DNA of 64,000 bases from Pseudolabrys sp. (GTDB lineage Bacteria > Pseudomonadota > Alphaproteobacteria > Rhizobiales > Xanthobacteraceae): positions 1 to 64,000 of the forward strand of contig JAUXXH010000008.1 in the NCBI GenBank assembly GCA_030684935.1, read 5' to 3'. The notes below the pieces were generated by a model that had not been told where the DNA came from, did no database searches, and was given only the letters and a program-made list of their open reading frames with translations. Each line of letters opens with the position of its first letter. Position 1 is the first letter of the stretch. Positions 1 to 64,000 of the stretch are shown piece by piece. Position numbers and translations under genes: made by a program.

Positions 1-200
1 TGGCGGTGGAAGGCCAGCAGAGACCAAAGAAGCCCGCTCCGTCGTTGCTTTAAGTCGCGTCCCCTGCGGAGAGCAGAGTGCGCCGGTTTCGCCTCCGGCT
101 GCCAATCAGAAGACTTGAGGCTACTTACTCTTCCCGTGGGAGGAGCTCGCTTGCCTCAGGCGGCTGGCGGGCCTCTTGTCCCGCTACCTACCGATTGACA
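1..200 (+). ncRNA. Structured RNA candidate, possibly 6S RNA
   Basis: No convincing reading frame is present, but the stretch folds well on paper. Bases 27-37 pair with 167-177 (one mismatch), 39-43 pair with 159-163, and 116-121 pair with 153-158. There are local hairpins at 82-99 (5 bp) and 128-145 (8 bp, tight loop). The outcome is one long interrupted hairpin with an open middle, which resembles 6S RNA, the RNA polymerase-binding regulator. A strong hairpin with a T-run follows at 241-305 on the same strand. The identity as 6S RNA is an inference from shape; the 5' end may lie outside the window, and the strand is inferred only from the downstream hairpin. Confidence 0.4.
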
Positions 201-240
201 CACGACCACAGGCACGTGCGAAATTGGGCAAGGCTGAAAT

Positions 241-296
241 AGGAAGTTTTTGCGCGCAGCGCAAGAGAATTTGTTCGCTGCGCGCGAATTCTTCCT
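241..296 (+). terminator. Long inverted repeat, probable terminator
   Basis: Arms of 21 bases (241-261 and 276-296) match at 18 positions around a 14-base loop; the inner ten, GCGCGCAGCG and its complement, are perfect. On the plus strand a T5 run follows at about 301-305, so it could end the RNA candidate upstream. It also lies about 50 bases past the stop of the minus-strand gene at 349-591 and may serve both sides. Confidence 0.55.
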
Positions 297-348
297 TAAC
301 TTTTTCGTCTGGCGTGACTGTGCGACGGGTTGCGCGTCGCGGAAGCGC

Positions 349-591
349 TCAGGCGCGCTCGGTGAACGGCTCGATGCGGTGCGCGAAGCGCACGAACTGC
401 GTCATGACGAAGAGGCCGGTCACCACGAACACGACCTCAAGGATGCGCTGGCCCGTGCTGCCGAGATCGAACAGCGTGGCGATCGCCCAGGCGCCGGCGA
501 AAGCGCCGCCGAACACCTCGGCGCCGATCAGGATGGCGGCGCTGATCACGGTGCTGACGTTGAGCCAGTTGATGCGGCGGCCTTGAGCCAT
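349..591 (-). CDS. Small two-helix membrane protein, unknown function
   Basis: The product is 80 residues from the start MAQGRRINW. An upstream ATG would add ten residues, but the chosen start gives a short basic N-terminus before the first helix. Two hydrophobic segments are visible at about residues 9-33 and 45-67, followed by a short polar tail (RFAHRIEPF), so it is probably an inner-membrane protein with both ends in the cytoplasm. The hydrophobic pattern and codon use support a real gene. I recognise no domain with a known function. It is transcribed towards the RNA candidate and away from the P-type ATPase gene. Confidence 0.65.
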   Translation of the reverse strand: MAQGRRINWLNVSTVISAAILIGAEVFGGAFAGAWAIATLFDLGSTGQRILEVVFVVTGLFVMTQFVRFAHRIEPFTERA

Positions 592-747
592 GGCAGCAAA
601 CTCCATTTCGATCCCCGGCATGGCCTAGACCAAGCCTTTGACGGGCGCAATCTCTACGAATTGTGCTTGCGGATCAAGTCTATAGCGTGGCGCCGGCGCT
701 TGATTTGGCGCATGGCGGATCGCGGATGGGAGGCGCAGACTGCGACG

Positions 748-2577
748 ATGCCGGTCGACAACGCACTCAAATCTGTCCGTCCCTATCTGATCGGCATTGC
801 CGCGTCCGGTCTTGTCGCCGGCTTTGCCGTCAAGCTTGTTGGCCTTGGCGCTTGGTCGGGCGCGATCTGGACGGCCGCCACGCTGCCGGTGCTGCTGGCG
901 CTGCTGGTGGAGATCGTCACCAGCCTCCGCCGCGGCGATCTCGGGCTCGATATTGTCGCGGCGCTGTCGATGAGCGCGGCGCTGGCGGTCGGGGAGCATC
1001 TGGCCGCCGCGGTGGTCGCGCTGATGTATGCCGGCGGCCAGTACCTGGAGAACTTCGCCGAGCGGCATGCCCGCCGCGAGATGACCGCGCTGCTGGCGCG
1101 GGTGCCGCGCACCGCCATGTTGCATCGCGATGGCGGACTGGAAGAGGTTCCGCTCGAGCTGATCCGGCCCGGCGAGCGGCTGCTGATCCGCAAGGGCGAC
1201 ATCGTGCCGGTCGATGGCACGGTCGAGACCGGCGTGGCGGTGCTCGACCCGTCGGCGCTGACCGGCGAGGCGATGCCGGTGCAGCTCACCGCCGGCGAGG
1301 CGGTGATGAGCGGTTCCAGCAATGTCGGCGAGGCTTTCGACCTGCTGGCGACGCACCCGGCGGCGGACAGCACGTTTGCCGGCGTGGTCCGGCTGGTGGA
1401 GGCGGCGCAGCGCTCGCGCGCGCCGATGGCGCGGATGGCGGACCGTTACGCCATTGTGTTCCTCGGCGTGACGGTGGTGCTGGCGGCGGCGGCGTGGTGG
1501 CTGAGCGGCGATCCGGTGCGGGCGGTGGCGGTGTTGGTGGTGGCGACGCCGTGCCCGTTGATCCTGGCGGTGCCGGTGGCGCTGGTGTCCGGCCTGTCGC
1601 GCGCCGCCAAGCTCGGCATCCTGATCAAGGGCGGCAAGGCGATCGAGACGCTGGCGCGGGTGCGGGCGCTGGTGATCGACAAGACCGGCACGCTGACCGC
1701 CGGCCAGGCCACGATCGTGGCGATCAGGACCGTCAGCGGCGTCACGCCGGACGAGGTTCTCCGGCTGGCGGCCTCGCTTGACCAGGCGTCGCAACATATC
1801 GTCGCGCGCACCATTGTCGCCGCGGCCCATGCCAAGGGGGTGGCGTTGATGGTGCCGTTGGCGGTGACGGAGACGCCGGGCGAAGGCGTCGAAGGCAACG
1901 TCGACGGCAGGGCCGTCACGATCGGCGGGCCGCGCTTTGTCGCCGCCCGCGCCGGCGCCTCGCCCTTCGCCGCCGAGCGGATGCCGGGGTCGCTGGCGGT
2001 GGCGGTCGCGGTGGAGGGTCGCCACATCGGCCTGCTGATCTTGTCCGACGAGCTGCGTGAGGGCACCGAGAAGCTGCTGCGGGGCCTGCGCGGGGTCGGC
2101 ATCGAGCGCATCGTGCTGGCCACCGGCGATCGCGCCGAGGTCGCCAGCCACATCGCCGCCGGCCTGTCGATCGATCTGGTGCGGTCGGAACTGACGCCGG
2201 ATCAGAAGATTCTCGTCGTCCTGGCCGAACGGAAAAACGGCCCTGTGATGATGATCGGCGACGGCGTCAACGACGCGCCGGCGCTGGCCGCCGCCGATAT
2301 CGGCATGGCGATGGGCGCGCGCGGCGCCGCCGCCAGTGCGGAAGTCGCCGACGTGGTGCTGCTGGTCGACCAGCTCGACCGCGTCCTGCCGGCCATCCAG
2401 ATCGCGCAGCGCTCGCGCCGCATCGCCCTGCAGAGCGTCATCGCCGGGATGGGACTGTCGATGGTGGCGATGGTGGCGGCGGCTTTCGGCTACATCACCC
2501 CCGTTCAGGGGGCGCTGTTGCAGGAGGCCATTGACGTCGCCGTGATCCTCAATGCGCTGCGGGCGTTGCGCGGCTGA
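748..2577 (+). CDS. Heavy-metal translocating P-type ATPase
   Basis: ATP-driven transmembrane transport of a metal cation across the inner membrane. From the ATG at 748 the protein has 609 residues. Landmarks are the TGEA dephosphorylation loop (172-175), the membrane metal site TPCPL (267-271), the phosphorylated aspartate D311 in DKTGTLT, and the hinge GDGVNDAP (504-511). There is no N-terminal CxxC metal-binding domain, and the intramembrane motif is CPL rather than the CPC or CPH of well-studied copper and zinc pumps, so the metal is uncertain. ATG 712 is an alternative start with no better ribosome site; frame open further upstream is non-coding in character. It is a single gene, 23 bases before dcp. 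Confidence 0.9.
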   Translation: MPVDNALKSVRPYLIGIAASGLVAGFAVKLVGLGAWSGAIWTAATLPVLLALLVEIVTSLRRGDLGLDIVAALSMSAALAVGEHLAAAVVALMYAGGQYLENFAERHARREMTALLARVPRTAMLHRDGGLEEVPLELIRPGERLLIRKGDIVPVDGTVETGVAVLDPSALTGEAMPVQLTAGEAVMSGSSNVGEAFDLLATHPAADSTFAGVVRLVEAAQRSRAPMARMADRYAIVFLGVTVVLAAAAWWLSGDPVRAVAVLVVATPCPLILAVPVALVSGLSRAAKLGILIKGGKAIETLARVRALVIDKTGTLTAGQATIVAIRTVSGVTPDEVLRLAASLDQASQHIVARTIVAAAHAKGVALMVPLAVTETPGEGVEGNVDGRAVTIGGPRFVAARAGASPFAAERMPGSLAVAVAVEGRHIGLLILSDELREGTEKLLRGLRGVGIERIVLATGDRAEVASHIAAGLSIDLVRSELTPDQKILVVLAERKNGPVMMIGDGVNDAPALAAADIGMAMGARGAAASAEVADVVLLVDQLDRVLPAIQIAQRSRRIALQSVIAGMGLSMVAMVAAAFGYITPVQGALLQEAIDVAVILNALRALRG

Positions 2578-2600
2578 GGGGCTGCCCGTAGATAGGGCGG

Positions 2601-4667
2601 ATGACCCAGCCCCCATCGCAGTTCCCCGCCGACAATCCCCTCCTGGCCGATTGGACCGGCGCCTTTGGGCTGCCGCCGTTTGCCACCCTCGACACGGAGC
2701 ATTTCCGCCCCGCTTTCGAGCGGGCGCTGGCGGCGCACCGCACAGAACTCGATGCCATCGCCGCCAACCCCGCCACCCCGACCTTCGCCAACACCATCGA
2801 GGCGCTGGAAAAGAGCGGCCGCGACCTCGACCGCGTCGCCAATGTGTTCTTCGTTTTGGCCGGCGCCGACACCGGCGACGCCATCGAAGCCATCGAGCGC
2901 GACGTCTCGCCGCTGCTCGCCCGCCACTCGAACGCGCTCTATCTCGACCGCGCGCTTTATGCCCGCATCGCCGACCTCTACGCCCGGCGCGACACGCTCG
3001 GGCTGAGCGCCGAGCAGGCCCGCGTGCTCGACCGCACCCACACCCGCTTTGTCCGGGCTGGCGGCGCACTGGACAAGCCGGCGCAGGACCAGCTGGCGGC
3101 GATCAACGAGAAACTGGCCAGTCTCGGCACGTCGTTCGGGCAGAATGTCCTGGCCGACGAGAAATCCTATGCGCTGATCCTCGACGAAGGCGACCTCGCC
3201 GGTCTGCCCGATTTCGCCCGCGACGCGGCAGGCGCGGCGGCCGAGGAGCGCGGCCATCCGGGCAAATATGCCATCACGCTGGCGCGGTCGTCGTGCGAGG
3301 GCTTTCTGCAGTTTTCGGCCCGCCGCGATCTGCGCGAGAAGGTGTTCCAGGCCTGGATCAAACGCGGCGAAAACGGCGGCGCGACCGACAACCGCGCCTT
3401 GATCGCCGAGATGGTGCGGCTGCGCGGCGAGCGTGCCCGCCTGCTCTGCTTCGCCAGCTATGCCGACTACCGGCTCGACGACCAAATGGCCAAGACGCCG
3501 GCGGCCGCGCGCGGCCTGCTCGACGAGGTCTGGGGCCGGGCGCGCGCCAAGGCCGGACGCGAACGCGATGCCTTGCAGGAGCTGGTGACGGAAGAGGGCG
3601 GCAATTTCGCGCTGGCGCCGTGGGACTGGCGCTATTACGCCGAGAAACTGCGCAAGGCGAAATACGATCTCGATGAGGCCGAGCTAAAGCCGTACTTCCA
3701 ACTCGACAAGATGATCGAGGCGGCCTTCGAGACCGCGCGGCGGCTGTTCGGCCTGTCGTTCAAGCCGGTCGATGTACCGCTCTACCATCCCGACGCCCGT
3801 GCCTGGGACGTCAGCGATGCCGAAGGCCGCCATGTCGGCCTGTTCATCGGCGACTATTTCGCCCGGGCCTCCAAGCACAGCGGCGCCTGGATGACGTCGC
3901 TGCGCGATCAGGAAAAGCTGATCGGCGAGGTGCGGCCGGTCATTCTCAACGTCTGCAACTTCTCCAAGCCGGCCGACGGTGAGGCGGCGCTGCTGTCGTT
4001 CGACGACGCCCGCACGCTCTTTCACGAGTTCGGTCACGGCCTGCACGGCCTGTTGTCGAACGTGACCTACCCGTCACTGTCCGGCACGGCGGTTTCCAGC
4101 GACTTCGTCGAACTGCCGTCGCAGCTTTACGAGCACTGGCTTGAGGTGCCGGAGATTCTCCAGAACTACGCCCGCCACGCCACCACCGGCGAGCCGATGC
4201 CGAAGGCGCTGCTCGACCGGCTGCTGGCGACGCGCACGTTCAACCAGGGTTTCTCGACCATCGAATACACCGCCTGCGCGCTGGTCGACCTCGACATCCA
4301 TTCGCTAACCGACGCGGCCTCGCTCGACGTCACTTCGTTCGAGCGCGAGCGGCTTGAGGCCATGAAGATGCCGGCGGAAATCGTCATGCGGCACCGCCTG
4401 CCGCACTTCCAGCATCTGTTCTCCGGCGGCGGCTACGCGGCCGGCTATTACTCCTACATGTGGTCGGAAGTGCTGGACGCCGACGCCTTCCAGGCCTTTG
4501 CCGAAACCGGTGACGCCTTCGACCCCGCGACCGCCAGGAGGTTGCGCGATTTCATCTACAGCGCCGGCAATCTGCGCGACCCGGCCGAGGCCTACACCGC
4601 CTTCCGCGGCAAGCTGCCGTCGGTCGACGCCATGCTGAAGAAGCGCGGGCTGGCCGATGCTGCTTAG
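2601..4667 (+). CDS. dcp: M3 family peptidyl-dipeptidase / oligopeptidase
   Basis: A cytoplasmic zinc metallopeptidase of the thimet oligopeptidase family that trims short peptides. It has 688 residues, the usual length for Dcp and oligopeptidase A. The zinc motif HEFGH is at residues 475-479 (ligands H475 and H479, general base E476), and the third ligand is E504 within FVELPSQ. No signal peptide is present. The start follows the ATPase gene by 23 bases, so the two may be cotranscribed. Assignment to M3 is firm; Dcp against oligopeptidase A (PrlC) is less so. Confidence 0.92.
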   Translation: MTQPPSQFPADNPLLADWTGAFGLPPFATLDTEHFRPAFERALAAHRTELDAIAANPATPTFANTIEALEKSGRDLDRVANVFFVLAGADTGDAIEAIERDVSPLLARHSNALYLDRALYARIADLYARRDTLGLSAEQARVLDRTHTRFVRAGGALDKPAQDQLAAINEKLASLGTSFGQNVLADEKSYALILDEGDLAGLPDFARDAAGAAAEERGHPGKYAITLARSSCEGFLQFSARRDLREKVFQAWIKRGENGGATDNRALIAEMVRLRGERARLLCFASYADYRLDDQMAKTPAAARGLLDEVWGRARAKAGRERDALQELVTEEGGNFALAPWDWRYYAEKLRKAKYDLDEAELKPYFQLDKMIEAAFETARRLFGLSFKPVDVPLYHPDARAWDVSDAEGRHVGLFIGDYFARASKHSGAWMTSLRDQEKLIGEVRPVILNVCNFSKPADGEAALLSFDDARTLFHEFGHGLHGLLSNVTYPSLSGTAVSSDFVELPSQLYEHWLEVPEILQNYARHATTGEPMPKALLDRLLATRTFNQGFSTIEYTACALVDLDIHSLTDAASLDVTSFERERLEAMKMPAEIVMRHRLPHFQHLFSGGGYAAGYYSYMWSEVLDADAFQAFAETGDAFDPATARRLRDFIYSAGNLRDPAEAYTAFRGKLPSVDAMLKKRGLADAA

Positions 4668-4673
4668 GGCCTT

Positions 4674-4730
4674 GCCCCGGACGCGGTGCGGCACGGAGCG
4701 AAGCGGAGTGCTGCACCGCAGAGCCGGGGC
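4674..4730. repeat. Intergenic palindromic repeat (GCCCCGG...CCGGGGC)
   Basis: An imperfect palindrome bounded by GCCCCGG and CCGGGGC, with inner arms GCGGTGC (4683) and GCACCGC (4713). It begins seven bases after the dcp stop codon. Elements of this form are scattered between genes in Bradyrhizobium-like genomes. Confidence 0.7.
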
Positions 4731-4755
4731 CGTTCCACATTCAGAACCTGGAAAG

Positions 4756-4805
4756 GTCCCGGGTCTGCAGCGCAGCACGAAGCCGTGCTGCGCTGCGCCC
4801 GGGAC
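4756..4805. repeat. Intergenic palindromic repeat (GTCCCGGG...CCCGGGAC)
   Basis: A 50-base palindrome with perfect outer arms GTCCCGGG and CCCGGGAC and inner arms CAGCGCAGCACG and CGTGCTGCGCTG. It lies 26 bases after the first repeat and 12 bases before the ggt start codon, so it could form a hairpin in the leader of that mRNA. Confidence 0.75.
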
Positions 4806-4817
4806 ACGAGGCCAATC

Positions 4818-6428
4818 ATGAACCTCCACACCGCCGGCCACCGTTACGGCGTCGTTTGCGCGCCGCATGCCGCCACCGTCGAGGATGGCCGCGCCATTCT
4901 GGCCGAAGGCGGCAACGCCATCGAGGCGATGATCGCCATGGCGGCGTCGATCGCCGCGGTCTACCCGCACATGAACCATGTCGGCGGCGACGGCTTCTGG
5001 CTGATCCGCGAGCCGTCGGGCCGCGTCCACGCGCTAATGGGCGCCGGTCGCGCCGGGGCAAAAGCGACGCGGCAGTTCTATCGCGACGCCGGCCAGCACG
5101 AGATCCCGTCGCGCGGACCTTTGGCGGCGTTGACGGTGCCCGGCGCGGTGGCGACCTGGGCGCTGGCGGCGCAGGCGGCCAAGACCCAGGTCGGCAAGGG
5201 CACCCGCGCGCGGCTGCCGCTCGACGTGCTGCTGGCGCCGGCGATCAAGCACGCCCGCGAGGGCTACACCGTGACGCGCAGCCAGGCGCAGCTTACGGTC
5301 GACAAATACACCGAGCTGGAAACAGCACCCGGCTTCGTGAAAGCCTTTCTGCGCGACGGCAAGGCGCCGGAGGTCGGCGCGCGGCTGAAGCAGACCGCTT
5401 TCGCCGCCACGCTGGAGCAGCTCGCCAATGCCGGGCTCGACGATTTCTACCGCGGCGATGTCGGCCGCGAGATCGCCGCCGATCTGGAGCGCATCGGCAG
5501 CCCGGTGACGCGCGCCGACCTCGAGGGCTTCGAGGCGCGCGCCACGACGCCGCTCAGCGTCTCCATCGGCGCCGGCACGCTCTACAACGCGCCGCCGCCG
5601 ACCCAAGGTCTGGCGTCGCTGATGATCCTGGCGCTGTTCGACCGGCTGCGGGTGGCGAAAGCGGAAAGCTTCGAGCATGTGCACGGCCTGGTCGAGGCGA
5701 CCAAGCGCGCCTTCCGGGTGCGCGACCGCTTTGTCACCGACCCGGACAAGACCGACACGAAGTTCGGCGATTTTCTCGCCAAGGCATTTCTCGATACCGA
5801 GGCGGCGCGCATCGACGCCCGCAAGGCGGCGCGCTGGCCGGCGGCCTACGGTGAGGGCGATACGGTCTGGATGGGCGCGGCCGACGCCAACGGGCTGGTG
5901 GTATCCTACATCCAGTCAATCTACTGGGAGTTTGGTTCCGGCTGCGTCCTGCCGGCAACCGGCGTGCTGATGCAGAACCGCGGCGCCAGCTTCTCGCTCG
6001 ATCCGAAGGCGGTGAATGTGCTGGAGCCCGGCCGCCGCCCGTTCCACACCCTCAACCCGGCGCTGGCCGTGCTCAAGGACGGTCGGGTGATGGCCTACGG
6101 CACCATGGGCGGCGACGGCCAGCCGCAGTCGCAGGCGGCGGTGTTCAGCCGTCACATTCAGTTCGGCCAGCCGCTCGACAAGGCGCTCGCCGCACCGCGC
6201 TGGCTGCTCGGCCGCACCTGGGGCTCGTCGCATACCAATCTGCGGCTGGAGCGGCGCTTTGACGACCAGTTGGTCGACCGGCTGATGTCGGCCGGTCACG
6301 ATGTATCAATACTTGATGAGGAATATTCCGACACCATGGGCCACGCCGGGGCGGTCATGCTGCATGCGGACGGCACGCTGGAAGGCGGCCACGATCCCCG
6401 CGCCGACGGCGGCGCGGCCGGGGTGTAA
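4818..6428 (+). CDS. Gamma-glutamyltranspeptidase family protein
   Basis: An Ntn-hydrolase of the gamma-glutamyltransferase family, 536 residues from ATG 4818. The probable self-cleavage site and nucleophile is T349 in GDTVWMGAADANG, placed as in the family, giving a large subunit of about 348 residues and a small one of about 188. The glycine-rich GTMGGDGQPQ stretch near the C-terminus is typical. The open frame reaches back to 4686, but that part is repeat sequence; the chosen start follows the repeat. There is no obvious signal peptide, unlike E. coli Ggt, so it may be cytoplasmic like Bacillus YwrD. It may act on glutathione or another gamma-glutamyl compound. Confidence 0.85.
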   Translation: MNLHTAGHRYGVVCAPHAATVEDGRAILAEGGNAIEAMIAMAASIAAVYPHMNHVGGDGFWLIREPSGRVHALMGAGRAGAKATRQFYRDAGQHEIPSRGPLAALTVPGAVATWALAAQAAKTQVGKGTRARLPLDVLLAPAIKHAREGYTVTRSQAQLTVDKYTELETAPGFVKAFLRDGKAPEVGARLKQTAFAATLEQLANAGLDDFYRGDVGREIAADLERIGSPVTRADLEGFEARATTPLSVSIGAGTLYNAPPPTQGLASLMILALFDRLRVAKAESFEHVHGLVEATKRAFRVRDRFVTDPDKTDTKFGDFLAKAFLDTEAARIDARKAARWPAAYGEGDTVWMGAADANGLVVSYIQSIYWEFGSGCVLPATGVLMQNRGASFSLDPKAVNVLEPGRRPFHTLNPALAVLKDGRVMAYGTMGGDGQPQSQAAVFSRHIQFGQPLDKALAAPRWLLGRTWGSSHTNLRLERRFDDQLVDRLMSAGHDVSILDEEYSDTMGHAGAVMLHADGTLEGGHDPRADGGAAGV

Positions 6429-6469
6429 ACGCCTGCCGCCACCAAACCGCCGTACTCCGAGATAATGTG

Positions 6470-7117
6470 ATGGTCATGACCCCGATCCGCACCGTTCTGG
6501 CCGTCCTGCTCAGCCTTGCCTTTGCCGGCGCGGCGCAGGCGCATCCGCATGTCTGGGTGACGATGAAGACCGAACTGGTCTACGGGTCCGATGGGGCGGT
6601 GACCGGCGTGCGCCACGCCTGGTCGTTCGACGACATGTTCTCGGCCTTTGCGACGCAGGGTCTGGAGAGCAAGGTCAAGGGCGAGTTCACCCGCGAGGAG
6701 CTGAAGCCGCTCGCCAAGGTCAATGTCGAGTCGCTGAAGGAATACGAGTTCTTCACCTACGCCACCGCCGACGGCAAGAAAACCGAATTGACCGACCCGC
6801 TGCCGGAGTACTGGCTGGACTACAAGGACCAGGTGCTGACCCTGAATTTCACCTTGCCGTTCAAGAAGCCGGTGAAGGCCAAGGAGCTGAAGGTCGAGGT
6901 CTACGATCCGTCGATCTTTGTCGACTTCTCGTTCAACAAGGATCAGCCGGTGCAACTGGTCGGCGCGCCCGCGCAGTGCAAGATCGACACCGAACTGCCG
7001 CGCGAAATGACCTTCGTTGAAAGCCAGGCGCTGAGCCGGATCCCCGCCGACCAGCAGAACACCTCGATGCTCTGGGGCGCGCAATTCGCCAACAAGATCC
7101 TGGTGAAGTGTCCGTAA
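6470..7117 (+). CDS. DUF1007 family periplasmic protein
   Basis: The product is 215 residues with a clear signal peptide: a hydrophobic stretch LAVLLSLAFAGA followed by AQAHPHVW, with likely cleavage after AQA. The HPHVW start of the mature protein is typical of DUF1007, whose function is unknown and which is usually encoded next to NicO-type nickel/cobalt carriers. That is the case here: the NicO gene begins 55 bases downstream. The N-terminal histidines could bind metal in the periplasm. GTG 6467 and ATG 6476 are alternative starts; no strong ribosome site decides between them. Confidence 0.8.
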   Translation: MVMTPIRTVLAVLLSLAFAGAAQAHPHVWVTMKTELVYGSDGAVTGVRHAWSFDDMFSAFATQGLESKVKGEFTREELKPLAKVNVESLKEYEFFTYATADGKKTELTDPLPEYWLDYKDQVLTLNFTLPFKKPVKAKELKVEVYDPSIFVDFSFNKDQPVQLVGAPAQCKIDTELPREMTFVESQALSRIPADQQNTSMLWGAQFANKILVKCP

Positions 7118-7172
7118 CCGAGCGCGTTGCCGTTCGCGTTTCCTGCGTCCAATCCACACAAGGCTTTCGACG

Positions 7173-8231
7173 ATGAGGTGGCTGGTCCGGCAATCCGCGT
7201 TGGCACAATGCCTGGTCTTCATCGTCTGCATTCTGCTGTTGTTGAGCGCCATCGACGTCGTTCTGGCGCAACCGTTCGGCATGACGCGGCCGCCGGCCGC
7301 GCCGGAGTATGGCGGCATCACCGGCTGGATCCTGGCCAAGCAGGCCGAGTTCTACCGCATGCTGTCGGGCGCCATCCGCGCCGCCAAGGCCGACGGCAGC
7401 GCCGCCTGGACGCTGCTCGGCATTTCGTTCGCCTATGGCATCTTCCACGCCGCCGGGCCCGGCCACGGCAAGGCGGTGATCTCGTCTTATCTCGTCGCCA
7501 ACAATGAGACCTGGCGGCGCGGCATTGTGCTGTCGTTTGCGTCGGCAACGCTGCAGGCGGTGACCGCGGTGGCCGTGGTCGGCATCGGTGCGGTGCTGCT
7601 GGGCGCCACCGCCAAGGCGATGGGCGACACGGTGCGCGTCATCGAGGTCGTCAGCTACGCGCTGATCATGCTGATCGGGCTGCGGCTGCTGTGGGTGAAG
7701 GGCCGGGCCTTGTTGCGGCTGCTGCGGCCGGCCGGGCACGATCATGCCACCCACGCCCATCACCATGGCCACGATCACGCGCACCATCATGGTCACGGTT
7801 GCGCGCATCACGGCCACCATCACGACCATGGCGAGGAAGCCTCGGCCTGGGGTCATGGTCATGCGCCGGAGCCGGCTGAACTGGCCGGACGCCATTGGTG
7901 GAAACGCGGGCTCGCGGCCATCGTCGCCGTCGGGCTGCGGCCGTGCTCGGGCGCGGTCATCGTGCTGGTGTTCGCGCTGGCGCAGGGGCTGTTCTGGACC
8001 GGTGTCGCCTCGGCCTTCGTCATGGCGCTAGGCACCGCCATCACGGTGGCCGCCATCGCCACGATTGCGGTCGGCGCGCGCGGCCTTGCCGGACGTCTGG
8101 CCTCGGCCAGCCCCGGCGCCGGGATGATCTGGGTGCGCGGGCTGGAAACCGCCGCCGCCGCTGTGCTGGTGATATTCGGGGCGCTGCTGTTGACCGGCTA
8201 CATCGTCACCGAACGGCTGATGGGGTTCTAG
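7173..8231 (+). CDS. NicO/RcnA-like nickel-cobalt efflux protein
   Basis: A predicted inner-membrane exporter of Ni2+ or Co2+, 352 residues with about six hydrophobic segments. A cytoplasmic loop at about residues 188-232 is packed with histidine and aspartate (for example HAHHHGHDHAHHHGHG), as in RcnA. Conserved GPGHGKAVISSYLV lies near residue 100 and GLRPCSGAVIV near residue 250, matching the NicO family. It pairs with the upstream DUF1007 gene. Its stop codon overlaps that of the opposing nitrile hydratase accessory gene: the four bases CTAG at 8228-8231 supply TAG to both strands. Confidence 0.88.
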   Translation: MRWLVRQSALAQCLVFIVCILLLLSAIDVVLAQPFGMTRPPAAPEYGGITGWILAKQAEFYRMLSGAIRAAKADGSAAWTLLGISFAYGIFHAAGPGHGKAVISSYLVANNETWRRGIVLSFASATLQAVTAVAVVGIGAVLLGATAKAMGDTVRVIEVVSYALIMLIGLRLLWVKGRALLRLLRPAGHDHATHAHHHGHDHAHHHGHGCAHHGHHHDHGEEASAWGHGHAPEPAELAGRHWWKRGLAAIVAVGLRPCSGAVIVLVFALAQGLFWTGVASAFVMALGTAITVAAIATIAVGARGLAGRLASASPGAGMIWVRGLETAAAAVLVIFGALLLTGYIVTERLMGF

Positions 8232-8617
8232 AGCGCGCGGAAATCGTCCGGGCGCAATTCGATCGGCTTGCCGTGCGGGGTGCGGTCGCAGGCGTGGTCC
8301 CAGGCATCGCGGTAGCGGTGCAACGTATCATGTGTCGCGACGCCTTTGGCGGCGACGATGGTCTCCAGCGCGGCCAGCCAGTGCGAATAATAGGTGTCGC
8401 CGGTGTCCGGATCGCCTGCGCCTTGCGCGCGCTTGATCGCAGCGGCGAGTGTCGCCGCCCATTCCGGCCAGGTGAACAGCCCGCGGTCGTAAAGCGCGAG
8501 CGTCATGGCGAAGGCCTGCGCCTCCCAGGGCGCGGCGAACACCGGCCCGTCGGCATCGTGCGGGATGCCGGGGACTTCCTGCGTGGCGCGGCGTGCGGCA
8601 GAATAGTCGATGGTCAT
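8228..8617 (-). CDS. Nitrile hydratase accessory protein
   Basis: The product is 129 residues, starting MTIDYSAARR. It resembles the N-terminal part of nitrile hydratase beta subunits (PVFAAPWEAQAFAMT; YYSHWLAALETIV), as do the small accessory proteins that help insert metal into the enzyme. It is last in the operon nthA-nthB-accessory, separated from nthB by a palindromic repeat. An in-frame ATG 54 bases upstream lies inside that repeat and was not used. The proposed role is cobalt delivery to, or maturation of, the alpha subunit, from context and family. Confidence 0.82.
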   Translation of the reverse strand: MTIDYSAARRATQEVPGIPHDADGPVFAAPWEAQAFAMTLALYDRGLFTWPEWAATLAAAIKRAQGAGDPDTGDTYYSHWLAALETIVAAKGVATHDTLHRYRDAWDHACDRTPHGKPIELRPDDFRAL

Positions 8618-8632
8618 AGCCAATCTCTCTTG

Positions 8633-8723
8633 GTCATGGCCGGGCTTGTCCCGGCCATCCCGCTTAGGCACGCACGGCCGTGCCCAACTAAGCGGGGTCC
8701 CCGGGACAAGCCCGGGGACGACA
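8633..8723. repeat. Palindromic repeat, copy 1 of the 61.2-kb family
   Basis: The 15-base arms CCGGGCTTGTCCCGG (8640-8654) and its exact complement (8701-8715) enclose inner arms CCGCTTAG and CTAAGCGG. A close copy is at 61186-61272; only the loop and a few arm bases differ. It fills the gap between nthB and the accessory gene, one base past the nthB stop codon. Confidence 0.85.
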
Positions 8724-8724
8724 G

Positions 8725-9384
8725 TTAAATCATTTCCAAATACGGCTCGAAGGCCTCAATGGAGACCTTCAACGTCGGATCAGCGTCGTCGCCCCACAGT
8801 TCGCGGCTTTCGAACACCACGGTGTAAAGCCATTGCGGGTTTTCGCCCCGGCCATGGGCGGCGCTGTCGGGGAACACGTGGCAGCCGTTGATCCGCTCGA
8901 CGATGCCGGTGTGGCCGCGCACGTAGCGCGGCAGCCGGGTATGCGTCGGCGGATTGATGTTCTTCGCGCGCACTTTATCGCCCGGCTTGAAGATCGCGGG
9001 CGCCGCGGCGTCACGGCCGAAACTGCCGCGCACCATGATGCGCTCGACATCGTCGACTTCGAACTTGCCGCGCTTGAGCGGTGCGCCGTCGCGCAGCGCG
9101 TGACCGGCGGCGACTTCGTCCTGGCCGGCCATGCCGAGCGCGGCAAGGTGCCGCTCCAGCGCCAGCAGCCACTTCTTATAATATGAGCTCGAGAGATAGA
9201 CCTCGGGCGGCAGCGCTTCGCGGGCAAAGCGCGAGGCGTCGATATTGAAGGCGCCTTGCGCGCCCATGGCGCGCACCATCGCCATCACGCGGCCTTCCCA
9301 CGCGGCATGAAACACCGGCTCGTTCGGCTCGGGCTCCACTTTGCCGAAGCCGTCCATGCCGCCCATGTCGTGCACGCCGTTCAT
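8725..9384 (-). CDS. nthB: Nitrile hydratase beta subunit
   Basis: Partner subunit of the metalloenzyme that hydrates nitriles to amides. It has 219 residues and the typical opening [16 protein letters not shown]. The C-terminal SH3-like part carries [14 protein letters not shown] and [13 protein letters not shown]. Its ATG overlaps the nthA stop codon in TCATGA at 9381-9386, which implies translational coupling. Gene order alpha-beta-accessory is the usual one for cobalt enzymes of proteobacteria, though beta-alpha order also occurs. Confidence 0.95.
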
Positions 9385-10016
9385 GACGCGGCCTTTGGCT
9401 CGGCCGTGGGCAAGCCGGTGCCGATCATGCTGTCGCGCGTGACGATCTCCGCGAGTTGCTCCTCGCTCCAGCCTTCGGTGCCGGCCGGCCGCATCGGCAG
9501 CACCAGGAAGCGCGTCTCCGCGGTCGAATCCCAGACGCGGATTTCAGTGTCCTTCGGCAGCGCAATGCCGAAATCGGCGAGCACGCCGCGCGGGTCTTTG
9601 ACCGCGCGCGAGCGGTAAGGCGAGGCCTTGTACCAGACCGGCGGCAGGCCGAGCATTTCCCACGGATAGCAGGAGCACAACGTGCAGACGACCATGTTGT
9701 GCCGTTGCGGCGTGTTCTCGACCGCGATCAGGTGATCGCCGACGCGGCTGACATGGCCGAGCGTGGCGATCGCCTTGGAGGCGTCGTCGAGCAGCGCCTG
9801 CTTGAAGGAAGGATCGGTCCAGGCCTTGGCGACGACGCGGGCGCCGTTGCGCGGGCCGATTTTGGTCTGATAGGCCTCGACAATGGCGTCGAGCGCCGCC
9901 GGATCGACATAGCCCTTCTCGGTCAGCACCGTTTCCAGCGCGCGGACGCGCAGTTCGGTTTCCGACAATTCGGAATGGTCGTGGTCGTGGTGATGGTGGT
10001 CGTGATCATGGGCCAT
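9381..10016 (-). CDS. nthA: Nitrile hydratase alpha subunit, cobalt type
   Basis: The metal-binding subunit, 211 residues from MAHDHD. The claw motif VCTLCSC gives ligands C111, C114, S115 and C116; threonine at the second position is characteristic of non-corrin cobalt enzymes, whereas iron enzymes have serine. C114 and C116 are the cysteines oxidised during maturation. The N-terminus is a histidine-aspartate run ([14 protein letters not shown]) that may bind metal. A start 42 bases upstream is possible but would precede this tail with unrelated residues. A nickel/cobalt efflux gene sits at the far end of the operon, facing it. Confidence 0.95.
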
Positions 10017-10048
10017 GCGGGAATGTAACCCCGCAGAGCGGCCTGCGG

Positions 10049-10525
10049 TCAATCCCACACACCCTTGTGCTGTTCCGCCGCCTCGTCCTCCAGCAGTGGG
10101 CCGGCCACCTCGACCTTGCGCGGGCCGGCGCCGAACACCGTGCGGCAGGGCAGGTCGAGCGTCGGGTTCTCGTCATGGTCGCCGGTCATGGTCTTCAGCC
10201 GGGCTTCCGACAGGCCATAGACCACCTTGCCGATGCCGGCCCAGTAGACCGCGCCGGAACACATGGCGCAGGGTTCGGCCGACGTATACATCGTGCATTC
10301 GGCGAGGAACCTGGGCCGGTATTTTTTCGAGGCCACGGTCGCCAGCAGGCGCTCGGCGTGCGCGGTCATGTCCTGGTCGGGCATGTAGCCATTTTCCTGC
10401 TCGAGCAGCACAGTGCCGTCGGGCCCCACCAGCAGGCAGCCGAACGGATGATTGCCATGGTCCAGCGCCCGCTTGGCCACGGCGAAGGCGAGGCGGAGGC
10501 CGGTTTCGTCGTCGATCTGGGTCAT
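10049..10525 (-). CDS. Nucleoside/guanine deaminase family enzyme
   Basis: A zinc hydrolase of the cytidine deaminase fold, 158 residues. The zinc site is HAE (TAHAERL, H and catalytic E) and PCAMC ([10 protein letters not shown]). [11 protein letters not shown] and the length are closer to guanine deaminase and TadA-like nucleoside deaminases than to cytidine deaminase. The open frame runs upstream to 10666, but ATG 10525 gives the usual N-terminus. It ends 32 bases before nthA on the same strand, so it may be the first gene of the nitrile hydratase transcript. The exact substrate is not determined by sequence. Confidence 0.82.
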
Positions 10526-10613
10526 GCGCGAGCCTGTCATTGCCGGTTGCGATAGCGTATCTGGCAGGCACATCCTGTGCCAAGGTTCCGCCTCCCCTGA
10601 AACAATCACTGCC

Positions 10614-11150
10614 ATGCCGATGACCCGCCTGCTCGTCCTCGCCGACTGGATCGACCGCTTCAACACCGCGATCGGCCGCAGCGTGGCGTGGCTGGCGCTG
10701 GCGGTGGTGCTGTTGCAGTTCGCGCTGGTGGTGGCGCGCTATCTGTTCGGCCTCGGCTCGATCTGGCTGACCGAGTCGGTGATCTACGCCCATGCCACGC
10801 TGTTCATGCTGGCGGCGGCCTGGACGCTGCGCGCCGGCGGTCATGTCCGGGTCGACGTGTTCTACGCCAGCGCCGCGCCGCGCACGCAGGCGAAGGTCGA
10901 TCTGATTGGCGTATTGCTGTTGCTGATGCCGTTCGCGCTGGTGCTGCTGTGGCTGGCGCTGCCGTATACGTCGCGCTCCTGGGCGATCTTCGAGCGGTCG
11001 CAGGAATCGAGTGGCCTGCCATTCGTGTTCCTGCTGAAGACGCTGATTCCGCTGTTCGCCGCGATGATGGCGCTGCAGGGTCTGGCGCAGGCGATCAGGG
11101 CCTCGGCGCTGCTGGCTGACGACAGGGCGGGGACCGATGCCGCTCGCTGA
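10614..11150 (+). CDS. TRAP transporter small permease (DctQ family)
   Basis: The product is 178 residues with four hydrophobic helices, the standard topology of the small membrane subunit of TRAP importers, which take up organic acids using a sodium or proton gradient. WLTESVIYAHATLFMLAAAW is the recognisable DctQ region. The reading frame overlaps the following DctM gene by 14 bases, so the two are translationally coupled. No DctP gene is adjacent; the nearest is at 20021, in the same catabolic cluster. ATG 10620 is an equally good start. Confidence 0.88.
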   Translation: MPMTRLLVLADWIDRFNTAIGRSVAWLALAVVLLQFALVVARYLFGLGSIWLTESVIYAHATLFMLAAAWTLRAGGHVRVDVFYASAAPRTQAKVDLIGVLLLLMPFALVLLWLALPYTSRSWAIFERSQESSGLPFVFLLKTLIPLFAAMMALQGLAQAIRASALLADDRAGTDAAR

Positions 11151-12513
11151 AATCCTCGCCATCCTGATGGTGGTCGCGGTCTGCGCCGCACTGATGGCCG
11201 GTTATCCGGTGGCGCTGACGCTGGCCGGGGTGTCGCTGGCCTTCGCGTTGTTCGGCGACGCCGTCGGCGCCATGAGCTTTTCGATCCTGGGCGCGCTGCC
11301 GCAGCGCATCTTCGGCGTCATGACCAACGACGTGCTGCTGGCGCTGCCAATGTTCATCTTCATGGGCGTGATGCTGGAGCGATCCGGCATCGCGGAGACT
11401 TTGCTTGAGCGCATGGGCGGGCTGTTCGGCTCGCTGCGCGGCGGGCTCGGCTACTCGGTGGTGCTGGTCGGCGCGCTGCTGGCAGCCTCGACCGGGATCG
11501 TCGGCGCCACGGCCGTCACCATGGGCCTGATCATGCTGCCGGTGATGATGCGGCACGGCTACGATCCGCGGCTCGCCGCCGGCACCGTGGCGGCGTCGGC
11601 GACGCTGGCGCAGATCGTGCCGCCGTCGACGGTGCTGGTGGTGCTTGGCGACCAGCTCAACAATGCCTATCAGGCCGCGCAGCTGGCGCAGGGCTCGTTC
11701 GCGCCGAATGTGATTTCGGTCAGCGACCTTTTTGCCGGGGCGCTGCTGCCCGGGCTGCTGCTGGTGGTCATGTATCTGGCCTATCTCGCGGCCATGGCAG
11801 TGCTGCGGCCGGCGAGTTGTCCGGCGGTCGCCGCCGCCGAGCGGCCGCCATCGGGCGGATTGCTGCGTGCGCTGTTCGCGCCGGTGGCGCTGATCGTCGC
11901 CGTGCTCGGCTCGATTCTCTACGGCATCGCGACGCCGACCGAAGCCGCCGCGGTCGGCGCCGTCGGATCGCTGCTGCTGTCGGTCCGCCGCAGCGGGTTT
12001 TTCGCGCTGCTGATGCCGGTGGTGGAAAAGACCACGCAGATCACCGCCATGATCTTTCTCATCCTGATCGGCGCCACGCTGTTCAGCCTGGTGTTCCGCG
12101 CGCTCGGCGGCGACGACATGGTGCACCGCGCGCTCGACCATCTGCCCGGCGGCGCCGGTGCCGCGGTGCTGGTGGTGATGCTGGCGATGTTCCTGCTCGG
12201 CTTCGTGATGGACGCATTCGAGATCGTGTTCGTGGTGGTGCCGATCGTGGCGCCGGCGCTGCTGAAGATGCCCGGCGTCGATCCGGTCTGGCTCGGCATC
12301 ATGATGGCGATGAACCTGCAGATTTCCTACATGCATCCGCCGCTCGGGCCGACGCTGTTCTACCTGCGCGGCGTGGCGCCGCCGGAAATCACCACCCGGC
12401 ACATCTATGTCGGGATCATTCCGTTCGTGGCGATCCAGCTCGCCGCGCTGGCGGTGCTGTGGTTCGTGCCGGGGCTGGCGACGGCACTGCCGCAGGCGCT
12501 TTACGGACGCTGA
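11137..12513 (+). CDS. TRAP transporter large permease (DctM family)
   Basis: The product is 458 residues with about 12 hydrophobic segments, the full length of a DctM subunit, which forms the substrate channel of TRAP importers. Typical stretches are VLLALPMFIFMGVMLERSG near residue 65, GATAVTMGLIMLPVMMRHGY near residue 125 and the C-terminal QISYMHPPLGPTLFYLRG. It overlaps the DctQ gene. The substrate is unknown; the neighbouring catabolic genes suggest a carboxylate. Confidence 0.92.
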   Translation: MPLAEILAILMVVAVCAALMAGYPVALTLAGVSLAFALFGDAVGAMSFSILGALPQRIFGVMTNDVLLALPMFIFMGVMLERSGIAETLLERMGGLFGSLRGGLGYSVVLVGALLAASTGIVGATAVTMGLIMLPVMMRHGYDPRLAAGTVAASATLAQIVPPSTVLVVLGDQLNNAYQAAQLAQGSFAPNVISVSDLFAGALLPGLLLVVMYLAYLAAMAVLRPASCPAVAAAERPPSGGLLRALFAPVALIVAVLGSILYGIATPTEAAAVGAVGSLLLSVRRSGFFALLMPVVEKTTQITAMIFLILIGATLFSLVFRALGGDDMVHRALDHLPGGAGAAVLVVMLAMFLLGFVMDAFEIVFVVVPIVAPALLKMPGVDPVWLGIMMAMNLQISYMHPPLGPTLFYLRGVAPPEITTRHIYVGIIPFVAIQLAALAVLWFVPGLATALPQALYGR

Positions 12514-12514
12514 G

Positions 12515-12946
12515 CTACTCGGGCTTGCTCAGGAAATTCCCGATCGTTTCGTCGGTGTGATAAACCGGCTTCTCGTAATAATGCGGACCGTCATAGATCT
12601 CGATCAGCACGCTGCGCTCGTGGGCGATGGTCGGGCCGTGCGGATGGTCTTTCGGATTCATGTAGAACGAGCCCGGCAGCAGCCGCACGCCGGTCGCCGT
12701 GTACTCGTAATCGCCTTCCAGGCAATACATGAACTGGTTCGAGGCGTGGACGTGCTGCACCGGGATGCGCCCGCCCTTGTCGAACTCCAGCAGCGCGATG
12801 CTGCCCTGATTGAGCGGATGCTTCCAGAAGAAGTACTGGCGCAGGCCGAAGTCGGGGAATTGCAGCCATTTGTTAGGGTCGAGATCCTGGCTGCGGATCA
12901 GCACTTCCAGGGATTTCATGCTCGCTGCGTCGGGCGGAACCGCCAT
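12515..12946 (-). CDS. Cupin-domain protein
   Basis: The product is 143 residues with one cupin barrel. The first cupin motif appears as VQHVHASNQFMYCLEGDYEY (two histidines and a glutamate for metal), and the second as PHGPTIAHERSVLIEIYDG. Such single-domain cupins include sugar or keto-acid isomerases, dioxygenases and sensors, so no reaction can be assigned. It ends one base past the stop of the convergent DctM gene and is last in a minus-strand run RidA-like, RraA-like, cupin. Confidence 0.8.
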   Translation of the reverse strand: MAVPPDAASMKSLEVLIRSQDLDPNKWLQFPDFGLRQYFFWKHPLNQGSIALLEFDKGGRIPVQHVHASNQFMYCLEGDYEYTATGVRLLPGSFYMNPKDHPHGPTIAHERSVLIEIYDGPHYYEKPVYHTDETIGNFLSKPE

Positions 12947-12963
12947 GTCTGTCTCTCCGAAAT

Positions 12964-13698
12964 CTAGTCCAGCGACGGACGGCCAGCCGCCACCCATCGG
13001 TCGTATTCGGCCTTGCTTTCCGGCGTTGCCGGGAACAGCCCGAAGATCGAACGCCCGCGCCGCAGATGCGCGGACACGAACTCCTCATATTCGACGGCGG
13101 CGAAGGCCTCGTCGGCCACCTCATCGGCCAGATGACGCGGGATGGCGACAACGCCTTCGCCATCGCCGACCAGGATGTCGCCGGGATAGATCGCAACGCC
13201 GGCGCAGCCGATCGGCGCATTAAATTCGACCGGATGCAGTGTGATCGGCGTGGCCGGGCCGGAGCTCTGGCGCTGGAAGCAGGGCAGTCCGGTGCTGCGG
13301 ATGCCGGGCGAGTCGCGGAAGCCGCCGTCGGTGACGACGCCGGCGACGCCGCGCATTTTCAGGCGCAGCGCCATCATGTCGCCCATGCACGACACCCGGG
13401 TATCGTTGCCGGTCGACATCACCAGCACGGCATTCTTCGGACATTCCTCGATGGCGCGGCGGTGCAGGCTGTCGTCGCGCTGGTACAGCGCGATGCTGTC
13501 GATGTCCTCGCGCGCCGGGATGAAGCGCAAGGTGAAGGCGTGCCCGACCAGCACCGGCTGCGATGGCTCCAGCGGCTGCAATCCCAACAGAAAGGAATTG
13601 CGCAGGCCGCGCTTCAGCAGGCTGTTGCTGATGTTGGCGGCGCCGCTGCGTGCGAGCTTGTCGCGGGTCGCGCTCGACAGGGGGGCAGGCGAGGTCAT
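12964..13698 (-). CDS. RraA-like family protein (aldolase/decarboxylase type)
   Basis: The product is 244 residues of the RraA/HMG-aldolase family, whose enzymes cleave 4-hydroxy-4-methyl-2-oxoglutarate or decarboxylate oxaloacetate using a divalent metal. The signature GVVTDGGFRDSPG provides the conserved Asp, Arg and Asp, and GVAIYPGDILVGDGEGVVAI matches the second family block. Its start overlaps the stop codon of the Rid-family gene by four bases, and the cupin follows. The context of transporters and CoA enzymes suggests a catabolic aldolase rather than the RNase E regulator. Confidence 0.88.
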   Translation of the reverse strand: MTSPAPLSSATRDKLARSGAANISNSLLKRGLRNSFLLGLQPLEPSQPVLVGHAFTLRFIPAREDIDSIALYQRDDSLHRRAIEECPKNAVLVMSTGNDTRVSCMGDMMALRLKMRGVAGVVTDGGFRDSPGIRSTGLPCFQRQSSGPATPITLHPVEFNAPIGCAGVAIYPGDILVGDGEGVVAIPRHLADEVADEAFAAVEYEEFVSAHLRRGRSIFGLFPATPESKAEYDRWVAAGRPSLD

Positions 13699-14102
13699 GC
13701 ACCGCTGCCGGCGATGGCCTGAACCTGAATCTCAACCAGGATTTCCGGCGTTCCCAGACCCGCCACCTGCACCAGCGTCGAGCAGGGGAAGTCGCCGGTG
13801 AAGAACTCGCGCCGGGCGCGCCAGACCTCCTTGTTGATGGCGATGTCGGTGACGAAGATCGTCATGTTGACGACATCGGACATCTTGGCGCCGGCGGCCT
13901 CCAGGCAGTTCTTCACCTTGGTGAAGATCACCTTGGTCTGCTCATAGGCGTCGTTCGGCCCGTGAATGGTCTTGAGGTCGCTGCCGCGCGAGGTGAAACC
14001 GGACAGGTAGATCATGTCGCCGACGCGGATACAGTTCGACCAGTGGCCGGGCGGATACTCGGCGACGTCGGGAGAGATGATGCGTTGTTGCTTGTGGGTC
14101 AT
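13695..14102 (-). CDS. RidA/YjgF family protein lacking the usual arginine
   Basis: The product is 135 residues covering the whole chorismate-mutase-like Rid fold. Family blocks are MIYLSGFTSRGSD near residue 31, AGAKMSDVVNMTIFVTD near residue 70 and the C-terminal EILVEIQVQAIAG. In RidA an arginine in PARS binds the carboxylate of the imine substrate; here the same place reads FPCSTLVQV, without arginine. It is therefore probably another Rid subfamily and not a classical 2-iminobutanoate deaminase. It lies 59 bases downstream of the TctC-type gene and overlaps the RraA-like gene. Confidence 0.87.
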   Translation of the reverse strand: MTHKQQRIISPDVAEYPPGHWSNCIRVGDMIYLSGFTSRGSDLKTIHGPNDAYEQTKVIFTKVKNCLEAAGAKMSDVVNMTIFVTDIAINKEVWRARREFFTGDFPCSTLVQVAGLGTPEILVEIQVQAIAGSGA

Positions 14103-14161
14103 GGGGCTTCCTTGGTCCCGACCGTGAGCCGACCGGGGCTCACGGTCCGCGGACGGACTTC

Positions 14162-15163
14162 TTACTGCGGGGTGATGTTGGCCTTGCGGGCCGTTCCGGT
14201 CCAGCGCTCGTACTCCGCCTTGGTGAACTTCGAGAACTGGTCGACGCTGCCGCCGGTCGGGAAAACGCCGGCATTGGTCAGGCGGGTGGCGGTCGCGGGA
14301 TCGCTGAGCGCTTTCTGGAACGCGGCATTGATGGTCGCCACCAGGCTGGCGCTCATGCCCGGCGGGCCCCAGATGCCCTGCCAGGCCTGCACGTCGAAGC
14401 CGGGGACGATGGTCTCGGCGATGGTCGGTACGTTCGGCAGCAACGGCGATTTCGCATTGCCTGTCATTGCCACGGCGTTGAGGCTGCCGGCCTTGATGTG
14501 CTGCATCAAGGTAGACTGATCGCCCATGACCAGATTGACCTGTCCGCCCAGCGCATCGGTGATGCCCTGCGCAATGCCCTTGTACGGCACATGGATGATG
14601 CGAAGGCCCAGTTCGCTGGCCAGCAGCGAGAATGCCAGATGTGCGGCGCTGCCGTTGCCGGACGAGGCGTAGGTCAAGGTGTCCGGCTTGGATTTCGCGG
14701 CCGCGACCAGGTCGGCCGGCGTGCGGATGCCGGTTGAAGGATTGGCCGCGAGAATCCAGTTGGCCTTGGTGATCTCGATGATCGGCGTGAAGTCCTTCAG
14801 CGGATCGTAGAGCATGTTCTTGATCACGGCCGCATTCATGGCGTGTGTCTGCACGTTGCCGAGCAGCAGCGTGTAACCATCGGGTGCGGCCTTCGCCACC
14901 GCCGACGAGCCGAGCATCCCGGACGCGCCGCCGCGGTTGTCGATGATCACCGGCTGGCCGAGGATCTCCTGCAACTTCGGCTGGATGGCCCTGGCGACGA
15001 AATCGACCGAGCCGCCCGCCGGGTACGGCACGATGATGGTGACGGGCTTGTCGGGATAGGCGGCCGCGGGACTGGGCGCGACCGTGGTGGCGGTCAACGC
15101 GACGGCAAAACCGATGCCGGCGCTGAGCAATTGGCGTCGATACATCCTGTACGTGAGCGTCAT
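14162..15163 (-). CDS. Tripartite tricarboxylate-type (TctC/Bug) binding protein
   Basis: A periplasmic solute receptor of the Bug family, 333 residues. The signal sequence contains YRRQLLSAG and ends PSPAAA, with the mature start YPDKPVTIIVPYPAGGSVD typical of the family. VIIDNRGGASGMLG and HVPYKGIAQGITDALGGQVN are the usual ligand-pocket loops. The twin arginine suggests possible Tat export. ATG 15163 follows AAGGGGACCAAG, a fair ribosome site. No TctA or TctB genes are in the window, a common state for orphan Bug proteins. It is first in the minus-strand run and divergent from the quinone oxidoreductase gene. Confidence 0.92.
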   Translation of the reverse strand: MTLTYRMYRRQLLSAGIGFAVALTATTVAPSPAAAYPDKPVTIIVPYPAGGSVDFVARAIQPKLQEILGQPVIIDNRGGASGMLGSSAVAKAAPDGYTLLLGNVQTHAMNAAVIKNMLYDPLKDFTPIIEITKANWILAANPSTGIRTPADLVAAAKSKPDTLTYASSGNGSAAHLAFSLLASELGLRIIHVPYKGIAQGITDALGGQVNLVMGDQSTLMQHIKAGSLNAVAMTGNAKSPLLPNVPTIAETIVPGFDVQAWQGIWGPPGMSASLVATINAAFQKALSDPATATRLTNAGVFPTGGSVDQFSKFTKAEYERWTGTARKANITPQ

Positions 15164-15202
15164 CTTGGTCCCCTTGAACTGTAAGCTGCCCGGCACCGCG
15201 TT

Positions 15203-15213
15203 GGTGATACACC
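15203..15213. promoter_or_regulatory. Candidate GntR-type operator in divergent promoter region
   Basis: The 116-base gap between the divergent TctC-type and quinone oxidoreductase genes contains GGTGATACACC, a small inverted repeat of the form TGGTnnnnnACC seen in operators of FadR-family GntR regulators, followed by AT-rich TGTGATATATCTCA. A GntR/FCD regulator gene lies in the same cluster at 16269. This is a suggestion from position and motif shape only. Confidence 0.3.
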
Positions 15214-15279
15214 TGTGATATATCTCAAACAGAGTATAGGATGGGCGCGCCGCGTAAAGCGGTTTCTTGGGGAGTTTAG

Positions 15280-16266
15280 ATGAAAATCTGGGTCGGGTCC
15301 GGCGCCGGCGCCGAGGTCAAATTTCACCTGAGCGATATCCCGGCACCGAAGCCCGGCCCGGGCGAATTGCTGATCCGGGTCAAGGCCGCAGGCATCAACC
15401 GGGTCGACCAATTCCCGACCGTCTCCCATTTCAGCCATTCGCCGCCGGCGCCGGCAGCGATCCCCGGGCTGGAGGCGGCCGGCGAGGTCGTCGAAGCCGG
15501 TCCCGGCGTCGCGGGATATCGCGGCGGCGAGCGGGTCGCTGCGATGGTGCAGGGCGGCTGTGCGGAATTTGTCCGGTTTAATGCCGCCCTGGCGATCCCG
15601 ATCCCGGACGGCATGAGCTGGGCGCAGGCAGCGGCCTTGCCGGTGTCGTATCTCACGGCGCACAACGCGCTGTTCGCGCTCGGCCAATTGCCGGCCGGCG
15701 GCAGACTGCTGATTCATGCGGTGACGTCGGGCGTCGGCCTTGCGGCACTGCAACTCGCCGGTTTGCACGGCGCGGCGCTGATTGCCGGTTCCTCGTCATC
15801 CCCCGAAAAACTGGAGCGCTTGCGCGGCATGGGGCTTCATCTGGCTTTGGCCGACCCGTATAACGGTTTTGCCGAACGCGTCCTGGAGCGGACGGGCGAA
15901 AAGGGTGTCGACGTGGTGGTAGATCATATCGGCGGGGGTCTGCTGAACCAGACCATGAGTTGCACCGCGGTCGGCGGCGCCATCGTCAATGTCGGCCGCC
16001 TTGGCGGGGTCAAGGCCGAGATCGATCTCAACATGCATGCCGCGCGGCGCATTCGCCTGATCGGTGCGACCTTCCGCACGCGTTCGCTCGACGAGCATGC
16101 CAGCGTGGTCCGGGCGTTTCTGGCCGATCATGGCGAGGGACTGGCGGACGGCTCGCTGGCACCGCTGATCGACAGCGTATTTCCCTTCGACGATTTGCCG
16201 GCCGCCATGGCGCGCAGCATGAACCGCGGGCAGCTCGGCAAGATCGTCATTGAGCGGGCCAGCTAG
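15280..16266 (+). CDS. NADPH:quinone oxidoreductase family protein
   Basis: A zinc-independent medium-chain dehydrogenase/reductase, 328 residues. The N-terminal GroES-like domain includes KPGPGELLIRVKAAGINRVD, and the cofactor site follows as GGRLLIHAVTSGVGLAALQL near residue 145. Zinc-binding cysteines of alcohol dehydrogenases are absent, as expected for the quinone reductase or enoyl reductase branch. It leads the plus-strand run of the catabolic cluster, two bases before the GntR gene, so it probably works on an intermediate of that pathway. The substrate is not known. Confidence 0.88.
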   Translation: MKIWVGSGAGAEVKFHLSDIPAPKPGPGELLIRVKAAGINRVDQFPTVSHFSHSPPAPAAIPGLEAAGEVVEAGPGVAGYRGGERVAAMVQGGCAEFVRFNAALAIPIPDGMSWAQAAALPVSYLTAHNALFALGQLPAGGRLLIHAVTSGVGLAALQLAGLHGAALIAGSSSSPEKLERLRGMGLHLALADPYNGFAERVLERTGEKGVDVVVDHIGGGLLNQTMSCTAVGGAIVNVGRLGGVKAEIDLNMHAARRIRLIGATFRTRSLDEHASVVRAFLADHGEGLADGSLAPLIDSVFPFDDLPAAMARSMNRGQLGKIVIERAS

Positions 16267-16268
16267 AC

Positions 16269-17027
16269 ATGGCACGGAGCAAGCCGGCAAAATCCGAGGC
16301 CACCCGGAAAAAGACCGCCGCACGCGGCCCGAAATCCGTGGTCACCGCAACGGCCCCGGCGTCGCCGTCCCATCCCAAGTTGTCGCTGACCGAGCGCGCT
16401 TATGCCGAAATCCGCCATCGCGTGATTACCCTCGCCTTCCGGCCGGGCGAGTTCCTCAATGAGTCCATGATCTGCGCCTCGCTCGGCATCGGCCGTACGC
16501 CGGTTCATGAGGCTTTGCACCGTCTCCAGCTCGAAGGCCTGGTGCAGATCGTGCCGCGCAAGGGCGTGCTGATCCGGACCGACTCGCTCAACGACGTGAT
16601 CGCCCTGATCGAGACGCGCATGGTGGTGGAGCCGGCAGGCATGGCGCTGGCGGCGGGTCGCGCCCAGCCGCAGCATTTGCGCGCCCTCGAGGTGCTGCTC
16701 AAGCAGTCGCACCTGGCCATCAAGCAGAGCGACCGCGCCGGGTACATGGCGCTCGATGCGAAATTCCACAACGAGATCGTCCGCGCCACCGGCAACAGCG
16801 TACTGGCCGACGTGATGCGCATGCTGCACCAGCGCGCCAGCCGCATCTGGCATCTCCAGGTGTGGTCGGACGCCGATCTGCGGCTGACCCAGATCGAGCA
16901 CGAGGCGATCTACGAGGCCCTGAAAGCGGGCAGCGCGGAGCGCACCGCTGCGGCGGCGCGCGCGCACCTGATGTCGTTGCGCGGCCGCATCATGAATGTG
17001 GTGTCGCTGAAAAACGCCGCGGAATGA
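16269..17027 (+). CDS. GntR family regulator, FCD (FadR) type
   Basis: The product is 252 residues. A basic, alanine-lysine-rich tail of about 35 residues precedes the winged helix (LTERAYAEIRHRVITLAFRP; SLGIGRTPVHEALHRLQLEG), followed by an all-helical FCD ligand domain. FCD residues for metal and ligand are visible in LDAKFHNEIVRATGN and the LTQIEHEAIYEALKAG stretch. Regulators of this type usually repress genes for organic-acid catabolism and are released by an intermediate. Its position inside the cluster makes it the likely local regulator, including of the divergent promoter at 15164-15279. Confidence 0.92.
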   Translation: MARSKPAKSEATRKKTAARGPKSVVTATAPASPSHPKLSLTERAYAEIRHRVITLAFRPGEFLNESMICASLGIGRTPVHEALHRLQLEGLVQIVPRKGVLIRTDSLNDVIALIETRMVVEPAGMALAAGRAQPQHLRALEVLLKQSHLAIKQSDRAGYMALDAKFHNEIVRATGNSVLADVMRMLHQRASRIWHLQVWSDADLRLTQIEHEAIYEALKAGSAERTAAAARAHLMSLRGRIMNVVSLKNAAE

Positions 17028-17034
17028 CGCGCGC

Positions 17035-17811
17035 ATGAAAGCCTCCGACCTGTTCAGCCTCAAGGATCGCGTGGCACTGGTGACCGGCGCGTCGAGCGGC
17101 CTCGGCATCCAGTTCGCCAAAGCGCTGGCCGACAACGGCGCGGCGGTGGTGCTGGTGGCGCGGCGGGTCGAGCGGTTGTCTGAGGTCAAGCAGGCGATCG
17201 AGGCAGCCGGCGGCCGCGCCATCGCGGTCGAAGCCGATGTCACCGATGTCGCCGCCATGGCGCGCGCCTTCGATGCGGCGGAAAGGGAATTCGGCACGGT
17301 CACCATCCTTGTGAACAATGCCGGCATCGCCCATGGCGGCCGCGCCATCGACATGGCGCCGGAAGAATGGCGGAAGGTGCTGGCCACCAATCTCGACGCC
17401 GTTTTCACCAATGCGCAGGAAGCGGCGCGGCGGATGCTGGCGGCCAACAAGCCGGGCGCCATCGTCAATATCGCCTCGGTGCTCGGTCTCTCGGTGGCGA
17501 AGGGCGTCGCCGCCTATGCCACCGCCAAGGCCGGCGTGGTGCAACTGACCAAGGCGCTGGCGGTCGAACTCGCCTTCAAGGGCATCCGCGTCAACGCCAT
17601 CGCACCGGGCTGGTTCGTCACCGAAATTAACGACGCGTATCTGATGAGCGAAGCAGGCGACGCCATCAAGCGCGAGATTCCGATGGGCCGGTTCGGCGCC
17701 AGCGGCGATCTCGACGGCGCGCTGTTGTTGCTGGCGTCGGACGCCGGGCGCTACATGACCGGCGCGACGCTGGTGGTCGACGGCGGGCAGGTGGTCGGTA
17801 TCAAGGGATAG
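17035..17811 (+). CDS. SDR family oxidoreductase
   Basis: A classical short-chain dehydrogenase, 258 residues. The nucleotide motif TGASSGLG is at 17-24, NNAG at 94-97, and the catalytic set is S148, Y161 and K165 (YATAKAG). ARRVERL after the second strand suggests NADP preference. It follows the GntR gene by seven bases and precedes an acyl-CoA dehydrogenase gene by five, so they form one transcript. It may oxidise a hydroxyacyl-CoA or alcohol intermediate of the pathway; the sequence does not tell which. Confidence 0.93.
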   Translation: MKASDLFSLKDRVALVTGASSGLGIQFAKALADNGAAVVLVARRVERLSEVKQAIEAAGGRAIAVEADVTDVAAMARAFDAAEREFGTVTILVNNAGIAHGGRAIDMAPEEWRKVLATNLDAVFTNAQEAARRMLAANKPGAIVNIASVLGLSVAKGVAAYATAKAGVVQLTKALAVELAFKGIRVNAIAPGWFVTEINDAYLMSEAGDAIKREIPMGRFGASGDLDGALLLLASDAGRYMTGATLVVDGGQVVGIKG

Positions 17812-17816
17812 CCAAT

Positions 17817-19013
17817 ATGGACTTCACGCTGTCGCCCGAGATCGAGGACATCCGCCTGCGGGTGCGCGCCTTCATCGAGGAGCACGTGCTGCCGCTGGAA
17901 GCCGATCCGGCCAATTTCGCCGATCACGAGAACATCCCGTCGGACCGTCTGGCGCCGGTGCGCGCCAAGGCCAAAGCCGCCGGCCTGTGGGCGCCGCAGG
18001 CGCCAAAGGACTGTGGCGGCATGGGCCTGCCGGTGGTGGCCTGGGCCGTGATCTACGAGGAAGCCGCGCGTTCGGTGTTCGGGCCGCTGGCGATTCACTG
18101 CATGGCGCCGGACGACGGCAACATGAACCTGGTCGCCAAGGTCGGCACGCCGGCGCAGAAGGACTGGTTCCTGCGGCCGATCGTCGAGGGCAAGGTGCGG
18201 TCCTCGATTGTGATTACCGAGCCTGCGCCCGGCGCCGGCTCCGACCCGGGCATGATGCTGACCCGCGCCGAGAAAAAGGGCGATCGCTACATCGTGCGCG
18301 GCCGCAAGTGGTTCATCACCGGCGCCGATGGCGCCGCGCATTTCATCCTCATTGCCCGCACCTCGGACGACAAGCGGCGCGGCCTGTCGGCGTTCCTCTA
18401 CCACAAGGACCAGCCGGGCTGGCGCATCGTCCGCCGCATCCCGATCATGGGACCGGAGGAACATGGCGGCCATTGCGAGATCGAGTATGACGGACTGGAA
18501 ATCCCGGCCGAGAACCTGCTGATGACCGAAGGCGACGGCATGCGCGCCATGCAGACCCGGCTCGGCCCGGCGCGGCTGACGCATTGCATGCGCTGGCTCG
18601 GCTTCGCCAAGCGCTGCATGGAGATCGCCCAAGAGTACGTCGAGCGGCGCGAGAGCTTCGGCATCAAGCTGGCCGACCGCGAGAGCGTGCAGATCAAGCT
18701 CGGCCAGGTCGCGCACCAGATCCAGATCGGCCGGCTGCTGACCATGCACGCGGCCTGGAAACTCGATCAGGGTTCGCGCGCGCGCAAGGAAGTGTCGATG
18801 GCCAAGGTGCAGGTCGCCGATGCGCTGCATAACGCAGCAGACGTGGCGATCCAGCTCAACGGCGCACGCGGTTATTCGAAGGACACGATCCTGGAATGGA
18901 TCTACCGCTATGCCCGCCAGGCGCGGCTGGTCGACGGCGCCTCGGAAGTGCACGAGATGGTGATGGCGCGCTTCATGCGCGAGGAGGGGCGGGACTTTTG
19001 GAAGTGGGGGTAG
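17817..19013 (+). CDS. Acyl-CoA dehydrogenase
   Basis: An FAD enzyme that forms the 2,3-double bond of an acyl-CoA, 398 residues, the usual length. Blocks seen are IVITEPAPGAGSDPG (FAD and substrate loop, near residue 130), GRKWFITGADGA, and the C-terminal QLNGARGYSKDTILEWIYRY with the residues that hold FAD across the dimer. It resembles the long-chain or FadE-like branch rather than butyryl-CoA dehydrogenase. It is the last gene of the plus-strand run QOR-GntR-SDR-ACAD. Electrons would go to ETF, which is not encoded in the window. Confidence 0.93.
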   Translation: MDFTLSPEIEDIRLRVRAFIEEHVLPLEADPANFADHENIPSDRLAPVRAKAKAAGLWAPQAPKDCGGMGLPVVAWAVIYEEAARSVFGPLAIHCMAPDDGNMNLVAKVGTPAQKDWFLRPIVEGKVRSSIVITEPAPGAGSDPGMMLTRAEKKGDRYIVRGRKWFITGADGAAHFILIARTSDDKRRGLSAFLYHKDQPGWRIVRRIPIMGPEEHGGHCEIEYDGLEIPAENLLMTEGDGMRAMQTRLGPARLTHCMRWLGFAKRCMEIAQEYVERRESFGIKLADRESVQIKLGQVAHQIQIGRLLTMHAAWKLDQGSRARKEVSMAKVQVADALHNAADVAIQLNGARGYSKDTILEWIYRYARQARLVDGASEVHEMVMARFMREEGRDFWKWG

Positions 19014-19027
19014 CGCCGCGGCATTCT

Positions 19028-19106
19028 CCGCTCATTCCCGCGGAAAGCGGGAATCCAGCCTTTGATTTTGCAAATACTGGGTCCCCGCGTCCGCGGGGGC
19101 GAGCGG
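19028..19106. repeat. Palindromic repeat, family B copy 1
   Basis: Outer arms CCGCTC and GAGCGG enclose two GC hairpins, CATTCCCGCGGAAAGCGGGAAT and the CCCCGCG/CGCGGGG pair, separated by an AT-rich core with TTTGCAAATA. A related copy in the opposite order is at 32612-32688. It lies between the convergent acyl-CoA dehydrogenase and class II aldolase genes. Confidence 0.75.
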
Positions 19107-19132
19107 CAGAATTCAGACTGCCGAGCCTTTGG

Positions 19133-19897
19133 CTAGCTGCGGTAGCTGGTGTCGACCTTGTCGAGCATGCGCAGATAGGCCGACCAGTCGGCGCTGCCGC
19201 GGCCGCTGTCGTGATGCTCGAACTGCTCGGCGGTCTTGGCGCAGATCGCCTCCGGAATTTCGACCAGGTCGCCTTTGGTCGCTTCCAGCGTCAATTGCGT
19301 GTCGATGGCGTCGATCAGCGTCTTCATCAAGACGAAGCTTTCGCGCGCAGTCTTGCCGACCGTGAGCAGGCCGTGATGGTTCAGGATCATCGCCCGGTTC
19401 TTGCCGAGGTCGCGGTTGATGCGTTCGCGCTCGGCGAAGTCCTCGGTGATGCCTTCATAGGCGTGATAGCCGATGCGCTTGTAGAAGCGGATCGAATGCT
19501 GCGACAGCATGCGCAGGCCGCCCTTGAGGGCGCCGATCGCCATGCCGTTGTTGGTGTGCACGTGCACCGCGCAGTTGACGTCCTCCCGCGCGCTCAGCAC
19601 GCCGCCATGCAGCGTGAAACCCGGGCGGTTGATGCCGGCCTTTTCGTCGAGGTCCAGGTCCATGCTGACCTTGACCAGATTGGACGCGGTCACCTCGGTG
19701 TAGAGCAGTTCGTGCCGCTTCATCAGGAACATGCGCGGCTCGCCCGGCACCCGCATCGACGAGTGATTGTAGATGACGTCGTCCCAGCCGTAATGGGCGG
19801 TCAGCCGGTAGACGGCGGCAAGATCGATCCGCGCCTGCCACTCTTCCGCTGAGATGTCGGCCGGCTTCATGTCGGCCATTTTGGTCGGTTTGTTCAT
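19133..19897 (-). CDS. Class II aldolase/adducin family protein
   Basis: The product is 254 residues of the zinc aldolase fold shared by fuculose-phosphate aldolase and related enzymes. Metal histidines are H112 and H114 in HVHTNNG and a third in ILNHHGLLTVG near residue 175. ATG 19897 follows AGCGGAGGAAC at good spacing; an ATG 36 bases upstream lacks such a site. Members of this branch (250-260 residues, no sugar kinase nearby) often occur with dehydrogenases in aromatic or dicarboxylate catabolism. It is divergent from the TRAP binding protein gene at 20021. The reaction is not known. Confidence 0.88.
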   Translation of the reverse strand: MNKPTKMADMKPADISAEEWQARIDLAAVYRLTAHYGWDDVIYNHSSMRVPGEPRMFLMKRHELLYTEVTASNLVKVSMDLDLDEKAGINRPGFTLHGGVLSAREDVNCAVHVHTNNGMAIGALKGGLRMLSQHSIRFYKRIGYHAYEGITEDFAERERINRDLGKNRAMILNHHGLLTVGKTARESFVLMKTLIDAIDTQLTLEATKGDLVEIPEAICAKTAEQFEHHDSGRGSADWSAYLRMLDKVDTSYRS

Positions 19898-20020
19898 GGG
19901 CTCGCGTTCCTCCGCTGCATTGGTTGCCGCCATTATAGCTTATTCGCGCGGGGATTTCACTCTGCGTGCCGCGCAGGTAAGGTCCGCGCACGCGCCAACC
20001 CGTTGTTTCAGGACGTGAAA

Positions 20021-20962
20021 ATGTCAGCGATCAGCAAGAACAAAGCCATCCAGATCCGCATGGGCGGCTACGGCCCCCCGACCACCGGATTCAGCAAGTC
20101 GCTGAAGTTCATCGGCGACAAACTCGAGGCCGAGTTCGGCGACCGCGTCGACATCAAATACGTCTGGAACGTCATGGATCTCGGCTTCAAGGCCGAGGAC
20201 ATCCTGTGGCTGGTCGAGAATGGCCTGCTGACACTGGGCTACCAGTCGTCGAGCTACATGACCGACCGGGTTCCGGAACTGGGCTTCGTCGATCTGCCAT
20301 TCCTGTTTGCCAACAATGACCAGGCGCGCGGCGCGATGGACGGCGAACTCGGCGCCTTCCTGGCCCGGAAGACCGAGGAGCGCGTCAACTACCGTATCCT
20401 CGGCTGGTTCGAGAACGGCTTCCGCCACATCTCCAACAAGCTGCGGCCGATCCGTGTGCCCGCCGACATGAAGGACATGAAAATCCGGGTGCTGCCGAGC
20501 GAGATCCAGCGCCGCACCTTCGAACTGCTCGGCGCGCAGGCGATGCGCATGGACCTGACCGAAGCGATCACGATGATCAAGGCCGGCACTCTCGACGCGC
20601 AGGAAAATCCGCTCGCCAACACCGTCACCTATGGCGTGCATAATTTTCACAAATATCACACGCTCAGCAACCACTTCTATATTTCGCGGCCGATCTTCCT
20701 GCACCGCACCGCCTTCGATGCGTGGCCGGACGATCTCAAGCAGGCGATGCAGAAGGCGGTGACGGAATCGGTCGCGTTCCAGCGCAAGCTGGCGGTCGAG
20801 GAGCACGAGCAGTCGCTGCAGGCGATCAAGGATGCCGGCTGCGAGGTGCACCAACTGACGGCGGCCGAACACGCTGAATTCGCCAAAGCGGTGCAGCCGC
20901 TGCTCGACGACGCGCGCGGCATGTACGGCGAGGCGATGTTCAAAATGGTGCCGAAGGCCTAG
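20021..20962 (+). CDS. DctP-like TRAP binding protein without a signal peptide
   Basis: The product is 313 residues matching the TRAP receptor family: RPIRVPADMKDMKIRVLPSE, TEAITMIKAGTLDAQENPLA and the following helical C-terminal half are typical. The binding-site arginine is in MKIRVLPS. Unusually the protein begins MSAISKNKAIQIRMGG and goes straight into the first strand; there is no hydrophobic export signal, and no such sequence occurs upstream in any frame of the 123-base gap. A TTG 18 bases earlier does not help. TRAP permease genes lie at 10614-12513. It may be cytoplasmic, wrongly started, or a repurposed receptor. Confidence 0.82.
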   Translation: MSAISKNKAIQIRMGGYGPPTTGFSKSLKFIGDKLEAEFGDRVDIKYVWNVMDLGFKAEDILWLVENGLLTLGYQSSSYMTDRVPELGFVDLPFLFANNDQARGAMDGELGAFLARKTEERVNYRILGWFENGFRHISNKLRPIRVPADMKDMKIRVLPSEIQRRTFELLGAQAMRMDLTEAITMIKAGTLDAQENPLANTVTYGVHNFHKYHTLSNHFYISRPIFLHRTAFDAWPDDLKQAMQKAVTESVAFQRKLAVEEHEQSLQAIKDAGCEVHQLTAAEHAEFAKAVQPLLDDARGMYGEAMFKMVPKA

Positions 20963-21122
20963 CCGCCATTGCGTGACGCCTGCCGGCGCCCGTCGAGGCG
21001 GCGCAGGCGGCGCGCTTAACGACTTCTAAAGCTTAACGCCCTGCTTCCGGGCGCCGGATTCACATCGCGGCAATGAGTCACCGGTACAAAAGGGTCCGGT
21101 GTCCTCCTGCAGCGGCGAATTC

Positions 21123-21871
<749 letters not shown>

Positions 21872-21875
<4 letters not shown>

Positions 21876-23401
21876 GCCGTCCCGACACGCTGACCTGGCT
21901 GGCCGAACACGAGCTCCGCCTCGGGTGGCGCGACTGGCTGTCGCTGATGACGGCCGGCCGCCGCCGCCGCGCTTTGACGGTCGCCGTCGCGCTGGCCGTG
22001 TTTGCCGCCTTCATGCATCTGTTCGCCTACTGGATCGTGGCCGGCTATGCCAATGCCGACGTCGGCTCCACCACGACCGCGCTTATGGCGATCACCGGCG
22101 TTCTGCTGCTGTCGTGGTCGCTGTTGCTGTCGCAGGCGATGGAGTCGGTTACCCGCGCATTTTATGCGCGCTCCGATCTGGATCTGATTCTCACGTCGCC
22201 GGTGTCGTCGCGCAAGGTGTTCGCGGTGCGCATGGGCCGGATCGCGGCCGGCTCCGTGCTGATGTCGATGCTGCTGGCAGCGCCGTTCGTCAATGTGCTG
22301 GCGGCGCTCGGCGGCGCGCGCTGGCTGGCCGCCTATGGCGTGGTGGCCGCCATGGGCGCGGTGGCGACCGCGGCGGCACTGGCGCTCACCATCGCGCTGT
22401 TCCGGCTGGTCGGGGCCCGGCGCACGCGGCTGATCGCGCAGATTGTCGCCGCGATTATCGGCGCCGCCTTTGTCATCGGCCTGCAGATCGCCGCCATCTT
22501 TTCGGCCGGGACGCTGTCGCGCTTCACGGCGCTGCAATCGGACTGGATGCGGGCGAACGCGCCCGATGCCGGCAGTGCCGTCTGGTGGCCGGCGCGCGCG
22601 GTGCTGGGTGACGCCGGCGCGCTCGCCGTCGTTGCCGTGGCTGGCGTTGCCGTTCTTGCCGTCTCGATTGCCGCCTTTTCGGGCCGCTTCGGCGATCACG
22701 CCATGGCCGCCGCCGGCGTGTCCAGCACGGTGGTGCGGCAGCGCCGCTGGTCGCAAGGCTTCCGCCCTCGATCGGCGGCGCGCGTGTTGCGGCAGAAAGA
22801 ATGGACGCTGCTGCGGCGCGATCCCTGGCTGATGTCGCAGACGCTGATGCAGATTCTCTACCTGCTGCCGCCGGCAATCCTGTTGTGGATCACCTTCCGC
22901 GACGGCAACGCCGCCTATGTGGTGCTGATCCCCGTCGTGGTGATGGCGGCCGGCCAGCTCGCCGGCGGTCTGGCCTGGCTGTCGATTTCGGGCGAGGACG
23001 CGCCGGACCTGGTCGCGACCGCGCCGATTCCGGCGACGCGCATCGTCTGGGCCAAGATCGAGGCCGTCATCGGCATGATAGCGCTGCTGTTCGCGCCGCT
23101 GATCGCCATGCTGTTGTTCGATTCGCTCTATGCCGCGCTGGTCTGCGCGCTCGGAATCCTGATGTCGGCGGCGGCGGCCACGCTGATCCAGCTTTGCTTC
23201 CGGGTCCAGGCGCGGCGCAGCCAGTTCCGCCGCCGCCAGACCTCGTCGCGCATCGCCACCTTCGCCGAGGCGTTTTCGTCGATCGCCTGGGCGGCGACCG
23301 CGGGCGTTGCCGCGGATGGCAGCTGGATTGCGATCTTCCCGGCGCTGGTGGGGCTCGCCCTTCTCGGCGGCGTCTGGCTGATCCGGCCGCGCCAGACCTG
23401 A
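21872..23401 (+). CDS. ABC exporter permease, multi-spanning
   Basis: The product is 509 residues with about ten to twelve hydrophobic segments, for example ALTVAVALAVFAAFMHLFAY and GVLLLSWSLLLSQAMESVTR. It begins with GTG in the overlap with the ATPase gene. The layout, two blocks of membrane segments with a large central soluble part (about 275-330), fits the long permeases that pair with single ABC-2 type ATPases. No substrate can be inferred. A convergent MFS gene ends ten bases after it. Confidence 0.82.
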
Positions 23402-23411
23402 CGGACGCGGC

Positions 23412-24659
23412 TCAAGCGAAAACCAGTCGCGCCTGCTGCCGCTGCCGCAGCACCAGAAATCCGACGATGAGAATGTTGAGAATATTGGCGCCGACGCCGG
23501 CTGCGAAGGCCGGGGCGTAGTATCCGAAATAGTCGTAGAGAACGCCGCCCAGCCACCCGCCGAGCGCCATGCCGACGCCGGTGAACAGCAGCACTGTCGG
23601 GATCCGCCATGACGCCTCGCGCGCCGGAAACAGTTCGCGGATCGCCAGCACATAGGCCGGGATGATGCCGCTGAAGCCAAGCCCGAACACAGCGGCCACG
23701 GTGAACAGGCCGACCTCGTCCTGGGTGCCGAGGAAGCCGATCATCCCCGCGGTCTGCCAGACCGAGCCGATCAGCACGGTCATGAGCCCGCCGATCTTGT
23801 CGGAAATGATGCCCCATATCTGCCGGCTGATGAAGGCGGTGCCGAGCAGCACCGACAGCATCAGCGCGCCCATCGCGCGGGTGATGCCGAGGTCGGTGCA
23901 CAACGCGACGAGATGGCCCTGAGGCATGGCCATCGGGATGCAGCACAGCACCCCGGCCGCGCAAATCAGTCCAAACACCAGGTTCGGCGGCAGACCCAGC
24001 ACCTGGGACTTGACCGGTGCGGTCCCGGTGGGCGCCGGCGCCGCAACGACCTCCGGCGCCGGGCGGAAGAAGATCAGCGCCAGCGGCACGATCACGATAA
24101 CCACGGCCGCGCCGTACCAGAACATCGTCTGGCGCCAGCCCATCACACCCAGCGCCCATTCGAACACCGGCGGCCACATGGCGCCTGCGAGGTAGGTGCC
24201 GCTGGAAATCAGCGCCAGCGCCGAGCCGCGCCGCCGGTCGAACCAGCGGCTGACGTAGATGTACAAGGGGGCATTGATGCCGCCGAGGCCGATCAGGCCG
24301 ATGAACAGGCCATGGCCGATCCACAGCGGCAGCGGCGGGCCCAGCGTCGAGATCGACAGGCCGAGGCCGACCATCAGCGCGCCGCCCATCACCGTCCAGC
24401 GTGTGCCGATTTTGTCGGCCAGGCGGCCCATGAGGATGCCGCCAACGCCGCCGCCGAACCAGGCGAGCGCAACGGCCAGCGCCGGGATCGAGCGCTGGCC
24501 GTCGACCTCGGCGGCGATATCCTTGAGCGCAACCGTGGTGATCCACGCCGCGCCATAGGCCATCAGCAACGTGACCAGCGCCACGGTGGCGACAGTCCAC
24601 GACTGTCTTGTCTCGACCGACGATGACGGCGATTGCATGAAAGGGGTTCCGGCTGGCAT
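23412..24659 (-). CDS. MFS transporter
   Basis: The product is 415 residues with 12 predicted helices. The loop between helices 2 and 3 carries GRLADKIGTRW, the conserved MFS motif G-x3-D-x2-G-x-R in slightly varied form. The second half repeats it as GIISDKIGG. It looks like the oxalate/formate or monocarboxylate antiporter group, judged by the DLGITRAMGALMLSV and GALWPPVFEW-like stretches. The start at 24659 follows AAAAGGAA; ATG 24638 is an alternative. It is a single gene convergent with the ABC exporter. Confidence 0.88.
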   Translation of the reverse strand: MPAGTPFMQSPSSSVETRQSWTVATVALVTLLMAYGAAWITTVALKDIAAEVDGQRSIPALAVALAWFGGGVGGILMGRLADKIGTRWTVMGGALMVGLGLSISTLGPPLPLWIGHGLFIGLIGLGGINAPLYIYVSRWFDRRRGSALALISSGTYLAGAMWPPVFEWALGVMGWRQTMFWYGAAVVIVIVPLALIFFRPAPEVVAAPAPTGTAPVKSQVLGLPPNLVFGLICAAGVLCCIPMAMPQGHLVALCTDLGITRAMGALMLSVLLGTAFISRQIWGIISDKIGGLMTVLIGSVWQTAGMIGFLGTQDEVGLFTVAAVFGLGFSGIIPAYVLAIRELFPAREASWRIPTVLLFTGVGMALGGWLGGVLYDYFGYYAPAFAAGVGANILNILIVGFLVLRQRQQARLVFA

Positions 24660-24916
24660 TTCCTTTTACAGAACGCCTAAAGATTGACCACCCCGTTCCG
24701 CGAAGGGCAGGTCTGTCTGGTGCAGTGCGGTAGCCGCGCGTGGACGCGAATCTTGCCGGAAACCTCCTGGCGCCCATGCGGGACAACGAAATTGACCACA
24801 GGGCCTTGTGGTGTCAGCTTAATTCGGTTCCGTGGCTTTGCGCCGGGCGGCCCGAGCCTATATGAGTGGAGCGGCGTGAGTTGTGATTCCGCGGCGTTCG
24901 CCCAGCAAGGTCATGC

Positions 24917-27900
24917 ATGACGCTTCGATCGGTCAGCCTCGACGATAAATACGACCTGACCCAGTCCCACGTGCTGGTGACCGGCTATCAGGCGCTGATC
25001 CGCGCCTGCCTGATGCAGAAGGAGCGCGACCGCCGCGCCGGCCTCAATACCGGCGGTTACCTCACCGGCTACCGCGGTTCGCCGCTCGGCGGCCTCGACC
25101 AGCAGTTCATGCGCGCCGGCCGTCATCTGGCCGCCGCCGACATCAAGTTTCAGCCCGGCATCAATGAGGAACTCGCCGCCACCGCGCTGTGGGGCAGCCA
25201 GCAGGCCGAACTGCGCGGCGAAGGCAAGTTCGATGGCGTCTTCGGCCTCTGGTACGGCAAAGGCCCGGGCGTCGATCGCTCCGGCGACGTGTTCCGTCAC
25301 GCCAATCTGGCCGGCTCGTCGACGCATGGCGGCGTCATCGCGCTGATGGGCGATGACCACACCGCCGAATCCTCCACCACCGCGCATCAGTCGGAATTCC
25401 ATTTCGTCGACGTGATGATGCCGATCCTCAATCCGGCCGGCGTGCAGGAGATCATCGACTACGCGCAGATCGGCTGGGCGATGTCGCGCTTCACGGGCAC
25501 CTGGACCGCGCTCAAGTGCATGCACGACACGGTCGAGTCGACCGGCGTGGTCGACGGCCGGATGGATCGCCTGAACCTCCAACGCCCGGCCGATTTCGCG
25601 ATGCCCGAGGGTGGGCTGAATGTGCGGCTGGTCGACACCATTCTCGGCCAGGAAGCGCGGCTGCACGACTTCAAGCGCGACGCCATGCTGGCCTTCGTGC
25701 GCGCCAACAAGCTCAACACCATGATCACGTCCGGCGGACGGCAGCCGAAGATCGGCGTCATCACCACCGGCAAGGCCTATCTCGACGTCCGCCAGGCGCT
25801 GGACGAACTCGGCATCGACGAGCTGCGCTGCAACGACATCGGCCTGCGCCTGTTCAAGATCGGCTGCGTCTGGCCGATCCCGCGCCAGGAGCTTCTGGAG
25901 TTCGCCTCTGGCCTCGACCTCATCATCGTCGTCGAGGAGAAACGCTCGCTGATCGAAGTGCAGGTGCGCGAGGAACTGTACGGCACCGCCAACCAGCCGC
26001 TTTGCATCGGCAAGAAGGACGAGCACGGCAACTGGCTGTTCCCGGTCAAAGGCGCGCTCGATCCCAACGATGTCGCCATCTGCATCGGCGAGCGGCTGCT
26101 GCGCTATGGCGCCAGCGACGAACTGTCGGCCAACGTGGCGCGGCTGAAAAGCGCGCAGCACGCACTCGCCGAGGCCGCCGACATCGCGCTGCGCGTGCCG
26201 TATTTCTGCTCCGGCTGTCCGCACAACACCTCGACCCGCGTGCCGGAAGGCAGCCGCGCCTATGCCGGCATTGGCTGCCATTACATGGCGCAGTGGATGG
26301 ACCGCGACACGCAGGGCTATACCCAGATGGGCGGCGAGGGCGCCAACTGGATCGGTGAATCGCCGTTCTCGAACCGGCCGCACGTGTTCCAGAACCTGGG
26401 AGACGGCACCTACAACCACTCCGGCTATCTCGCCATCCGCGCCGCGATCGCCTCCGGCGTGACCATGACCTACAAGATCCTGTTCAACGACGCGGTGGCG
26501 ATGACCGGCGGGCAGTCCAATGACGGCGGTCTGACCGTGCCGCAGATCGCCGCGCAGGTGGCGGCCGAAGGCGCCAGGCGCGTTGTCGTCGTCACCGATG
26601 AGCCGTTCAAGTATCCGAAGGACACCGAATGGCCGCGCGGCCTGACCGTGCACCATCGCGACGAACTCGACGCGGTGCAGCGCGACCTCGCCACGGTGCC
26701 GGGCGTCAGCATTCTCATCTACGACCAGACCTGTGCCGCCGAGAAGCGCCGCCGCCGCAAGCGCGGCGCCTTCCCCGATCCGGACAAGCGCGTCGTCATC
26801 AACGACCTGGTCTGCGAAGGCTGCGGCGACTGCGGCGTCAAGTCGAACTGCGTTTCCGTGCAGCCGCTGGCGACCGAATGGGGCCGCAAGCGCACCATCG
26901 ATCAGTCGAGCTGCAACAAGGACTTTTCCTGCGTCAACGGCTTCTGCCCGTCCTTCGTCACGGTGCACGGCGCCAAGCTGAAGAAGGGCGAGGGCGTCGC
27001 CCAGCCCGAGGAATGGCCGGAGTTGCCGGCGCCGCATCTGCCGCTCGCCAACCATCCCTACAGCATCATCGTCACCGGCATCGGCGGCACCGGCATCGTC
27101 ACCATCGGCGCCATCGTCGCCATGGCGGCGCATCTGGAAGGCAAGGGCGCCGGCGTCATCGACATGGCCGGCCTCGCGCAGAAGGGCGGCGCGGTCTACA
27201 GCCACATTCGCATCGCCAACAAGCCCGACGACATCCACGCCATCCGCATTGCCGCCGCCGGCGCCGACCTGGTGCTGGGCGGCGACATCGTCGTCGCCGG
27301 CAACAAGAAGGTGCTGACCGCGATGAAGCCCGGCAATACCCGGGTTATCGTCAACACCGCCGAATTCCTGCCCGGCGACTTCGCCCGCAACGCCGATTTC
27401 TCGCTGCCGACCGAGCGGCTCAAGCGCGCCATCGTCAGCGGCGCCGGCCGCGAGCACACCCATTTCGTCGACGCCAGCCGGCTGGCCACTGCGCTCCTGG
27501 GCAATTCGATCGGCGCCAACATGTTCATGCTCGGCTTCGCCTATCAGTCCGGCGGCCTGCCGCTGACCGACGAGGCGATCGAGAAGGCGATCGAGATGAA
27601 CGGCGAGGCGGTGGCGATGAACATCGCCGCGTTTCGCTACGGCCGCCGCGCCGCGGTCGACCGCGGCGCCGTCGAAGCGCTGGTGGCGCCGAAGCCGCGG
27701 GAAGAAAACGACTCGCTGAAGCTGTCGCAGAGCTTCGCCGAGACGGTGGACCGGCGCGTGGCGTTCCTCACCGCCTATCAGAGCCGGCGCTATGCGCGGC
27801 GCTACAGCGCGCTGGTCGAGAAGGTGCGTGCCGCCGAGGCCGAGAAGGTGCCGGGGCAGAGCGCGCTGACCGAAGCCGTCGCGCGTTATCTGTTCAAGCT

Positions 27901-28393
27901 GATGGCCTACAAGGACGAATACGAGGTCGCCCGGCTCTATACCGACTCGTCATTCGTCGACCGCGTGAAAGCGTCTTTCGACGGCGACCTGCGTTTCGAA
28001 TTCCATCTGGCGCCGCCGTTGCTGGCCAGGCGCAATCCGCTGACCGGCGAGCCGAAGAAGATGACGTTCGGGCCCTGGATGCTGAAAGCCTTTGGCGTGC
28101 TGGCAAAGTTCAAGGTTCTGCGCGGCACGCCGTTCGATCCGTTTGCCTACAGCGAAGACCGGCGCATCGAGCGGCAATTGGTGGCGGACTACCAGACGCT
28201 GCTCGACAGGATCATCGCCGAGCTGACGCCGTTCAATCATCAGACCGCGGTGGCGCTGGCCTCGATCCCGGAAAAAATCCGCGGCTACGGCCCGGTCAAG
28301 CAGCGCCATCTCACTGCCGCCAAGGCGGAGGAGGCCGCGCTGCTGGAGCAGTTCAGCACCGGCGCCATGCCGTTCCTGAAAGCGGCGGAGTAG
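24917..28393 (+). CDS. Indolepyruvate:ferredoxin oxidoreductase, fused subunits
   Basis: Oxidative decarboxylation of aryl or branched 2-oxo acids to acyl-CoA with ferredoxin as electron acceptor. The 1158-residue protein joins three parts: an N-terminal thiamine-diphosphate enzyme core (LTGYRGSPLGGLDQQF near 50; TPP motif GDGTYNHSGYLA near 495), an iron-sulfur segment (cysteines in VCEGCGDCGVKSNC near 631 and SSCNKDFSCVNGFCPS near 660), and a C-terminal gamma-type domain (GIGGTGIVTIG near 720). Fusions of this length are common in proteobacteria, where they act in amino-acid or aromatic-acid degradation. It is monocistronic, after a 257-base gap with no other gene. Confidence 0.93.
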   Translation: MTLRSVSLDDKYDLTQSHVLVTGYQALIRACLMQKERDRRAGLNTGGYLTGYRGSPLGGLDQQFMRAGRHLAAADIKFQPGINEELAATALWGSQQAELRGEGKFDGVFGLWYGKGPGVDRSGDVFRHANLAGSSTHGGVIALMGDDHTAESSTTAHQSEFHFVDVMMPILNPAGVQEIIDYAQIGWAMSRFTGTWTALKCMHDTVESTGVVDGRMDRLNLQRPADFAMPEGGLNVRLVDTILGQEARLHDFKRDAMLAFVRANKLNTMITSGGRQPKIGVITTGKAYLDVRQALDELGIDELRCNDIGLRLFKIGCVWPIPRQELLEFASGLDLIIVVEEKRSLIEVQVREELYGTANQPLCIGKKDEHGNWLFPVKGALDPNDVAICIGERLLRYGASDELSANVARLKSAQHALAEAADIALRVPYFCSGCPHNTSTRVPEGSRAYAGIGCHYMAQWMDRDTQGYTQMGGEGANWIGESPFSNRPHVFQNLGDGTYNHSGYLAIRAAIASGVTMTYKILFNDAVAMTGGQSNDGGLTVPQIAAQVAAEGARRVVVVTDEPFKYPKDTEWPRGLTVHHRDELDAVQRDLATVPGVSILIYDQTCAAEKRRRRKRGAFPDPDKRVVINDLVCEGCGDCGVKSNCVSVQPLATEWGRKRTIDQSSCNKDFSCVNGFCPSFVTVHGAKLKKGEGVAQPEEWPELPAPHLPLANHPYSIIVTGIGGTGIVTIGAIVAMAAHLEGKGAGVIDMAGLAQKGGAVYSHIRIANKPDDIHAIRIAAAGADLVLGGDIVVAGNKKVLTAMKPGNTRVIVNTAEFLPGDFARNADFSLPTERLKRAIVSGAGREHTHFVDASRLATALLGNSIGANMFMLGFAYQSGGLPLTDEAIEKAIEMNGEAVAMNIAAFRYGRRAAVDRGAVEALVAPKPREENDSLKLSQSFAETVDRRVAFLTAYQSRRYARRYSALVEKVRAAEAEKVPGQSALTEAVARYLFKLMAYKDEYEVARLYTDSSFVDRVKASFDGDLRFEFHLAPPLLARRNPLTGEPKKMTFGPWMLKAFGVLAKFKVLRGTPFDPFAYSEDRRIERQLVADYQTLLDRIIAELTPFNHQTAVALASIPEKIRGYGPVKQRHLTAAKAEEAALLEQFSTGAMPFLKAAE

Positions 28394-28564
28394 CCACAGC
28401 CCCGCTCGTCTCCGCGCACCGTCTTTCGGCCGATTACGCGCCGTCAAGACTTGACCGACCTCCGGCAGTATTCTCAAATCAATCTCAACGCGACCGCCTG
28501 CCAATAAGGCGGCGAGGGGAGATGCGGCGCTGTGGAAGAGCGCCGTCCAGGGAGGATACCGGCT

Positions 28565-30532
28565 GTGGCGTCGAGCGCCGCCGCGAGAGCGGACACGTTT
28601 CCGAAGCTTTTGGTGCGCAACGCCCGCTTGCATGGCGCGCGGCCGTCGATGCGTCACAAGGATCTGGGCATCTGGCAGACCTGGACCTGGAGCGAGGTTC
28701 TGGAAATCGTCCGCGCCTATTCCGTTGGCCTGTCCCGGCTCGGGCTCAAGCGCGGCGAAACCATTGCCATTGTCGGCGCCAACCGGCCGAAGCTGTACTG
28801 GTCGGTGATGGCGGCGCAGGCGCTCGGCGCCATTCCGGTGCCGGTTTATGCCGACGCGGTCGCCGACGAACTGGCTTATGTGATCGCGCACGCCGAAGTG
28901 CGCTTCGCCGCCGTCGAGGACCAGGAGCAGGTCGACAAGATCCTGTCGGTGGCCGAGCGGCTGCCGAAGCTGGAATGGCTGGTCTACGACGAGACCCGCG
29001 GCCTGCGCGACTATGACCATACCCGGCTGAAGTCGATGGACGAGGTCATCGCCGACGGCCGCAAGGCGATTGCCGCCGATTCCAAGGTGGGTGCCTGGAT
29101 CGACGGCGAGATCGAGGCCGGCAAGGGCTCCGATCCCTCGATCATCCTCTATACCTCGGGCACCACGGGCACATCGAAGGGCGTGGTGCTGACCGGCGAG
29201 CGGTCGATTGCCGCCGCTACCGATACCGTTGCCTTCGACGGCCTGACCGAGACAGACGTGGCGCTGGCCTATCTGCCGATCGCCTGGGTCGGCGATCACT
29301 ACCTCAATTATGCGCAAGGGCTGGTGGCGGGCTTCTGCACCGCCTGCCCGGAGAGCGCCGACACGGTGATGACCGATCTGCGCGAGATCGGGCCGACCTT
29401 CTATTTCGCGCCGCCGCGCACGCTGGAAACGCTGCTGACGCGGGTGATGATCCGCATGGAGGACGCCAGCCTGCTCAAGCGCAAGCTGTTCCACTATTTC
29501 ATCGGCGTGGCGCGCCGCTACGGCGAGCGTATTCTCAACGGCGAGTCCGTGCCGCTGTCCGGGCGGCTGCTCTATGCGCTCGGCAACGTGCTGGTCTACG
29601 GTCCGCTCAAGAACGTGCTCGGCTTTTCGCGCGTGCGCGTCGCCTATACCGCCGGCGAGGCGATCGGCCCGGATCTGTTCGCATTCTACCGCTCGATCGG
29701 GCTGAACCTGAAACAGCTTTACGGCCAGACCGAAGCCTTCCTCTATGTCACCGCGCAGCCGAACGGCGCGATCTATTCCGACACCGTCGGCCCGGCCTGT
29801 CCGAATGTCGATATCCGCATCGCCGACAACGGCGAGGTTCTGTTCAGGTCGCCGGGCATGTTCTCCGGCTATTTCAAGGACGCCGCCAAGACCGCCGAGA
29901 CCATGACGGCGGACGGCTATGTGATGACGGGCGACGCCGGCTATTTCGACGAGAAGACCGGCCACCTCAAGATCATCGATCGCGCCAAGGACGTCGGCAG
30001 GCTCAACGACGGCACGCTGTTCCCGCCGAAATACATCGAGAACAAGCTCAAGTTCTTCCCCAACATCCGCGAAGCGGTGGCCTATGGCGACGGCCGCGAT
30101 TTCGTCGCGGTGATGATCAATATCGATCTCACGGCTGTTGGCAGTTGGGCTGAGCGCCACAACGTGATCTATGCGTCGTACCAGGAACTGGCCGGCCATC
30201 CGCTGGTCTACGACATGATCGAGAAGAACGTCGCCGAGGTGAACCGCAGGCTGGCGGCGGACAAGGTGACGGCCGGCGCGCAGATCAGGCGCTTTCTGAT
30301 CCTGCACAAGGAACTCGATGCCGATGACGGCGAACTCACGCGCACCCAGAAGGTGCGCCGCGGTTTCATCGCCGACCGCTACGACGCCCTGATCAAGGCG
30401 CTGTATGACGGCTCCAAGGAAGCCGACATCTCGACCGAGGTCACCTTCGAGGACGGACGCAAGGGCACCATCAGCGCGCGGGTGAAAATCCGCGACATGC
30501 AGGTCGAACCGGCACTGGGGCAGGCGGCATGA
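28565..30532 (+). CDS. AMP-dependent long-chain acyl-CoA synthetase family
   Basis: Activates a carboxylic acid to its CoA thioester through an acyl-adenylate. The GTG at 28565 lies eight bases after GGAGGA and gives 655 residues; a GTG at 28532 without a ribosome site would add 11. The ATP loop YTSGTTGTSKG is at 196-206, LYGQTEAF in the middle and MTGDAGYFDE later, as in FadD15-like synthetases. It is the first gene of a Liv-type transporter operon, so the substrate is probably the imported acid, either a fatty or an aromatic one. Confidence 0.9.
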   Translation: MASSAAARADTFPKLLVRNARLHGARPSMRHKDLGIWQTWTWSEVLEIVRAYSVGLSRLGLKRGETIAIVGANRPKLYWSVMAAQALGAIPVPVYADAVADELAYVIAHAEVRFAAVEDQEQVDKILSVAERLPKLEWLVYDETRGLRDYDHTRLKSMDEVIADGRKAIAADSKVGAWIDGEIEAGKGSDPSIILYTSGTTGTSKGVVLTGERSIAAATDTVAFDGLTETDVALAYLPIAWVGDHYLNYAQGLVAGFCTACPESADTVMTDLREIGPTFYFAPPRTLETLLTRVMIRMEDASLLKRKLFHYFIGVARRYGERILNGESVPLSGRLLYALGNVLVYGPLKNVLGFSRVRVAYTAGEAIGPDLFAFYRSIGLNLKQLYGQTEAFLYVTAQPNGAIYSDTVGPACPNVDIRIADNGEVLFRSPGMFSGYFKDAAKTAETMTADGYVMTGDAGYFDEKTGHLKIIDRAKDVGRLNDGTLFPPKYIENKLKFFPNIREAVAYGDGRDFVAVMINIDLTAVGSWAERHNVIYASYQELAGHPLVYDMIEKNVAEVNRRLAADKVTAGAQIRRFLILHKELDADDGELTRTQKVRRGFIADRYDALIKALYDGSKEADISTEVTFEDGRKGTISARVKIRDMQVEPALGQAA

Positions 30533-30548
30533 GCAAACTCTTTCTTGT

Positions 30549-30653
30549 CCCTCCCCCGCTTGCGGGGGAGGGCAGCCGCCGAAGGCGGCGGGTGGGGGAA
30601 GAGACCCCCCCCCGATGCGCTGCGCGCATCGACCCTCCCCTTTCAGGGGAGGG
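30549..30653. repeat. Palindromic repeat, family C copy 1
   Basis: It begins with CCCTCCCCCGCTTGCGGGGG and ends with CCCTCCCCTTTCAGGGGAGGG, each a hairpin; the core contains GCAGCCGCCGAAGGCGGCGGG and GATGCGCTGCGCGCATC. It occupies the spacer between the acyl-CoA synthetase and LivG genes. Other copies are at 31517, 35325, 36335, 38802, 56263 (inside uvrC) and a remnant at 58814. Confidence 0.85.
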
Positions 30654-30674
30654 ATAAGAAGTGGGAGCCCGCGC

Positions 30675-31475
30675 ATGAGATCCCCCAGCGGACCCGAGAT
30701 CGCGGCTGGCGAGGTGCTGCTGTCGGTGGAAGACGTGTCGCTGGCGTTCGGCGGCGTCAAGGCGGTCAGCGGCATTTCCTTCGACATCCGCAAGGGCGAG
30801 ATCCGCGCCATCATCGGCCCGAATGGCGCCGGCAAGACGTCGATGCTCAACATCATCAACGGTTTCTATCATCCGCAGCAGGGCCGCATCACCTTCAAGG
30901 GCGAGACGCGCTCGAAAATGCGACCGCATGACGCCGCGCGCGGCGGCATCGCCCGCACCTTCCAGAACGTGGCGCTGTTTCGCGGCATGACCGCGCTCGA
31001 CAACATCATGGCCGGCCGCACGCTGAAGATGAAGCGCAATTTGTTCTGGCAGGTGCTGCGCGTCGGGCCGGCGCTGGCGGAGGAAGTCGAGAACCGCCAC
31101 AAGGTCGAGGAGATCATCGACTTTCTGAAAATCCAGGACATCCGCCGCGTGCCGGTGGCGCGGCTGCCCTACGGTCTGCAGAAGCGCGTCGAACTCGGCC
31201 GCGCGCTGGCGATGGAGCCGGAGCTCTTGCTGCTCGACGAACCGATGGCCGGCATGAACCTCGAAGAGAAAGAGGACATGTCGCGCTTCGTGCTCGACGT
31301 CAACGACCACTTCGGCACCACGGTGGCGCTGATCGAGCACGACATGGGCGTGGTGATGGACCTGTCCGACCGCGTCGTGGTGCTCGACCACGGCATCAAG
31401 ATCGCCGACGGCACGCCCGACGAGGTCAAGACCAACCAGGCGGTGATCGACGCCTATCTGGGAGTGGCGCATTGA
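30675..31475 (+). CDS. livG: Branched-chain amino acid-type ABC importer ATPase (LivG)
   Basis: The product is 266 residues with Walker A GPNGAGKT (48-55), ARTFQNVALF after the Q-loop, Walker B LLLLDEPMAGMN and the C-terminal LivG extension (GIKIADGTPDEVKTN, YLG). The signature is degenerate (ARLPYGLQKRVELGRAL), as usual in this family. ATG 30675 comes directly after the family C repeat. It works with LivH, LivM, LivF and the binding protein encoded downstream to import an amphipathic solute. Confidence 0.93.
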   Translation: MRSPSGPEIAAGEVLLSVEDVSLAFGGVKAVSGISFDIRKGEIRAIIGPNGAGKTSMLNIINGFYHPQQGRITFKGETRSKMRPHDAARGGIARTFQNVALFRGMTALDNIMAGRTLKMKRNLFWQVLRVGPALAEEVENRHKVEEIIDFLKIQDIRRVPVARLPYGLQKRVELGRALAMEPELLLLDEPMAGMNLEEKEDMSRFVLDVNDHFGTTVALIEHDMGVVMDLSDRVVVLDHGIKIADGTPDEVKTNQAVIDAYLGVAH

Positions 31476-31516
31476 TGGCGAGGCCGACACTTAGCGGCGA
31501 CGACCTCTCTTTCTTA

Positions 31517-31622
31517 CCCTCCCCCCTGTGGGGAGGGTCGGCGCGCACTTGCGCGCCGGGGTGGGGGTCTCTTGCTTCGGCCATCACCCCCACCCCCATC
31601 CCCTCCCCACAAGGGGGAGGGG
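31517..31622. repeat. Palindromic repeat, family C copy 2
   Basis: It begins CCCTCCCCCCTGTGGGGAGGG and ends with CCCCTCCCCACAAGGGGGAGG; the core contains GGCGCGCACTTGCGCGCC. It fills most of the gap between livG and livH, ending 29 bases before the livH start codon. Confidence 0.83.
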
Positions 31623-31650
31623 AGTCGCAATACGGCAAGGTCGTGCAAAC

Positions 31651-32580
31651 ATGATCGGCCTCGGCCAGTTCCTCGAAGTGCTGTTCAGCGGCTTGCTGTC
31701 CGGCGTGCTGTATTCGCTGGTGGCGCTCGGCTTCGTGCTGATCTTCAAGGCTTCGGGCGTATTCAACTTCGCGCAGGGCGCCATGGTGCTGCTGGCCGGC
31801 CTGGCGTTGGTGCGTTCGCTCGACTTCCTGGTGGCCAACGGTTTCCCGTTCTGGAGCGCGGTGATCCTCGGCCTGCTGTTCGCCGCCATGATCATGGCCA
31901 TCACCGCCTGGATGGTGCAGCGCTTTGTGCTTGGCCCGCTGATCAATCAGGACGGCCTGACGCTGTTCATGGCCACCATCGGCATCACCTTCGTGCTCGA
32001 AGGCGCGGCGCAGATGATCTTCGGCTCCGACGTCTATCCGCTGCGGCTGTTTCCGACCGACGCCTGGTTCCTGTTCGAGGGCAACTTCCCCGGCGGTCTG
32101 CTGGTCAGCAAGATCGACGTCTGGGGCGGCCTGATCGCCGCCGTGCTGGTGGCGGGGCTGGCGGTGTTCTTCCAGCGCACCAAGACCGGCCGCGCGCTGC
32201 GCGCCGTCGCCGACGATCACGCCGCGGCGCAGTCGGTCGGCATTTCGCTGAACTGGATCTGGTTCATCGTCTGGCTGGTGGCCGGCCTGGTGGCGCTGGT
32301 CGCCGCCACGGTCTGGGGCACCAAGCTCGGCGTGCAGTTTTCCATCGTCTTCCTGGCGCTGAAGGCGCTGCCGGTGCTGATCATCGGCGGCTTTACCTCG
32401 GTGCCGGGGGCGATTGTCGGCGGCCTGATCGTCGGCGCCGGCGAGAAACTGGCCGAGGCCTATCTCGGCCCCTTCATCGGCGGCGGCATCGAATACTGGT
32501 TCGCTTACGTGCTGGCGCTGGTGGTGTTGATGGTGCGGCCGCAGGGCCTGTACGGCGAACGGATCATTGAGCGGATTTGA
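31651..32580 (+). CDS. livH: Branched-chain amino acid-type ABC permease (LivH)
   Basis: The product is 309 residues with eight or nine hydrophobic helices. The N-terminal GVLYSLVALGFVLIFKASGV and the FNFAQGAMVLLAGL stretch are the LivH hallmark, and the ABC loop is GRALRAVADDHAAAQSVGIS near residue 180. The C-terminus YGERIIERI is also typical. Some frame lies open upstream, but it is repeat sequence; ATG 31651 is the natural start. It forms the channel with LivM. Confidence 0.93.
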   Translation: MIGLGQFLEVLFSGLLSGVLYSLVALGFVLIFKASGVFNFAQGAMVLLAGLALVRSLDFLVANGFPFWSAVILGLLFAAMIMAITAWMVQRFVLGPLINQDGLTLFMATIGITFVLEGAAQMIFGSDVYPLRLFPTDAWFLFEGNFPGGLLVSKIDVWGGLIAAVLVAGLAVFFQRTKTGRALRAVADDHAAAQSVGISLNWIWFIVWLVAGLVALVAATVWGTKLGVQFSIVFLALKALPVLIIGGFTSVPGAIVGGLIVGAGEKLAEAYLGPFIGGGIEYWFAYVLALVVLMVRPQGLYGERIIERI

Positions 32581-32611
32581 GATGATGTCGGAATGGCTGA
32601 GCCAGGATTTT

Positions 32612-32688
32612 CCGTTCGTCCCCGCGGAAGCGGGGACCCAGGCTTTGCCAATTAAGAACTGGATTCCCGCTTGCGCGGGAATGAACGG
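32612..32688. repeat. Palindromic repeat, family B copy 2
   Basis: Outer arms CCGTTC and GAACGG; inner hairpins CCCCGCGGAAGCGGGG and ATTCCCGCTTGCGCGGGAAT around GGCTTTGCCAATTAAGAACT. This is the same design as 19028-19106 with the hairpins in reverse order. It lies between livH and livM, the one spacer at this end of the operon holding family B instead of C. Confidence 0.8.
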
Positions 32689-32730
32689 AGTGTGTGGCGA
32701 CGCTCCGCGCGCACAGGGGGACGCGTAGCG

Positions 32731-33852
32731 ATGTTCTACCGCGAGACCGGCCAGTTCAAGACCAGCTACGCCGCCGACATGGCGATCTTCCCGATCCGTC
32801 AGGACCGGATCGCGCTGTGGGCCGTGCTGGCCTTTGCCTTCATCGGCGTACCGCTGCTCGCCAGCTTCCAGGTCTGGCCGTTCGGCGGCGAGTATATGTT
32901 GCGCGCCATATTGATTCCGTTTTTGATCCTGTCGCTGGCGGCGATCGGGCTCAACATCCTCACCGGCTATTGCGGACAGTTGTCGCTCGGCAGCGGCGCC
33001 TTCATGGCGATCGGCGCCTACAGCGCCTACAAGTTCTCGACCGGCGTGCACATTCCGCTGGAGATATTCTCGATCTCCATCCCGCCGCTGCCGATGCTGC
33101 CGTCCATCCTGCTGGGCGCGCTGATGTCGTGCCTGGTCGGCATCCTGTTCGGCATCCCCAGCCTGCGCATCAAGGGGCTCTATCTGGCGGTGGCCACGCT
33201 CGCCGCCCAGTTCTTTTTCGACTGGGTGTTCAGCCGGGTGAAGTGGTTCACCAATTACACGCCCTCCGGCTCGGTGGCGGCGCCGGAGCTGAACTTCTTC
33301 GGCTTCGTCGTCAATTCGCCGGTCGAACGCTATCTGCTGTGTCTGGTATTTGTGACGCTGTTCGCGCTGATGGCGAAGAACCTGGTGCGCGGCAGTATCG
33401 GCCGGCAGTGGATGGCGATCCGCGACATGGACATCGCCGCCGAGCTGATGGGGATCCGGCCGCTGTACGCCAAGCTCACCGCCTTCGCGGTGTCGTCCTT
33501 CGTGATGGGCGTCGCCGGCGCGCTGTGGGCCTTCGTCTATCTCGGCGCCTGGGAGCCGCTGGCCTTCAACATCGACCGCTCGTTCCAGATCCTGTTCATG
33601 GTCATCATCGGCGGCCTCGGCTCGATCCTCGGCTCGTTCCTCGGCGCCGCCTTCATTCTGATCCTGCCGATCCTGCTCGATCAGGTGCCGCAAGCGCTCG
33701 GCGTGCCGCTCACCGTCGAGACCGTGTCGCACCTGGTGTTCATCGTCACCGGGGCGCTGATCTGCTGGCTGCTGATCGTCGAGCCGCACGGCTTTGCCAG
33801 GCTTTGGTCGACCGCAAAGGAGAAATTGAGGCTCTGGCCTTACCCGTATTGA
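32731..33852 (+). CDS. livM: Branched-chain amino acid-type ABC permease (LivM)
   Basis: The product is 373 residues, about nine helices after a polar N-terminus of some 30 residues. ILTGYCGQLSLGSGAFMAIG near residue 95 and the loop GRQWMAIRDMDIAAELMGIR near residue 225 are LivM hallmarks. ATG 32731 follows CAGGGGG at suitable spacing. The C-terminal tail RLWSTAKEKLRLWPYPY reaches into the cytoplasm. It is the second channel subunit of the importer. Confidence 0.93.
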   Translation: MFYRETGQFKTSYAADMAIFPIRQDRIALWAVLAFAFIGVPLLASFQVWPFGGEYMLRAILIPFLILSLAAIGLNILTGYCGQLSLGSGAFMAIGAYSAYKFSTGVHIPLEIFSISIPPLPMLPSILLGALMSCLVGILFGIPSLRIKGLYLAVATLAAQFFFDWVFSRVKWFTNYTPSGSVAAPELNFFGFVVNSPVERYLLCLVFVTLFALMAKNLVRGSIGRQWMAIRDMDIAAELMGIRPLYAKLTAFAVSSFVMGVAGALWAFVYLGAWEPLAFNIDRSFQILFMVIIGGLGSILGSFLGAAFILILPILLDQVPQALGVPLTVETVSHLVFIVTGALICWLLIVEPHGFARLWSTAKEKLRLWPYPY

Positions 33853-33972
33853 GGGCATAGGCTTGTGCCTTCACGGCGCCGGTGGAAACGAAACGAGCCG
33901 CCGGGTCGACACAAGAAAAATAAAAGTTTCAAAGCGCCGGCATCAAATCCGGCCTTACAGGGAGGAAGTCGA

Positions 33973-35289
33973 ATGAGAAAGCTTACCTTGGCTCTCGCCG
34001 CTTTCGCCGTGGGTGCGACGGCGTCGACCGGGCCGGCGATGGCACAGAACGAACAATTCCTGCCGTCGCTGGTCTATCGCACCGGCCCCTATGCGCCGAA
34101 CGGGATACCGTTCGCCAACGGCGTCGCCGACTACTGGACATTGATCAACGAGCGCGACGGCGGCATCAACGGCGTCAAGATCGTGTTCGAGGAATGCGAG
34201 ACCGGCTACGCCACCGACAAGGGCGTCGAGTGTTACGAGCGCCTGAAGGGCAAGGGCCCGACCGGCGCCGGCTATTTCTCGCCGCTGTCGACCGGCATCA
34301 CCTTCGCGCTGACCGAGAAGGTGCCCGGCGACAAGATCCCGCTGCTGACCATGGGCTATGGCCGTTCGGAAAGCCGCAACGGCGCGGTGTTCCCGTGGAA
34401 TTTCGTCGCCGTCGGCAGCTACTGGACCGCGGCCGACGTCGCCATCCAGCACATCGCCAAGGAGTTCGGCGGCTTCGACAAGCTGAAGGACAAGAAGATC
34501 AGTCTCGTCTATCACGACAGCCCCTACGGCAAGGAGCCGATCGCGGCGCTCGAGGCCCGTGCCAAGCTGCACGGCTTTACCTTCAAGGGCATTCCGGTCA
34601 CCCATCCGGGCGTCGAGCAGAAGTCGCAGTGGCTGTCGATCCGCCAGGACCGGCCGGACTACGTGCTGCTCTGGGGCTGGGGCGTGATGAACTCGACCGC
34701 GATCAAGGAAGCGGCCGCGGTCGGCTATCCGCGCGACAAGGTGATGGGCGTGTGGTGGTCGGGCGCCGAGCCTGACGTGACGCCGGCCGGCGACCAGTCC
34801 ACCGGCTACAAGGCGCTGATGCTGCAGCACGGCGCCGGCAAGGCGAAGGTCCACGCCGACCTCGAGAAACACGTTATCGGCAAGGGCAAGTCGCCGACCA
34901 AGGACGACTTCGCGCAGGTTCTGTACAACCGCGGCCTTCTCAACTCGATGCTCGGCGTCGAGGCGATCCGCACCGCGATGAAGAAGTACGGCAACAAGCC
35001 GATGACCGGCGAGCAGATCCGCTGGGGCTTCGAGAACCTCAACCTCACCGCCGACCGCATCAAGGAGCTCGGCTTCGAGGGCATGGTCAGCCCGATCAAG
35101 CTCTCCTGCGAGGACCACCAGGGCGCCGACGTCGCGCGCGTCCAGCAGTGGGATGGCAAGAACTGGAAGGTGATCTCCGAGTACTACACCGCCGACCGCA
35201 AGATCCTCGACCCGATGGTCAAGGATGCGGCGGCCAAGTACGCGGCCGAGAAGAAGATCACGCCGCGCGACTGCTCGAAGGAGAGCTGA
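33973..35289 (+). CDS. ABC importer periplasmic binding protein (LivK-like)
   Basis: The product is 438 residues with a clear signal peptide (LALAAFAVGATAS, cleavage near AMAQ). ATG 33973 follows GGAGGA by six bases. It belongs to the type I receptor family (Peripla_BP_6), with family stretches FANGVADYWTLINERDGGIN and KISLVYHDSPYGKEP. It is larger than LivK of E. coli, as are receptors for aromatic acids and other bulky carboxylates in Rhodopseudomonas. Two CoA ligase genes in the operon support an organic-acid substrate. A small hairpin GCCGG/CCGGC at about 33940 precedes the start. Confidence 0.92.
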   Translation: MRKLTLALAAFAVGATASTGPAMAQNEQFLPSLVYRTGPYAPNGIPFANGVADYWTLINERDGGINGVKIVFEECETGYATDKGVECYERLKGKGPTGAGYFSPLSTGITFALTEKVPGDKIPLLTMGYGRSESRNGAVFPWNFVAVGSYWTAADVAIQHIAKEFGGFDKLKDKKISLVYHDSPYGKEPIAALEARAKLHGFTFKGIPVTHPGVEQKSQWLSIRQDRPDYVLLWGWGVMNSTAIKEAAAVGYPRDKVMGVWWSGAEPDVTPAGDQSTGYKALMLQHGAGKAKVHADLEKHVIGKGKSPTKDDFAQVLYNRGLLNSMLGVEAIRTAMKKYGNKPMTGEQIRWGFENLNLTADRIKELGFEGMVSPIKLSCEDHQGADVARVQQWDGKNWKVISEYYTADRKILDPMVKDAAAKYAAEKKITPRDCSKES

Positions 35290-35324
35290 CGCAGATGGGT
35301 CTTGCGGGACAAGCTGTCCGCTTA

Positions 35325-35464
35325 CCCTCCCCCCGCGAAGCGGTGGGGAGGGTCGGCGCTCATCGCGTCAGCGATGGGCGTCGGGGTGGGGGGCTTTTTA
35401 CGCTTGGCCATCCCCCCATCCCCGACCCCTCCCCACCACTCGCTCCGCTCGCGGGGGGAGGGGA
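35325..35464. repeat. Palindromic repeat, family C copy 3
   Basis: It begins CCCTCCCCCCGCGAAGCGGT and ends with CTCGCTCCGCTCGCGGGGGG followed by AGGGGAG; the core has GCTCATCGCGTCAGCGATGGG. It fills the gap between the binding protein gene and livF, ending about 30 bases before livF. Confidence 0.82.
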
Positions 35465-35494
35465 GGCGCTCGGCGCTATGCTCGGGTTCAATCG

Positions 35495-36325
35495 ATGAAC
35501 CAATCCGTAAATACCGAAACGCCCACCTCTTTCCTCTCGGTAAACAACATCGAGGTGGTTTACAGCCACGTCATTCTGGTGCTGAAGGGCGTGTCGCTTG
35601 ACGTGCCCAAAGGCGGCATCGTCGCGCTGCTCGGGGCCAACGGCGCCGGCAAGACCACGACCCTGAAGGCGATCTCCAATCTGCTGCACGCCGAACGCGG
35701 CGAAGTCACCAAGGGCTCGATCCTGCTCAACGGCGAGGCGGTGCACAAACTGACGCCGAACGAACTGGTGACGCGCGGCTGTATCCAGGTGATGGAAGGC
35801 CGCCGCTGCTTCGCGCATCTGACGATCGAAGAGAACCTGCTGACCGGCGCCTTCACCCGGCGCGACGGCAAGGCCGCGATCGCCCGCGACCTTGAGCTGG
35901 TTTACGATTATTTCCCGCGCCTGCGCGAGCGCCGCGAGTCGACCGCCGGCTATACCTCGGGCGGCGAGCAGCAGATGTGCGCCATCGGCCGCGCGCTGAT
36001 GTCGCGGCCCTCGATGATCCTGCTCGACGAACCGTCGATGGGGTTGGCGCCGCAGATCGTCGAGGAGATATTCACCATCGTGAAGGACCTCAACGAGAAG
36101 GAAGGCGTGTCGTTTCTGCTCGCCGAGCAGAACACCAACATGGCGCTGCGCTACGCGCGCTACGGCTATATTCTGGAAAACGGCCGGGTGGTGATGGACG
36201 GCGACGCCAAATCTCTGTCGGAAAACGAGGACGTGAAGGAATTCTACCTCGGCATTTCCGATGGCCGGCGCAAGTCGTTCCGCGACGGCAAGCATTACCG
36301 GCGCCGGAAGCGGTGGCTGGCGTGA
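35495..36325 (+). CDS. livF: Branched-chain amino acid-type ABC importer ATPase (LivF)
   Basis: The product is 276 residues with Walker A GANGAGKT (47-54), signature YTSGGEQQMCAIGRAL, Walker B MILLDEPSMGLAP and GYILENGRVVMDG near the end, all standard for LivF. The C-terminal tail KSFRDGKHYRRRKRWLA is longer and more basic than in E. coli; this form is common when LivF genes sit in operons with CoA ligases. There is no clear ribosome site before ATG 35495. Confidence 0.93.
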   Translation: MNQSVNTETPTSFLSVNNIEVVYSHVILVLKGVSLDVPKGGIVALLGANGAGKTTTLKAISNLLHAERGEVTKGSILLNGEAVHKLTPNELVTRGCIQVMEGRRCFAHLTIEENLLTGAFTRRDGKAAIARDLELVYDYFPRLRERRESTAGYTSGGEQQMCAIGRALMSRPSMILLDEPSMGLAPQIVEEIFTIVKDLNEKEGVSFLLAEQNTNMALRYARYGYILENGRVVMDGDAKSLSENEDVKEFYLGISDGRRKSFRDGKHYRRRKRWLA

Positions 36326-36334
36326 CGCTCTTCT

Positions 36335-36444
36335 CCCTCCCCCTGAAAGGGGGAGGGTCGGGGTGGGGGTCGTCAGTCGACGGGCCTTGCACTGACCCCC
36401 ACCCGGCGAGCTTTGCTCGCCGACCTCCCCCTTGCAGGGGGAGG
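36335..36444. repeat. Palindromic repeat, family C copy 4
   Basis: It begins CCCTCCCCCTGAAAGGGGGA and ends ACCTCCCCCTTGCAGGGGGA; the core contains CGGCGAGCTTTGCTCGCCG. It fills the gap between livF and the PaaK-like ligase gene, ending 27 bases before the latter. Confidence 0.83.
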
Positions 36445-36470
36445 TAAGAAACAACGACGGCATTGCGCGC

Positions 36471-37703
36471 ATGACCGACCCCTACGACGCCCTTGAAACC
36501 CGCGATCCCGCCGCCCGCGCGCGCGAGCAGTTCGCCGCGCTGCCTGCGGCCATCGCCCGCGCCATGACCGCGCCGGGCTGGGCCAAACACCTCGCCGGCG
36601 TCGTCCCGCAATCCGTCACCTCGCGCGCGGCGCTCGCCACATTGCCGGTGATGCGCAAGACCGATATCGCCGCGCTGCAGAAGGAGGATCCGCCGTTCGG
36701 CGGGCTGAACGTCACGCCGCCGGGCCGGGCGAAGCGCCTGCTGATGTCACCGGGACCGATCTTCGAGCCGGAAGGCGAGGGCGCCGACTGGTGGGGTGCG
36801 GCGCGCGCCTGCCATGCCTCCGGCTTTCGTGCCGGCGATATCGTGCACAATGCCTTCGCCTATCATCTGACCCCGGGCGGCTTCATTCTGGAATCCGGCG
36901 CGCGCGCCGTCGGCTGCGCCGTCATCCCCGGCGGCGTCGGCAATACCGAGCAGCAGCTCGAGGCGATCGCGCACTACAAACCGTCCGGCTATGTCGGCAC
37001 GCCCGACTTTCTCAAGATCCTGCTCGATACCGCAGCCAAAACGAACAAGGACGCGTCGTCGTTCAGGCGTGCGCTGGTGTCGGGTGCGGCGCTGCCGGCC
37101 TCGCTGCGCGACGAACTGGGCCAGCGCGGCGTCGCCGTGCTGCAATGCTACGCCACCGCCGAACTCGGCATCATCGCTTATGAGTCGTCGGCCCGCGAAG
37201 GCATGATCGTCAATGAAACGGTGATTCTCGAAATCGTCCGCCCCGGCACCGGCGAGCCGGTTGCCGACGGCGACGTCGGCGAGGTCGTCGTCACCTCGTT
37301 CAATGCCGACTACCCGATGATCCGGCTGGCCACCGGCGACCTGTCGGCGATCTTGCCGGGCGTCTCGCCGTGCGGCCGCACCAATGCGCGCATCAAGGGC
37401 TGGATGGGCCGCGCCGACCAGACCGCCAAGGTCAAGGGCATGTTCGTGCATCCGAAGCAGATCGCCGAGGTCGGCGCGCGGCATCCGCAGCTGGCGCGGC
37501 TGCGGCTGGTGGTCGGCCGCGACAACGAGCAGGACACCATGACGCTGCTGGCCGAATGTGCCGCGCCCGATGCGGCGCTGGAGACTGCGGTCGCGGCGAC
37601 CGTGCAGTCGGTTACCAAGCTCAAAGGTACGGTCCGGCTGGTGGCGCCCGGTTCGCTGCCCAATGACGGCAAGGTGATCGCCGACGAGCGGCCGGCGGGC
37701 TAG
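36471..37703 (+). CDS. Phenylacetate-CoA ligase-like AMP-binding protein
   Basis: The product is 410 residues of the PaaK branch of adenylate-forming enzymes. GYVGTPDFLKILL near residue 175, CYATAELGIIAYES and VVVTSFNADYPMIRLATGDL (adenylation motif) are recognisable, followed by the GRADQTAKVKGMFVHPKQ hinge region. The glycine-rich ATP loop of classical ligases is poorly conserved (LLMSPGPIFEPEGEG), as in several PaaK relatives. It is the last gene of the importer operon. Together with the synthetase at 28565 it suggests two CoA activation steps, perhaps for related acids. The substrate is not known. Confidence 0.87.
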   Translation: MTDPYDALETRDPAARAREQFAALPAAIARAMTAPGWAKHLAGVVPQSVTSRAALATLPVMRKTDIAALQKEDPPFGGLNVTPPGRAKRLLMSPGPIFEPEGEGADWWGAARACHASGFRAGDIVHNAFAYHLTPGGFILESGARAVGCAVIPGGVGNTEQQLEAIAHYKPSGYVGTPDFLKILLDTAAKTNKDASSFRRALVSGAALPASLRDELGQRGVAVLQCYATAELGIIAYESSAREGMIVNETVILEIVRPGTGEPVADGDVGEVVVTSFNADYPMIRLATGDLSAILPGVSPCGRTNARIKGWMGRADQTAKVKGMFVHPKQIAEVGARHPQLARLRLVVGRDNEQDTMTLLAECAAPDAALETAVAATVQSVTKLKGTVRLVAPGSLPNDGKVIADERPAG

Positions 37704-37749
37704 GGCGGCTGCCCTTGACCGCACCCGCGGTTTGCTCCTGATAGCAGCC

Positions 37750-38787
37750 ATGAACGCCGCCGATCCCGCGCACCGCCCTCCCGGTCATCCCGCTCTGCCG
37801 CCGCGCCGCATCGGCGTGCTGCTGGTCAATCTTGGCACGCCGGACGCCACCGATTACTGGTCGATGCGCCGCTATCTGAAGGAATTTCTGTCCGATCCGC
37901 GCGTGATCGAGGAAAACCGCATAAAGTGGTGGCTGGTGCTCAATCTCATCATCCTCACCGTGCGCCCGGGCCGCAAAGGCCGCGACTACGACAAGATCTG
38001 GAATAAGGAGCTCAACGAGTCCTTCCTCAAGACCATCACCCGCTCCCAGTCCGACAAGCTCGGCGCCATGCTGGCAAGCGATCCGCGCCTGCTGGTCGAC
38101 TGGGGCATGCGTTACGGCAATCCGTCGATCGCCTCAAAGCTTGAGGCGATGCAGGCGGCCGGCTGCGACCGCATCCTGCTGGTGCCGCTCTACCCGCAAT
38201 ATGCCGCGGCGACGACAGCCACCGTCTGCGACAAGGCGTTCGAGGCGCTTGCCCGCATGCGCTGGCAGCCGGCGCTGCGGGTGGCGCCGGCCTGGCATGA
38301 CCAGCCGGCCTATATCGAGGCGCTGGCCAATTCGCTGGAGCGCGAGATCGCCAAGCTGACGTTCAAGCCTGACGTCATTATCGCTTCGTTTCACGGCATG
38401 CCGGAAGAATATCTGCAGAAGGGCGATCCCTATTACTGCCATTGCGCCAAGACCGCGCGGCTGCTGCGCGAGCGCATGGGGCTCGACGAAAGCCAGTTGA
38501 TGCTGACCTTCCAGTCGCGCTTCGGCCCGGCCGAATGGCTCAAGCCCTATACCGACGAGACGGTGAAGGCGCTGGCTGGACGGGGCGTGAAGAATCTCGC
38601 CATCATCACGCCGGGCTTTGCCGCCGACTGCCTGGAGACGCTGGAAGAGATCGCCATGGAGAATGCCGAGATTTTCCATCAGGCCGGCGGCGAGAACTTT
38701 GCGGCGATTCCCTGCCTCAACGACTCCCCGGACGGCATGAACGTGATCCGCGACGTGGTCGCGCGCGAACTGCAGGGCTGGGTGTGA
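37750..38787 (+). CDS. hemH: Ferrochelatase
   Basis: The last step of haem synthesis: insertion of Fe2+ into protoporphyrin IX. It has 345 residues. Family blocks are VLLVNLGTPDATDYWSMRRY, the active-site histidine in SFHGMPEEYLQKGDPYYCHC and the C-terminal acidic helix GFAADCLETLEEIAMEN. ATG 37750 gives the usual short alphaproteobacterial N-terminus; an in-frame start 18 bases upstream is possible. It is 46 bases after the ligase gene but unrelated in function, so probably separately expressed. Confidence 0.96.
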   Translation: MNAADPAHRPPGHPALPPRRIGVLLVNLGTPDATDYWSMRRYLKEFLSDPRVIEENRIKWWLVLNLIILTVRPGRKGRDYDKIWNKELNESFLKTITRSQSDKLGAMLASDPRLLVDWGMRYGNPSIASKLEAMQAAGCDRILLVPLYPQYAAATTATVCDKAFEALARMRWQPALRVAPAWHDQPAYIEALANSLEREIAKLTFKPDVIIASFHGMPEEYLQKGDPYYCHCAKTARLLRERMGLDESQLMLTFQSRFGPAEWLKPYTDETVKALAGRGVKNLAIITPGFAADCLETLEEIAMENAEIFHQAGGENFAAIPCLNDSPDGMNVIRDVVARELQGWV

Positions 38788-38801
38788 GGTGAGGGGCTTA
38801 T

Positions 38802-38918
38802 CCCTCCCCTGAAAGGGGAGGGTCGATCGCGCGACAGCGCGATCGGGGTGGGGGGTTATGCCGCCAAGTCCCCACCCGGCTCGCTGTCGCTCGCCACCCT
38901 CCCCGCAAGCGGGGAGGG
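38802..38918. repeat. Palindromic repeat, family C copy 5
   Basis: It begins CCCTCCCCTGAAAGGGGAGG and ends CCCTCCCCGCAAGCGGGGAG; the core contains GATCGCGCGACAGCGCGATC. It lies 15 bases after the hemH stop codon. Following it, 38940-38975 holds three TTAA words with GTTAACC ends. Confidence 0.84.
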
Positions 38919-39048
38919 ATAAGCAGCGCCATCAACACCTCGTTAACCATAGCCCTTTAACGTCCGTTAACCACTTCCCGCCGGCTCCGCGGGGGCGTGC
39001 GCGTTGTTGCGCCCGTCACCAGCCGGTCACAGGAGGCCGAGACAGGAC

Positions 39049-40761
39049 GTGCGGCGCCTTTGTATCCCACGCTTGGCCGCGCCCCGTTGCGCGTGCTGGT
39101 TCGCGGCCGCCGTCATGGCGGGCGCGGCGGTGGAGGCGCATGCCCAGCTCGCCGCGCCCGATCCGCTGTCGCCGCGGCTGAGCGTAGACCAGCGCGCGGT
39201 TCCCGGTTTTCAGCGCTTCGATCAGCCGGCCCAGGCGCAGCTTGGCCAGCCGACCACGTTCACGCCGACGCCCTCCGGCGCCGGCACCACCGGTTTCGAT
39301 TCGACCAACAGCCGCCGGCCGCGCGCCGGTGCGGCGCCGCGCGCGGCGACCGGCACATCGGCCTCAACCGGCCTCGACGCGCAGGCCTCGGTCCCGCCGG
39401 CATCGGCAACGCCACCGCTTTCGCCGTACCAGCTTCCGCCGCGCGGCAGCCCCGCCGCCCAGGCGCGGGCGCAAGTGCCAGGCGCCGGACCGATCGAAGA
39501 CGTCGGCGCCATCCGCGATGCGGCGCGCCGCCGCCGGGCGCGCCTCGACGAGGTCGATCCCTATGCCGCGATCGGCCTGCGCGGCGGCAGCTTCATCTGG
39601 TATCCGGCCATCGAACTGCTCGGCGGCTACGACACCAATCCGGAACGCGGATCGAACGGGAAGGGCGCGTCGCTCTACACCATCGCGCCGGAACTGCGGG
39701 TGCAGTCGGACTGGTCGCGCCACGAGTTCAAGGCCGATCTGCGCGGCAGCTACACCGGTTACAGCCCGGACACCGAGCCGACGCTGAGCCGCCCGGCCTT
39801 CGACGGCCGCGCCGAGGGCCGCGTCGACGTCACGAAGAATACACGCATTGATGCCGGCGCCCGTCTGCTGGTGTCGACCGACAATCCCGGCAGCCCGAAT
39901 TTGCAGGCCGGATTGCAGTCGCTGCCGATCTTCACCACTGCGGGCGGCTCGCTCGGTCTCGGTCACCGCTTCAACCGCTTCGACCTGTCGGTGCGCGGCG
40001 ATGCCGAGCGCACGTCGTATCAAAACTCGAAGCTGACCGACGGCAGCACCGTCAGCAACGACGACCGCAACTTCGATCAATATGCCGGCACGCTGCGCGG
40101 CGCCTACGAACTGTCACCGGGGGTAACGCCGTTCGTCGACGTCACCTCCGACAAGCGCCGGCACGATGTCTCGCCCGATCCGAACGGCTACCAGCGCAAT
40201 TCGACCGGCCTCACCGGGCGGATCGGTTCGACATTCGAACTGTCGCGGCTGCTTGTCGGCGAGGTGGCGCTTGGCTACACCCAGCGCTCCTATGACGATC
40301 CGAGGTTCGGCGACCTGACCGGCCTGATCGGCGACGCCTCGCTGGTCTGGACCGTCAATGCGCTGACCACGGTCAAGCTCACCGCACGGTCGAACGTCGC
40401 GGAATCAACGGTGCCGGGCGTGTCCGGCGTGCTCAACCGCGACGTCGGCGTGCAGGTCGATCACGCCTTCCGCCGCTATCTGATCGGCAGCGTCAAAGCC
40501 GGCTTCGGGCTTGAGAGCTATCGCGGCGTCACGTCGTCGACGGTCACGACCATCGTCTGCGATTGCGTGGTCTCGACCACGACAACGACGGGCGTCGACC
40601 GCGAGGACAAGCGTTTCTGGCTCGGCGCCGGCCTGACCTACAAGTTCAACCGCAACGTCCACCTCAAAGGCGAATTCCGCCAGGAGTGGCTGCGCTCCAA
40701 CGTGCTCGGCAACGACTATACCGCCAGCACGTTCCTGGTCGGCGTGCGCTGGCAGCAGTAA
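39049..40761 (+). CDS. Outer membrane beta-barrel protein
   Basis: The product is 570 residues from GTG 39049, which follows AGGAGG by 12 bases. The signal peptide is MRRLCIPRL...WFAAAVMAGAAVEAHAQ. A proline- and alanine-rich linker of about 100 residues precedes a barrel made of alternating strands (SLYTIAPELRVQSDWSRHEF; YTGYSPDTEP; LGLGHRFNRFDLSVRGDAER), ending in VGVRWQQ. It resembles putative barrel porins (BBP2 type) encoded in many Hyphomicrobiales, sometimes with surface polysaccharide genes. The function is not established. TTG 39004 is in frame but would spoil the signal peptide. Confidence 0.8.
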   Translation: MRRLCIPRLAAPRCACWFAAAVMAGAAVEAHAQLAAPDPLSPRLSVDQRAVPGFQRFDQPAQAQLGQPTTFTPTPSGAGTTGFDSTNSRRPRAGAAPRAATGTSASTGLDAQASVPPASATPPLSPYQLPPRGSPAAQARAQVPGAGPIEDVGAIRDAARRRRARLDEVDPYAAIGLRGGSFIWYPAIELLGGYDTNPERGSNGKGASLYTIAPELRVQSDWSRHEFKADLRGSYTGYSPDTEPTLSRPAFDGRAEGRVDVTKNTRIDAGARLLVSTDNPGSPNLQAGLQSLPIFTTAGGSLGLGHRFNRFDLSVRGDAERTSYQNSKLTDGSTVSNDDRNFDQYAGTLRGAYELSPGVTPFVDVTSDKRRHDVSPDPNGYQRNSTGLTGRIGSTFELSRLLVGEVALGYTQRSYDDPRFGDLTGLIGDASLVWTVNALTTVKLTARSNVAESTVPGVSGVLNRDVGVQVDHAFRRYLIGSVKAGFGLESYRGVTSSTVTTIVCDCVVSTTTTTGVDREDKRFWLGAGLTYKFNRNVHLKGEFRQEWLRSNVLGNDYTASTFLVGVRWQQ

Positions 40762-40774
40762 CGGGTGCGCGGGC

Positions 40775-42160
40775 CTACGCGTGACCCGCGTGGATGACCG
40801 TTTTGAATTCCTCGTCGTTCTTGAAAACCTCGAGGTCGTTATCTTCCGTCACTGAATTCGCCTGCGACGGGTCGAGCATGTTGCGCAACAGAACCCGCGC
40901 CGAACTGTTGGGATCTGGAGACAGTTCGATCGTCTTCTTCACCTCTGCCAGCGCGCGCGCGCGGGCATTCTGCTTGTCAGCTTCGGAACCATTGTTCTGA
41001 GCCAGCCAGGCAAATCGCTGCCCTTCGGCGGCCGCGGTCCATAGCCGTACGAACGGATCGTTGGCGCCATCCGGCCGCGCCAGCAGTTTCGCGGCTATCG
41101 GCAATGCCTTCTGGAAGCTTTCCGGCGCTGGTTCGTAAAGTACCTGAACCAGATCGCGCTTCAGCAGCGCGAGATTGTCGCCTTCCTTCTGTTCGGCCTC
41201 CGCAATCAGCGCCTGCGCGGCTTGGGTGCTGCCCTGGCGCTCGAGCACATCAGCGAGCCGCACCAGATAGTCTTTCTTGTCCGGCTCCTTGGCGATAGCG
41301 TCGCGCAGTGCCTGGTTGGCGGCCTGGAAGTTGCCCGCACGCGCTTGCGCCGAACCCCACGCGGCAAGTTCGGCGCCGGTCTTGAGCGCGCCGTATGGCA
41401 CGCGCAGAAGCTGCTCGTCTTCCGTCGATGACGGCGTGACGTTGGTGCCGCGTCCACCGATCGGCGTTTGCAGCGCCGTCTTGATCGCCGGCTCCTCAAG
41501 GGCCGGTGTCGGGCCGATCACCGCCTCGACATCGGTCAGCAGCGACATCACGCGGGTGCGCGTCTCCAAATAGAGGAAGAGGAATCCGCCGACCAGGGCC
41601 GCGGTCAGCACCAGCATGAACATCACGTCGGCGCCGGGTGCTTCGCTCACACTGGCTTTGAAACGGTTCGCAAGCGATACGACATGGGCATAGATGGTGC
41701 CGGCCTGAACCAGGCTGACGCCGACAATGATCTTGGTCAGCCAGTCGGAAATTTCCTCGAGATTGGAGTTGCCGGCGAAGGCGCGGCCAGGCTGTGCCGA
41801 TCCCTTGCCTGTCGTTGTTGCCGCAGGGGTGGCGCCGGCAGGAGTCGATGCAGCGGGCGAGTTCACCACGACATTGCCTTGCAGCGTCCGCGGAATGCCA
41901 AACAGGAAGCCGAGCAGGCCACCGACGGCCGCGGCCGTCACTGTCAGCGCGGCGAGCACGCTCAGGATAAAGATCGCCCCCTTACCGGTCTGCGAAAACG
42001 CATAAAATGCGATAACGACGGCGACAGCGACAAAGAACCAGATCGCCAGCCTCTCGATCTCCCGGAGCTGTCCTCTCAGGGTATCGCGGGCCCGATCGCG
42101 TTCGTTCTTGGCGGCGTCTCCGCCCGCGCCGGTACCAATGCCGAATGGTAGCGTGACCAT
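40775..42160 (-). CDS. Four-helix membrane protein with TPR-like C-terminal half
   Basis: The product is 461 residues. Helices lie at about 38-58 and 66-92, the second ending in the conserved-looking GFLFGIPRTLQG; a low-complexity Ala/Thr/Pro stretch follows (99-125). NSNLEEISDWLTKIIVG at about 130 precedes helices near 138-160 and 175-198. The cytoplasmic half (about 245-440) is made of paired helices resembling tetratricopeptide repeats, such as AWGSAQARAGNFQAANQALR and DVLERQGSTQAAQALIAEAE. I recognise the LFGIPR plus NLEEISDWLTKI arrangement as recurring in uncharacterised bacterial membrane proteins but know no function. It follows galU on the same strand after an 89-base gap with a hairpin. 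Confidence 0.78.
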   Translation of the reverse strand: MVTLPFGIGTGAGGDAAKNERDRARDTLRGQLREIERLAIWFFVAVAVVIAFYAFSQTGKGAIFILSVLAALTVTAAAVGGLLGFLFGIPRTLQGNVVVNSPAASTPAGATPAATTTGKGSAQPGRAFAGNSNLEEISDWLTKIIVGVSLVQAGTIYAHVVSLANRFKASVSEAPGADVMFMLVLTAALVGGFLFLYLETRTRVMSLLTDVEAVIGPTPALEEPAIKTALQTPIGGRGTNVTPSSTEDEQLLRVPYGALKTGAELAAWGSAQARAGNFQAANQALRDAIAKEPDKKDYLVRLADVLERQGSTQAAQALIAEAEQKEGDNLALLKRDLVQVLYEPAPESFQKALPIAAKLLARPDGANDPFVRLWTAAAEGQRFAWLAQNNGSEADKQNARARALAEVKKTIELSPDPNSSARVLLRNMLDPSQANSVTEDNDLEVFKNDEEFKTVIHAGHA

Positions 42161-42184
42161 GGCCGCCCCCCAGCTTGCCAGTCC

Positions 42185-42206
42185 CCCGCCATGCTACCAT
42201 GGCGGG
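42185..42206 (-). terminator. Hairpin after galU
   Basis: The perfect 9-base arms CCCGCCATG and CATGGCGGG enclose a 4-base loop, 44 bases after the galU stop on the minus strand. No T-run follows, so it may be a terminator that needs help or an mRNA 3'-end stabiliser. Confidence 0.45.
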
Positions 42207-42249
42207 TAAGGCGCGCAACGGGGTGGGTCGGTCCGACCAGCGAGACCGG

Positions 42250-43131
42250 CTACTTCCCGCCCAGCATCCGCTGCATTTCGGCGCGCAATTCCGGCGCGAT
42301 GTCGTCGCGCTCGAGGCCATAGGCGATGTTGGCGGTGAGGAAGCCGATCTTGGAACCGCAGTCGAAGCTGCGGCCGTCGAACTTCAGACCGTAGAACGGC
42401 TGGGTCTTGGCCAGCGTCAGCATCGCGTCGGTGAGCTGGATTTCGCCGCCGGCGCCGGCCGCCTGCTTCGACAGCACCTCGAAGATCTCCGGCTGCAGGA
42501 TGTAGCGGCCGGTGATGCTGAGATTGGACGGCGCATCGGCCGGCTTCGGCTTTTCGACCATGCCGGTGATCGCGAAAGCCTTGCCCTTGGTCTCGCCGAC
42601 GCCGACGATGCCGTACATGTGGACGCGGTCGGTCGGCACTTCCTCGACCGCGATGATATTGGCGCTGGCGTCGAGCGCGTTGGCGGCATCGATCATCTGC
42701 GCCAGGCAGCCGGGCTCGTGCTGCACCAGAACGTCCGGCAGCAGCAGCGCGAAGGGCTCGTTGCCGACCAGTTCGCGCGCGCACCAGACGGCATGGCCGA
42801 GGCCCAGCGGCGACTGCTGGCGGGTGAAGCTGGCGGTGCCGGCTTCGGGAAGGTCCTGCGACAACAGGCTCAGCTCTTCCTTCTTGCCGCGCTCGACCAG
42901 CGTCAGTTCCAGTTCGAACTGGCGGTCGAAATGGTCTTCAATCACGCTCTTGTTGCGGCCAGTGACAAAGATGAAATGCTCGATGCCGGCCTCGCGCGCC
43001 TCGTCGACCACGTGCTGGATCAGCGGCCGGTCGACCACCGGCAGCATTTCCTTCGGCATCGCCTTGGTGGCGGGCAGGAACCGGGTTCCGAGGCCGGCGA
43101 CGGGGAAGATGGCTTTTCTGATGCGGGACAT
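42250..43131 (-). CDS. galU: UTP-glucose-1-phosphate uridylyltransferase
   Basis: Makes UDP-glucose for exopolysaccharide, lipopolysaccharide and glycolipid synthesis. It has 293 residues. The nucleotide-binding start VAGLGTRFLPATKAMPKEML (11-30), the QSPLGLGHAVWCA block near 107 and VEKPKPADAPSNL near 190 are all typical. It starts 159 bases from the divergent transglycosylase gene, so the gap probably contains two promoters. Confidence 0.96.
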   Translation of the reverse strand: MSRIRKAIFPVAGLGTRFLPATKAMPKEMLPVVDRPLIQHVVDEAREAGIEHFIFVTGRNKSVIEDHFDRQFELELTLVERGKKEELSLLSQDLPEAGTASFTRQQSPLGLGHAVWCARELVGNEPFALLLPDVLVQHEPGCLAQMIDAANALDASANIIAVEEVPTDRVHMYGIVGVGETKGKAFAITGMVEKPKPADAPSNLSITGRYILQPEIFEVLSKQAAGAGGEIQLTDAMLTLAKTQPFYGLKFDGRSFDCGSKIGFLTANIAYGLERDDIAPELRAEMQRMLGGK

Positions 43132-43290
43132 GGCGAGGGGGAACTGCCTGGATTGGATTGAAATGGGTCTGCGGATGAGAAAGCATGGGCGCGCGCGTTG
43201 GTCCAGATGGCAGGCCCCATTAACGCCATGGAAACGATATCACTGCACCCATGGGGCTTGGGGCGAAAAGATGTGGGAGCGCCGGCCGCA

Positions 43291-44622
43291 ATGACAGGGA
43301 TACAGCGCCATCTCATGGCCGCCGCCGTTATGGCCGCTTTCAGCGGCAGCGCCGTGGCCAATGAGGATCGCAAAAGCTCGATTACGGGCACGATCCCGCG
43401 CGCTTCGGCCCCGGTCCAGCCGGGCGACAAGGAATGGAGCGGTGAATCCGGCGGTTCCGGTCATCCGCAGATGACGGCTGCGGCGATCCGCGCCGCGGCG
43501 GCGAATTTCCCGCAGTGCATCGAACAGCTATGGCCGCAGGCCGCGCGCCGCGGCATATCGCGCGCCAGTTTCGATGCCCATGCGGCGTCGCTGACCCCCG
43601 ATCTGCGCATCATGGATTTCGTCGACAGCCAGCCCGAGTTCACCCGATCGTTCTGGGACTACCTCGATATCCTGGTCACCGACGCGCGCATCGCCAAAGG
43701 CCGCGAGATGATGGACAAGCACCGCGCCATCTTCGAGGCGGTGGAGCAGACCTATGGCGTCGACCGCTTTGTCGTCGCCGCCATCTGGGGCGTGGAAACC
43801 AGTTACGGCGACATCCGCGGCGACCGCCCGGTGATCCGCTCGACGGCGACGCTGGCCTGCGTCGGCCGGCGGCAGAACTATTTCCGCGACGAGTTTCTGT
43901 CGGCGCTGGAAATCCTGCACCGCGGCGACGTCAAGCCCGACCGGCTGGTCGGCTCCTGGGCCGGCGCCTTCGGCCCGACCCAGTTCATGCCGAGCGCGTT
44001 CAAGCGCGACGCCATGGATTTCGACCGCGACGGCCGCCGCGATCTCGTGGACTCGGTCGCCGACGTGATGGGCTCGACCGCCAACAAGCTCAAGCGCGGC
44101 GGCTGGAAACCAGGCGAAACATGGGGCTACGAAGTCGTGGTGCCGGCGACGTTCGATTTCCTGCTGGCCGAACACGGCCGCACGCTGACGATCCGCGAAT
44201 GGGAGCGGCACGGGCTCCGCCGCGCCGGCGGCCAGGCTTTCCCGCGACCCGATGACCGCGCCTACCTGCTGGTGCCGGCCGGCGTGCAGGGGCCCGGCTT
44301 CCTGATGCTGCCGAATTTCCGCGCCATCATGCGCTACAACCCGTCCGAGGCCTATGCGCTGGCCATCGGTCATCTCGCCGACCGGCTGCGCGGCGGCGAT
44401 GCCTTCGTGCAGGAGTGGCCGCGCTATGAGCGCGTGCTGTCGCGCGCCGAGCGGCTGGAGCTGCAACAGCTGCTGGCGCGGCACGGTTTCGATGTCGGCG
44501 AGCCGGACGGCCGCTTCGGCGCCAAGACCCGCTCGGCGATCCGCGATTTTCAAGCCCGGATCGGCCAGGTTCCCGACGGCTTCGCCTCCGCCGTGGTGCT
44601 GGAGCGGCTGCGCGGCCGCTAG
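43291..44622 (+). CDS. Lytic murein transglycosylase, MltB type
   Basis: Cleaves peptidoglycan glycan strands with formation of 1,6-anhydromuramic acid. It has 443 residues. The signal peptide MAAAVMAAFSGSAVA is within the first 23 residues. The catalytic glutamate is E169 in WGVETSYGD; SWAGAFGPTQFMPSAF is the family substrate-groove block. A C-terminal peptidoglycan-binding domain follows (LQQLLARHGFDVGEPDGRFG, about 390-440). There is no lipobox, so it is soluble and periplasmic, unlike MltB of E. coli. ATG 43291 follows GTGGGAG; frame open to 43198 lacks a ribosome site. Confidence 0.93.
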   Translation: MTGIQRHLMAAAVMAAFSGSAVANEDRKSSITGTIPRASAPVQPGDKEWSGESGGSGHPQMTAAAIRAAAANFPQCIEQLWPQAARRGISRASFDAHAASLTPDLRIMDFVDSQPEFTRSFWDYLDILVTDARIAKGREMMDKHRAIFEAVEQTYGVDRFVVAAIWGVETSYGDIRGDRPVIRSTATLACVGRRQNYFRDEFLSALEILHRGDVKPDRLVGSWAGAFGPTQFMPSAFKRDAMDFDRDGRRDLVDSVADVMGSTANKLKRGGWKPGETWGYEVVVPATFDFLLAEHGRTLTIREWERHGLRRAGGQAFPRPDDRAYLLVPAGVQGPGFLMLPNFRAIMRYNPSEAYALAIGHLADRLRGGDAFVQEWPRYERVLSRAERLELQQLLARHGFDVGEPDGRFGAKTRSAIRDFQARIGQVPDGFASAVVLERLRGR

Positions 44623-44700
44623 GCTAACCACCCCGCCACCTTCGAGTTGACATTTTTCGCGCGCTATTGACCCTGCAAGCCGGCAATGGGCGCAATTGGT

Positions 44701-46344
44701 ATGACTGGCAAAACTCGGCTCTCGGGCGGTTTTCTTGGCGTGGCGCTTTTGGCCGCGGCCGAACTGGCCTGCGTGGCGGCGATCGAAATCGCCGTCATGG
44801 CGCCGGCCGAGGCCCAGTATTACGGCAATGACGGTCGCCAGATCTACCGCCAGCGGCCACAGCGCCAGCAGGGCGGCGGCGGCGGCTTTTTCGACAACCT
44901 GTTCGGCCGCCCGCGCGCCCCGGTGTATCAGGAACCGCAGTTCGAGCGCGCCCCGCCGCAGCAACAGCAGCAGGTCGACAGTTCGCGCGCGCCCAGCCCG
45001 CGCAAGTCCGACGGTCCCCCGCCGACCACCTCGGTCGTTGTCATGGGCGACGCCATGGCCGACTGGCTCGCCTACGGCCTCGAAGAAGCCTTCGCCGACG
45101 CGCCGGAAATCGGCATCGTGCGCAAGAACAAGCCGTATTCGGGCCTGCTGCGCTACGACGCCAAGACCGACCAGGACTGGTGGCACATGGCGCGCGAGTT
45201 GCTGGCGCCCGAGAAGCCGAATTACGTGATCATGATGCTCGGCGTCAGCGACCGCCAGAGCATCCGCGCCAGCGATCTCGCCAAGGCCGCCGAGAAGAAG
45301 GAGGCCGAAGCGCCCGCCGCCAACGCCACGGCAAACGCGACGCCCGGCGCGGGGCCCGCAGATGCCGATGCCGAAGGGGAAACCACCATCGCGGCGCCCG
45401 AGCCGCCGGCCGGCCGCCGCATCACCGGCACCGTCGAATTCCGCACCGATCAATGGGCATCGATCTATTCCAAGCGCATTGACGACACCATCGGCGCGCT
45501 TCGGAGCAAGGGCGTGCCGGTGTTCTGGGTCGGCCTGCCGTCGATCCGCGGCGCGCGCTCCACCGCCGATGCGGTCTATCTCAACGACCTCTATCGTGCC
45601 CGCGCCCAGCGCGCCGGCGCCATCTACATCGACGTCTGGGACGGCTTCGTCGACGAGAACGGCCGCTTCGCGACGTTCGGTCCGGATTTCGAAGGCCAGC
45701 GCCGGCGGCTCCGGTCGGGCGACGGCGTGTTCTTTTCGCAGGCCGGCGCCCGTAAGCTGGCGCATTACGTCGAGCGCGAACTGCGCCGTCACATGAGCAA
45801 CCGGGTGCCGGTGGCGCTGCCGTCGGGACCACTCGAGCCGCTGCCCGATGGACAATCCGCGGCGCGGCCGCTGGCCGGTCCGGTGGTGCCGCTGACGACG
45901 CCGGTGAGTGCCGGCAATCTGCTCGGCGGCGCCGGCAGCCGGCCGGCACTGATTGACGCAACCGCGACGCGCGTCCTGGTCAAAGGTCAGGCGGTCGATG
46001 CCCCGGCCGGCCGCGCCGACGATTTCATCTGGCCGCCCGGCAGCGCCCGCACCACCGAACCGGCCGCCGTGACGGTGCCAGCCGCGGCAGCCGCCGCGTC
46101 GGCTTCTGTGCCTGCTGCGCCCAGCGCCGTGCCGCCCGCGGCGACGTCCTATACCGAGCCGCCGGTGGCGGCGCCCAGGCCGGTCCAGCCCCAGGTCGAT
46201 CCGAAGGCGGCGGCGAAATCCAAACAGACACCGTCACCCGCCGCGCCGCGCGCGGTTGAAGCCCGGCCGCGCCCGCAAGCCGCCGCGCCGCCGCGTCCGC
46301 CACAGCCGGTCCGGCCGTCAGGCCCGTTCGACTGGTTCAGGTAG
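44701..46344 (+). CDS. DUF459 family periplasmic SGNH hydrolase-like protein
   Basis: The product is 547 residues with an N-terminal signal or anchor (LSGGFLGVALLAAAELACVA). A Gln/Arg-rich stretch (about 40-95) precedes the SGNH fold (VVVMGDAMADWLAYGLEE near 112; MMLGVSDRQSIR near 175; VYLNDLYRARAQRAGAIYID). In the first block the usual serine of GDS is alanine (GDAMA), as in other DUF459 proteins, so hydrolase activity is doubtful. A His near VFFSQAGARKLAHYVEREL may be the other catalytic residue. The C-terminal 150 residues are low-complexity Ala/Pro. DUF459 genes often sit beside cell-wall genes, as here beside mltB. ATG 44686 is an alternative start. Confidence 0.82.
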   Translation: MTGKTRLSGGFLGVALLAAAELACVAAIEIAVMAPAEAQYYGNDGRQIYRQRPQRQQGGGGGFFDNLFGRPRAPVYQEPQFERAPPQQQQQVDSSRAPSPRKSDGPPPTTSVVVMGDAMADWLAYGLEEAFADAPEIGIVRKNKPYSGLLRYDAKTDQDWWHMARELLAPEKPNYVIMMLGVSDRQSIRASDLAKAAEKKEAEAPAANATANATPGAGPADADAEGETTIAAPEPPAGRRITGTVEFRTDQWASIYSKRIDDTIGALRSKGVPVFWVGLPSIRGARSTADAVYLNDLYRARAQRAGAIYIDVWDGFVDENGRFATFGPDFEGQRRRLRSGDGVFFSQAGARKLAHYVERELRRHMSNRVPVALPSGPLEPLPDGQSAARPLAGPVVPLTTPVSAGNLLGGAGSRPALIDATATRVLVKGQAVDAPAGRADDFIWPPGSARTTEPAAVTVPAAAAAASASVPAAPSAVPPAATSYTEPPVAAPRPVQPQVDPKAAAKSKQTPSPAAPRAVEARPRPQAAAPPRPPQPVRPSGPFDWFR

Positions 46345-46660
46345 GTTCCATCTGGAAAAATTGCGGCGCGGTTGCCGGGGAGCGAGGCCGGCAACCGGCG
46401 CCGTAGAACGCGAAACGCAACCGCGCACGACTGACCGGACAATACGACCACCACTTACGCCGGTGGCATCACTCCAGCATTCAGGCTGCATGGCGGTACG
46501 CTGACGCAAACTCGCACAGGCCGATGCGCCCGATTCGCAAGTGAGATGATGCAGTGCCGCAATCCGAGTCTCGAGTCCGCGCGGCCGCAAAGCTGTGGTC
46601 AAGTCGGTCACGGCGCGAAAATTCTGTGGTAAAGTCGCTCACGCCTGTCGGAGTAAGCCC
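46345..46660. other. 316-base gap with direct repeats
   Basis: I see no reading frame worth calling. The proximal part has an inverted motif GGTTGCCGGGG...CCGGCAACC at about 46369-46397 that could end the upstream transcript. The distal part has the two 20-base direct repeats described separately, close to the next start codon. Confidence 0.5.
46593..46643 (+). promoter_or_regulatory. Two 20-base direct repeats upstream of 46661
   Basis: CTGTGGTCAAGTCGGTCACG (46593-46612) and CTGTGGTAAAGTCGCTCACG (46624-46643) match at 18 of 20 positions and are 31 bases apart, three helical turns. The second ends 17 bases before the start codon at 46661. They could be paired regulator sites or the trace of a short duplication. 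Confidence 0.45.
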
Positions 46661-47101
46661 GTGCCGCGTTTTGTCCTCCTCATCGCCGCGATTCTGATCG
46701 CCGGTGCGACCGTGCCGGCCGGCGCCGCGGGCTGGCTGGAGAGATCCGTCTATCTGAGCGGCCCGCGCTATGACGGCGCCGTGCCGCCCTGTGACGTTGC
46801 GCTTGGCACCATCGCCGCGCGCTTTGCGCACAAGGAAAGCCGCTTCTGGAATTCCAGCCTGCAGATTCTCGATTTCGAGCGGGTGCGCCAGGTTGCCTAC
46901 CGGCCGTGGGCGGCGGGCACCATTCCGCGCCGCTTCTGCAGCGCGGTCGCCTTGGTGAGCAACGGACGGCGCCACGCGGTGCACTACTGGATTGGCGAGG
47001 ATACCGGAACCATTGGCGCAAGCTGGGGCGTGGAATGGTGCGTGGCCGGGCTCGACCGCAACTGGGCCTATAACCCGGGCTGCAAGATGGCGCGGCCCTG
47101 A
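46661..47101 (+). CDS. Small exported protein, unknown function
   Basis: The product is 146 residues. GTG 46661 after GGAG gives a perfect signal peptide: MPRFVLLIAAILIAGATVPAGAA. The mature part WLERSVYLSGPRYDGAVPPC contains four cysteines in all (PCDVA, RFCSA, EWCVA, PGCKM), which may form two disulfides. The ending GVEWCVAGLDRNWAYNPGCK suggests a compact secreted or periplasmic fold. An in-frame GTG at 46595 would bury the signal and lies on a direct repeat. I know similar short conserved proteins in Hyphomicrobiales but no function. Confidence 0.75.
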   Translation: MPRFVLLIAAILIAGATVPAGAAGWLERSVYLSGPRYDGAVPPCDVALGTIAARFAHKESRFWNSSLQILDFERVRQVAYRPWAAGTIPRRFCSAVALVSNGRRHAVHYWIGEDTGTIGASWGVEWCVAGLDRNWAYNPGCKMARP

Positions 47102-47289
47102 GGGGCCACGGCGGCGCTGCCGCCGTTCTTGCCTTCCAGCCAGTCGGCATTGTCAGCCAAAGCCAGCAGCGATTCCTGCATTTTCAGATAGCGCGCCTTG
47201 GCCTCGGCAGGGCAATCCTGGGCGCTGGCCGAGACGGCGCATTCACTGGCCCAGGCGCGCAATTTATCCGCGTTCAGCGTGTCGATCAT
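47068..47289 (-). CDS. Small cytoplasmic protein, unknown function
   Basis: The product is 73 residues, MIDTLNADKLRAWASE..., mainly helical and charged, with two cysteines (SECAVSASAQDCPAEA) and LLALADNADWLEGK near the end. The pattern AWASECA...LLKM/LADNADWL recurs in small proteins of this bacterial group, as far as I recall. Its last 34 bases overlap the end of the convergent exported-protein gene. ATG 47301 would add four residues. Function unknown. Confidence 0.6.
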   Translation of the reverse strand: MIDTLNADKLRAWASECAVSASAQDCPAEAKARYLKMQESLLALADNADWLEGKNGGSAAVAPQGRAILQPGL

Positions 47290-47426
47290 GGCGGACCTCA
47301 ATCTGGAGAAACGGACGCAACATCCGTAAGGGTCTGGGGCAGGAACGCGCCCTTCGAACGCATCGGGACTTGTCTATTGAACGGCCCGCGGGGACCGACC
47401 CTGCCCTCCGCGGGGAAATAGTTGCA

Positions 47427-47442
47427 AAAACAAGCTCGTTTT
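47427..47442. promoter_or_regulatory. Palindrome in AT-rich leader of RNase T2 gene
   Basis: AAAACAAGCTCGTTTT is symmetric except for one pair (AAAAC-n-AGCT-n-GTTTT), followed by TTTATACTATG with a TATACT word. It sits 115 bases before the start codon in a stretch, 47420-47530, much richer in A and T than its surroundings, which marks the likely promoter region. Confidence 0.4.
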
Positions 47443-47556
47443 GTTTATACTATGTTCTTCATAAGTTCTTATTTTATCGGTATTTCAGTAGGGAACTTTT
47501 GCTTTCGGTCAATTTCCGGTTTGTTCTCCATAGCGGTCTTGCGTAAAGGGGGATCC

Positions 47557-48333
47557 ATGCCAGCCCGTTCCATCCTTCAGCGTTCCATCCTTCAGCGTTC
47601 CACCGGTCGCTCCAGCGCGCGCATTTCCATGGTGCGTCGTCCATTGGCCGATGCAGTGCGGCGCGCATCGGTCGCCTTCTGCTTCACCGTGCTGTTTGCC
47701 GTGGTGGCGCTGGCCCAGGATCGGGGGCAGGACCCGCGGCAGAGCGCGCCCGGCCAGTTCGATTTCTATGTGCTGGCGCTGTCCTGGTCGCCGTCTTATT
47801 GCGCCGCGGCGGCCGAACGGGCGCCGCAGCGGACGCCCGAGCAGCAATGTGCCGGCCGGCCGTTTCACTTCGTGGTGCATGGGCTGTGGCCGCAATATGA
47901 GCGCGGCTCGCCATCCTACTGCCAGGTGCCGGCGCCGCGGCTCAACCGCGCCATCGTCGGCGAAATGCTCGATCTGATGCCGAGCCCGCGGCTGATCTTC
48001 CACCAGTGGGACCGGCACGGCACCTGTTCGGGGCTATCGCCCTATGCCTACTTTGAAACGGTGCGCAAGGCGCGGTCGGTGGTGAAAATTCCCGGCGACT
48101 ATCTCGAACTCGACAAGCCGATTGTGGTCAATCCCGGCGACGTCGCCGCGGCCTTCATCAAGGCCAATCAGGGCATGACGCAGGCCAACATCGCGGTCGC
48201 CTGCGACAGCAAGCGACTCAATGAAGTGCGCGTCTGTCTCAACAAGGATTTCTCGTTCCGGGACTGCGCCGAGGTCACGCGCCGATCCTGCCGGCGCGAC
48301 AGGGTGGCGATGCCGGCGGTGCGCGGCGGATAA
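47557..48333 (+). CDS. Ribonuclease T2 family protein
   Basis: A secreted or periplasmic RNase of the T2/RNase I family, 258 residues. ATG 47557 follows AAAGGGGG. The signal region is at 36-53 (ASVAFCFTVLFAVVALAQ) after a basic leader of 35 residues. The first catalytic block is VHGLWPQY with H108; the second is HQWDRHGTC at 149-157 with H154. In well-known members the second block is HEWxKHGTC: here Glu is Gln (Q150) and Lys is Arg (R153), so activity may be altered. The leader contains SILQRSILQRS from a 15-base tandem duplication. Cysteines for the usual disulfides are present. Confidence 0.88.
   Translation: MPARSILQRSILQRSTGRSSARISMVRRPLADAVRRASVAFCFTVLFAVVALAQDRGQDPRQSAPGQFDFYVLALSWSPSYCAAAAERAPQRTPEQQCAGRPFHFVVHGLWPQYERGSPSYCQVPAPRLNRAIVGEMLDLMPSPRLIFHQWDRHGTCSGLSPYAYFETVRKARSVVKIPGDYLELDKPIVVNPGDVAAAFIKANQGMTQANIAVACDSKRLNEVRVCLNKDFSFRDCAEVTRRSCRRDRVAMPAVRGG
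47567..47602 (+). repeat. Tandem 15-base duplication within RNase T2 leader
   Basis: GTTCCATCCTTCAGC occurs twice in a row (47567-47581, 47582-47596) and is followed by GTTCCA, the start of a third unit. It is in frame and encodes SILQR twice, ahead of the signal peptide core. Slippage is the simple explanation. Confidence 0.85.
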
Positions 48334-48597
48334 CAGGTTCGCTGGCGTCACGCGCGGTGCGCGCGCGCTCCGCAGCGTGCCGGCCGCGTCATCCGCGCCG
48401 ATCGGGAACCGTGAAATAAAATGCGTTCGCGCGGCGACCTATCGTCGGCGATGGCATTAAGCAGCCACTAACGATGGCGCCGTGGGTCGTGGGGATAAGA
48501 CCGGCGTGTCGCGTATTCGCACAAGATTCTCGTAAGCGAAAATGCGCATGGTGCCGCGCGCGCCGAGCGCGGGGAGCGCTGCCATGATCAAGACTCG

Positions 48598-49017
48598 ATG
48601 AACAGGGCCAAAGACTACATCAGTTTTGCCGGCTGGTTCATGGGGATCGGCTACGCCGTGATGTGGCCGTTCACGGCGTCCAGCCGCAGCGGCCAGCCGT
48701 TCGGCGCCTCCGTGCTGTGCGGTGACGAGGCCCTGACCGGCTGGCTGTGCCCTGCGTCATATCCGTTGCGGATGCCGGAGGAATTGCACGCGCTGGGATT
48801 TGTGGCGGCGCTGTTTGTTGCCGTTCGTCTGGTGACCTATGCCATCCGGCGGTTGCGCCGCCGGCGGCAAAACCTCGCATTGGTGCCGCCGTCCGACGTG
48901 CCGATCGTGCCGGCGCCCGAGGTGGTGGTCCGGCCGCGGCTGCGGCCGCCGGCGCCGCCGCCGCATCGCTCGGTCAAGCCGCGCAGCCATTTCGGCTTGC
49001 GCAATGTGCCGCGCTGA
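48598..49017 (+). CDS. Two-helix membrane protein, unknown function
   Basis: The product is 139 residues. A hydrophobic stretch is at about 9-26 (SFAGWFMGIGYAVMWPF) and a second at about 65-83 (LHALGFVAALFVAVRLVTYA), followed by RRLRRRRQ, which indicates a cytoplasmic C-terminus. The last 50 residues are rich in proline, arginine and valine. Between the helices is a loop with two cysteines. I recognise no domain. The start follows a 264-base gap after the RNase gene in which I see nothing definite. Confidence 0.6.
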   Translation: MNRAKDYISFAGWFMGIGYAVMWPFTASSRSGQPFGASVLCGDEALTGWLCPASYPLRMPEELHALGFVAALFVAVRLVTYAIRRLRRRRQNLALVPPSDVPIVPAPEVVVRPRLRPPAPPPHRSVKPRSHFGLRNVPR

Positions 49018-49090
49018 GCGCCGAGTTGTGGCATAAGCGCGGCCGAGGGCCGGATCCGCGGCCGACACCGCCGGAGCATCGAACACCGCC

Positions 49091-49942
49091 GTGAACTATC
49101 GCCACGCCTTCCATGCCGGCAGCTTTGCCGATGTGTTCAAGCATGCGGTGCTCGCCCGCATTCTGAATTATCTGCGGGAGAAGGAGGGCGCTTTCCGCGT
49201 CATCGATACCCATGCCGGCGCCGGCCTCTACGATCTGACCGGCCCGGAAGCCAGACGGAGCGGCGAATGGCAGGACGGCATCGCGCGGCTCTTGGCGGCG
49301 GAGCCGGCCGCACCGGTGGCGGCGTTGCTGGCGCCGTATCTCGACGTGGTCGGTGCGCTCAATGAGCCAGGCCGGCTGAAGATCTATCCCGGCTCACCGG
49401 CGATCGCGCGCGCCTGGCTGCGGCCGCAGGACCGGCTGATCGCCTGCGAACTGGAGCTGAAAACCGAATCTTTGCTGCGCCGCAATCTGCGCGGCGACCC
49501 GCGCATCAAGGTGCTGGAGATCGATGGCTGGACCGCGCTGTCGGCCTATGTGCCGCCGCCGGAGCGGCGCGGCCTGGTGCTGATCGATCCGCCGTTCGAG
49601 GAGGCCGCCGATTATCACCGGCTGTCGCACGGCCTGATCGAGGCGCACCGCAAATGGGCGACCGGCATCTATGCGCTCTGGTATCCGATCAAGGATCGCG
49701 GCGAGCCGGACGCGCTGGCCAAGCGGCTGCGCCGCGCCGGCATCGGCAAATTGTTGCGCGCCGAACTAATCGTCACGCCGCTGCGCGACCCGACCCGGTT
49801 GAACGGCTCTGGCCTCATTCTGGTGAACCCGCCGTGGACGCTGGAAGGCGAGCTTTCAACATTGCTGCCGGCGCTGGCCGGCATTCTCGGCCGCGACGGC
49901 GGCGGCGCGTACCGGCTCGACTGGCTGGCCGGCGAAAGCTGA
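49091..49942 (+). CDS. rlmJ: 23S rRNA (adenine-2030-N6) methyltransferase
   Basis: Methylates A2030 of 23S rRNA using S-adenosylmethionine. It has 283 residues, starting with GTG and MNYRHAFHAGSFADVFKHAV, which is highly characteristic. The methyltransferase motif IV is DPPFE (VLIDPPFEEAADY near 158). An acidic SAM-binding stretch IDTHAGAGLYDL is near residue 40. It is a single gene; the next is the cold-shock gene 216 bases on. Confidence 0.94.
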   Translation: MNYRHAFHAGSFADVFKHAVLARILNYLREKEGAFRVIDTHAGAGLYDLTGPEARRSGEWQDGIARLLAAEPAAPVAALLAPYLDVVGALNEPGRLKIYPGSPAIARAWLRPQDRLIACELELKTESLLRRNLRGDPRIKVLEIDGWTALSAYVPPPERRGLVLIDPPFEEAADYHRLSHGLIEAHRKWATGIYALWYPIKDRGEPDALAKRLRRAGIGKLLRAELIVTPLRDPTRLNGSGLILVNPPWTLEGELSTLLPALAGILGRDGGGAYRLDWLAGES

Positions 49943-50157
49943 TTGCGCTGCATTGCGGCAATTGCCGCCTCTTTTCAGCAGCGCACAGTTGGTGTGTAGT
50001 TCCATCATTGGCAGTGACGTTCCGCCTCTCCAGGGAGGCCGGCGGAGTGACAGAGGCCGCTCGCGGCTGACGCTATCCCCGAAAGAAGAATGTCCGGCCG
50101 AGCCGCCGTGTCGTGGGGCCGGCGGCGGAGCAGTACGGGGAAGAGGGAGAATTCCCG

Positions 50158-50373
50158 ATGGCGCAAACCGGAGTGGTGAAGTTCTTCAATGGCGAACGCG
50201 GCTACGGGTTCGTGAAACCGGATGACGGCGGACGCGATGTGTTCGTGCACATCACCGCGGTCGAACAGGCCGGTCTGAAGAGTTTGAACGAGGGGCAACA
50301 CATCAGCTTCGATGTCGAACCGGACAAGAAGGGCAAAGGTCCCAAGGCGGTGAACCTGGTCATCACCGGCTGA
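50158..50373 (+). CDS. Cold-shock domain protein
   Basis: The product is 71 residues, one OB fold that binds single-stranded RNA and DNA. RNP1 is GYGFVKPD (K-G-Y/F-G-F-I in the family) and RNP2 is VFVHITA; the start GVVKFFNGERG is typical. ATG 50158 follows AGGGAGA at eight bases. The 215-base leader from rlmJ could serve as the structured 5' region common to csp mRNAs. Such proteins are numerous in the group, so a cspA name is not specific. Confidence 0.95.
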   Translation: MAQTGVVKFFNGERGYGFVKPDDGGRDVFVHITAVEQAGLKSLNEGQHISFDVEPDKKGKGPKAVNLVITG

Positions 50374-50379
50374 GCAACT

Positions 50380-50412
50380 GGCGCATGATGGCGGCGGATG
50401 CCATCATGCGCC
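50380..50412 (+). terminator. Perfect 13-base hairpin after the cold-shock gene
   Basis: GGCGCATGATGGC and GCCATCATGCGCC pair without mismatch around a 7-base loop, six bases past the stop codon. No T-run follows, so it may end transcription with help or protect the mRNA 3' end. Confidence 0.55.
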
Positions 50413-50498
50413 GATGCCGGGCGCGCGCCTCACGCTCCATTGTTGACATGAGACAGCCGGGACGGCGCGTCCCGCTTCTGTAAGGGTGACTATTTGCC

Positions 50499-51107
50499 AT
50501 GATGATCCTGCGTTCCTCTCCTGCCTCACCGTTCGGCCGCAAGGTCCGAATCGCCGCCGCGGTGCTCGGCCTCGATGGCCAGATCGATGTGCGGGCCACC
50601 GATCTCGACAGCGACTCCGACAGCATCCGCGTCGAGAATCCGCTCGGGAAAATTCCGGCCTTGGTGCTGGAGGACGGCACCGCCTATTACGACTCGCGCG
50701 TGATCGTCGAGTATCTCGATCATCTGGCCGGCGGCGGCCGCATCATTCCGCGCGACGGCAAGGCGCGCTTCGAGACGCTGCGATTGCAGGCGCTGTGCGA
50801 CGGCATTCTCGATGCCTGTCTGATGCTGGTGTATGAAAATCGCTACCGCACCGAAGACAAGCGGGTGGCCGCCTGGACCGACCGGCAGAGCGGCAAGGTG
50901 GCGCGCGGAATGGCGGTGCTCGAAGCGTCGCCGCCGCCGCTCGATGCGGTGCCCGATGTCGGCCAGATCACGCTCGCCTGTCTGCTCGGCTATCGCGATC
51001 TGCGCTTCGCCGGCACCTGGCGCAAGGAGTATCCGCGCCTGCTGGCCTGGCACGACAAATTCGCCGCACAGGTGCCGTCATTTGCGGCGACCAAAGTCAC
51101 GCCTTGA
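50499..51107 (+). CDS. Glutathione S-transferase family protein
   Basis: The product is 202 residues. The N-terminal thioredoxin-like domain has MILRSSPASPFGRKVRIAA, with the catalytic serine or nearby residue in SSPASPFGRK, and the cis-proline block KIPALVLEDG with YDSRVIVEYLD. An all-helical C-terminal domain follows. It is similar to the bacterial GST family that includes E. coli YibF. The substrate is unknown. It shares a hairpin terminator with the convergent outer-membrane gene. Confidence 0.9.
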   Translation: MMILRSSPASPFGRKVRIAAAVLGLDGQIDVRATDLDSDSDSIRVENPLGKIPALVLEDGTAYYDSRVIVEYLDHLAGGGRIIPRDGKARFETLRLQALCDGILDACLMLVYENRYRTEDKRVAAWTDRQSGKVARGMAVLEASPPPLDAVPDVGQITLACLLGYRDLRFAGTWRKEYPRLLAWHDKFAAQVPSFAATKVTP

Positions 51108-51126
51108 TCGACGGCGACCGGACGCG

Positions 51127-51154
51127 AAAAAAGCCCCGGAGCGATCCGGGGCTT
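51127..51154 (-). terminator. Rho-independent terminator
   Basis: A 10-base stem (51131-51140 with 51145-51154, AAGCCCCGGA) with a GCGA loop; on the minus strand it is followed by a T6 run. It lies just past the stop of the outer-membrane gene at 51177 and probably also receives transcripts from the GST gene. Confidence 0.88.
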
Positions 51155-51176
51155 ATGTTCGTCTCGTCCCGTGCGC

Positions 51177-51851
51177 CTAGAAGCGGTAGTTCAGGCCCGC
51201 GCGCACGATGTTGGTCTTGAAGCTGGCGTCCGATCCGGCAACGGCGCTGCCGCGGCCGAGATCGACGTGCAGATACTCGATCTTGGCGGTCCATGGTCCG
51301 GCCACAGCGGCCTCGATGCCGCCGCCCAGCGTCCAGCCCGAGCGGGTGTCGCTGGCGCTGCCGACGCCGGTCACCCAGGTATCGACTCCGCCGAAGGCCC
51401 AACCGCCCGTCACGTAGGGCATGTAGTTGCCGGCGGCATAGCCGAGACGACCGCGCACGGTGCCGAGCCACTTGTTGGCGGTGTCGCAGTTGGTGATGCC
51501 GCAACCGCTGCTGCCGCGAATGTTGCTGTAACCGATATCGCCTTCGAGACCGAACACCACTGGGCCGGTCTGAAAGTTGTAGCCCAGCGTGCCGGAGAAG
51601 ATGCCGCCGCTCACATCGTAGGTGGCGCCGCCGAAGTTCGACGTGCCCCAGCCGCCGCCGGCGGTCACACCGGCATAGAAGCCGGTCCAGTTATAGACGG
51701 GCGATGCGACGTAGACCGGCGCGGCGGCCGGCGTCGCCTGACGCATTGGAATATCTGCGGCCGCCGCAGCGGTCGCGCCGAGCGCGATGGCGGCGCAGCT
51801 TGCAAGAAGAGATTTAGCGAAGGACGATTGCGCGAGACGAAAGTTTTTCAT
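51177..51851 (-). CDS. Outer membrane beta-barrel protein (Omp25/31-like), first of three
   Basis: The product is 224 residues. The signal peptide reads SLLASCAAIALGATAAAA with cleavage before ADIPM. The barrel starts with YNWTGFYAGVTAGGGWG and ends GLNYRF, the terminal phenylalanine being the usual outer-membrane assembly signal. VFGLEGDIGYSNIRG and NKWLGTVRGRLGYA are typical of the eight-stranded Omp25/Omp31 group of Hyphomicrobiales. Two cysteines (SGCGITNCD) may form an outer-loop disulfide. A related gene follows upstream on the same strand. Confidence 0.9.
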   Translation of the reverse strand: MKNFRLAQSSFAKSLLASCAAIALGATAAAAADIPMRQATPAAAPVYVASPVYNWTGFYAGVTAGGGWGTSNFGGATYDVSGGIFSGTLGYNFQTGPVVFGLEGDIGYSNIRGSSGCGITNCDTANKWLGTVRGRLGYAAGNYMPYVTGGWAFGGVDTWVTGVGSASDTRSGWTLGGGIEAAVAGPWTAKIEYLHVDLGRGSAVAGSDASFKTNIVRAGLNYRF

Positions 51852-52016
51852 GACCACCTGCCGTTGTCCAAAACGGACGACGCGACCGCGCCGTTCCCCG
51901 ATGCCGGATTCAACCGTCATCCGAGATCGTGGTTCCTGGGCGGCGGCCGGAAAAACCGCGGCGCGACAATTTGGTTAAAAATGTCGATATGTGTGCGCAG
52001 GTCGGTGAGCGGGCAC

Positions 52017-52047
52017 AAAAAAAGCCCCGGGCCGAAGCCCGGGGCTC
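52017..52047 (-). terminator. Rho-independent terminator
   Basis: The perfect 9-base stem AGCCCCGGG (52024-52032) pairs with CCCGGGGCT (52039-52047); on the minus strand it is followed by a run of eight Ts. It lies 12 bases past the stop of the gene at 52060. Confidence 0.9.
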
Positions 52048-52059
52048 GTGTCGCTGGTG

Positions 52060-52725
52060 CTAGAAGCGGTAGTTGAGGCCGCCGCGCACAATGTTGGTGT
52101 GGAACTTGGTGTCGGCGCCGGCGAGCGTATTGGTGCCGAGATCAACGTAGAGGTATTCGGCCTTGGCGGTCCACGGACCGGTCAGTGCGAATTCCGCGCC
52201 GCCGCCGAGCGTCCAGCCGGCCTTGGTCTCGCTTTCGTTGAGGCCGAGCGCTGAGGTCGCCTTGATGTCGCCCACGGCCAGACCGCCGGTGACGAACGGC
52301 ATCACGCGATCGAATGCGTAGCCGATGCGGCCGCGCACGGTGCCGAGCCAGTTGTTGCGGGTTTCGCACGAACCGACGGCGCAGATGCCGGCGCTGCTGC
52401 TGCCCTTGATGCCGCTCCAGGCGACATCGCCTTCAAGACCGAACACGGTCTGGCCAGCCTGCCAGTTATAACCGAGCGTGCCGCCGACAACGCCGCCATC
52501 GACATCGAACGAGCCGGTGCTGCCGAACGCGTTGGTCCTGTTCGAGCTGCCCCAGCCGTAACCGGCGTTGATACCGGCGTACATGCCGGTCCAGTTATAG
52601 ACCGGCGCCATGTACATCGGCGCGGCCTTCGTCGGCATCGCCTGGGGGCGCTGCATGTCGGCCGCATGGGCTGCACCCATCATCGAAATCACAGCGAGCG
52701 CACCCGCCAACACAACACGCTTCAT
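52060..52725 (-). CDS. Outer membrane beta-barrel protein (Omp25/31-like), second of three
   Basis: The product is 221 residues. The signal peptide is MKRVVLAGALAVISMMGAAHA. The barrel starts YNWTGMYAGINAGYGWGSS and ends GLNYRF. It shares with the first copy VFGLEGDVAWSGIKGSS, NNWLGTVRGRIGYAF and the CAVGSCE cysteine pair, so the two are clearly duplicates. AGGAGA precedes the start. A 292-base AT-rich region separates it from the third copy and must hold its promoter. Confidence 0.9.
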   Translation of the reverse strand: MKRVVLAGALAVISMMGAAHAADMQRPQAMPTKAAPMYMAPVYNWTGMYAGINAGYGWGSSNRTNAFGSTGSFDVDGGVVGGTLGYNWQAGQTVFGLEGDVAWSGIKGSSSAGICAVGSCETRNNWLGTVRGRIGYAFDRVMPFVTGGLAVGDIKATSALGLNESETKAGWTLGGGAEFALTGPWTAKAEYLYVDLGTNTLAGADTKFHTNIVRGGLNYRF

Positions 52726-52959
52726 TTGCAGTTCTCCTGAAAGCCACCCACCCGGGTGATCGTGCGCGCACAGTATTCGTAATCGGCTGGGCGTCTAGTG
52801 CAGCAATGCAACACATCGTATTAAGTTGTTGAAAGTATTGTCTAAGTTAAGACTTCTGAATGACACTTTGCTGCCATGTTTATATCGACTGCTCGCCGCA
52901 GTTCGTATCTTGCAAATACTTTAAAGCTGAGATGAGAACTGGGAACTCCTAAAACGCAA

Positions 52960-52987
52960 CAAACCCCGGGGTTGCCCCCGGGGTTTG
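52960..52987 (-). terminator. Rho-independent terminator
   Basis: A 12-base perfect stem, CAAACCCCGGGG with CCCCGGGGTTTG, loop TTGC. On the minus strand GTTGCGTTTT follows, a weaker T-run than in the two other copies. It is 30 bases past the stop of the gene at 53018. Confidence 0.82.
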
Positions 52988-53017
52988 CGATGGTGGAACG
53001 GCTGGCGCGGTGTGCGT

Positions 53018-53644
53018 CTAGAAGTGATAGTTGACGCCGAGCCGCAGAATGTTGCTGTCGAAGCCGTTGTTGAGGCCGGTGGCGATGTAGTTCCGGCTGC
53101 CGAGGTCGATGTAGAGATACTCGACCTTGGCCGACCAGTTCGGCGTGATGCCGACCTCCATGCCGAGGCCGAGCGCCCAGCCGGCCTGCGTCTTGGTCTC
53201 GTCAAGACCGGCAATGGTCCCGGTGACGTTGCCGAACGCCAGACCGCCGGTGCCGTAGAACAGCACGTTGTTCATGGCGTAGCCGATGCGGCCGCGCACC
53301 GTGCCGAACCAAGGATTGGAAAACTGGTAGGGCGCGAAGGTCGCCTCGGCGGACGACAGGTTCAGGTCCGCCTCGGCGCCGAACACCAGGGCGCCGCGCT
53401 GCCAGTTGTAGCCGCCCTGCAGGCCGCCGCCGATACCGCTCGGCTTGGCGCCGCTGTTGGAGACATCGCCCCAGTTGTAACCGAGGTTGATGCCGGCATA
53501 GGGGCCGGCCCAGTTATAGAGACCGGCCGGCGCGGGCGCCGAATAATACGGAGCGGGTCCACCCTGCCGGAAATCGGCCGCGGTCGCCGCACCAGCGACA
53601 ACCGCCATGCTCGCCACCGTCATGGCCATGATCGCTTTGTTCAT
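53018..53644 (-). CDS. Outer membrane beta-barrel protein (Omp25/31-like), third of three
   Basis: The product is 208 residues. The signal peptide is MNKAIMAMTVASMAVVAGAATA. The barrel starts YNWAGPYAGINLGYNWGD and ends GVNYHF. It is more distant from the other two: the loop cysteines are missing and the first extracellular loop differs (SNSGAKPSGIGGGLQGGYNW). The start codon follows TGGAGGATACC. Proteins of this group are abundant surface structural components linking the membrane to peptidoglycan. Confidence 0.9.
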   Translation of the reverse strand: MNKAIMAMTVASMAVVAGAATAADFRQGGPAPYYSAPAPAGLYNWAGPYAGINLGYNWGDVSNSGAKPSGIGGGLQGGYNWQRGALVFGAEADLNLSSAEATFAPYQFSNPWFGTVRGRIGYAMNNVLFYGTGGLAFGNVTGTIAGLDETKTQAGWALGLGMEVGITPNWSAKVEYLYIDLGSRNYIATGLNNGFDSNILRLGVNYHF

Positions 53645-53962
53645 CGGTATCCTCCACTTGATCCCGGCGTTGCGCTGTTGGCGCGCGACGCGGTAACCGC
53701 CTGCTCAGACTTTCGCGCAGCGGCGAAAGCGTGACATTTTAGTGGAAGCTTTATCGCGCCCTTTACGTTAAGCGGGTATGAATCCTTAAGTATTCGAACG
53801 TGGTCAGCCTTTGTTACGCTTAAGGAAGTCTTATTGCGCCGCGATCGTTGTTATTTTCATTTACCATGTCCCCTCACGATGCATTCACTATAATGCCGGG
53901 ACCGCGGGGAAGACCCGCAATGACAGAAGCCGTCGTGGCGGCGTAAAACAATCCGGCAAGAC
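53645..53962. other. 318-base gap between divergent genes, promoter region
   Basis: No reading frame is convincing. A hairpin CTTTCGC/GCGAAAG is at 53710-53729. The middle is AT-rich and contains CTTAAG words at about 53792 and 53820. TATAAT at 53889-53894, some 75 bases before the SDR start, is a candidate -10 box, but no good -35 is found at the right distance. It should carry promoters for both the outer-membrane gene and the SDR gene. Confidence 0.4.
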
Positions 53963-54742
53963 ATGGCGATGACCGACAGCAACACTCACCGATCGCCGCG
54001 CACGGCGCTGATTACCGGCGCGGGGCGCCGCATCGGCCGCGCCATTGCGCTGGCGCTCGCCGATACCGGTTATGCGGTGGTGCTGCATGCGCATCGCTCG
54101 CGCGCCGAGGCCGAGCAGGTGGCGGCGGACATCATGGCGAAGGGCGGGCGCGCCAGTGTGGTGCTGGCCGATCTCGCCGATTCCGAGGCGGTGAGGGGCA
54201 TTGTACCGGCCGCCGCCGCGCTGGGGCCGCTGACGCTTCTGGTCAACAGCGCCAGCGAGTTCAATTTCGACGATATCGCGACCCTCGAACGCGACAGCTT
54301 CAACCGCGCCATGGCGGTTAATCTGGCGGCGCCCTTGTTTCTGGCCCAGGCCTTCGCGGCGCAGGCGCCCGACGGCGCCGACGCCTCGATCGTCAATGTG
54401 GTGGACCAGCGCGTGCTCAAGCCGACGCCGCGCTTTCTCTCTTACGCGCTCAGCAAGAGCGCGCTGCACAGCGCAACGGTGATGCTGGCGCAGGGGCTGG
54501 CGCCGAAGCTGCGGGTCAATGCCGTGGCACCCGGACCGACGCTGCCGAGCCCACGCCAGACCGACGCGCAATTCGCCGCGCAGGCCGCGACTTTGCCGCT
54601 GCAGCAGGGCCCGTCGCCGGACGATGTCGCCGCCGCGGTGCTGTATCTGGCGCAGGCCCGCAGCGTCACCGGCGTCACCATCCCTGTCGACGGCGGCCAG
54701 CATGTTGCCTGGCGCACCGCCGACAGCGATGTGGCGGAATAG
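53963..54742 (+). CDS. SDR of the pteridine reductase / FolM type
   Basis: The product is 259 residues. TGAGRRIG (18-25) has the TGxxxRxG form that marks pteridine reductases and FolM, and the usual catalytic serine is replaced by aspartate D148 in IVNVVDQR, followed by Y161 and K165 (YALSKSA). That Asp-Tyr-Lys set is known from PTR1. It therefore probably reduces dihydromonapterin or dihydrofolate with NADPH rather than acting as a general alcohol dehydrogenase. It ends 23 bases before uvrC. Neighbouring molybdopterin genes moaD and moaE are on the same strand beyond uvrC. Confidence 0.85.
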
Positions 54743-54765
54743 ACCCGCGGCACTATCTTTCCCCC

Positions 54766-56955
54766 ATGAACGGCCCGCCCAAAGACCTCGAACCGGCCGA
54801 CGACCTCCGCGAGGAGGACGACGAGTCGTCGCTGCCCGAACTGGAACTGACCGACGCGCCGGCCGGGTCGCTGACTGCCGGCCGCTCGGCGATCGCGCGC
54901 TTTGCCAAGCTGGCGCCGCGGGCCCCTGGCGTCTACCGCATGATCGATGCCAACGGCGACGTGCTCTACGTCGGCAAGGCCAAGAACATCCGCAAACGGG
55001 TGATCGCCTATACGCGCCCGGCCGGCTACGACAACCGCATCGCCCGCATGATCGCCGGCACCGTGACGATGGAATTCGTCTCGACCTCGACCGAAACCGA
55101 AGCGCTGCTGCTCGAAGCCAATCTGATCAAGCGGCTGCGGCCGCGCTTCAACGTGCTGATGCGCGACGACAAGTCGTTTCCCTACATCATGATCACGTCG
55201 GATCACTGGGCGCCGCAGATCCTCAAGCATCGTGGTGCGCGCACGCGGCCGGGGCACTATTACGGGCCCTTCGCCAATGCCGGCGCGGTCAACCGCACGG
55301 TCAATGCGTTGCAGCGGGCATTTCTTTTGCGGTCGTGCTCGGACTCGTTCTTCGAGTCGCGGACGCGGCCCTGTCTGCTGCACCAGATCAAGCGCTGCGC
55401 GGCGCCGTGTACCGGCGAGATCGATTTCGCCGGTTACACCGCGCTGGTCCGCGAGGCCAATGACTTTCTGTCCGGGCGCAGCCGCGCCGTGCAGCAGGAA
55501 CTGGCGGCGGAAATGGATACGGCGTCGTCGGCGCTCGATTTCGAGCGCGCCGCGATCTACCGCGACCGGCTGGCGGCGCTGTCGGCGATCCAGTCGCACC
55601 AAGGCATCAATCCGCGCAACGTGGAGGAGGCCGACGTGTTCGCCGTGCACCAGGCCGGCGGCTACACCTGCGTCGAGGTGTTCTTCTTCCGCACCGGCCA
55701 GAACTGGGGCAACCGTGCCTATTTCCCCAAGGCCGACCGCTCGCTGTCGGCGCCCGAAGTGCTGAGCGCCTTCATGGCGCAGTTCTATGACGACAAGCCG
55801 CCGCCGCGGCTGATGCTGGTGTCGCACGATTTCGAGGAGCGCGAGTTGCTGGCCGAGGCGCTGTGCATCAAGGCCGGCCGCAAGGTCGAAATCAGCATGC
55901 CGCAGCGCGGCGAGCGCAAGGAACTGGTTGAGCACGCGCTGACCAACGGACGCGAGGCGCTGGCGCGCAAGCTGGCCGATACCTCGTCGCAGCAGCGGCT
56001 GCTCAAGGCGCTGACCGAAACCTTTGGCCTGCCGCGCGAGCCGCGCCGCATCGAGGTCTACGACAACAGCCATATCGCCGGCACCAATGCGGTCGGCGCC
56101 ATGGTGGTGGCGGGGCCGGAGGGTTTCCGCAAGAACCAGTACCGCAAGTTCAACATCCGCTCGGCCGAACTGGCGCCGGGCGACGACTACGGCATGTTGC
56201 GCGAGGTGTTGCAGCGGCGCTTCAAGCGGCTGCTGAAGGACGAGCCGCGCGAGGCTGCTTTACCCTCTCCCCTTGTGGGAGAGGGTGGCGATCTTTCTTC
56301 TTCACCTCCCCCCTTGAGGGGGAGGTCGGCTGCCGAAGGCAGCCGGGTGGGGGGTGAGCCGTTGGCGCAGAGTCTCGAAGACACCCCCCTCCCAATACCT
56401 ACCCCGCAAGGGGGGCGGGAAGAGGTTGTTTCGGGCGAGGCGGCAATCGCACCGCCCGACGGCCCCGAGCCGATCGACTTCGACGCCGACGACGCCACCT
56501 GGCCCGACCTGCTGCTGATCGACGGCGGGCAGGGGCAATTGAAGGTCGCGACCGAGGTGCTGGCCGAACTGGGGCTGCATTATCTGCCGGTGGTGTCCAT
56601 CGCCAAGGGCCTGGACCGCGAGGCCGGCCGCGAAACCTTCTTCATGCCCGGGCGCACGCCGTTCAAGCTGCCGCCGCGCGATCCGCTGCTGTACTTTGTC
56701 GAGCGCATGCGCGACGAGGCGCATCGTTTCGCCATCGGCTCGCACCGGGCGCGACGCAAGAAGGACATCCGCGAGGCCGGCTTGCAGGAAATCGCCGGCG
56801 TCGGGCCGACGCGCAAGCGCGCGCTGCTGCGCCATTTCGGCACCCTGAAAGCCATCGAGCGGGCGAGCCTCCCCGATCTGGCGCAGGTGCCGGGAATCAG
56901 TGCGGAGACGGCGCGAAAGATCTATGAGTTCTTCCACGAAAAGGCGGCGCAGTAA
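54766..56955 (+). CDS. uvrC: Excinuclease ABC subunit C with an in-frame repeat insertion
   Basis: Makes both incisions in nucleotide excision repair. It has 729 residues against about 610 in E. coli. A 45-residue acidic N-terminal extension precedes the GIY-YIG nuclease (GVY 55-57, YVG 68-70), then the UVR motif ([15 protein letters not shown]), the RNase H-like nuclease ([33 protein letters not shown]) and C-terminal helix-hairpin-helix pair ([23 protein letters not shown]). Between [10 protein letters not shown] and the [10 protein letters not shown] strand lies an insertion, residues about 500-552, encoded by a palindromic repeat. The frame is intact across it. FolM-like and dioxygenase genes flank it. 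Confidence 0.95.
56263..56420 (+). repeat. Palindromic repeat, family C copy 6, inside uvrC
   Basis: It begins CCCTCTCCCCTTGTGGGAGA, continues with ACCTCCCCCCTTGAGGGGGA and GGCTGCCGAAGGCAGCCGGG, and ends with TACCCCGCAAGGGGGGCGGG. The word order matches copies at 30549 and 35325. It is translated as [15 protein letters not shown]..., [17 protein letters not shown] and [11 protein letters not shown], with no stop codon. This is the only full copy of the family located within a gene in the window. Confidence 0.88.
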
Positions 56956-56977
56956 CGGCGGCGACAGGGGAGCGGGC

Positions 56978-57868
56978 ATGATCATCAACCGTCAGGAAGA
57001 CGTCACCGACGTGGTCGTCGACGCCTTCAAGAATACCGAGAACCCGCGCACCCGGGAGATCCTGCAGTCGCTGGTCAGGCATCTGCATGCGTTTGCCCGC
57101 GACGTGCGGCTGACCGAGGAGGAATTCCAGACGGCGACGCAATATATCGCCCGGCTCGGCCAGCTCACCAACGCGACGCACAACGAGGTCGTGCTAATGT
57201 CCGGGTCGCTCGGCTTCTCGACGCTGATCTGTCTGCTCAACAACGGCAACAACGGCCAGACCGAAACCACGGCCAATCTGCTCGGGCCGTTCTGGCGGCT
57301 GAACTCGCCGCGCACCGAGAGCGGCGGTTCGATCGTGCGCTCGCCGACGCCGGGGCCGGCGCTGTTCGTCAATTGCTGGGTCAAGGACCAGAGCGGCCAG
57401 CCGATCGCCGGCGCCGAAATCGATGTCTGGCATTCGTCGCCGGACGGTCTTTACGAGCAGCAGGATCCCCATCAGGCCGACATGAACCTGCGCGGCAAGT
57501 TTACCACCGATGCGCAGGGCCACTTCGCCTTCCGCAGCGTCAAGCCCGCCGGCTATCCGATTCCCATCGACGGGCCGGTGGGCGACCTGGTGCGCGCCAC
57601 CGGCCGTCATCACTACCGTCCCGCGCATCTGCACTTTCTGATCCTGAAGGACGGCTTCAAGACGCTGATTTCGCAGATCTACGTCAATGACGACGAAAAG
57701 CTCGAGACCGATGTCCAGTTCGGCGTCACCCGCGCGCTGGTCGGGAACTATGTCCGCCATGACGGCGGCGCGCCCGCGTCCGATGTCAGCGGCGAATGGT
57801 ATTCGCTGGATCAGACTTTCGTCATGGAGCCGGGCGTCAGCAAGCTGCCGAAAGCGCCCATTCAGTAG
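56978..57868 (+). CDS. Intradiol ring-cleavage dioxygenase
   Basis: A non-haem Fe(III) enzyme that opens catechol-type rings between the hydroxyls. It has 296 residues. An N-terminal helical domain (1-100) precedes the catalytic sandwich. Iron ligands are Y159 (GLYEQQD), Y193 (GYPIPIDGP), H217 and H219 (RPAHLHF). With the N-terminal domain it belongs to the catechol / hydroxyquinol 1,2-dioxygenase group rather than protocatechuate 3,4-dioxygenase. ATG 56978 follows AGGGGAGCGG. It sits between uvrC and pgsA, with no other aromatic-pathway gene beside it. Confidence 0.92.
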   Translation: MIINRQEDVTDVVVDAFKNTENPRTREILQSLVRHLHAFARDVRLTEEEFQTATQYIARLGQLTNATHNEVVLMSGSLGFSTLICLLNNGNNGQTETTANLLGPFWRLNSPRTESGGSIVRSPTPGPALFVNCWVKDQSGQPIAGAEIDVWHSSPDGLYEQQDPHQADMNLRGKFTTDAQGHFAFRSVKPAGYPIPIDGPVGDLVRATGRHHYRPAHLHFLILKDGFKTLISQIYVNDDEKLETDVQFGVTRALVGNYVRHDGGAPASDVSGEWYSLDQTFVMEPGVSKLPKAPIQ

Positions 57869-57941
57869 GCGGGGGCAAATGTGACGGCCGCCGCGGTTGA
57901 CCTTGCCGCCGCCGCGGTGTTCTTTGGCGCGCATGAATGCC

Positions 57942-58538
57942 ATGGATTCCAGCCGGCTGCCGGCGCATTCGCTCGCGCTGCCCAATCTGTTGACCTATGC
58001 CCGCATCGCCGCCGTTCCGGTGGTGGTGGGCCTGTTGTATTGGGAAAATATCTTCAACGGCGGGCTGTGGCTGCGCTGGGTGGCGCTGGCGGTATTCATT
58101 GCCGCCGGCGTGACCGACATTCTCGATGGTTATCTGGCCCGCATGTGGGGCCAGCAATCCGCGCTCGGCCGCATGCTCGACCCGATCGCCGACAAGCTGC
58201 TGGTGGCGTCCTGTCTGCTGATGCTGGCGGCGGAGGAAACCATCCGCGGCTGGACGCTGATCGCCGCGGTCATCATCCTGTGCCGCGAGATTCTGGTGTC
58301 GGGTCTGCGCGAGTTCCTTGCCGAGTTGCGGGTCGGCGTGCCGGTCACCAGCCTGGCCAAGTGGAAGACCGTCGGCCAGCTTGTCGCCATCGGCTTTCTG
58401 ATTGCCGGCGAGGCGGGCCAGAAGGTGCTGCCCGTTACCATCGAAATCGGCATCGGCCTGCTGTGGCTGTCGGCGCTGCTGACGCTCTACACCGGCTGGG
58501 ACTACATGCGCGCCAGCCTGCGCTACATGGTGGATTAA
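57942..58538 (+). CDS. pgsA: CDP-diacylglycerol-glycerol-3-phosphate 3-phosphatidyltransferase
   Basis: Makes phosphatidylglycerophosphate, the first committed step to phosphatidylglycerol. It has 198 residues with five or six hydrophobic helices. The CDP-alcohol phosphotransferase motif is complete: D59, D62, G63, A66, R67, G76, D80 and D84. ATG 57933 is an alternative start three codons upstream. A gap of four bases separates it from moaD. The pgsA-moaD-moaE order after uvrC is usual in Bradyrhizobium-like genomes. Confidence 0.95.
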   Translation: MDSSRLPAHSLALPNLLTYARIAAVPVVVGLLYWENIFNGGLWLRWVALAVFIAAGVTDILDGYLARMWGQQSALGRMLDPIADKLLVASCLLMLAAEETIRGWTLIAAVIILCREILVSGLREFLAELRVGVPVTSLAKWKTVGQLVAIGFLIAGEAGQKVLPVTIEIGIGLLWLSALLTLYTGWDYMRASLRYMVD

Positions 58539-58542
58539 AGCT

Positions 58543-58800
58543 GTGACCATCACCCTTCGCTATTTCGCCTGGGTGCGCGAGCGGATAGGCAAGCCCGATG
58601 AAGTCGTCGAGGTTCCGGCCGGCATCGGCACGGTCGGCGAACTGATGACGTGGCTGGCCTCGCGCGGCGAGGAATATGCGCACGCCTTCGAGAACCCGGC
58701 AATCATCCGCGCCGCCATCGACCGCAGCCACGTCAAGGCGCAGGCGCCGATCGGCTCCGCCCGCGAGATCGCCTTCTTCCCGCCGATGACGGGGGGGTAG
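58543..58800 (+). CDS. moaD: Molybdopterin synthase small subunit
   Basis: The sulfur-carrier subunit of molybdopterin synthase, 85 residues with the ubiquitin-like fold and the essential C-terminal Gly-Gly (PPMTGG). It begins with GTG four bases after pgsA. ITLRYFAWVRERIGKPDEVV is the usual N-terminus. It works with MoaE encoded downstream. Confidence 0.95.
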   Translation: MTITLRYFAWVRERIGKPDEVVEVPAGIGTVGELMTWLASRGEEYAHAFENPAIIRAAIDRSHVKAQAPIGSAREIAFFPPMTGG

Positions 58801-58813
58801 ATTCTTCTCTTCA

Positions 58814-58833
58814 CCTCCCCCAAGGGGAGAGGG
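58814..58833. repeat. Remnant of family C repeat
   Basis: The short CCTCCCCCAAGGGGAGAGG hairpin in the gap between moaD and moaE matches one end of the family C elements. The rest of the unit is absent. Confidence 0.5.
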
Positions 58834-58899
58834 AGTCCGGCCATGCTTCCTGGTGAGGCGGAATTTTCCAACTTGCGGGAAAGGCGCTACATTCCCCCC

Positions 58900-59388
58900 A
58901 TGACCCCACTCACCACCGTCCGCATCCAGCGAGAGGGCTTCGATGCTTCAGCCGAGGCGGCGCGGCTGACGCGCGGCCGCACCGACATCGGCGCACTGGT
59001 GACCTTCACCGGCATCTGCCGCGGCGCCGAGGCCGGCGAGCCGATCGAGGCGCTGACGCTCGAGCATTATCCCGGCATGGCCGAAGCCGAGATCGAGCGC
59101 CACGTCGCGGAAGCCGTCGCGCGCTGGCCGCTGATGGGCGTCACCGTGATCCACCGCTACGGCCGCATCGCACCGGGCGAGGACATCATGATGGTGGCCG
59201 CCGCCTCGTCGCACCGCGAAGCGGCCTTTTCCGCCGCCGAATTCCTGATGGATTATCTCAAGACCCGCGCGCCGTTCTGGAAACAGGTCGAAAAGGCCGG
59301 GGCGACCGGCTGGGTCGAGGCCAAGGCGGCCGACGACAGCGCCGCCGAACGCTGGGCCAAGGCGGCCGGCCGTGACGCTGCCGAATAG
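58900..59388 (+). CDS. moaE: Molybdopterin synthase large subunit
   Basis: Converts cyclic pyranopterin monophosphate to molybdopterin with MoaD thiocarboxylate. It has 162 residues. GALVTFTGICRG near 31, TLEHYPGMAE near 53, IHRYGRIAPGED near 84 and the active-site lysines in LKTRAPFWKQV near 121 are present. ATG 58900 is preferred; an in-frame ATG at 58843 lies just after the repeat remnant and would add 19 residues unlike MoaE. The C-terminal 20 residues are low complexity. Confidence 0.95.
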   Translation: MTPLTTVRIQREGFDASAEAARLTRGRTDIGALVTFTGICRGAEAGEPIEALTLEHYPGMAEAEIERHVAEAVARWPLMGVTVIHRYGRIAPGEDIMMVAAASSHREAAFSAAEFLMDYLKTRAPFWKQVEKAGATGWVEAKAADDSAAERWAKAAGRDAAE

Positions 59389-59440
59389 CGGCGCGGCACG
59401 GAGAGTGTGGTAGGCTCTCCCCAGGTTGGCCGAGGGCAAC

Positions 59441-60394
59441 ATGATTCCGGCACTGATGGCAGCGGTGGCGGTTCTTGCGCTGGGCGGCGCTCCGGCGCCG
59501 GCCGCGCAGGTGTCCTATTACGAGGTGACACGCGGCGCGCACCCGCACGATGTCGCGCCGGCGCCGGATGGTCACGTCTGGTACACGGCGCAGCATCAGG
59601 GCGCGGTCGGCATCCTCGATCCCAAGACCCGCAAGGTGTCGCAGATACCGCTCGGCGAAGGCTCTCTGCCGCATGGTGTCATCGTCGGGCCGGATCGCGC
59701 GGCCTGGGTCACCGACAGCGGTCTGAACGCGGTCGTTCGCGTCGATCCCGTCACCAGGGCGGTCACGCTTTTCAAGCTGCCGGCGAATTTTCCCGACGCC
59801 AATCTCAACACCGCCACCTTCGACCGCAAGGGCATGCTCTGGTTCACCGGACAGAGCGGCGTCTATGGCCGCGTCGATCCGGCGACCGGCAAGGTCGAGG
59901 CCTGGAAAGCGCCGAAGGGCGTCGGTCCCTACGGCATCACCACCACGCCGAACGGCGATGTCTGGTATGCCTCGCTGGCCGGCGATCACATCGCCAAGAT
60001 CGACACCGTCAGCGGCGACGCCCTGATGGTGCCGCCGCCGAAGCCCGGCGTCGGGCCGCGCCGCATCTGGTCGGATTCCAGGGGCCTGCTCTGGGTCAGT
60101 TTCTGGACGACCGGCGAAGTGGCGCGCTTCGATCCCGCCAGCAAGGTGTGGAAGGTGTGGAGCCTGCCGAACAGCAAGCAGGGCTGCTACGCCGTCTATG
60201 TCGACGAGAAAGACAAGGTCTGGCTCACCGACTTCAGCCAGAATGCGATCCTGCGGTTCGATCCGGTAAGCGAAAAGTTCGAGAGCTTCGCCAGCAACAA
60301 GCGCAACGCATCGGTGCGCCAGATTCTCGGCCGGCCCGGCGAATTGTGGGGCGCCGAATCCGGCACCGACCGGCTGGTGGTGGTGCGCGAATGA
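59441..60394 (+). CDS. Virginiamycin B lyase-like beta-propeller, exported
   Basis: The product is 317 residues with a signal peptide MIPALMAAVAVLALGGAPAPAA. Six or seven repeats of about 42 residues contain the pattern W-Y/F/V-T/S at strand ends (GHVWYTAQHQG; RAAWVTDSGLN; GMLWFTGQSG; GDVWYASLAGD; GLLWVSFWTTG; DKVWLTDFSQN; GELWGAESGTD), the Vgb/SMP-30-like propeller. Vgb proper is cytoplasmic and opens streptogramin B rings; exported relatives have unknown roles. The stop overlaps the start of the DUF1460 gene (ATGA), so the two probably act together in the periplasm. TTG 59426 is an alternative start. Confidence 0.85.
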   Translation: MIPALMAAVAVLALGGAPAPAAQVSYYEVTRGAHPHDVAPAPDGHVWYTAQHQGAVGILDPKTRKVSQIPLGEGSLPHGVIVGPDRAAWVTDSGLNAVVRVDPVTRAVTLFKLPANFPDANLNTATFDRKGMLWFTGQSGVYGRVDPATGKVEAWKAPKGVGPYGITTTPNGDVWYASLAGDHIAKIDTVSGDALMVPPPKPGVGPRRIWSDSRGLLWVSFWTTGEVARFDPASKVWKVWSLPNSKQGCYAVYVDEKDKVWLTDFSQNAILRFDPVSEKFESFASNKRNASVRQILGRPGELWGAESGTDRLVVVRE

Positions 60395-61167
60395 GCGTCT
60401 CGCGCCGCCACGTGCTGGGACTGCTCGCCGGCGGCGCGGCGCTGGCGGCCGGCATGCGCCCGGTCGGCGCGGCGCCGTCGCGCATCGGCACGCTGATCGC
60501 CGCGGCGGAGCCGCTGCCGACTTTCGCGCAGCGCATCGCCTTCATCTCGCATGCGCTGCTCGGCACGCCGTACCGCGGCTTCACGTTGATCGGCGGTCCG
60601 GACAGCCCCGAGCAATTCGTTGTGCGCGACGATTGCTTCGACTGCGTGACCTACTGTGAGACCGTGCTGGCAGCCGCCATCGCGCGCAAGCCGGACGGCT
60701 ATGAGGCCGCCTTGCGCCGTATGCGCTATCGCGGCGGCCGCATCGACTGGCGCGAGCGCAATCACTATTTCTCGGAGTGGAGCGAAAACAATATCGCCAA
60801 TCGCCTGGTGCGGCCGGTGTTCGTGCCGGGCGCGGTCCAGACCGACAAGCCGCTCGGCTGGATGCCGGAACTGGGCGAACGGCGCATGACGCTGTCGGCG
60901 GTGCCGCGCGCCAGCCTGCTGGCGCACCGCGACCGGCTGGCGAGCGGCGACATCATCGGCTTTGTATCGGAGCGGCCGAAGCTCGACTTCTTCCACACCG
61001 GCTTTGTCGTGGTCGGCGGCGATGGCGGGCTGTGGCTGCGTCACGCATCGAAGAGCAAACGCCGCGTGCTCGACGAACCGCTGGTGCGCTTCCTCGATGC
61101 CACCCGCGTCCGCACGGTGACGCTGCTGCGGGCGGAAGAGGGAAGGGCGGAGGAGATGATTGCGTGA
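60391..61167 (+). CDS. DUF1460 family protein (NlpC/P60-like amidase fold), exported
   Basis: The product is 258 residues. The signal sequence VSRRHVLGLLAGGAALAAG has a twin-arginine look. The catalytic cysteine is probably C85 in DDCFDCVTY, and the histidine is in DFFHTGFVV (near 213), as in the papain-like fold of DUF1460, related to N-acetylmuramoyl-L-alanine amidases. It overlaps the Vgb-like gene by four bases. The likely substrate is a peptidoglycan fragment, but that is inferred from the family only. The same frame reads open far upstream to 59407 without coding meaning. Confidence 0.83.
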   Translation: MSVSRRHVLGLLAGGAALAAGMRPVGAAPSRIGTLIAAAEPLPTFAQRIAFISHALLGTPYRGFTLIGGPDSPEQFVVRDDCFDCVTYCETVLAAAIARKPDGYEAALRRMRYRGGRIDWRERNHYFSEWSENNIANRLVRPVFVPGAVQTDKPLGWMPELGERRMTLSAVPRASLLAHRDRLASGDIIGFVSERPKLDFFHTGFVVVGGDGGLWLRHASKSKRRVLDEPLVRFLDATRVRTVTLLRAEEGRAEEMIA

Positions 61168-61185
61168 GGTGCGGGCTTCGCCGTT

Positions 61186-61272
61186 GTCATGGCCGGGCTT
61201 GTCCCGGCCATCTCGCTTAGGCGCGCACAGTACTTATCTAAGCGGGGTCACCGGGACAAGCCCGGTGACGAC
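61186..61272. repeat. Palindromic repeat, copy 2 of the 8.6-kb family
   Basis: Arms CCGGGCTTGTCCCGG (61193-61207) and CCGGGACAAGCCCGG (61251-61265) are perfect complements, with inner CGCTTAG and CTAAGCG. It is nearly the same as 8633-8723 except in the loop. It lies between the convergent DUF1460 and aminotransferase genes. Confidence 0.85.
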
Positions 61273-61302
61273 AAAGCGAAGCCATACGTCGACGCGAAAG
61301 CG

Positions 61303-62190
61303 TTAAGCCGCCGCAGCCTTCGGATTCACTTCCGCGGTGTAGTCTTCCATCAGCTGCTTGGTGATGCCGCCGGGGGTGAATTTCCAGTCGGCGATTTCCG
61401 ACACCGCGGTGACCTCCGCGGCCGAGCCGGTGATGAAGCATTCGCCGAATTGCGTCAGTTCGTCGGGCAGGATGCGGCGCTCGATCACCTCGAGGCCGCG
61501 CTTGCGGGCGAGCCCGATCACGGTCTGCCTTGTGATGCCGTCGAGGAAGCAGTCGGCCAGCGGCGTGTGGATCTTGCCGTCCTTGGTGAAGAAGATGTTG
61601 GCGCCGGTGCATTCGGCGACGCGGCCTTCCCAGTCCAGCATCATGGCGTCGGCATAGCCGCGCCGTTCGGCGCGATGCTTGGAGATGGTGCAGATCATGT
61701 ACAGGCCGGCGGCCTTGGCGCGGCACGGCGCGGTCTTCGGGTCGGGCCGGCGATACTCGGCGAGGTCGAGCTTGATGCCCTTGAGCCGCTGCTCGGGGTC
61801 GAAATAACTCGGCCATTCCCAGCTGGCGATGGCGAGGTGGATGGTGTTGCTCTGCGCCGAGACGCCCATCATCTCCGAACCGCGCCAGGCGATCGGGCGG
61901 ACATAGGCTTCCTTGCGGCCGTTTTTCTCGACCACCAGCTTCTTGGCGGCGTCGATCTCGGCCACCGAATAGGGGATGTCGAAGTCGAGAATATTGGCGG
62001 AGCGCTTCAGCCGCTCGGAGTGTTCGGTGCACTTGAAGATCTGGCCGCCATAGGCGCGCTCGCCCTCGAACACCGCGCTGGCATAATGCAGGCCATGGCT
62101 CAGCACATGCAGGTTGGCGTCCTGCCAGGGAACCAGCTTGCCATCGTACCAGATGACGCCTTCGAGCCGGTCATAGGATTGCGCCGCCAT
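61303..62190 (-). CDS. ilvE: Branched-chain amino acid aminotransferase
   Basis: A PLP enzyme of fold type IV for the last step of valine, leucine and isoleucine synthesis. It has 295 residues. The Schiff-base lysine is K159 in CRAKAAGLY; HYASAVFEGERAYGG near 35 and VAECTGANIFF near 193 are the family blocks. The start follows GGAGGATACC. It is divergent from the MarR/PetP gene across 239 bases, which contain a 9-base inverted pair TGGCCGCTG/CAGCGGCCA at 62311 and 62348. Confidence 0.95.
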   Translation of the reverse strand: MAAQSYDRLEGVIWYDGKLVPWQDANLHVLSHGLHYASAVFEGERAYGGQIFKCTEHSERLKRSANILDFDIPYSVAEIDAAKKLVVEKNGRKEAYVRPIAWRGSEMMGVSAQSNTIHLAIASWEWPSYFDPEQRLKGIKLDLAEYRRPDPKTAPCRAKAAGLYMICTISKHRAERRGYADAMMLDWEGRVAECTGANIFFTKDGKIHTPLADCFLDGITRQTVIGLARKRGLEVIERRILPDELTQFGECFITGSAAEVTAVSEIADWKFTPGGITKQLMEDYTAEVNPKAAAA

Positions 62191-62420
62191 GGTATCCTCC
62201 CTCACGCCTTTTCAACTCTGGCCGCTTTGGACGGCCTCTATCGCCGTTGTGATGGCGCATTTTCAGCGCCAATTCCAACACTTTGCGTCTCCCGGCAACT
62301 CCGCTATGAGTGGCCGCTGTCGATCCGCGACCGGCACGAAGCGCCCTCAGCGGCCAGGAAACCCCGTAATGTGTACGATCGTTTCGTCATCGACCTCCTT
62401 TTTGTAACATAAAACCAAAA

Positions 62421-62441
62421 TATGTCAACATGGCTGACATA
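62421..62441. promoter_or_regulatory. Perfect inverted repeat over the MarR gene start codon
   Basis: TATGTCA (62421-62427) and TGACATA (62435-62441) are exact complements seven bases apart, and the ATG at 62430 lies in the spacer. Centre-to-centre distance is 14 bases, which suits a winged-helix dimer such as MarR. Binding here would block translation initiation or early transcription of its own gene. Confidence 0.6.
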
Positions 62442-62999
62442 AATGTGACTGCCAAAGGATCCGGCGTTGCCGGTGCGACCGAACGCCCGGCCAGCGGCGG
62501 CGCGGCCGCCGATGGCCCCCGGACCGAGCCGGCCTGGGACATCATCGAACTGCTGTTCTTCGCCTACCGGGACTTCGTCGGCGATCCGGACGAGGTGCTG
62601 TCCAAGCTGGGCTTCGGCCGCGCCCATCACCGGGTGCTGCATTTCGTCAACCGCAATCCGGGCATGAAGGTCGCCGACCTGCTCGACATCCTCAACATCA
62701 CCAAGCAGTCGCTCGGCCGCGTGCTCAAGCAGATGGTCGATCAGGGTTATGTGCTGCAGAAGGAAGGCGCGCAGGATCGCCGCCAGCGGCTGCTGTATGT
62801 GACGCCGAAAGGCGAGGCGCTGGCGCTCAAGCTCGCCGGCATGCAGACCGCCCGCATCACCCGCGCCATCGCCGAACTGGGCCCGGCCGCGCACGAGAGC
62901 GCGCGGCGCTTTCTCACCGCCATGATCGACGCCGACGATCGCGAAGCGGTGCTGCGGCTGATCGCGCGCGCCGACCGCGCCGCCCAGCCGCGGAGCTAG
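62430..62999 (+). CDS. petP: MarR family regulator, PetP-like
   Basis: The product is 189 residues. After a glycine/alanine-rich tail (1-30) comes the MarR winged helix: LGFGRAHHRVLHFVNRNPG, ADLLDILNITKQSLGRVLKQ (recognition helix region) and the wing KEGAQDRRQRLLYVTPKG. The gene order MarR-response regulator recalls petP-petR of Rhodobacter capsulatus, where the pair controls cytochrome bc1 genes; the symbol is by that analogy. It is followed after 39 bases by the response regulator gene. A perfect inverted repeat covers its start codon. Confidence 0.9.
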   Translation: MADINVTAKGSGVAGATERPASGGAAADGPRTEPAWDIIELLFFAYRDFVGDPDEVLSKLGFGRAHHRVLHFVNRNPGMKVADLLDILNITKQSLGRVLKQMVDQGYVLQKEGAQDRRQRLLYVTPKGEALALKLAGMQTARITRAIAELGPAAHESARRFLTAMIDADDREAVLRLIARADRAAQPRS

Positions 63000-63038
63000 A
63001 CGAATGGTGCTGGCGCGGAGTGCGCGGAGATTTGTTCG

Positions 63039-63749
63039 ATGCCGATGACCGTGCCCGCCAAATTGCCAGATGACGCGCCGCATCTGCTGGTGGTCGATGA
63101 CGACCGCCGCATCCGCGACCTGCTGTCGCGATTTCTCAACAGCGAGGGCTACCGCGTCACCACCGCGGATAACGCGATGGATGCGCGCGCCAAGCTCACG
63201 GGGCTGAGCTTCGATCTGCTGATTCTCGACGTCATGATGCCGGGCGAAAGCGGCTTCGATCTGGCGCAGTCGATCCGCGGCACGTCCACGGTGCCGATCC
63301 TGATGCTGACCGCGCGCGACGCGGCCGAGAGCCGGATCAAGGGCCTCGAAATGGGCGCCGACGATTATCTGTCGAAGCCGTTCGAACCGCGCGAACTGTC
63401 GCTGCGCATCGCCAGCATTCTCAAGCGCACACGGCCGGAAGCGACGCCGCCGGTGGAATCGGTGCGGTTCGGGCCGTTCGTCTATCATCTGGCGCGCGGC
63501 GAACTGCGCAAGGGCGAGGACGTGGTGCGCCTTACCGACCGCGAACGCGAGATGCTGCGGATCCTGTCGGCGACGCCGGGCGAGACCGTGGCGCGGCTGG
63601 CGCTGGCCGGCAATGGCGGCTCGGTCAGCGAGCGCGCGGTCGACGTGCAGGTCAACCGTCTGCGCCGCAAGATCGAGCGCGACCCGGCCAACCCGATGTT
63701 CGTGCAGACCGTGCGCGGCGTCGGCTACCGGCTGGTGGCGGCGACATGA
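63039..63749 (+). CDS. petR: OmpR-type response regulator, PetR-like
   Basis: The product is 236 residues. The receiver domain has D20-D22 acidic residues (VVDDDRR), the phosphorylated D64 in LLILDVMMPGE, T in LMLTARDA and K in YLSKPF. The C-terminal winged helix (about 135-235) includes LTDREREMLRILS, the recognition helix SERAVDVQVNRLRRKI and RGVGYRL. ATG 63045 is an alternative start. The stop overlaps the start of the sensor kinase gene in ATGA. Its partner is presumably that kinase, with MarR/PetP acting alongside. Confidence 0.93.
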   Translation: MPMTVPAKLPDDAPHLLVVDDDRRIRDLLSRFLNSEGYRVTTADNAMDARAKLTGLSFDLLILDVMMPGESGFDLAQSIRGTSTVPILMLTARDAAESRIKGLEMGADDYLSKPFEPRELSLRIASILKRTRPEATPPVESVRFGPFVYHLARGELRKGEDVVRLTDREREMLRILSATPGETVARLALAGNGGSVSERAVDVQVNRLRRKIERDPANPMFVQTVRGVGYRLVAAT

Positions 63750-64000
63750 CCGCCCTCGACATCGGCGGCAACGTGCGCACCGCGCTGACGCGGCTGCGGC
63801 GCGCCTGGGAATGGTACGACTCGATCCCGCCGATCCGCCGCATCCATCGCATGCTCGGCCGCGTCGCCGACGGCTGGCGCCGCGCCAGCCGGTGGGTCAA
63901 CAGCATGATGCCGAAGGGCCTGTTCGCCCGCGCACTGCTGATCATCATTCTGCCAATGGTGATCCTGCAATCGGTGGTCGCCTTCGTGTTCATGGAGCGG
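63746..64000 (+). CDS. Sensor histidine kinase, N-terminal part only
   Basis: It starts with the ATG overlapping the response regulator stop and runs off the window after 85 residues. A basic, arginine-rich cytoplasmic part (1-55) leads to a membrane helix at about 59-82 (FARALLIIILPMVILQSVVA) and then VFMER, the usual entry to a periplasmic domain of EnvZ-like kinases. The kinase domains are outside the window, so the type is inferred from the pairing with the OmpR-type regulator. Confidence 0.85.
   Translation, partial: MTALDIGGNVRTALTRLRRAWEWYDSIPPIRRIHRMLGRVADGWRRASRWVNSMMPKGLFARALLIIILPMVILQSVVAFVFMER

Follow-up and report, generated by a model that had tools for sequence, protein, structure and literature searches.

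A composite palindromic repeat translated in frame within a loop of UvrC in Pseudolabrys, and in-frame copies of such repeats in genome-maintenance genes

The closest described systems are the GTAG and CGTC REPs, which, in the available text of Di Nocera et al. 2013 (PMC3733652), are short palindromes, mostly intergenic, often arranged as inverted dimers and in some cases lying in frame inside genes. The genes reported there to carry intragenic REPs include those for excinuclease, UvrD, DnaE2, DNA polymerase I, recBCD, tRNA synthetases and pseudouridine synthases, and one recB site was occupied by different REPs in two Xanthomonas species. Di Nocera and colleagues discussed the neutrality of such copies in loops, and also speculated on mutator states arising from REPs (PMC3733652, available text). 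A second system is that of the Rickettsia palindromic elements, of about 150 bp, which are translated in frame in conserved genes, nearly half of the first described copies lying in open reading frames according to the available part of PMC10969869. In addition, REPINs consist of two inverted REP-like halves that form one long hairpin; they reach high copy number and are mobilised by RAYT.

Here we analysed a window of 64,000 nucleotides (the whole stretch of Pseudolabrys DNA under study), in which an element of this kind lies inside uvrC. The gene was identified by its match to TIGR00194 (E 4e-154), and the GIY-YIG, UVR, RNase H and helix-hairpin-helix parts were all matched in the same open reading frame. 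A reading of the DNA made without database searches (hereafter the sequence-only reading) had claimed that a dispersed palindromic repeat sits in uvrC with the frame kept, and this proved correct, as the frame runs open through the repeat and the repeat family is abundant in the genome. The same reading had ascribed about 50 residues to a single repeat. The in-frame repeat stands, but the segment is a composite of two families, about 167 nt long and coding for 56 residues, in which a family A half element precedes a family B dimer. Specifically, the first hairpin belongs to family A (the CCCTCTCCC type) and the remainder is a dimer of family B (the CCTCCCC type), whose encoded peptide ends in PTPQGGREE. 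Folding of the insert strand is stronger than that of shuffled sequences (z -6.4), and an Rfam search around uvrC gave no match. Table 1 reports the positions of the gene, of the parts of the insert and of the other copies in the window.

Table 1. Coordinates of uvrC, of the components of its composite insert and of the other dimer copies in the window.
Feature	Position	Strand	Remarks
uvrC, excinuclease ABC subunit C, 729 aa	54766..56955	+	open through repeat
Family A element, left half: tail, hairpin ACCCTCTCCC-CTTGT-GGGAGAGGGT, GGCGA	56258..56289	+	translated; boundaries approximate
Family A hairpin in uvrC	56262-56286		palindrome analysis
Family B dimer: pyrimidine tail (codes SSS), left hairpin, small inner hairpin, spacer, decayed right half	56290..56424	+	boundaries approximate
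Family B dimer, left hairpin ACCTCCCCC/GGGGGAGGT	56304..56326	n/a	
Family B dimer, inner hairpin CGGCTGCC/GGCAGCCG	56327..56345	n/a	
Inner arms GGGTGGGGGGTG and CACCCCCCTCCC, joining both halves	56345..56393	n/a	56345-56356 with 56382-56393
Right hairpin, decayed	56397..56418		pairs with 56305-56326
Dimer copy	30538..30664		between genes; boundaries approximate
Dimer copy	31506..31637		between genes; boundaries approximate
Dimer copy, larger loops	35314..35462		between genes; boundaries approximate
Dimer copy	36324..36456		between genes; boundaries approximate
Dimer copy	38791..38929		between genes; boundaries approximate

When the uvrC insert was compared with its own assembly, at least 47 matches were obtained at E <= 0.001, the insert itself included (40 of 86 candidates scored). 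This assembly contains 150 occurrences of the core CCTCCCC-N2-12-GGGGAGG and 19 of the core CCCTCTCCC-N2-12-GGGAGAGGG, against none for the reversed control in both cases. The family B dimer is about 135 nt long; it consists of a pair of REP-like halves in inverted orientation and ends in a pyrimidine tail, on account of which SSS stands ahead of many translated copies. From 100 ends of 50 own-genome dimers we derived the end consensus CTTYTTHAC-CCTCCCC, which is followed by a loop, GGGGAGG, a GTCGG..CCG hairpin, GGGTGGGG and a spacer, and then by the inverse of this order. Terminal inverted repeats of the kind looked for in MITEs are present in the dimers; at the RluA, helicase, ThiC and UvrC sites target bases are exchanged, and a clear duplication is absent by eye. 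The inverted halves and the high copy number are shared with REPINs. In contrast, families A and B have neither the end tag of GTAG REPs nor that of CGTC REPs. A CGTC tag with AT at the stem start marks the CGTC REPs; in a third family met below, family C, CGTCATCCTGAGG is visible.

All five other copies that the sequence-only reading had placed between genes in the window were found there. A BLAST search with the uvrC insert recovers four of them (hits at 30539, 31496, 36328-36450 and 38806; E of the best piece from 6e-10 to 9e-5), and the fifth, at 35326, has the core. By codon score the five copies lie between co-directional frames, a call that is firm for two of them and weak for three. 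A mechanical repeat search of the window does not list the family among its 20 largest repeats, coding similarity being dominant there. Separately, three tandem related genes with long direct repeats, of outer-membrane type by eye, occupy positions 51177-53644 on the minus strand of the window.

To this window we added 53 stretches fetched around matches in the own genome, chosen by likeness to the uvrC insert, from the first listed places of the CCTCCCC core and from places of the CCCTCTCCC core; together they gave a sample of 80 elements. Seven of the 80 lie in frame inside genes and the other 73 are between genes or without such support, compared with the nearly half noted above for Rickettsia elements. 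The genes with in-frame copies are uvrC, uvrB (two copies in one cluster), uvrD, a ligase-associated DNA-damage DEXH helicase, thiC, an RluA-type pseudouridine synthase and a B12-dependent ribonucleotide reductase. Five of these calls were made by matching codon scores on both sides of the element, and those for the helicase and uvrB were added separately.

The proposal that the repeat survives in genes by being open in a chosen frame was not supported by these elements. Among 48 dimers outside genes, the mean number of open frames is 2.25 of six, against 2.50 after shuffling; one or more frames are open in 45 of them, where 46.2 would be expected. Inside genes all three codon phases occur, phase 0 being the commonest in a count that includes native motifs such as FLPGWEEG. 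Since all three phases are used and openness is no higher than in shuffled sequences, frame openness follows from composition, and in this respect the repeats described here differ from the Rickettsia elements. The Rickettsia elements, which had been named as the precedent, hold as an analogue, the closer precedent being the intragenic REPs as far as the available text on them goes (PMC3733652).

The UvrC loop was surveyed in 36 genomes of the genus, the own genome (G000) included, and was readable in 34 of them; genomes G060-G066 were covered by the repeat search and lie outside this survey. Repeat DNA fills the loop in 10 of the 34 genomes, own included, and belongs to three families. Clear repeats are found in seven: G000 and G017 (family A half plus family B), G011, G027 and G010 (family A), G032 (family B type) and G015 (family C). 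The latter, of the CGTCATCCTGAGG type, has 65 matches in the G015 genome, self included. Three further genomes (G031, G008 and G029) show decayed or partial repeats, and 24 are without a clear repeat. The expectation that close relatives lack the segment is thus borne out for most genomes of the genus, although the nearest relative, G017, has it. The distance from RRFKRLL to the nuclease strand is 95 residues here against 29-48 in the 24 genomes without a clear repeat. Outside the genus, a repeat also lies in the UvrC loop of L040 and of a Methylocystis record (L082).

A variable loop is present at this site in every relative with a readable loop, as would be expected if the segment were an ancient loop, passed down vertically, whose likeness to a repeat is incidental. 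Against this reading, three repeat-free loops, when tested, were no more like the repeat loops than shuffled sequences were (z 0.3 to 1.1). An assembly error, in turn, is opposed by the insert at the same place in G017 and by another family in the single-contig genome G011. We regard both accounts, old loop or assembly error, as scarcely credible. L009 has a long loop that had seemed likely to carry a repeat, but none was present on testing. The loop of G009 (L010), which was scored repeat-free, resembles that of its sister G031 (L003) with z 11.8, a likeness due to shared descent or to a repeat remnant.

On a UvrC tree built without the loop (47 rows, 12 of them repeat-bearing, with rows L082 and L009 on long branches), the repeat label requires 11 changes, 10 of which are forced by well supported branches. 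The label shows no clustering beyond that of shuffled labels, 373 of 500 shuffles being as low. The UvrC loop has therefore probably been filled many times. In addition, most repeat-free loops, those of outgroups included, keep an alanine-rich segment that is absent by eye from the repeat-bearing loops. Because mere loss of a repeat would not restore this segment, the pattern is better read as repeated gain, except in the event that recombination has swapped loops; loops could indeed have passed between species. By the same comparison by eye, the repeats seem to have replaced the older loop and not to have been added to it, although the older loop could instead have gone by later deletion.

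Exchange of bases is seen at other sites as well. About 14 nt of the empty site in RluA and about 51 nt of that in the helicase were exchanged for the element. At the thiC site, family B is present in G000 (L153, 1546-1639) and family A in the relative G017 (L267), as though the elements could replace each other. These repeats are set apart from the intragenic REPs, as described in the available text of PMC3733652, in that three families occupy the same UvrC loop within one genus, apparently in place of an older loop. Literature searches showed no paper on the UvrC loop; PMC3733652 writes 'UvrABCD', and its gene tables may list uvrC. To the extent that its available text allows the comparison, the present case adds a strong example to a phenomenon already known but still unexplained. 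As far as we have seen in the same text, the new elements are families without GTAG or CGTC tags, three families in the UvrC loop, exchange of the native loop, exchange of one family for another, and the frame test.

How the protein bears the insert was approached through its substitutions and a predicted structure. Between G000 and G017 the insert differs by 9 nonsynonymous and 6 synonymous changes and the gene outside the loop by 22 and 127, respectively (Fisher p 2e-4, one pair); both frame and insert length are kept in the two genomes. In this one genome pair the segment is loosely constrained, and its evolution is relaxed rather than positive. An AlphaFold model of UvrC, itself of middling confidence (mean pLDDT 65.9, pTM 0.52), predicts disorder over residues 497-576, with block means of pLDDT of about 27-31 over 501-570, and places the loop between the helix at 474-492 and the RNase H strand at residue 582. 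The solved UvrC domain 3c65 has three residues between the stretches that align with the two flanks of the loop. Of the idea that the repeat lands in surface loops, the loop itself is upheld, flexible by predicted disorder. The picture suggested by the model is that of an insert forming a tolerated, weakly constrained, disordered loop.

Taken together, these data favour a translated palindromic repeat that is tolerated in a loop and whose frame is kept by selection, a reading to which we assign a probability of roughly 0.85. The opposite view of the insert, namely that selection favours the inserted loops because they change repair activity, draws on the fact that other repeat families in other bacteria affect the same set of genes (PMC3733652, available text). 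It is at odds with the relaxed evolution of the one pair tested and with the disorder predicted for the loop. Error-free repair and an error-prone polymerase, moreover, have opposite effects on mutation. We judge this explanation improbable.

According to the tolerance reading, dimers would land widely in the genome by a route that may be trans-acting or recombinational. Elements would in this way have come to occupy the UvrC loop ahead of the RNase H strand, replacing the older loop, and copies would persist where the new loop does little harm. Selection for a working UvrC would remove out-of-frame versions, and inside genes an element would probably survive only where a flexible loop accepts it in frame. 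What the data show is the identity and frame of the repeat, its position within a loop of the predicted structure, its absence from most relatives, three repeat families in this loop in different species, and native bases exchanged for the element at two other genes. Mobility itself is suggested by copy number and scattered presence; we infer near-neutrality, a working UvrC and the mode of movement. As for a mobiliser, a search of 36 genomes of the genus for PF01797 (RAYT) genes gave matches in only two, one of which is the own genome (C52, E 2.7e-6, over the cut-off); the other 34 had none. On this count RAYT is unlikely to mobilise the repeats in the whole genus, which would set them apart from REPINs.

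Repeat-like segments had also been predicted inside other conserved proteins, and in-frame copies were indeed found, for example in UvrB, UvrD, DnaE2 and ThiC. A main profile of ten translated copies, with seeds partly from repair genes, was used to search 43 genomes of the genus, and the count took in only open reading frames of at least 500 aa, a limit that favours long proteins and under which short repair proteins could not appear. Among the matches listed there are at least 27 distinct stop-free open reading frames of 500 aa or more, 26 of which have a gene identity; the remaining one, L262, is antisense. Among the same listed matches, the identified genes are DnaE2 (7), UvrD (5), UvrC (3), UvrB (3), MutY (2), IOR (2), UvrA (1) and one each of ThiC, LeuRS and a caprolactamase-like gene, identities of which CapA and several UvrD and PcrA matches fall under the NCBIfam cut-offs; the UvrD identity of L146 and L236 has Pfam support too. 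Genome maintenance thus accounts for 21 of the 26 among the matches listed, or for 19 of 24 without MutY. For binomial values the share of repair genes among all genes was assumed to be 2-8%.

Because the seeds of the main profile came partly from repair genes, a control profile was run that drew on copies of the own genome lying outside genes; of the 43 peptides from these copies, 12 were picked by eye. Among its matches listed, 11 long stop-free open reading frames appear, of which four are real genes (DnaE2 in three genomes and LeuRS in one); the remainder comprises six chance frames and the reverse strand of the G010 UvrB copy. A family A profile returned UvrC in three genomes, ThiC, UvrD and the caprolactamase-like gene among mostly chance frames. 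When 21 family A frames were inspected, two were internal and in frame (the CapA-like L304 and the second copy in UvrD of L125), three stood at a gene end and are candidates only (L306 QueG, L308 and L318), and 16 were rejected as translated copies, since they look antisense or due to chance. A long open frame alone is therefore no evidence of translation.

Tolerance alone does not predict that in-frame copies should gather in uvrA-D and dnaE2, and why repair genes stand out is left unexplained by it. The elements might instead insert preferentially into genome-maintenance genes, for instance if they move at times when damage-induced genes are switched on, or along a route linked to repair; the UvrC loop would then be one target among many. 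The shares reported above for the main and control profiles point in this direction, as do the own-genome genes, four of seven of which (uvrB, uvrC, uvrD and the DNA-damage helicase), or three of six without the seed uvrC, are DNA-repair or damage genes. LexA-type boxes were also met at uvrA (L248, two), at uvrB (L253, two) and inside dnaE2 (L128, one), which makes five in 120.6 kb of target stretches against three in 201.5 kb of own-genome stretches. However, no such box lies near uvrC in the window, and the box is absent from 19 of 22 scanned target stretches, many of which do not reach the promoter, so that the picture from the boxes is mixed. Moreover, ThiC, LeuRS, RluA, NrdJ, IOR and the caprolactamase-like gene are struck too, and the 500 aa limit kept short repair and damage-response proteins from the counts. 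We consider such targeting possible but doubtful. The boxes at the repeat-bearing uvrA (L248) and uvrB (L253) have the form GTTC-N7-GTTC.

In other families and another genus, the present data repeat the observation of 2013 that intragenic palindromes favour excision-repair and error-prone polymerase genes; the same bias as in intragenic REPs is met here among the matches listed and in frames of at least 500 aa, in so far as the available text of PMC3733652 describes it. A wider conjecture, which we hold to be rather unlikely, is that unrelated families of small palindromes, which share no transposase, are attracted to, or retained in, uvrA, uvrB, uvrC, uvrD and dnaE2 across distant bacteria, their movement being coupled to DNA damage or repair at these genes. 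If it were true, elements would land naturally in the UvrC loop, which would keep a record of the coupling. In any case, a single genus, with a loop that three families have probably filled many times and with repeat-free sister loops, offers a dense natural experiment, in which insertion, replacement, family swapping and decay can be followed; tolerance and targeting can therefore be set against each other by survey.

Several of the genes recovered show further features. In MutY, the repeat lies in frame directly ahead of the domain in four genomes (L123, L131, L254 and L256). The MutY, TruB and QueG copies are N-terminal, and the true start may fall downstream, leaving the repeat untranslated. 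In the IOR frames of L127 and L122 (G015 and G005), the repeat stands between the alpha and beta parts of one continuous open reading frame, so that this indolepyruvate ferredoxin oxidoreductase is possibly a repeat-made fusion of two genes. The caprolactamase-like gene (L249, L304) has in-frame repeats in two genomes, with two copies in one of them. DnaE2 of L245, L246 and L121 has more than one in-frame repeat, with two or three per gene; the copies in L245 are nearly identical to each other, as are those in L246. Finally, UvrD of G012 (L125) contains a second repeat, which belongs to family A. It lies in the motor domain at residue 378 of the open reading frame, flanked by DEYQDTN and VGDDDQSIY.
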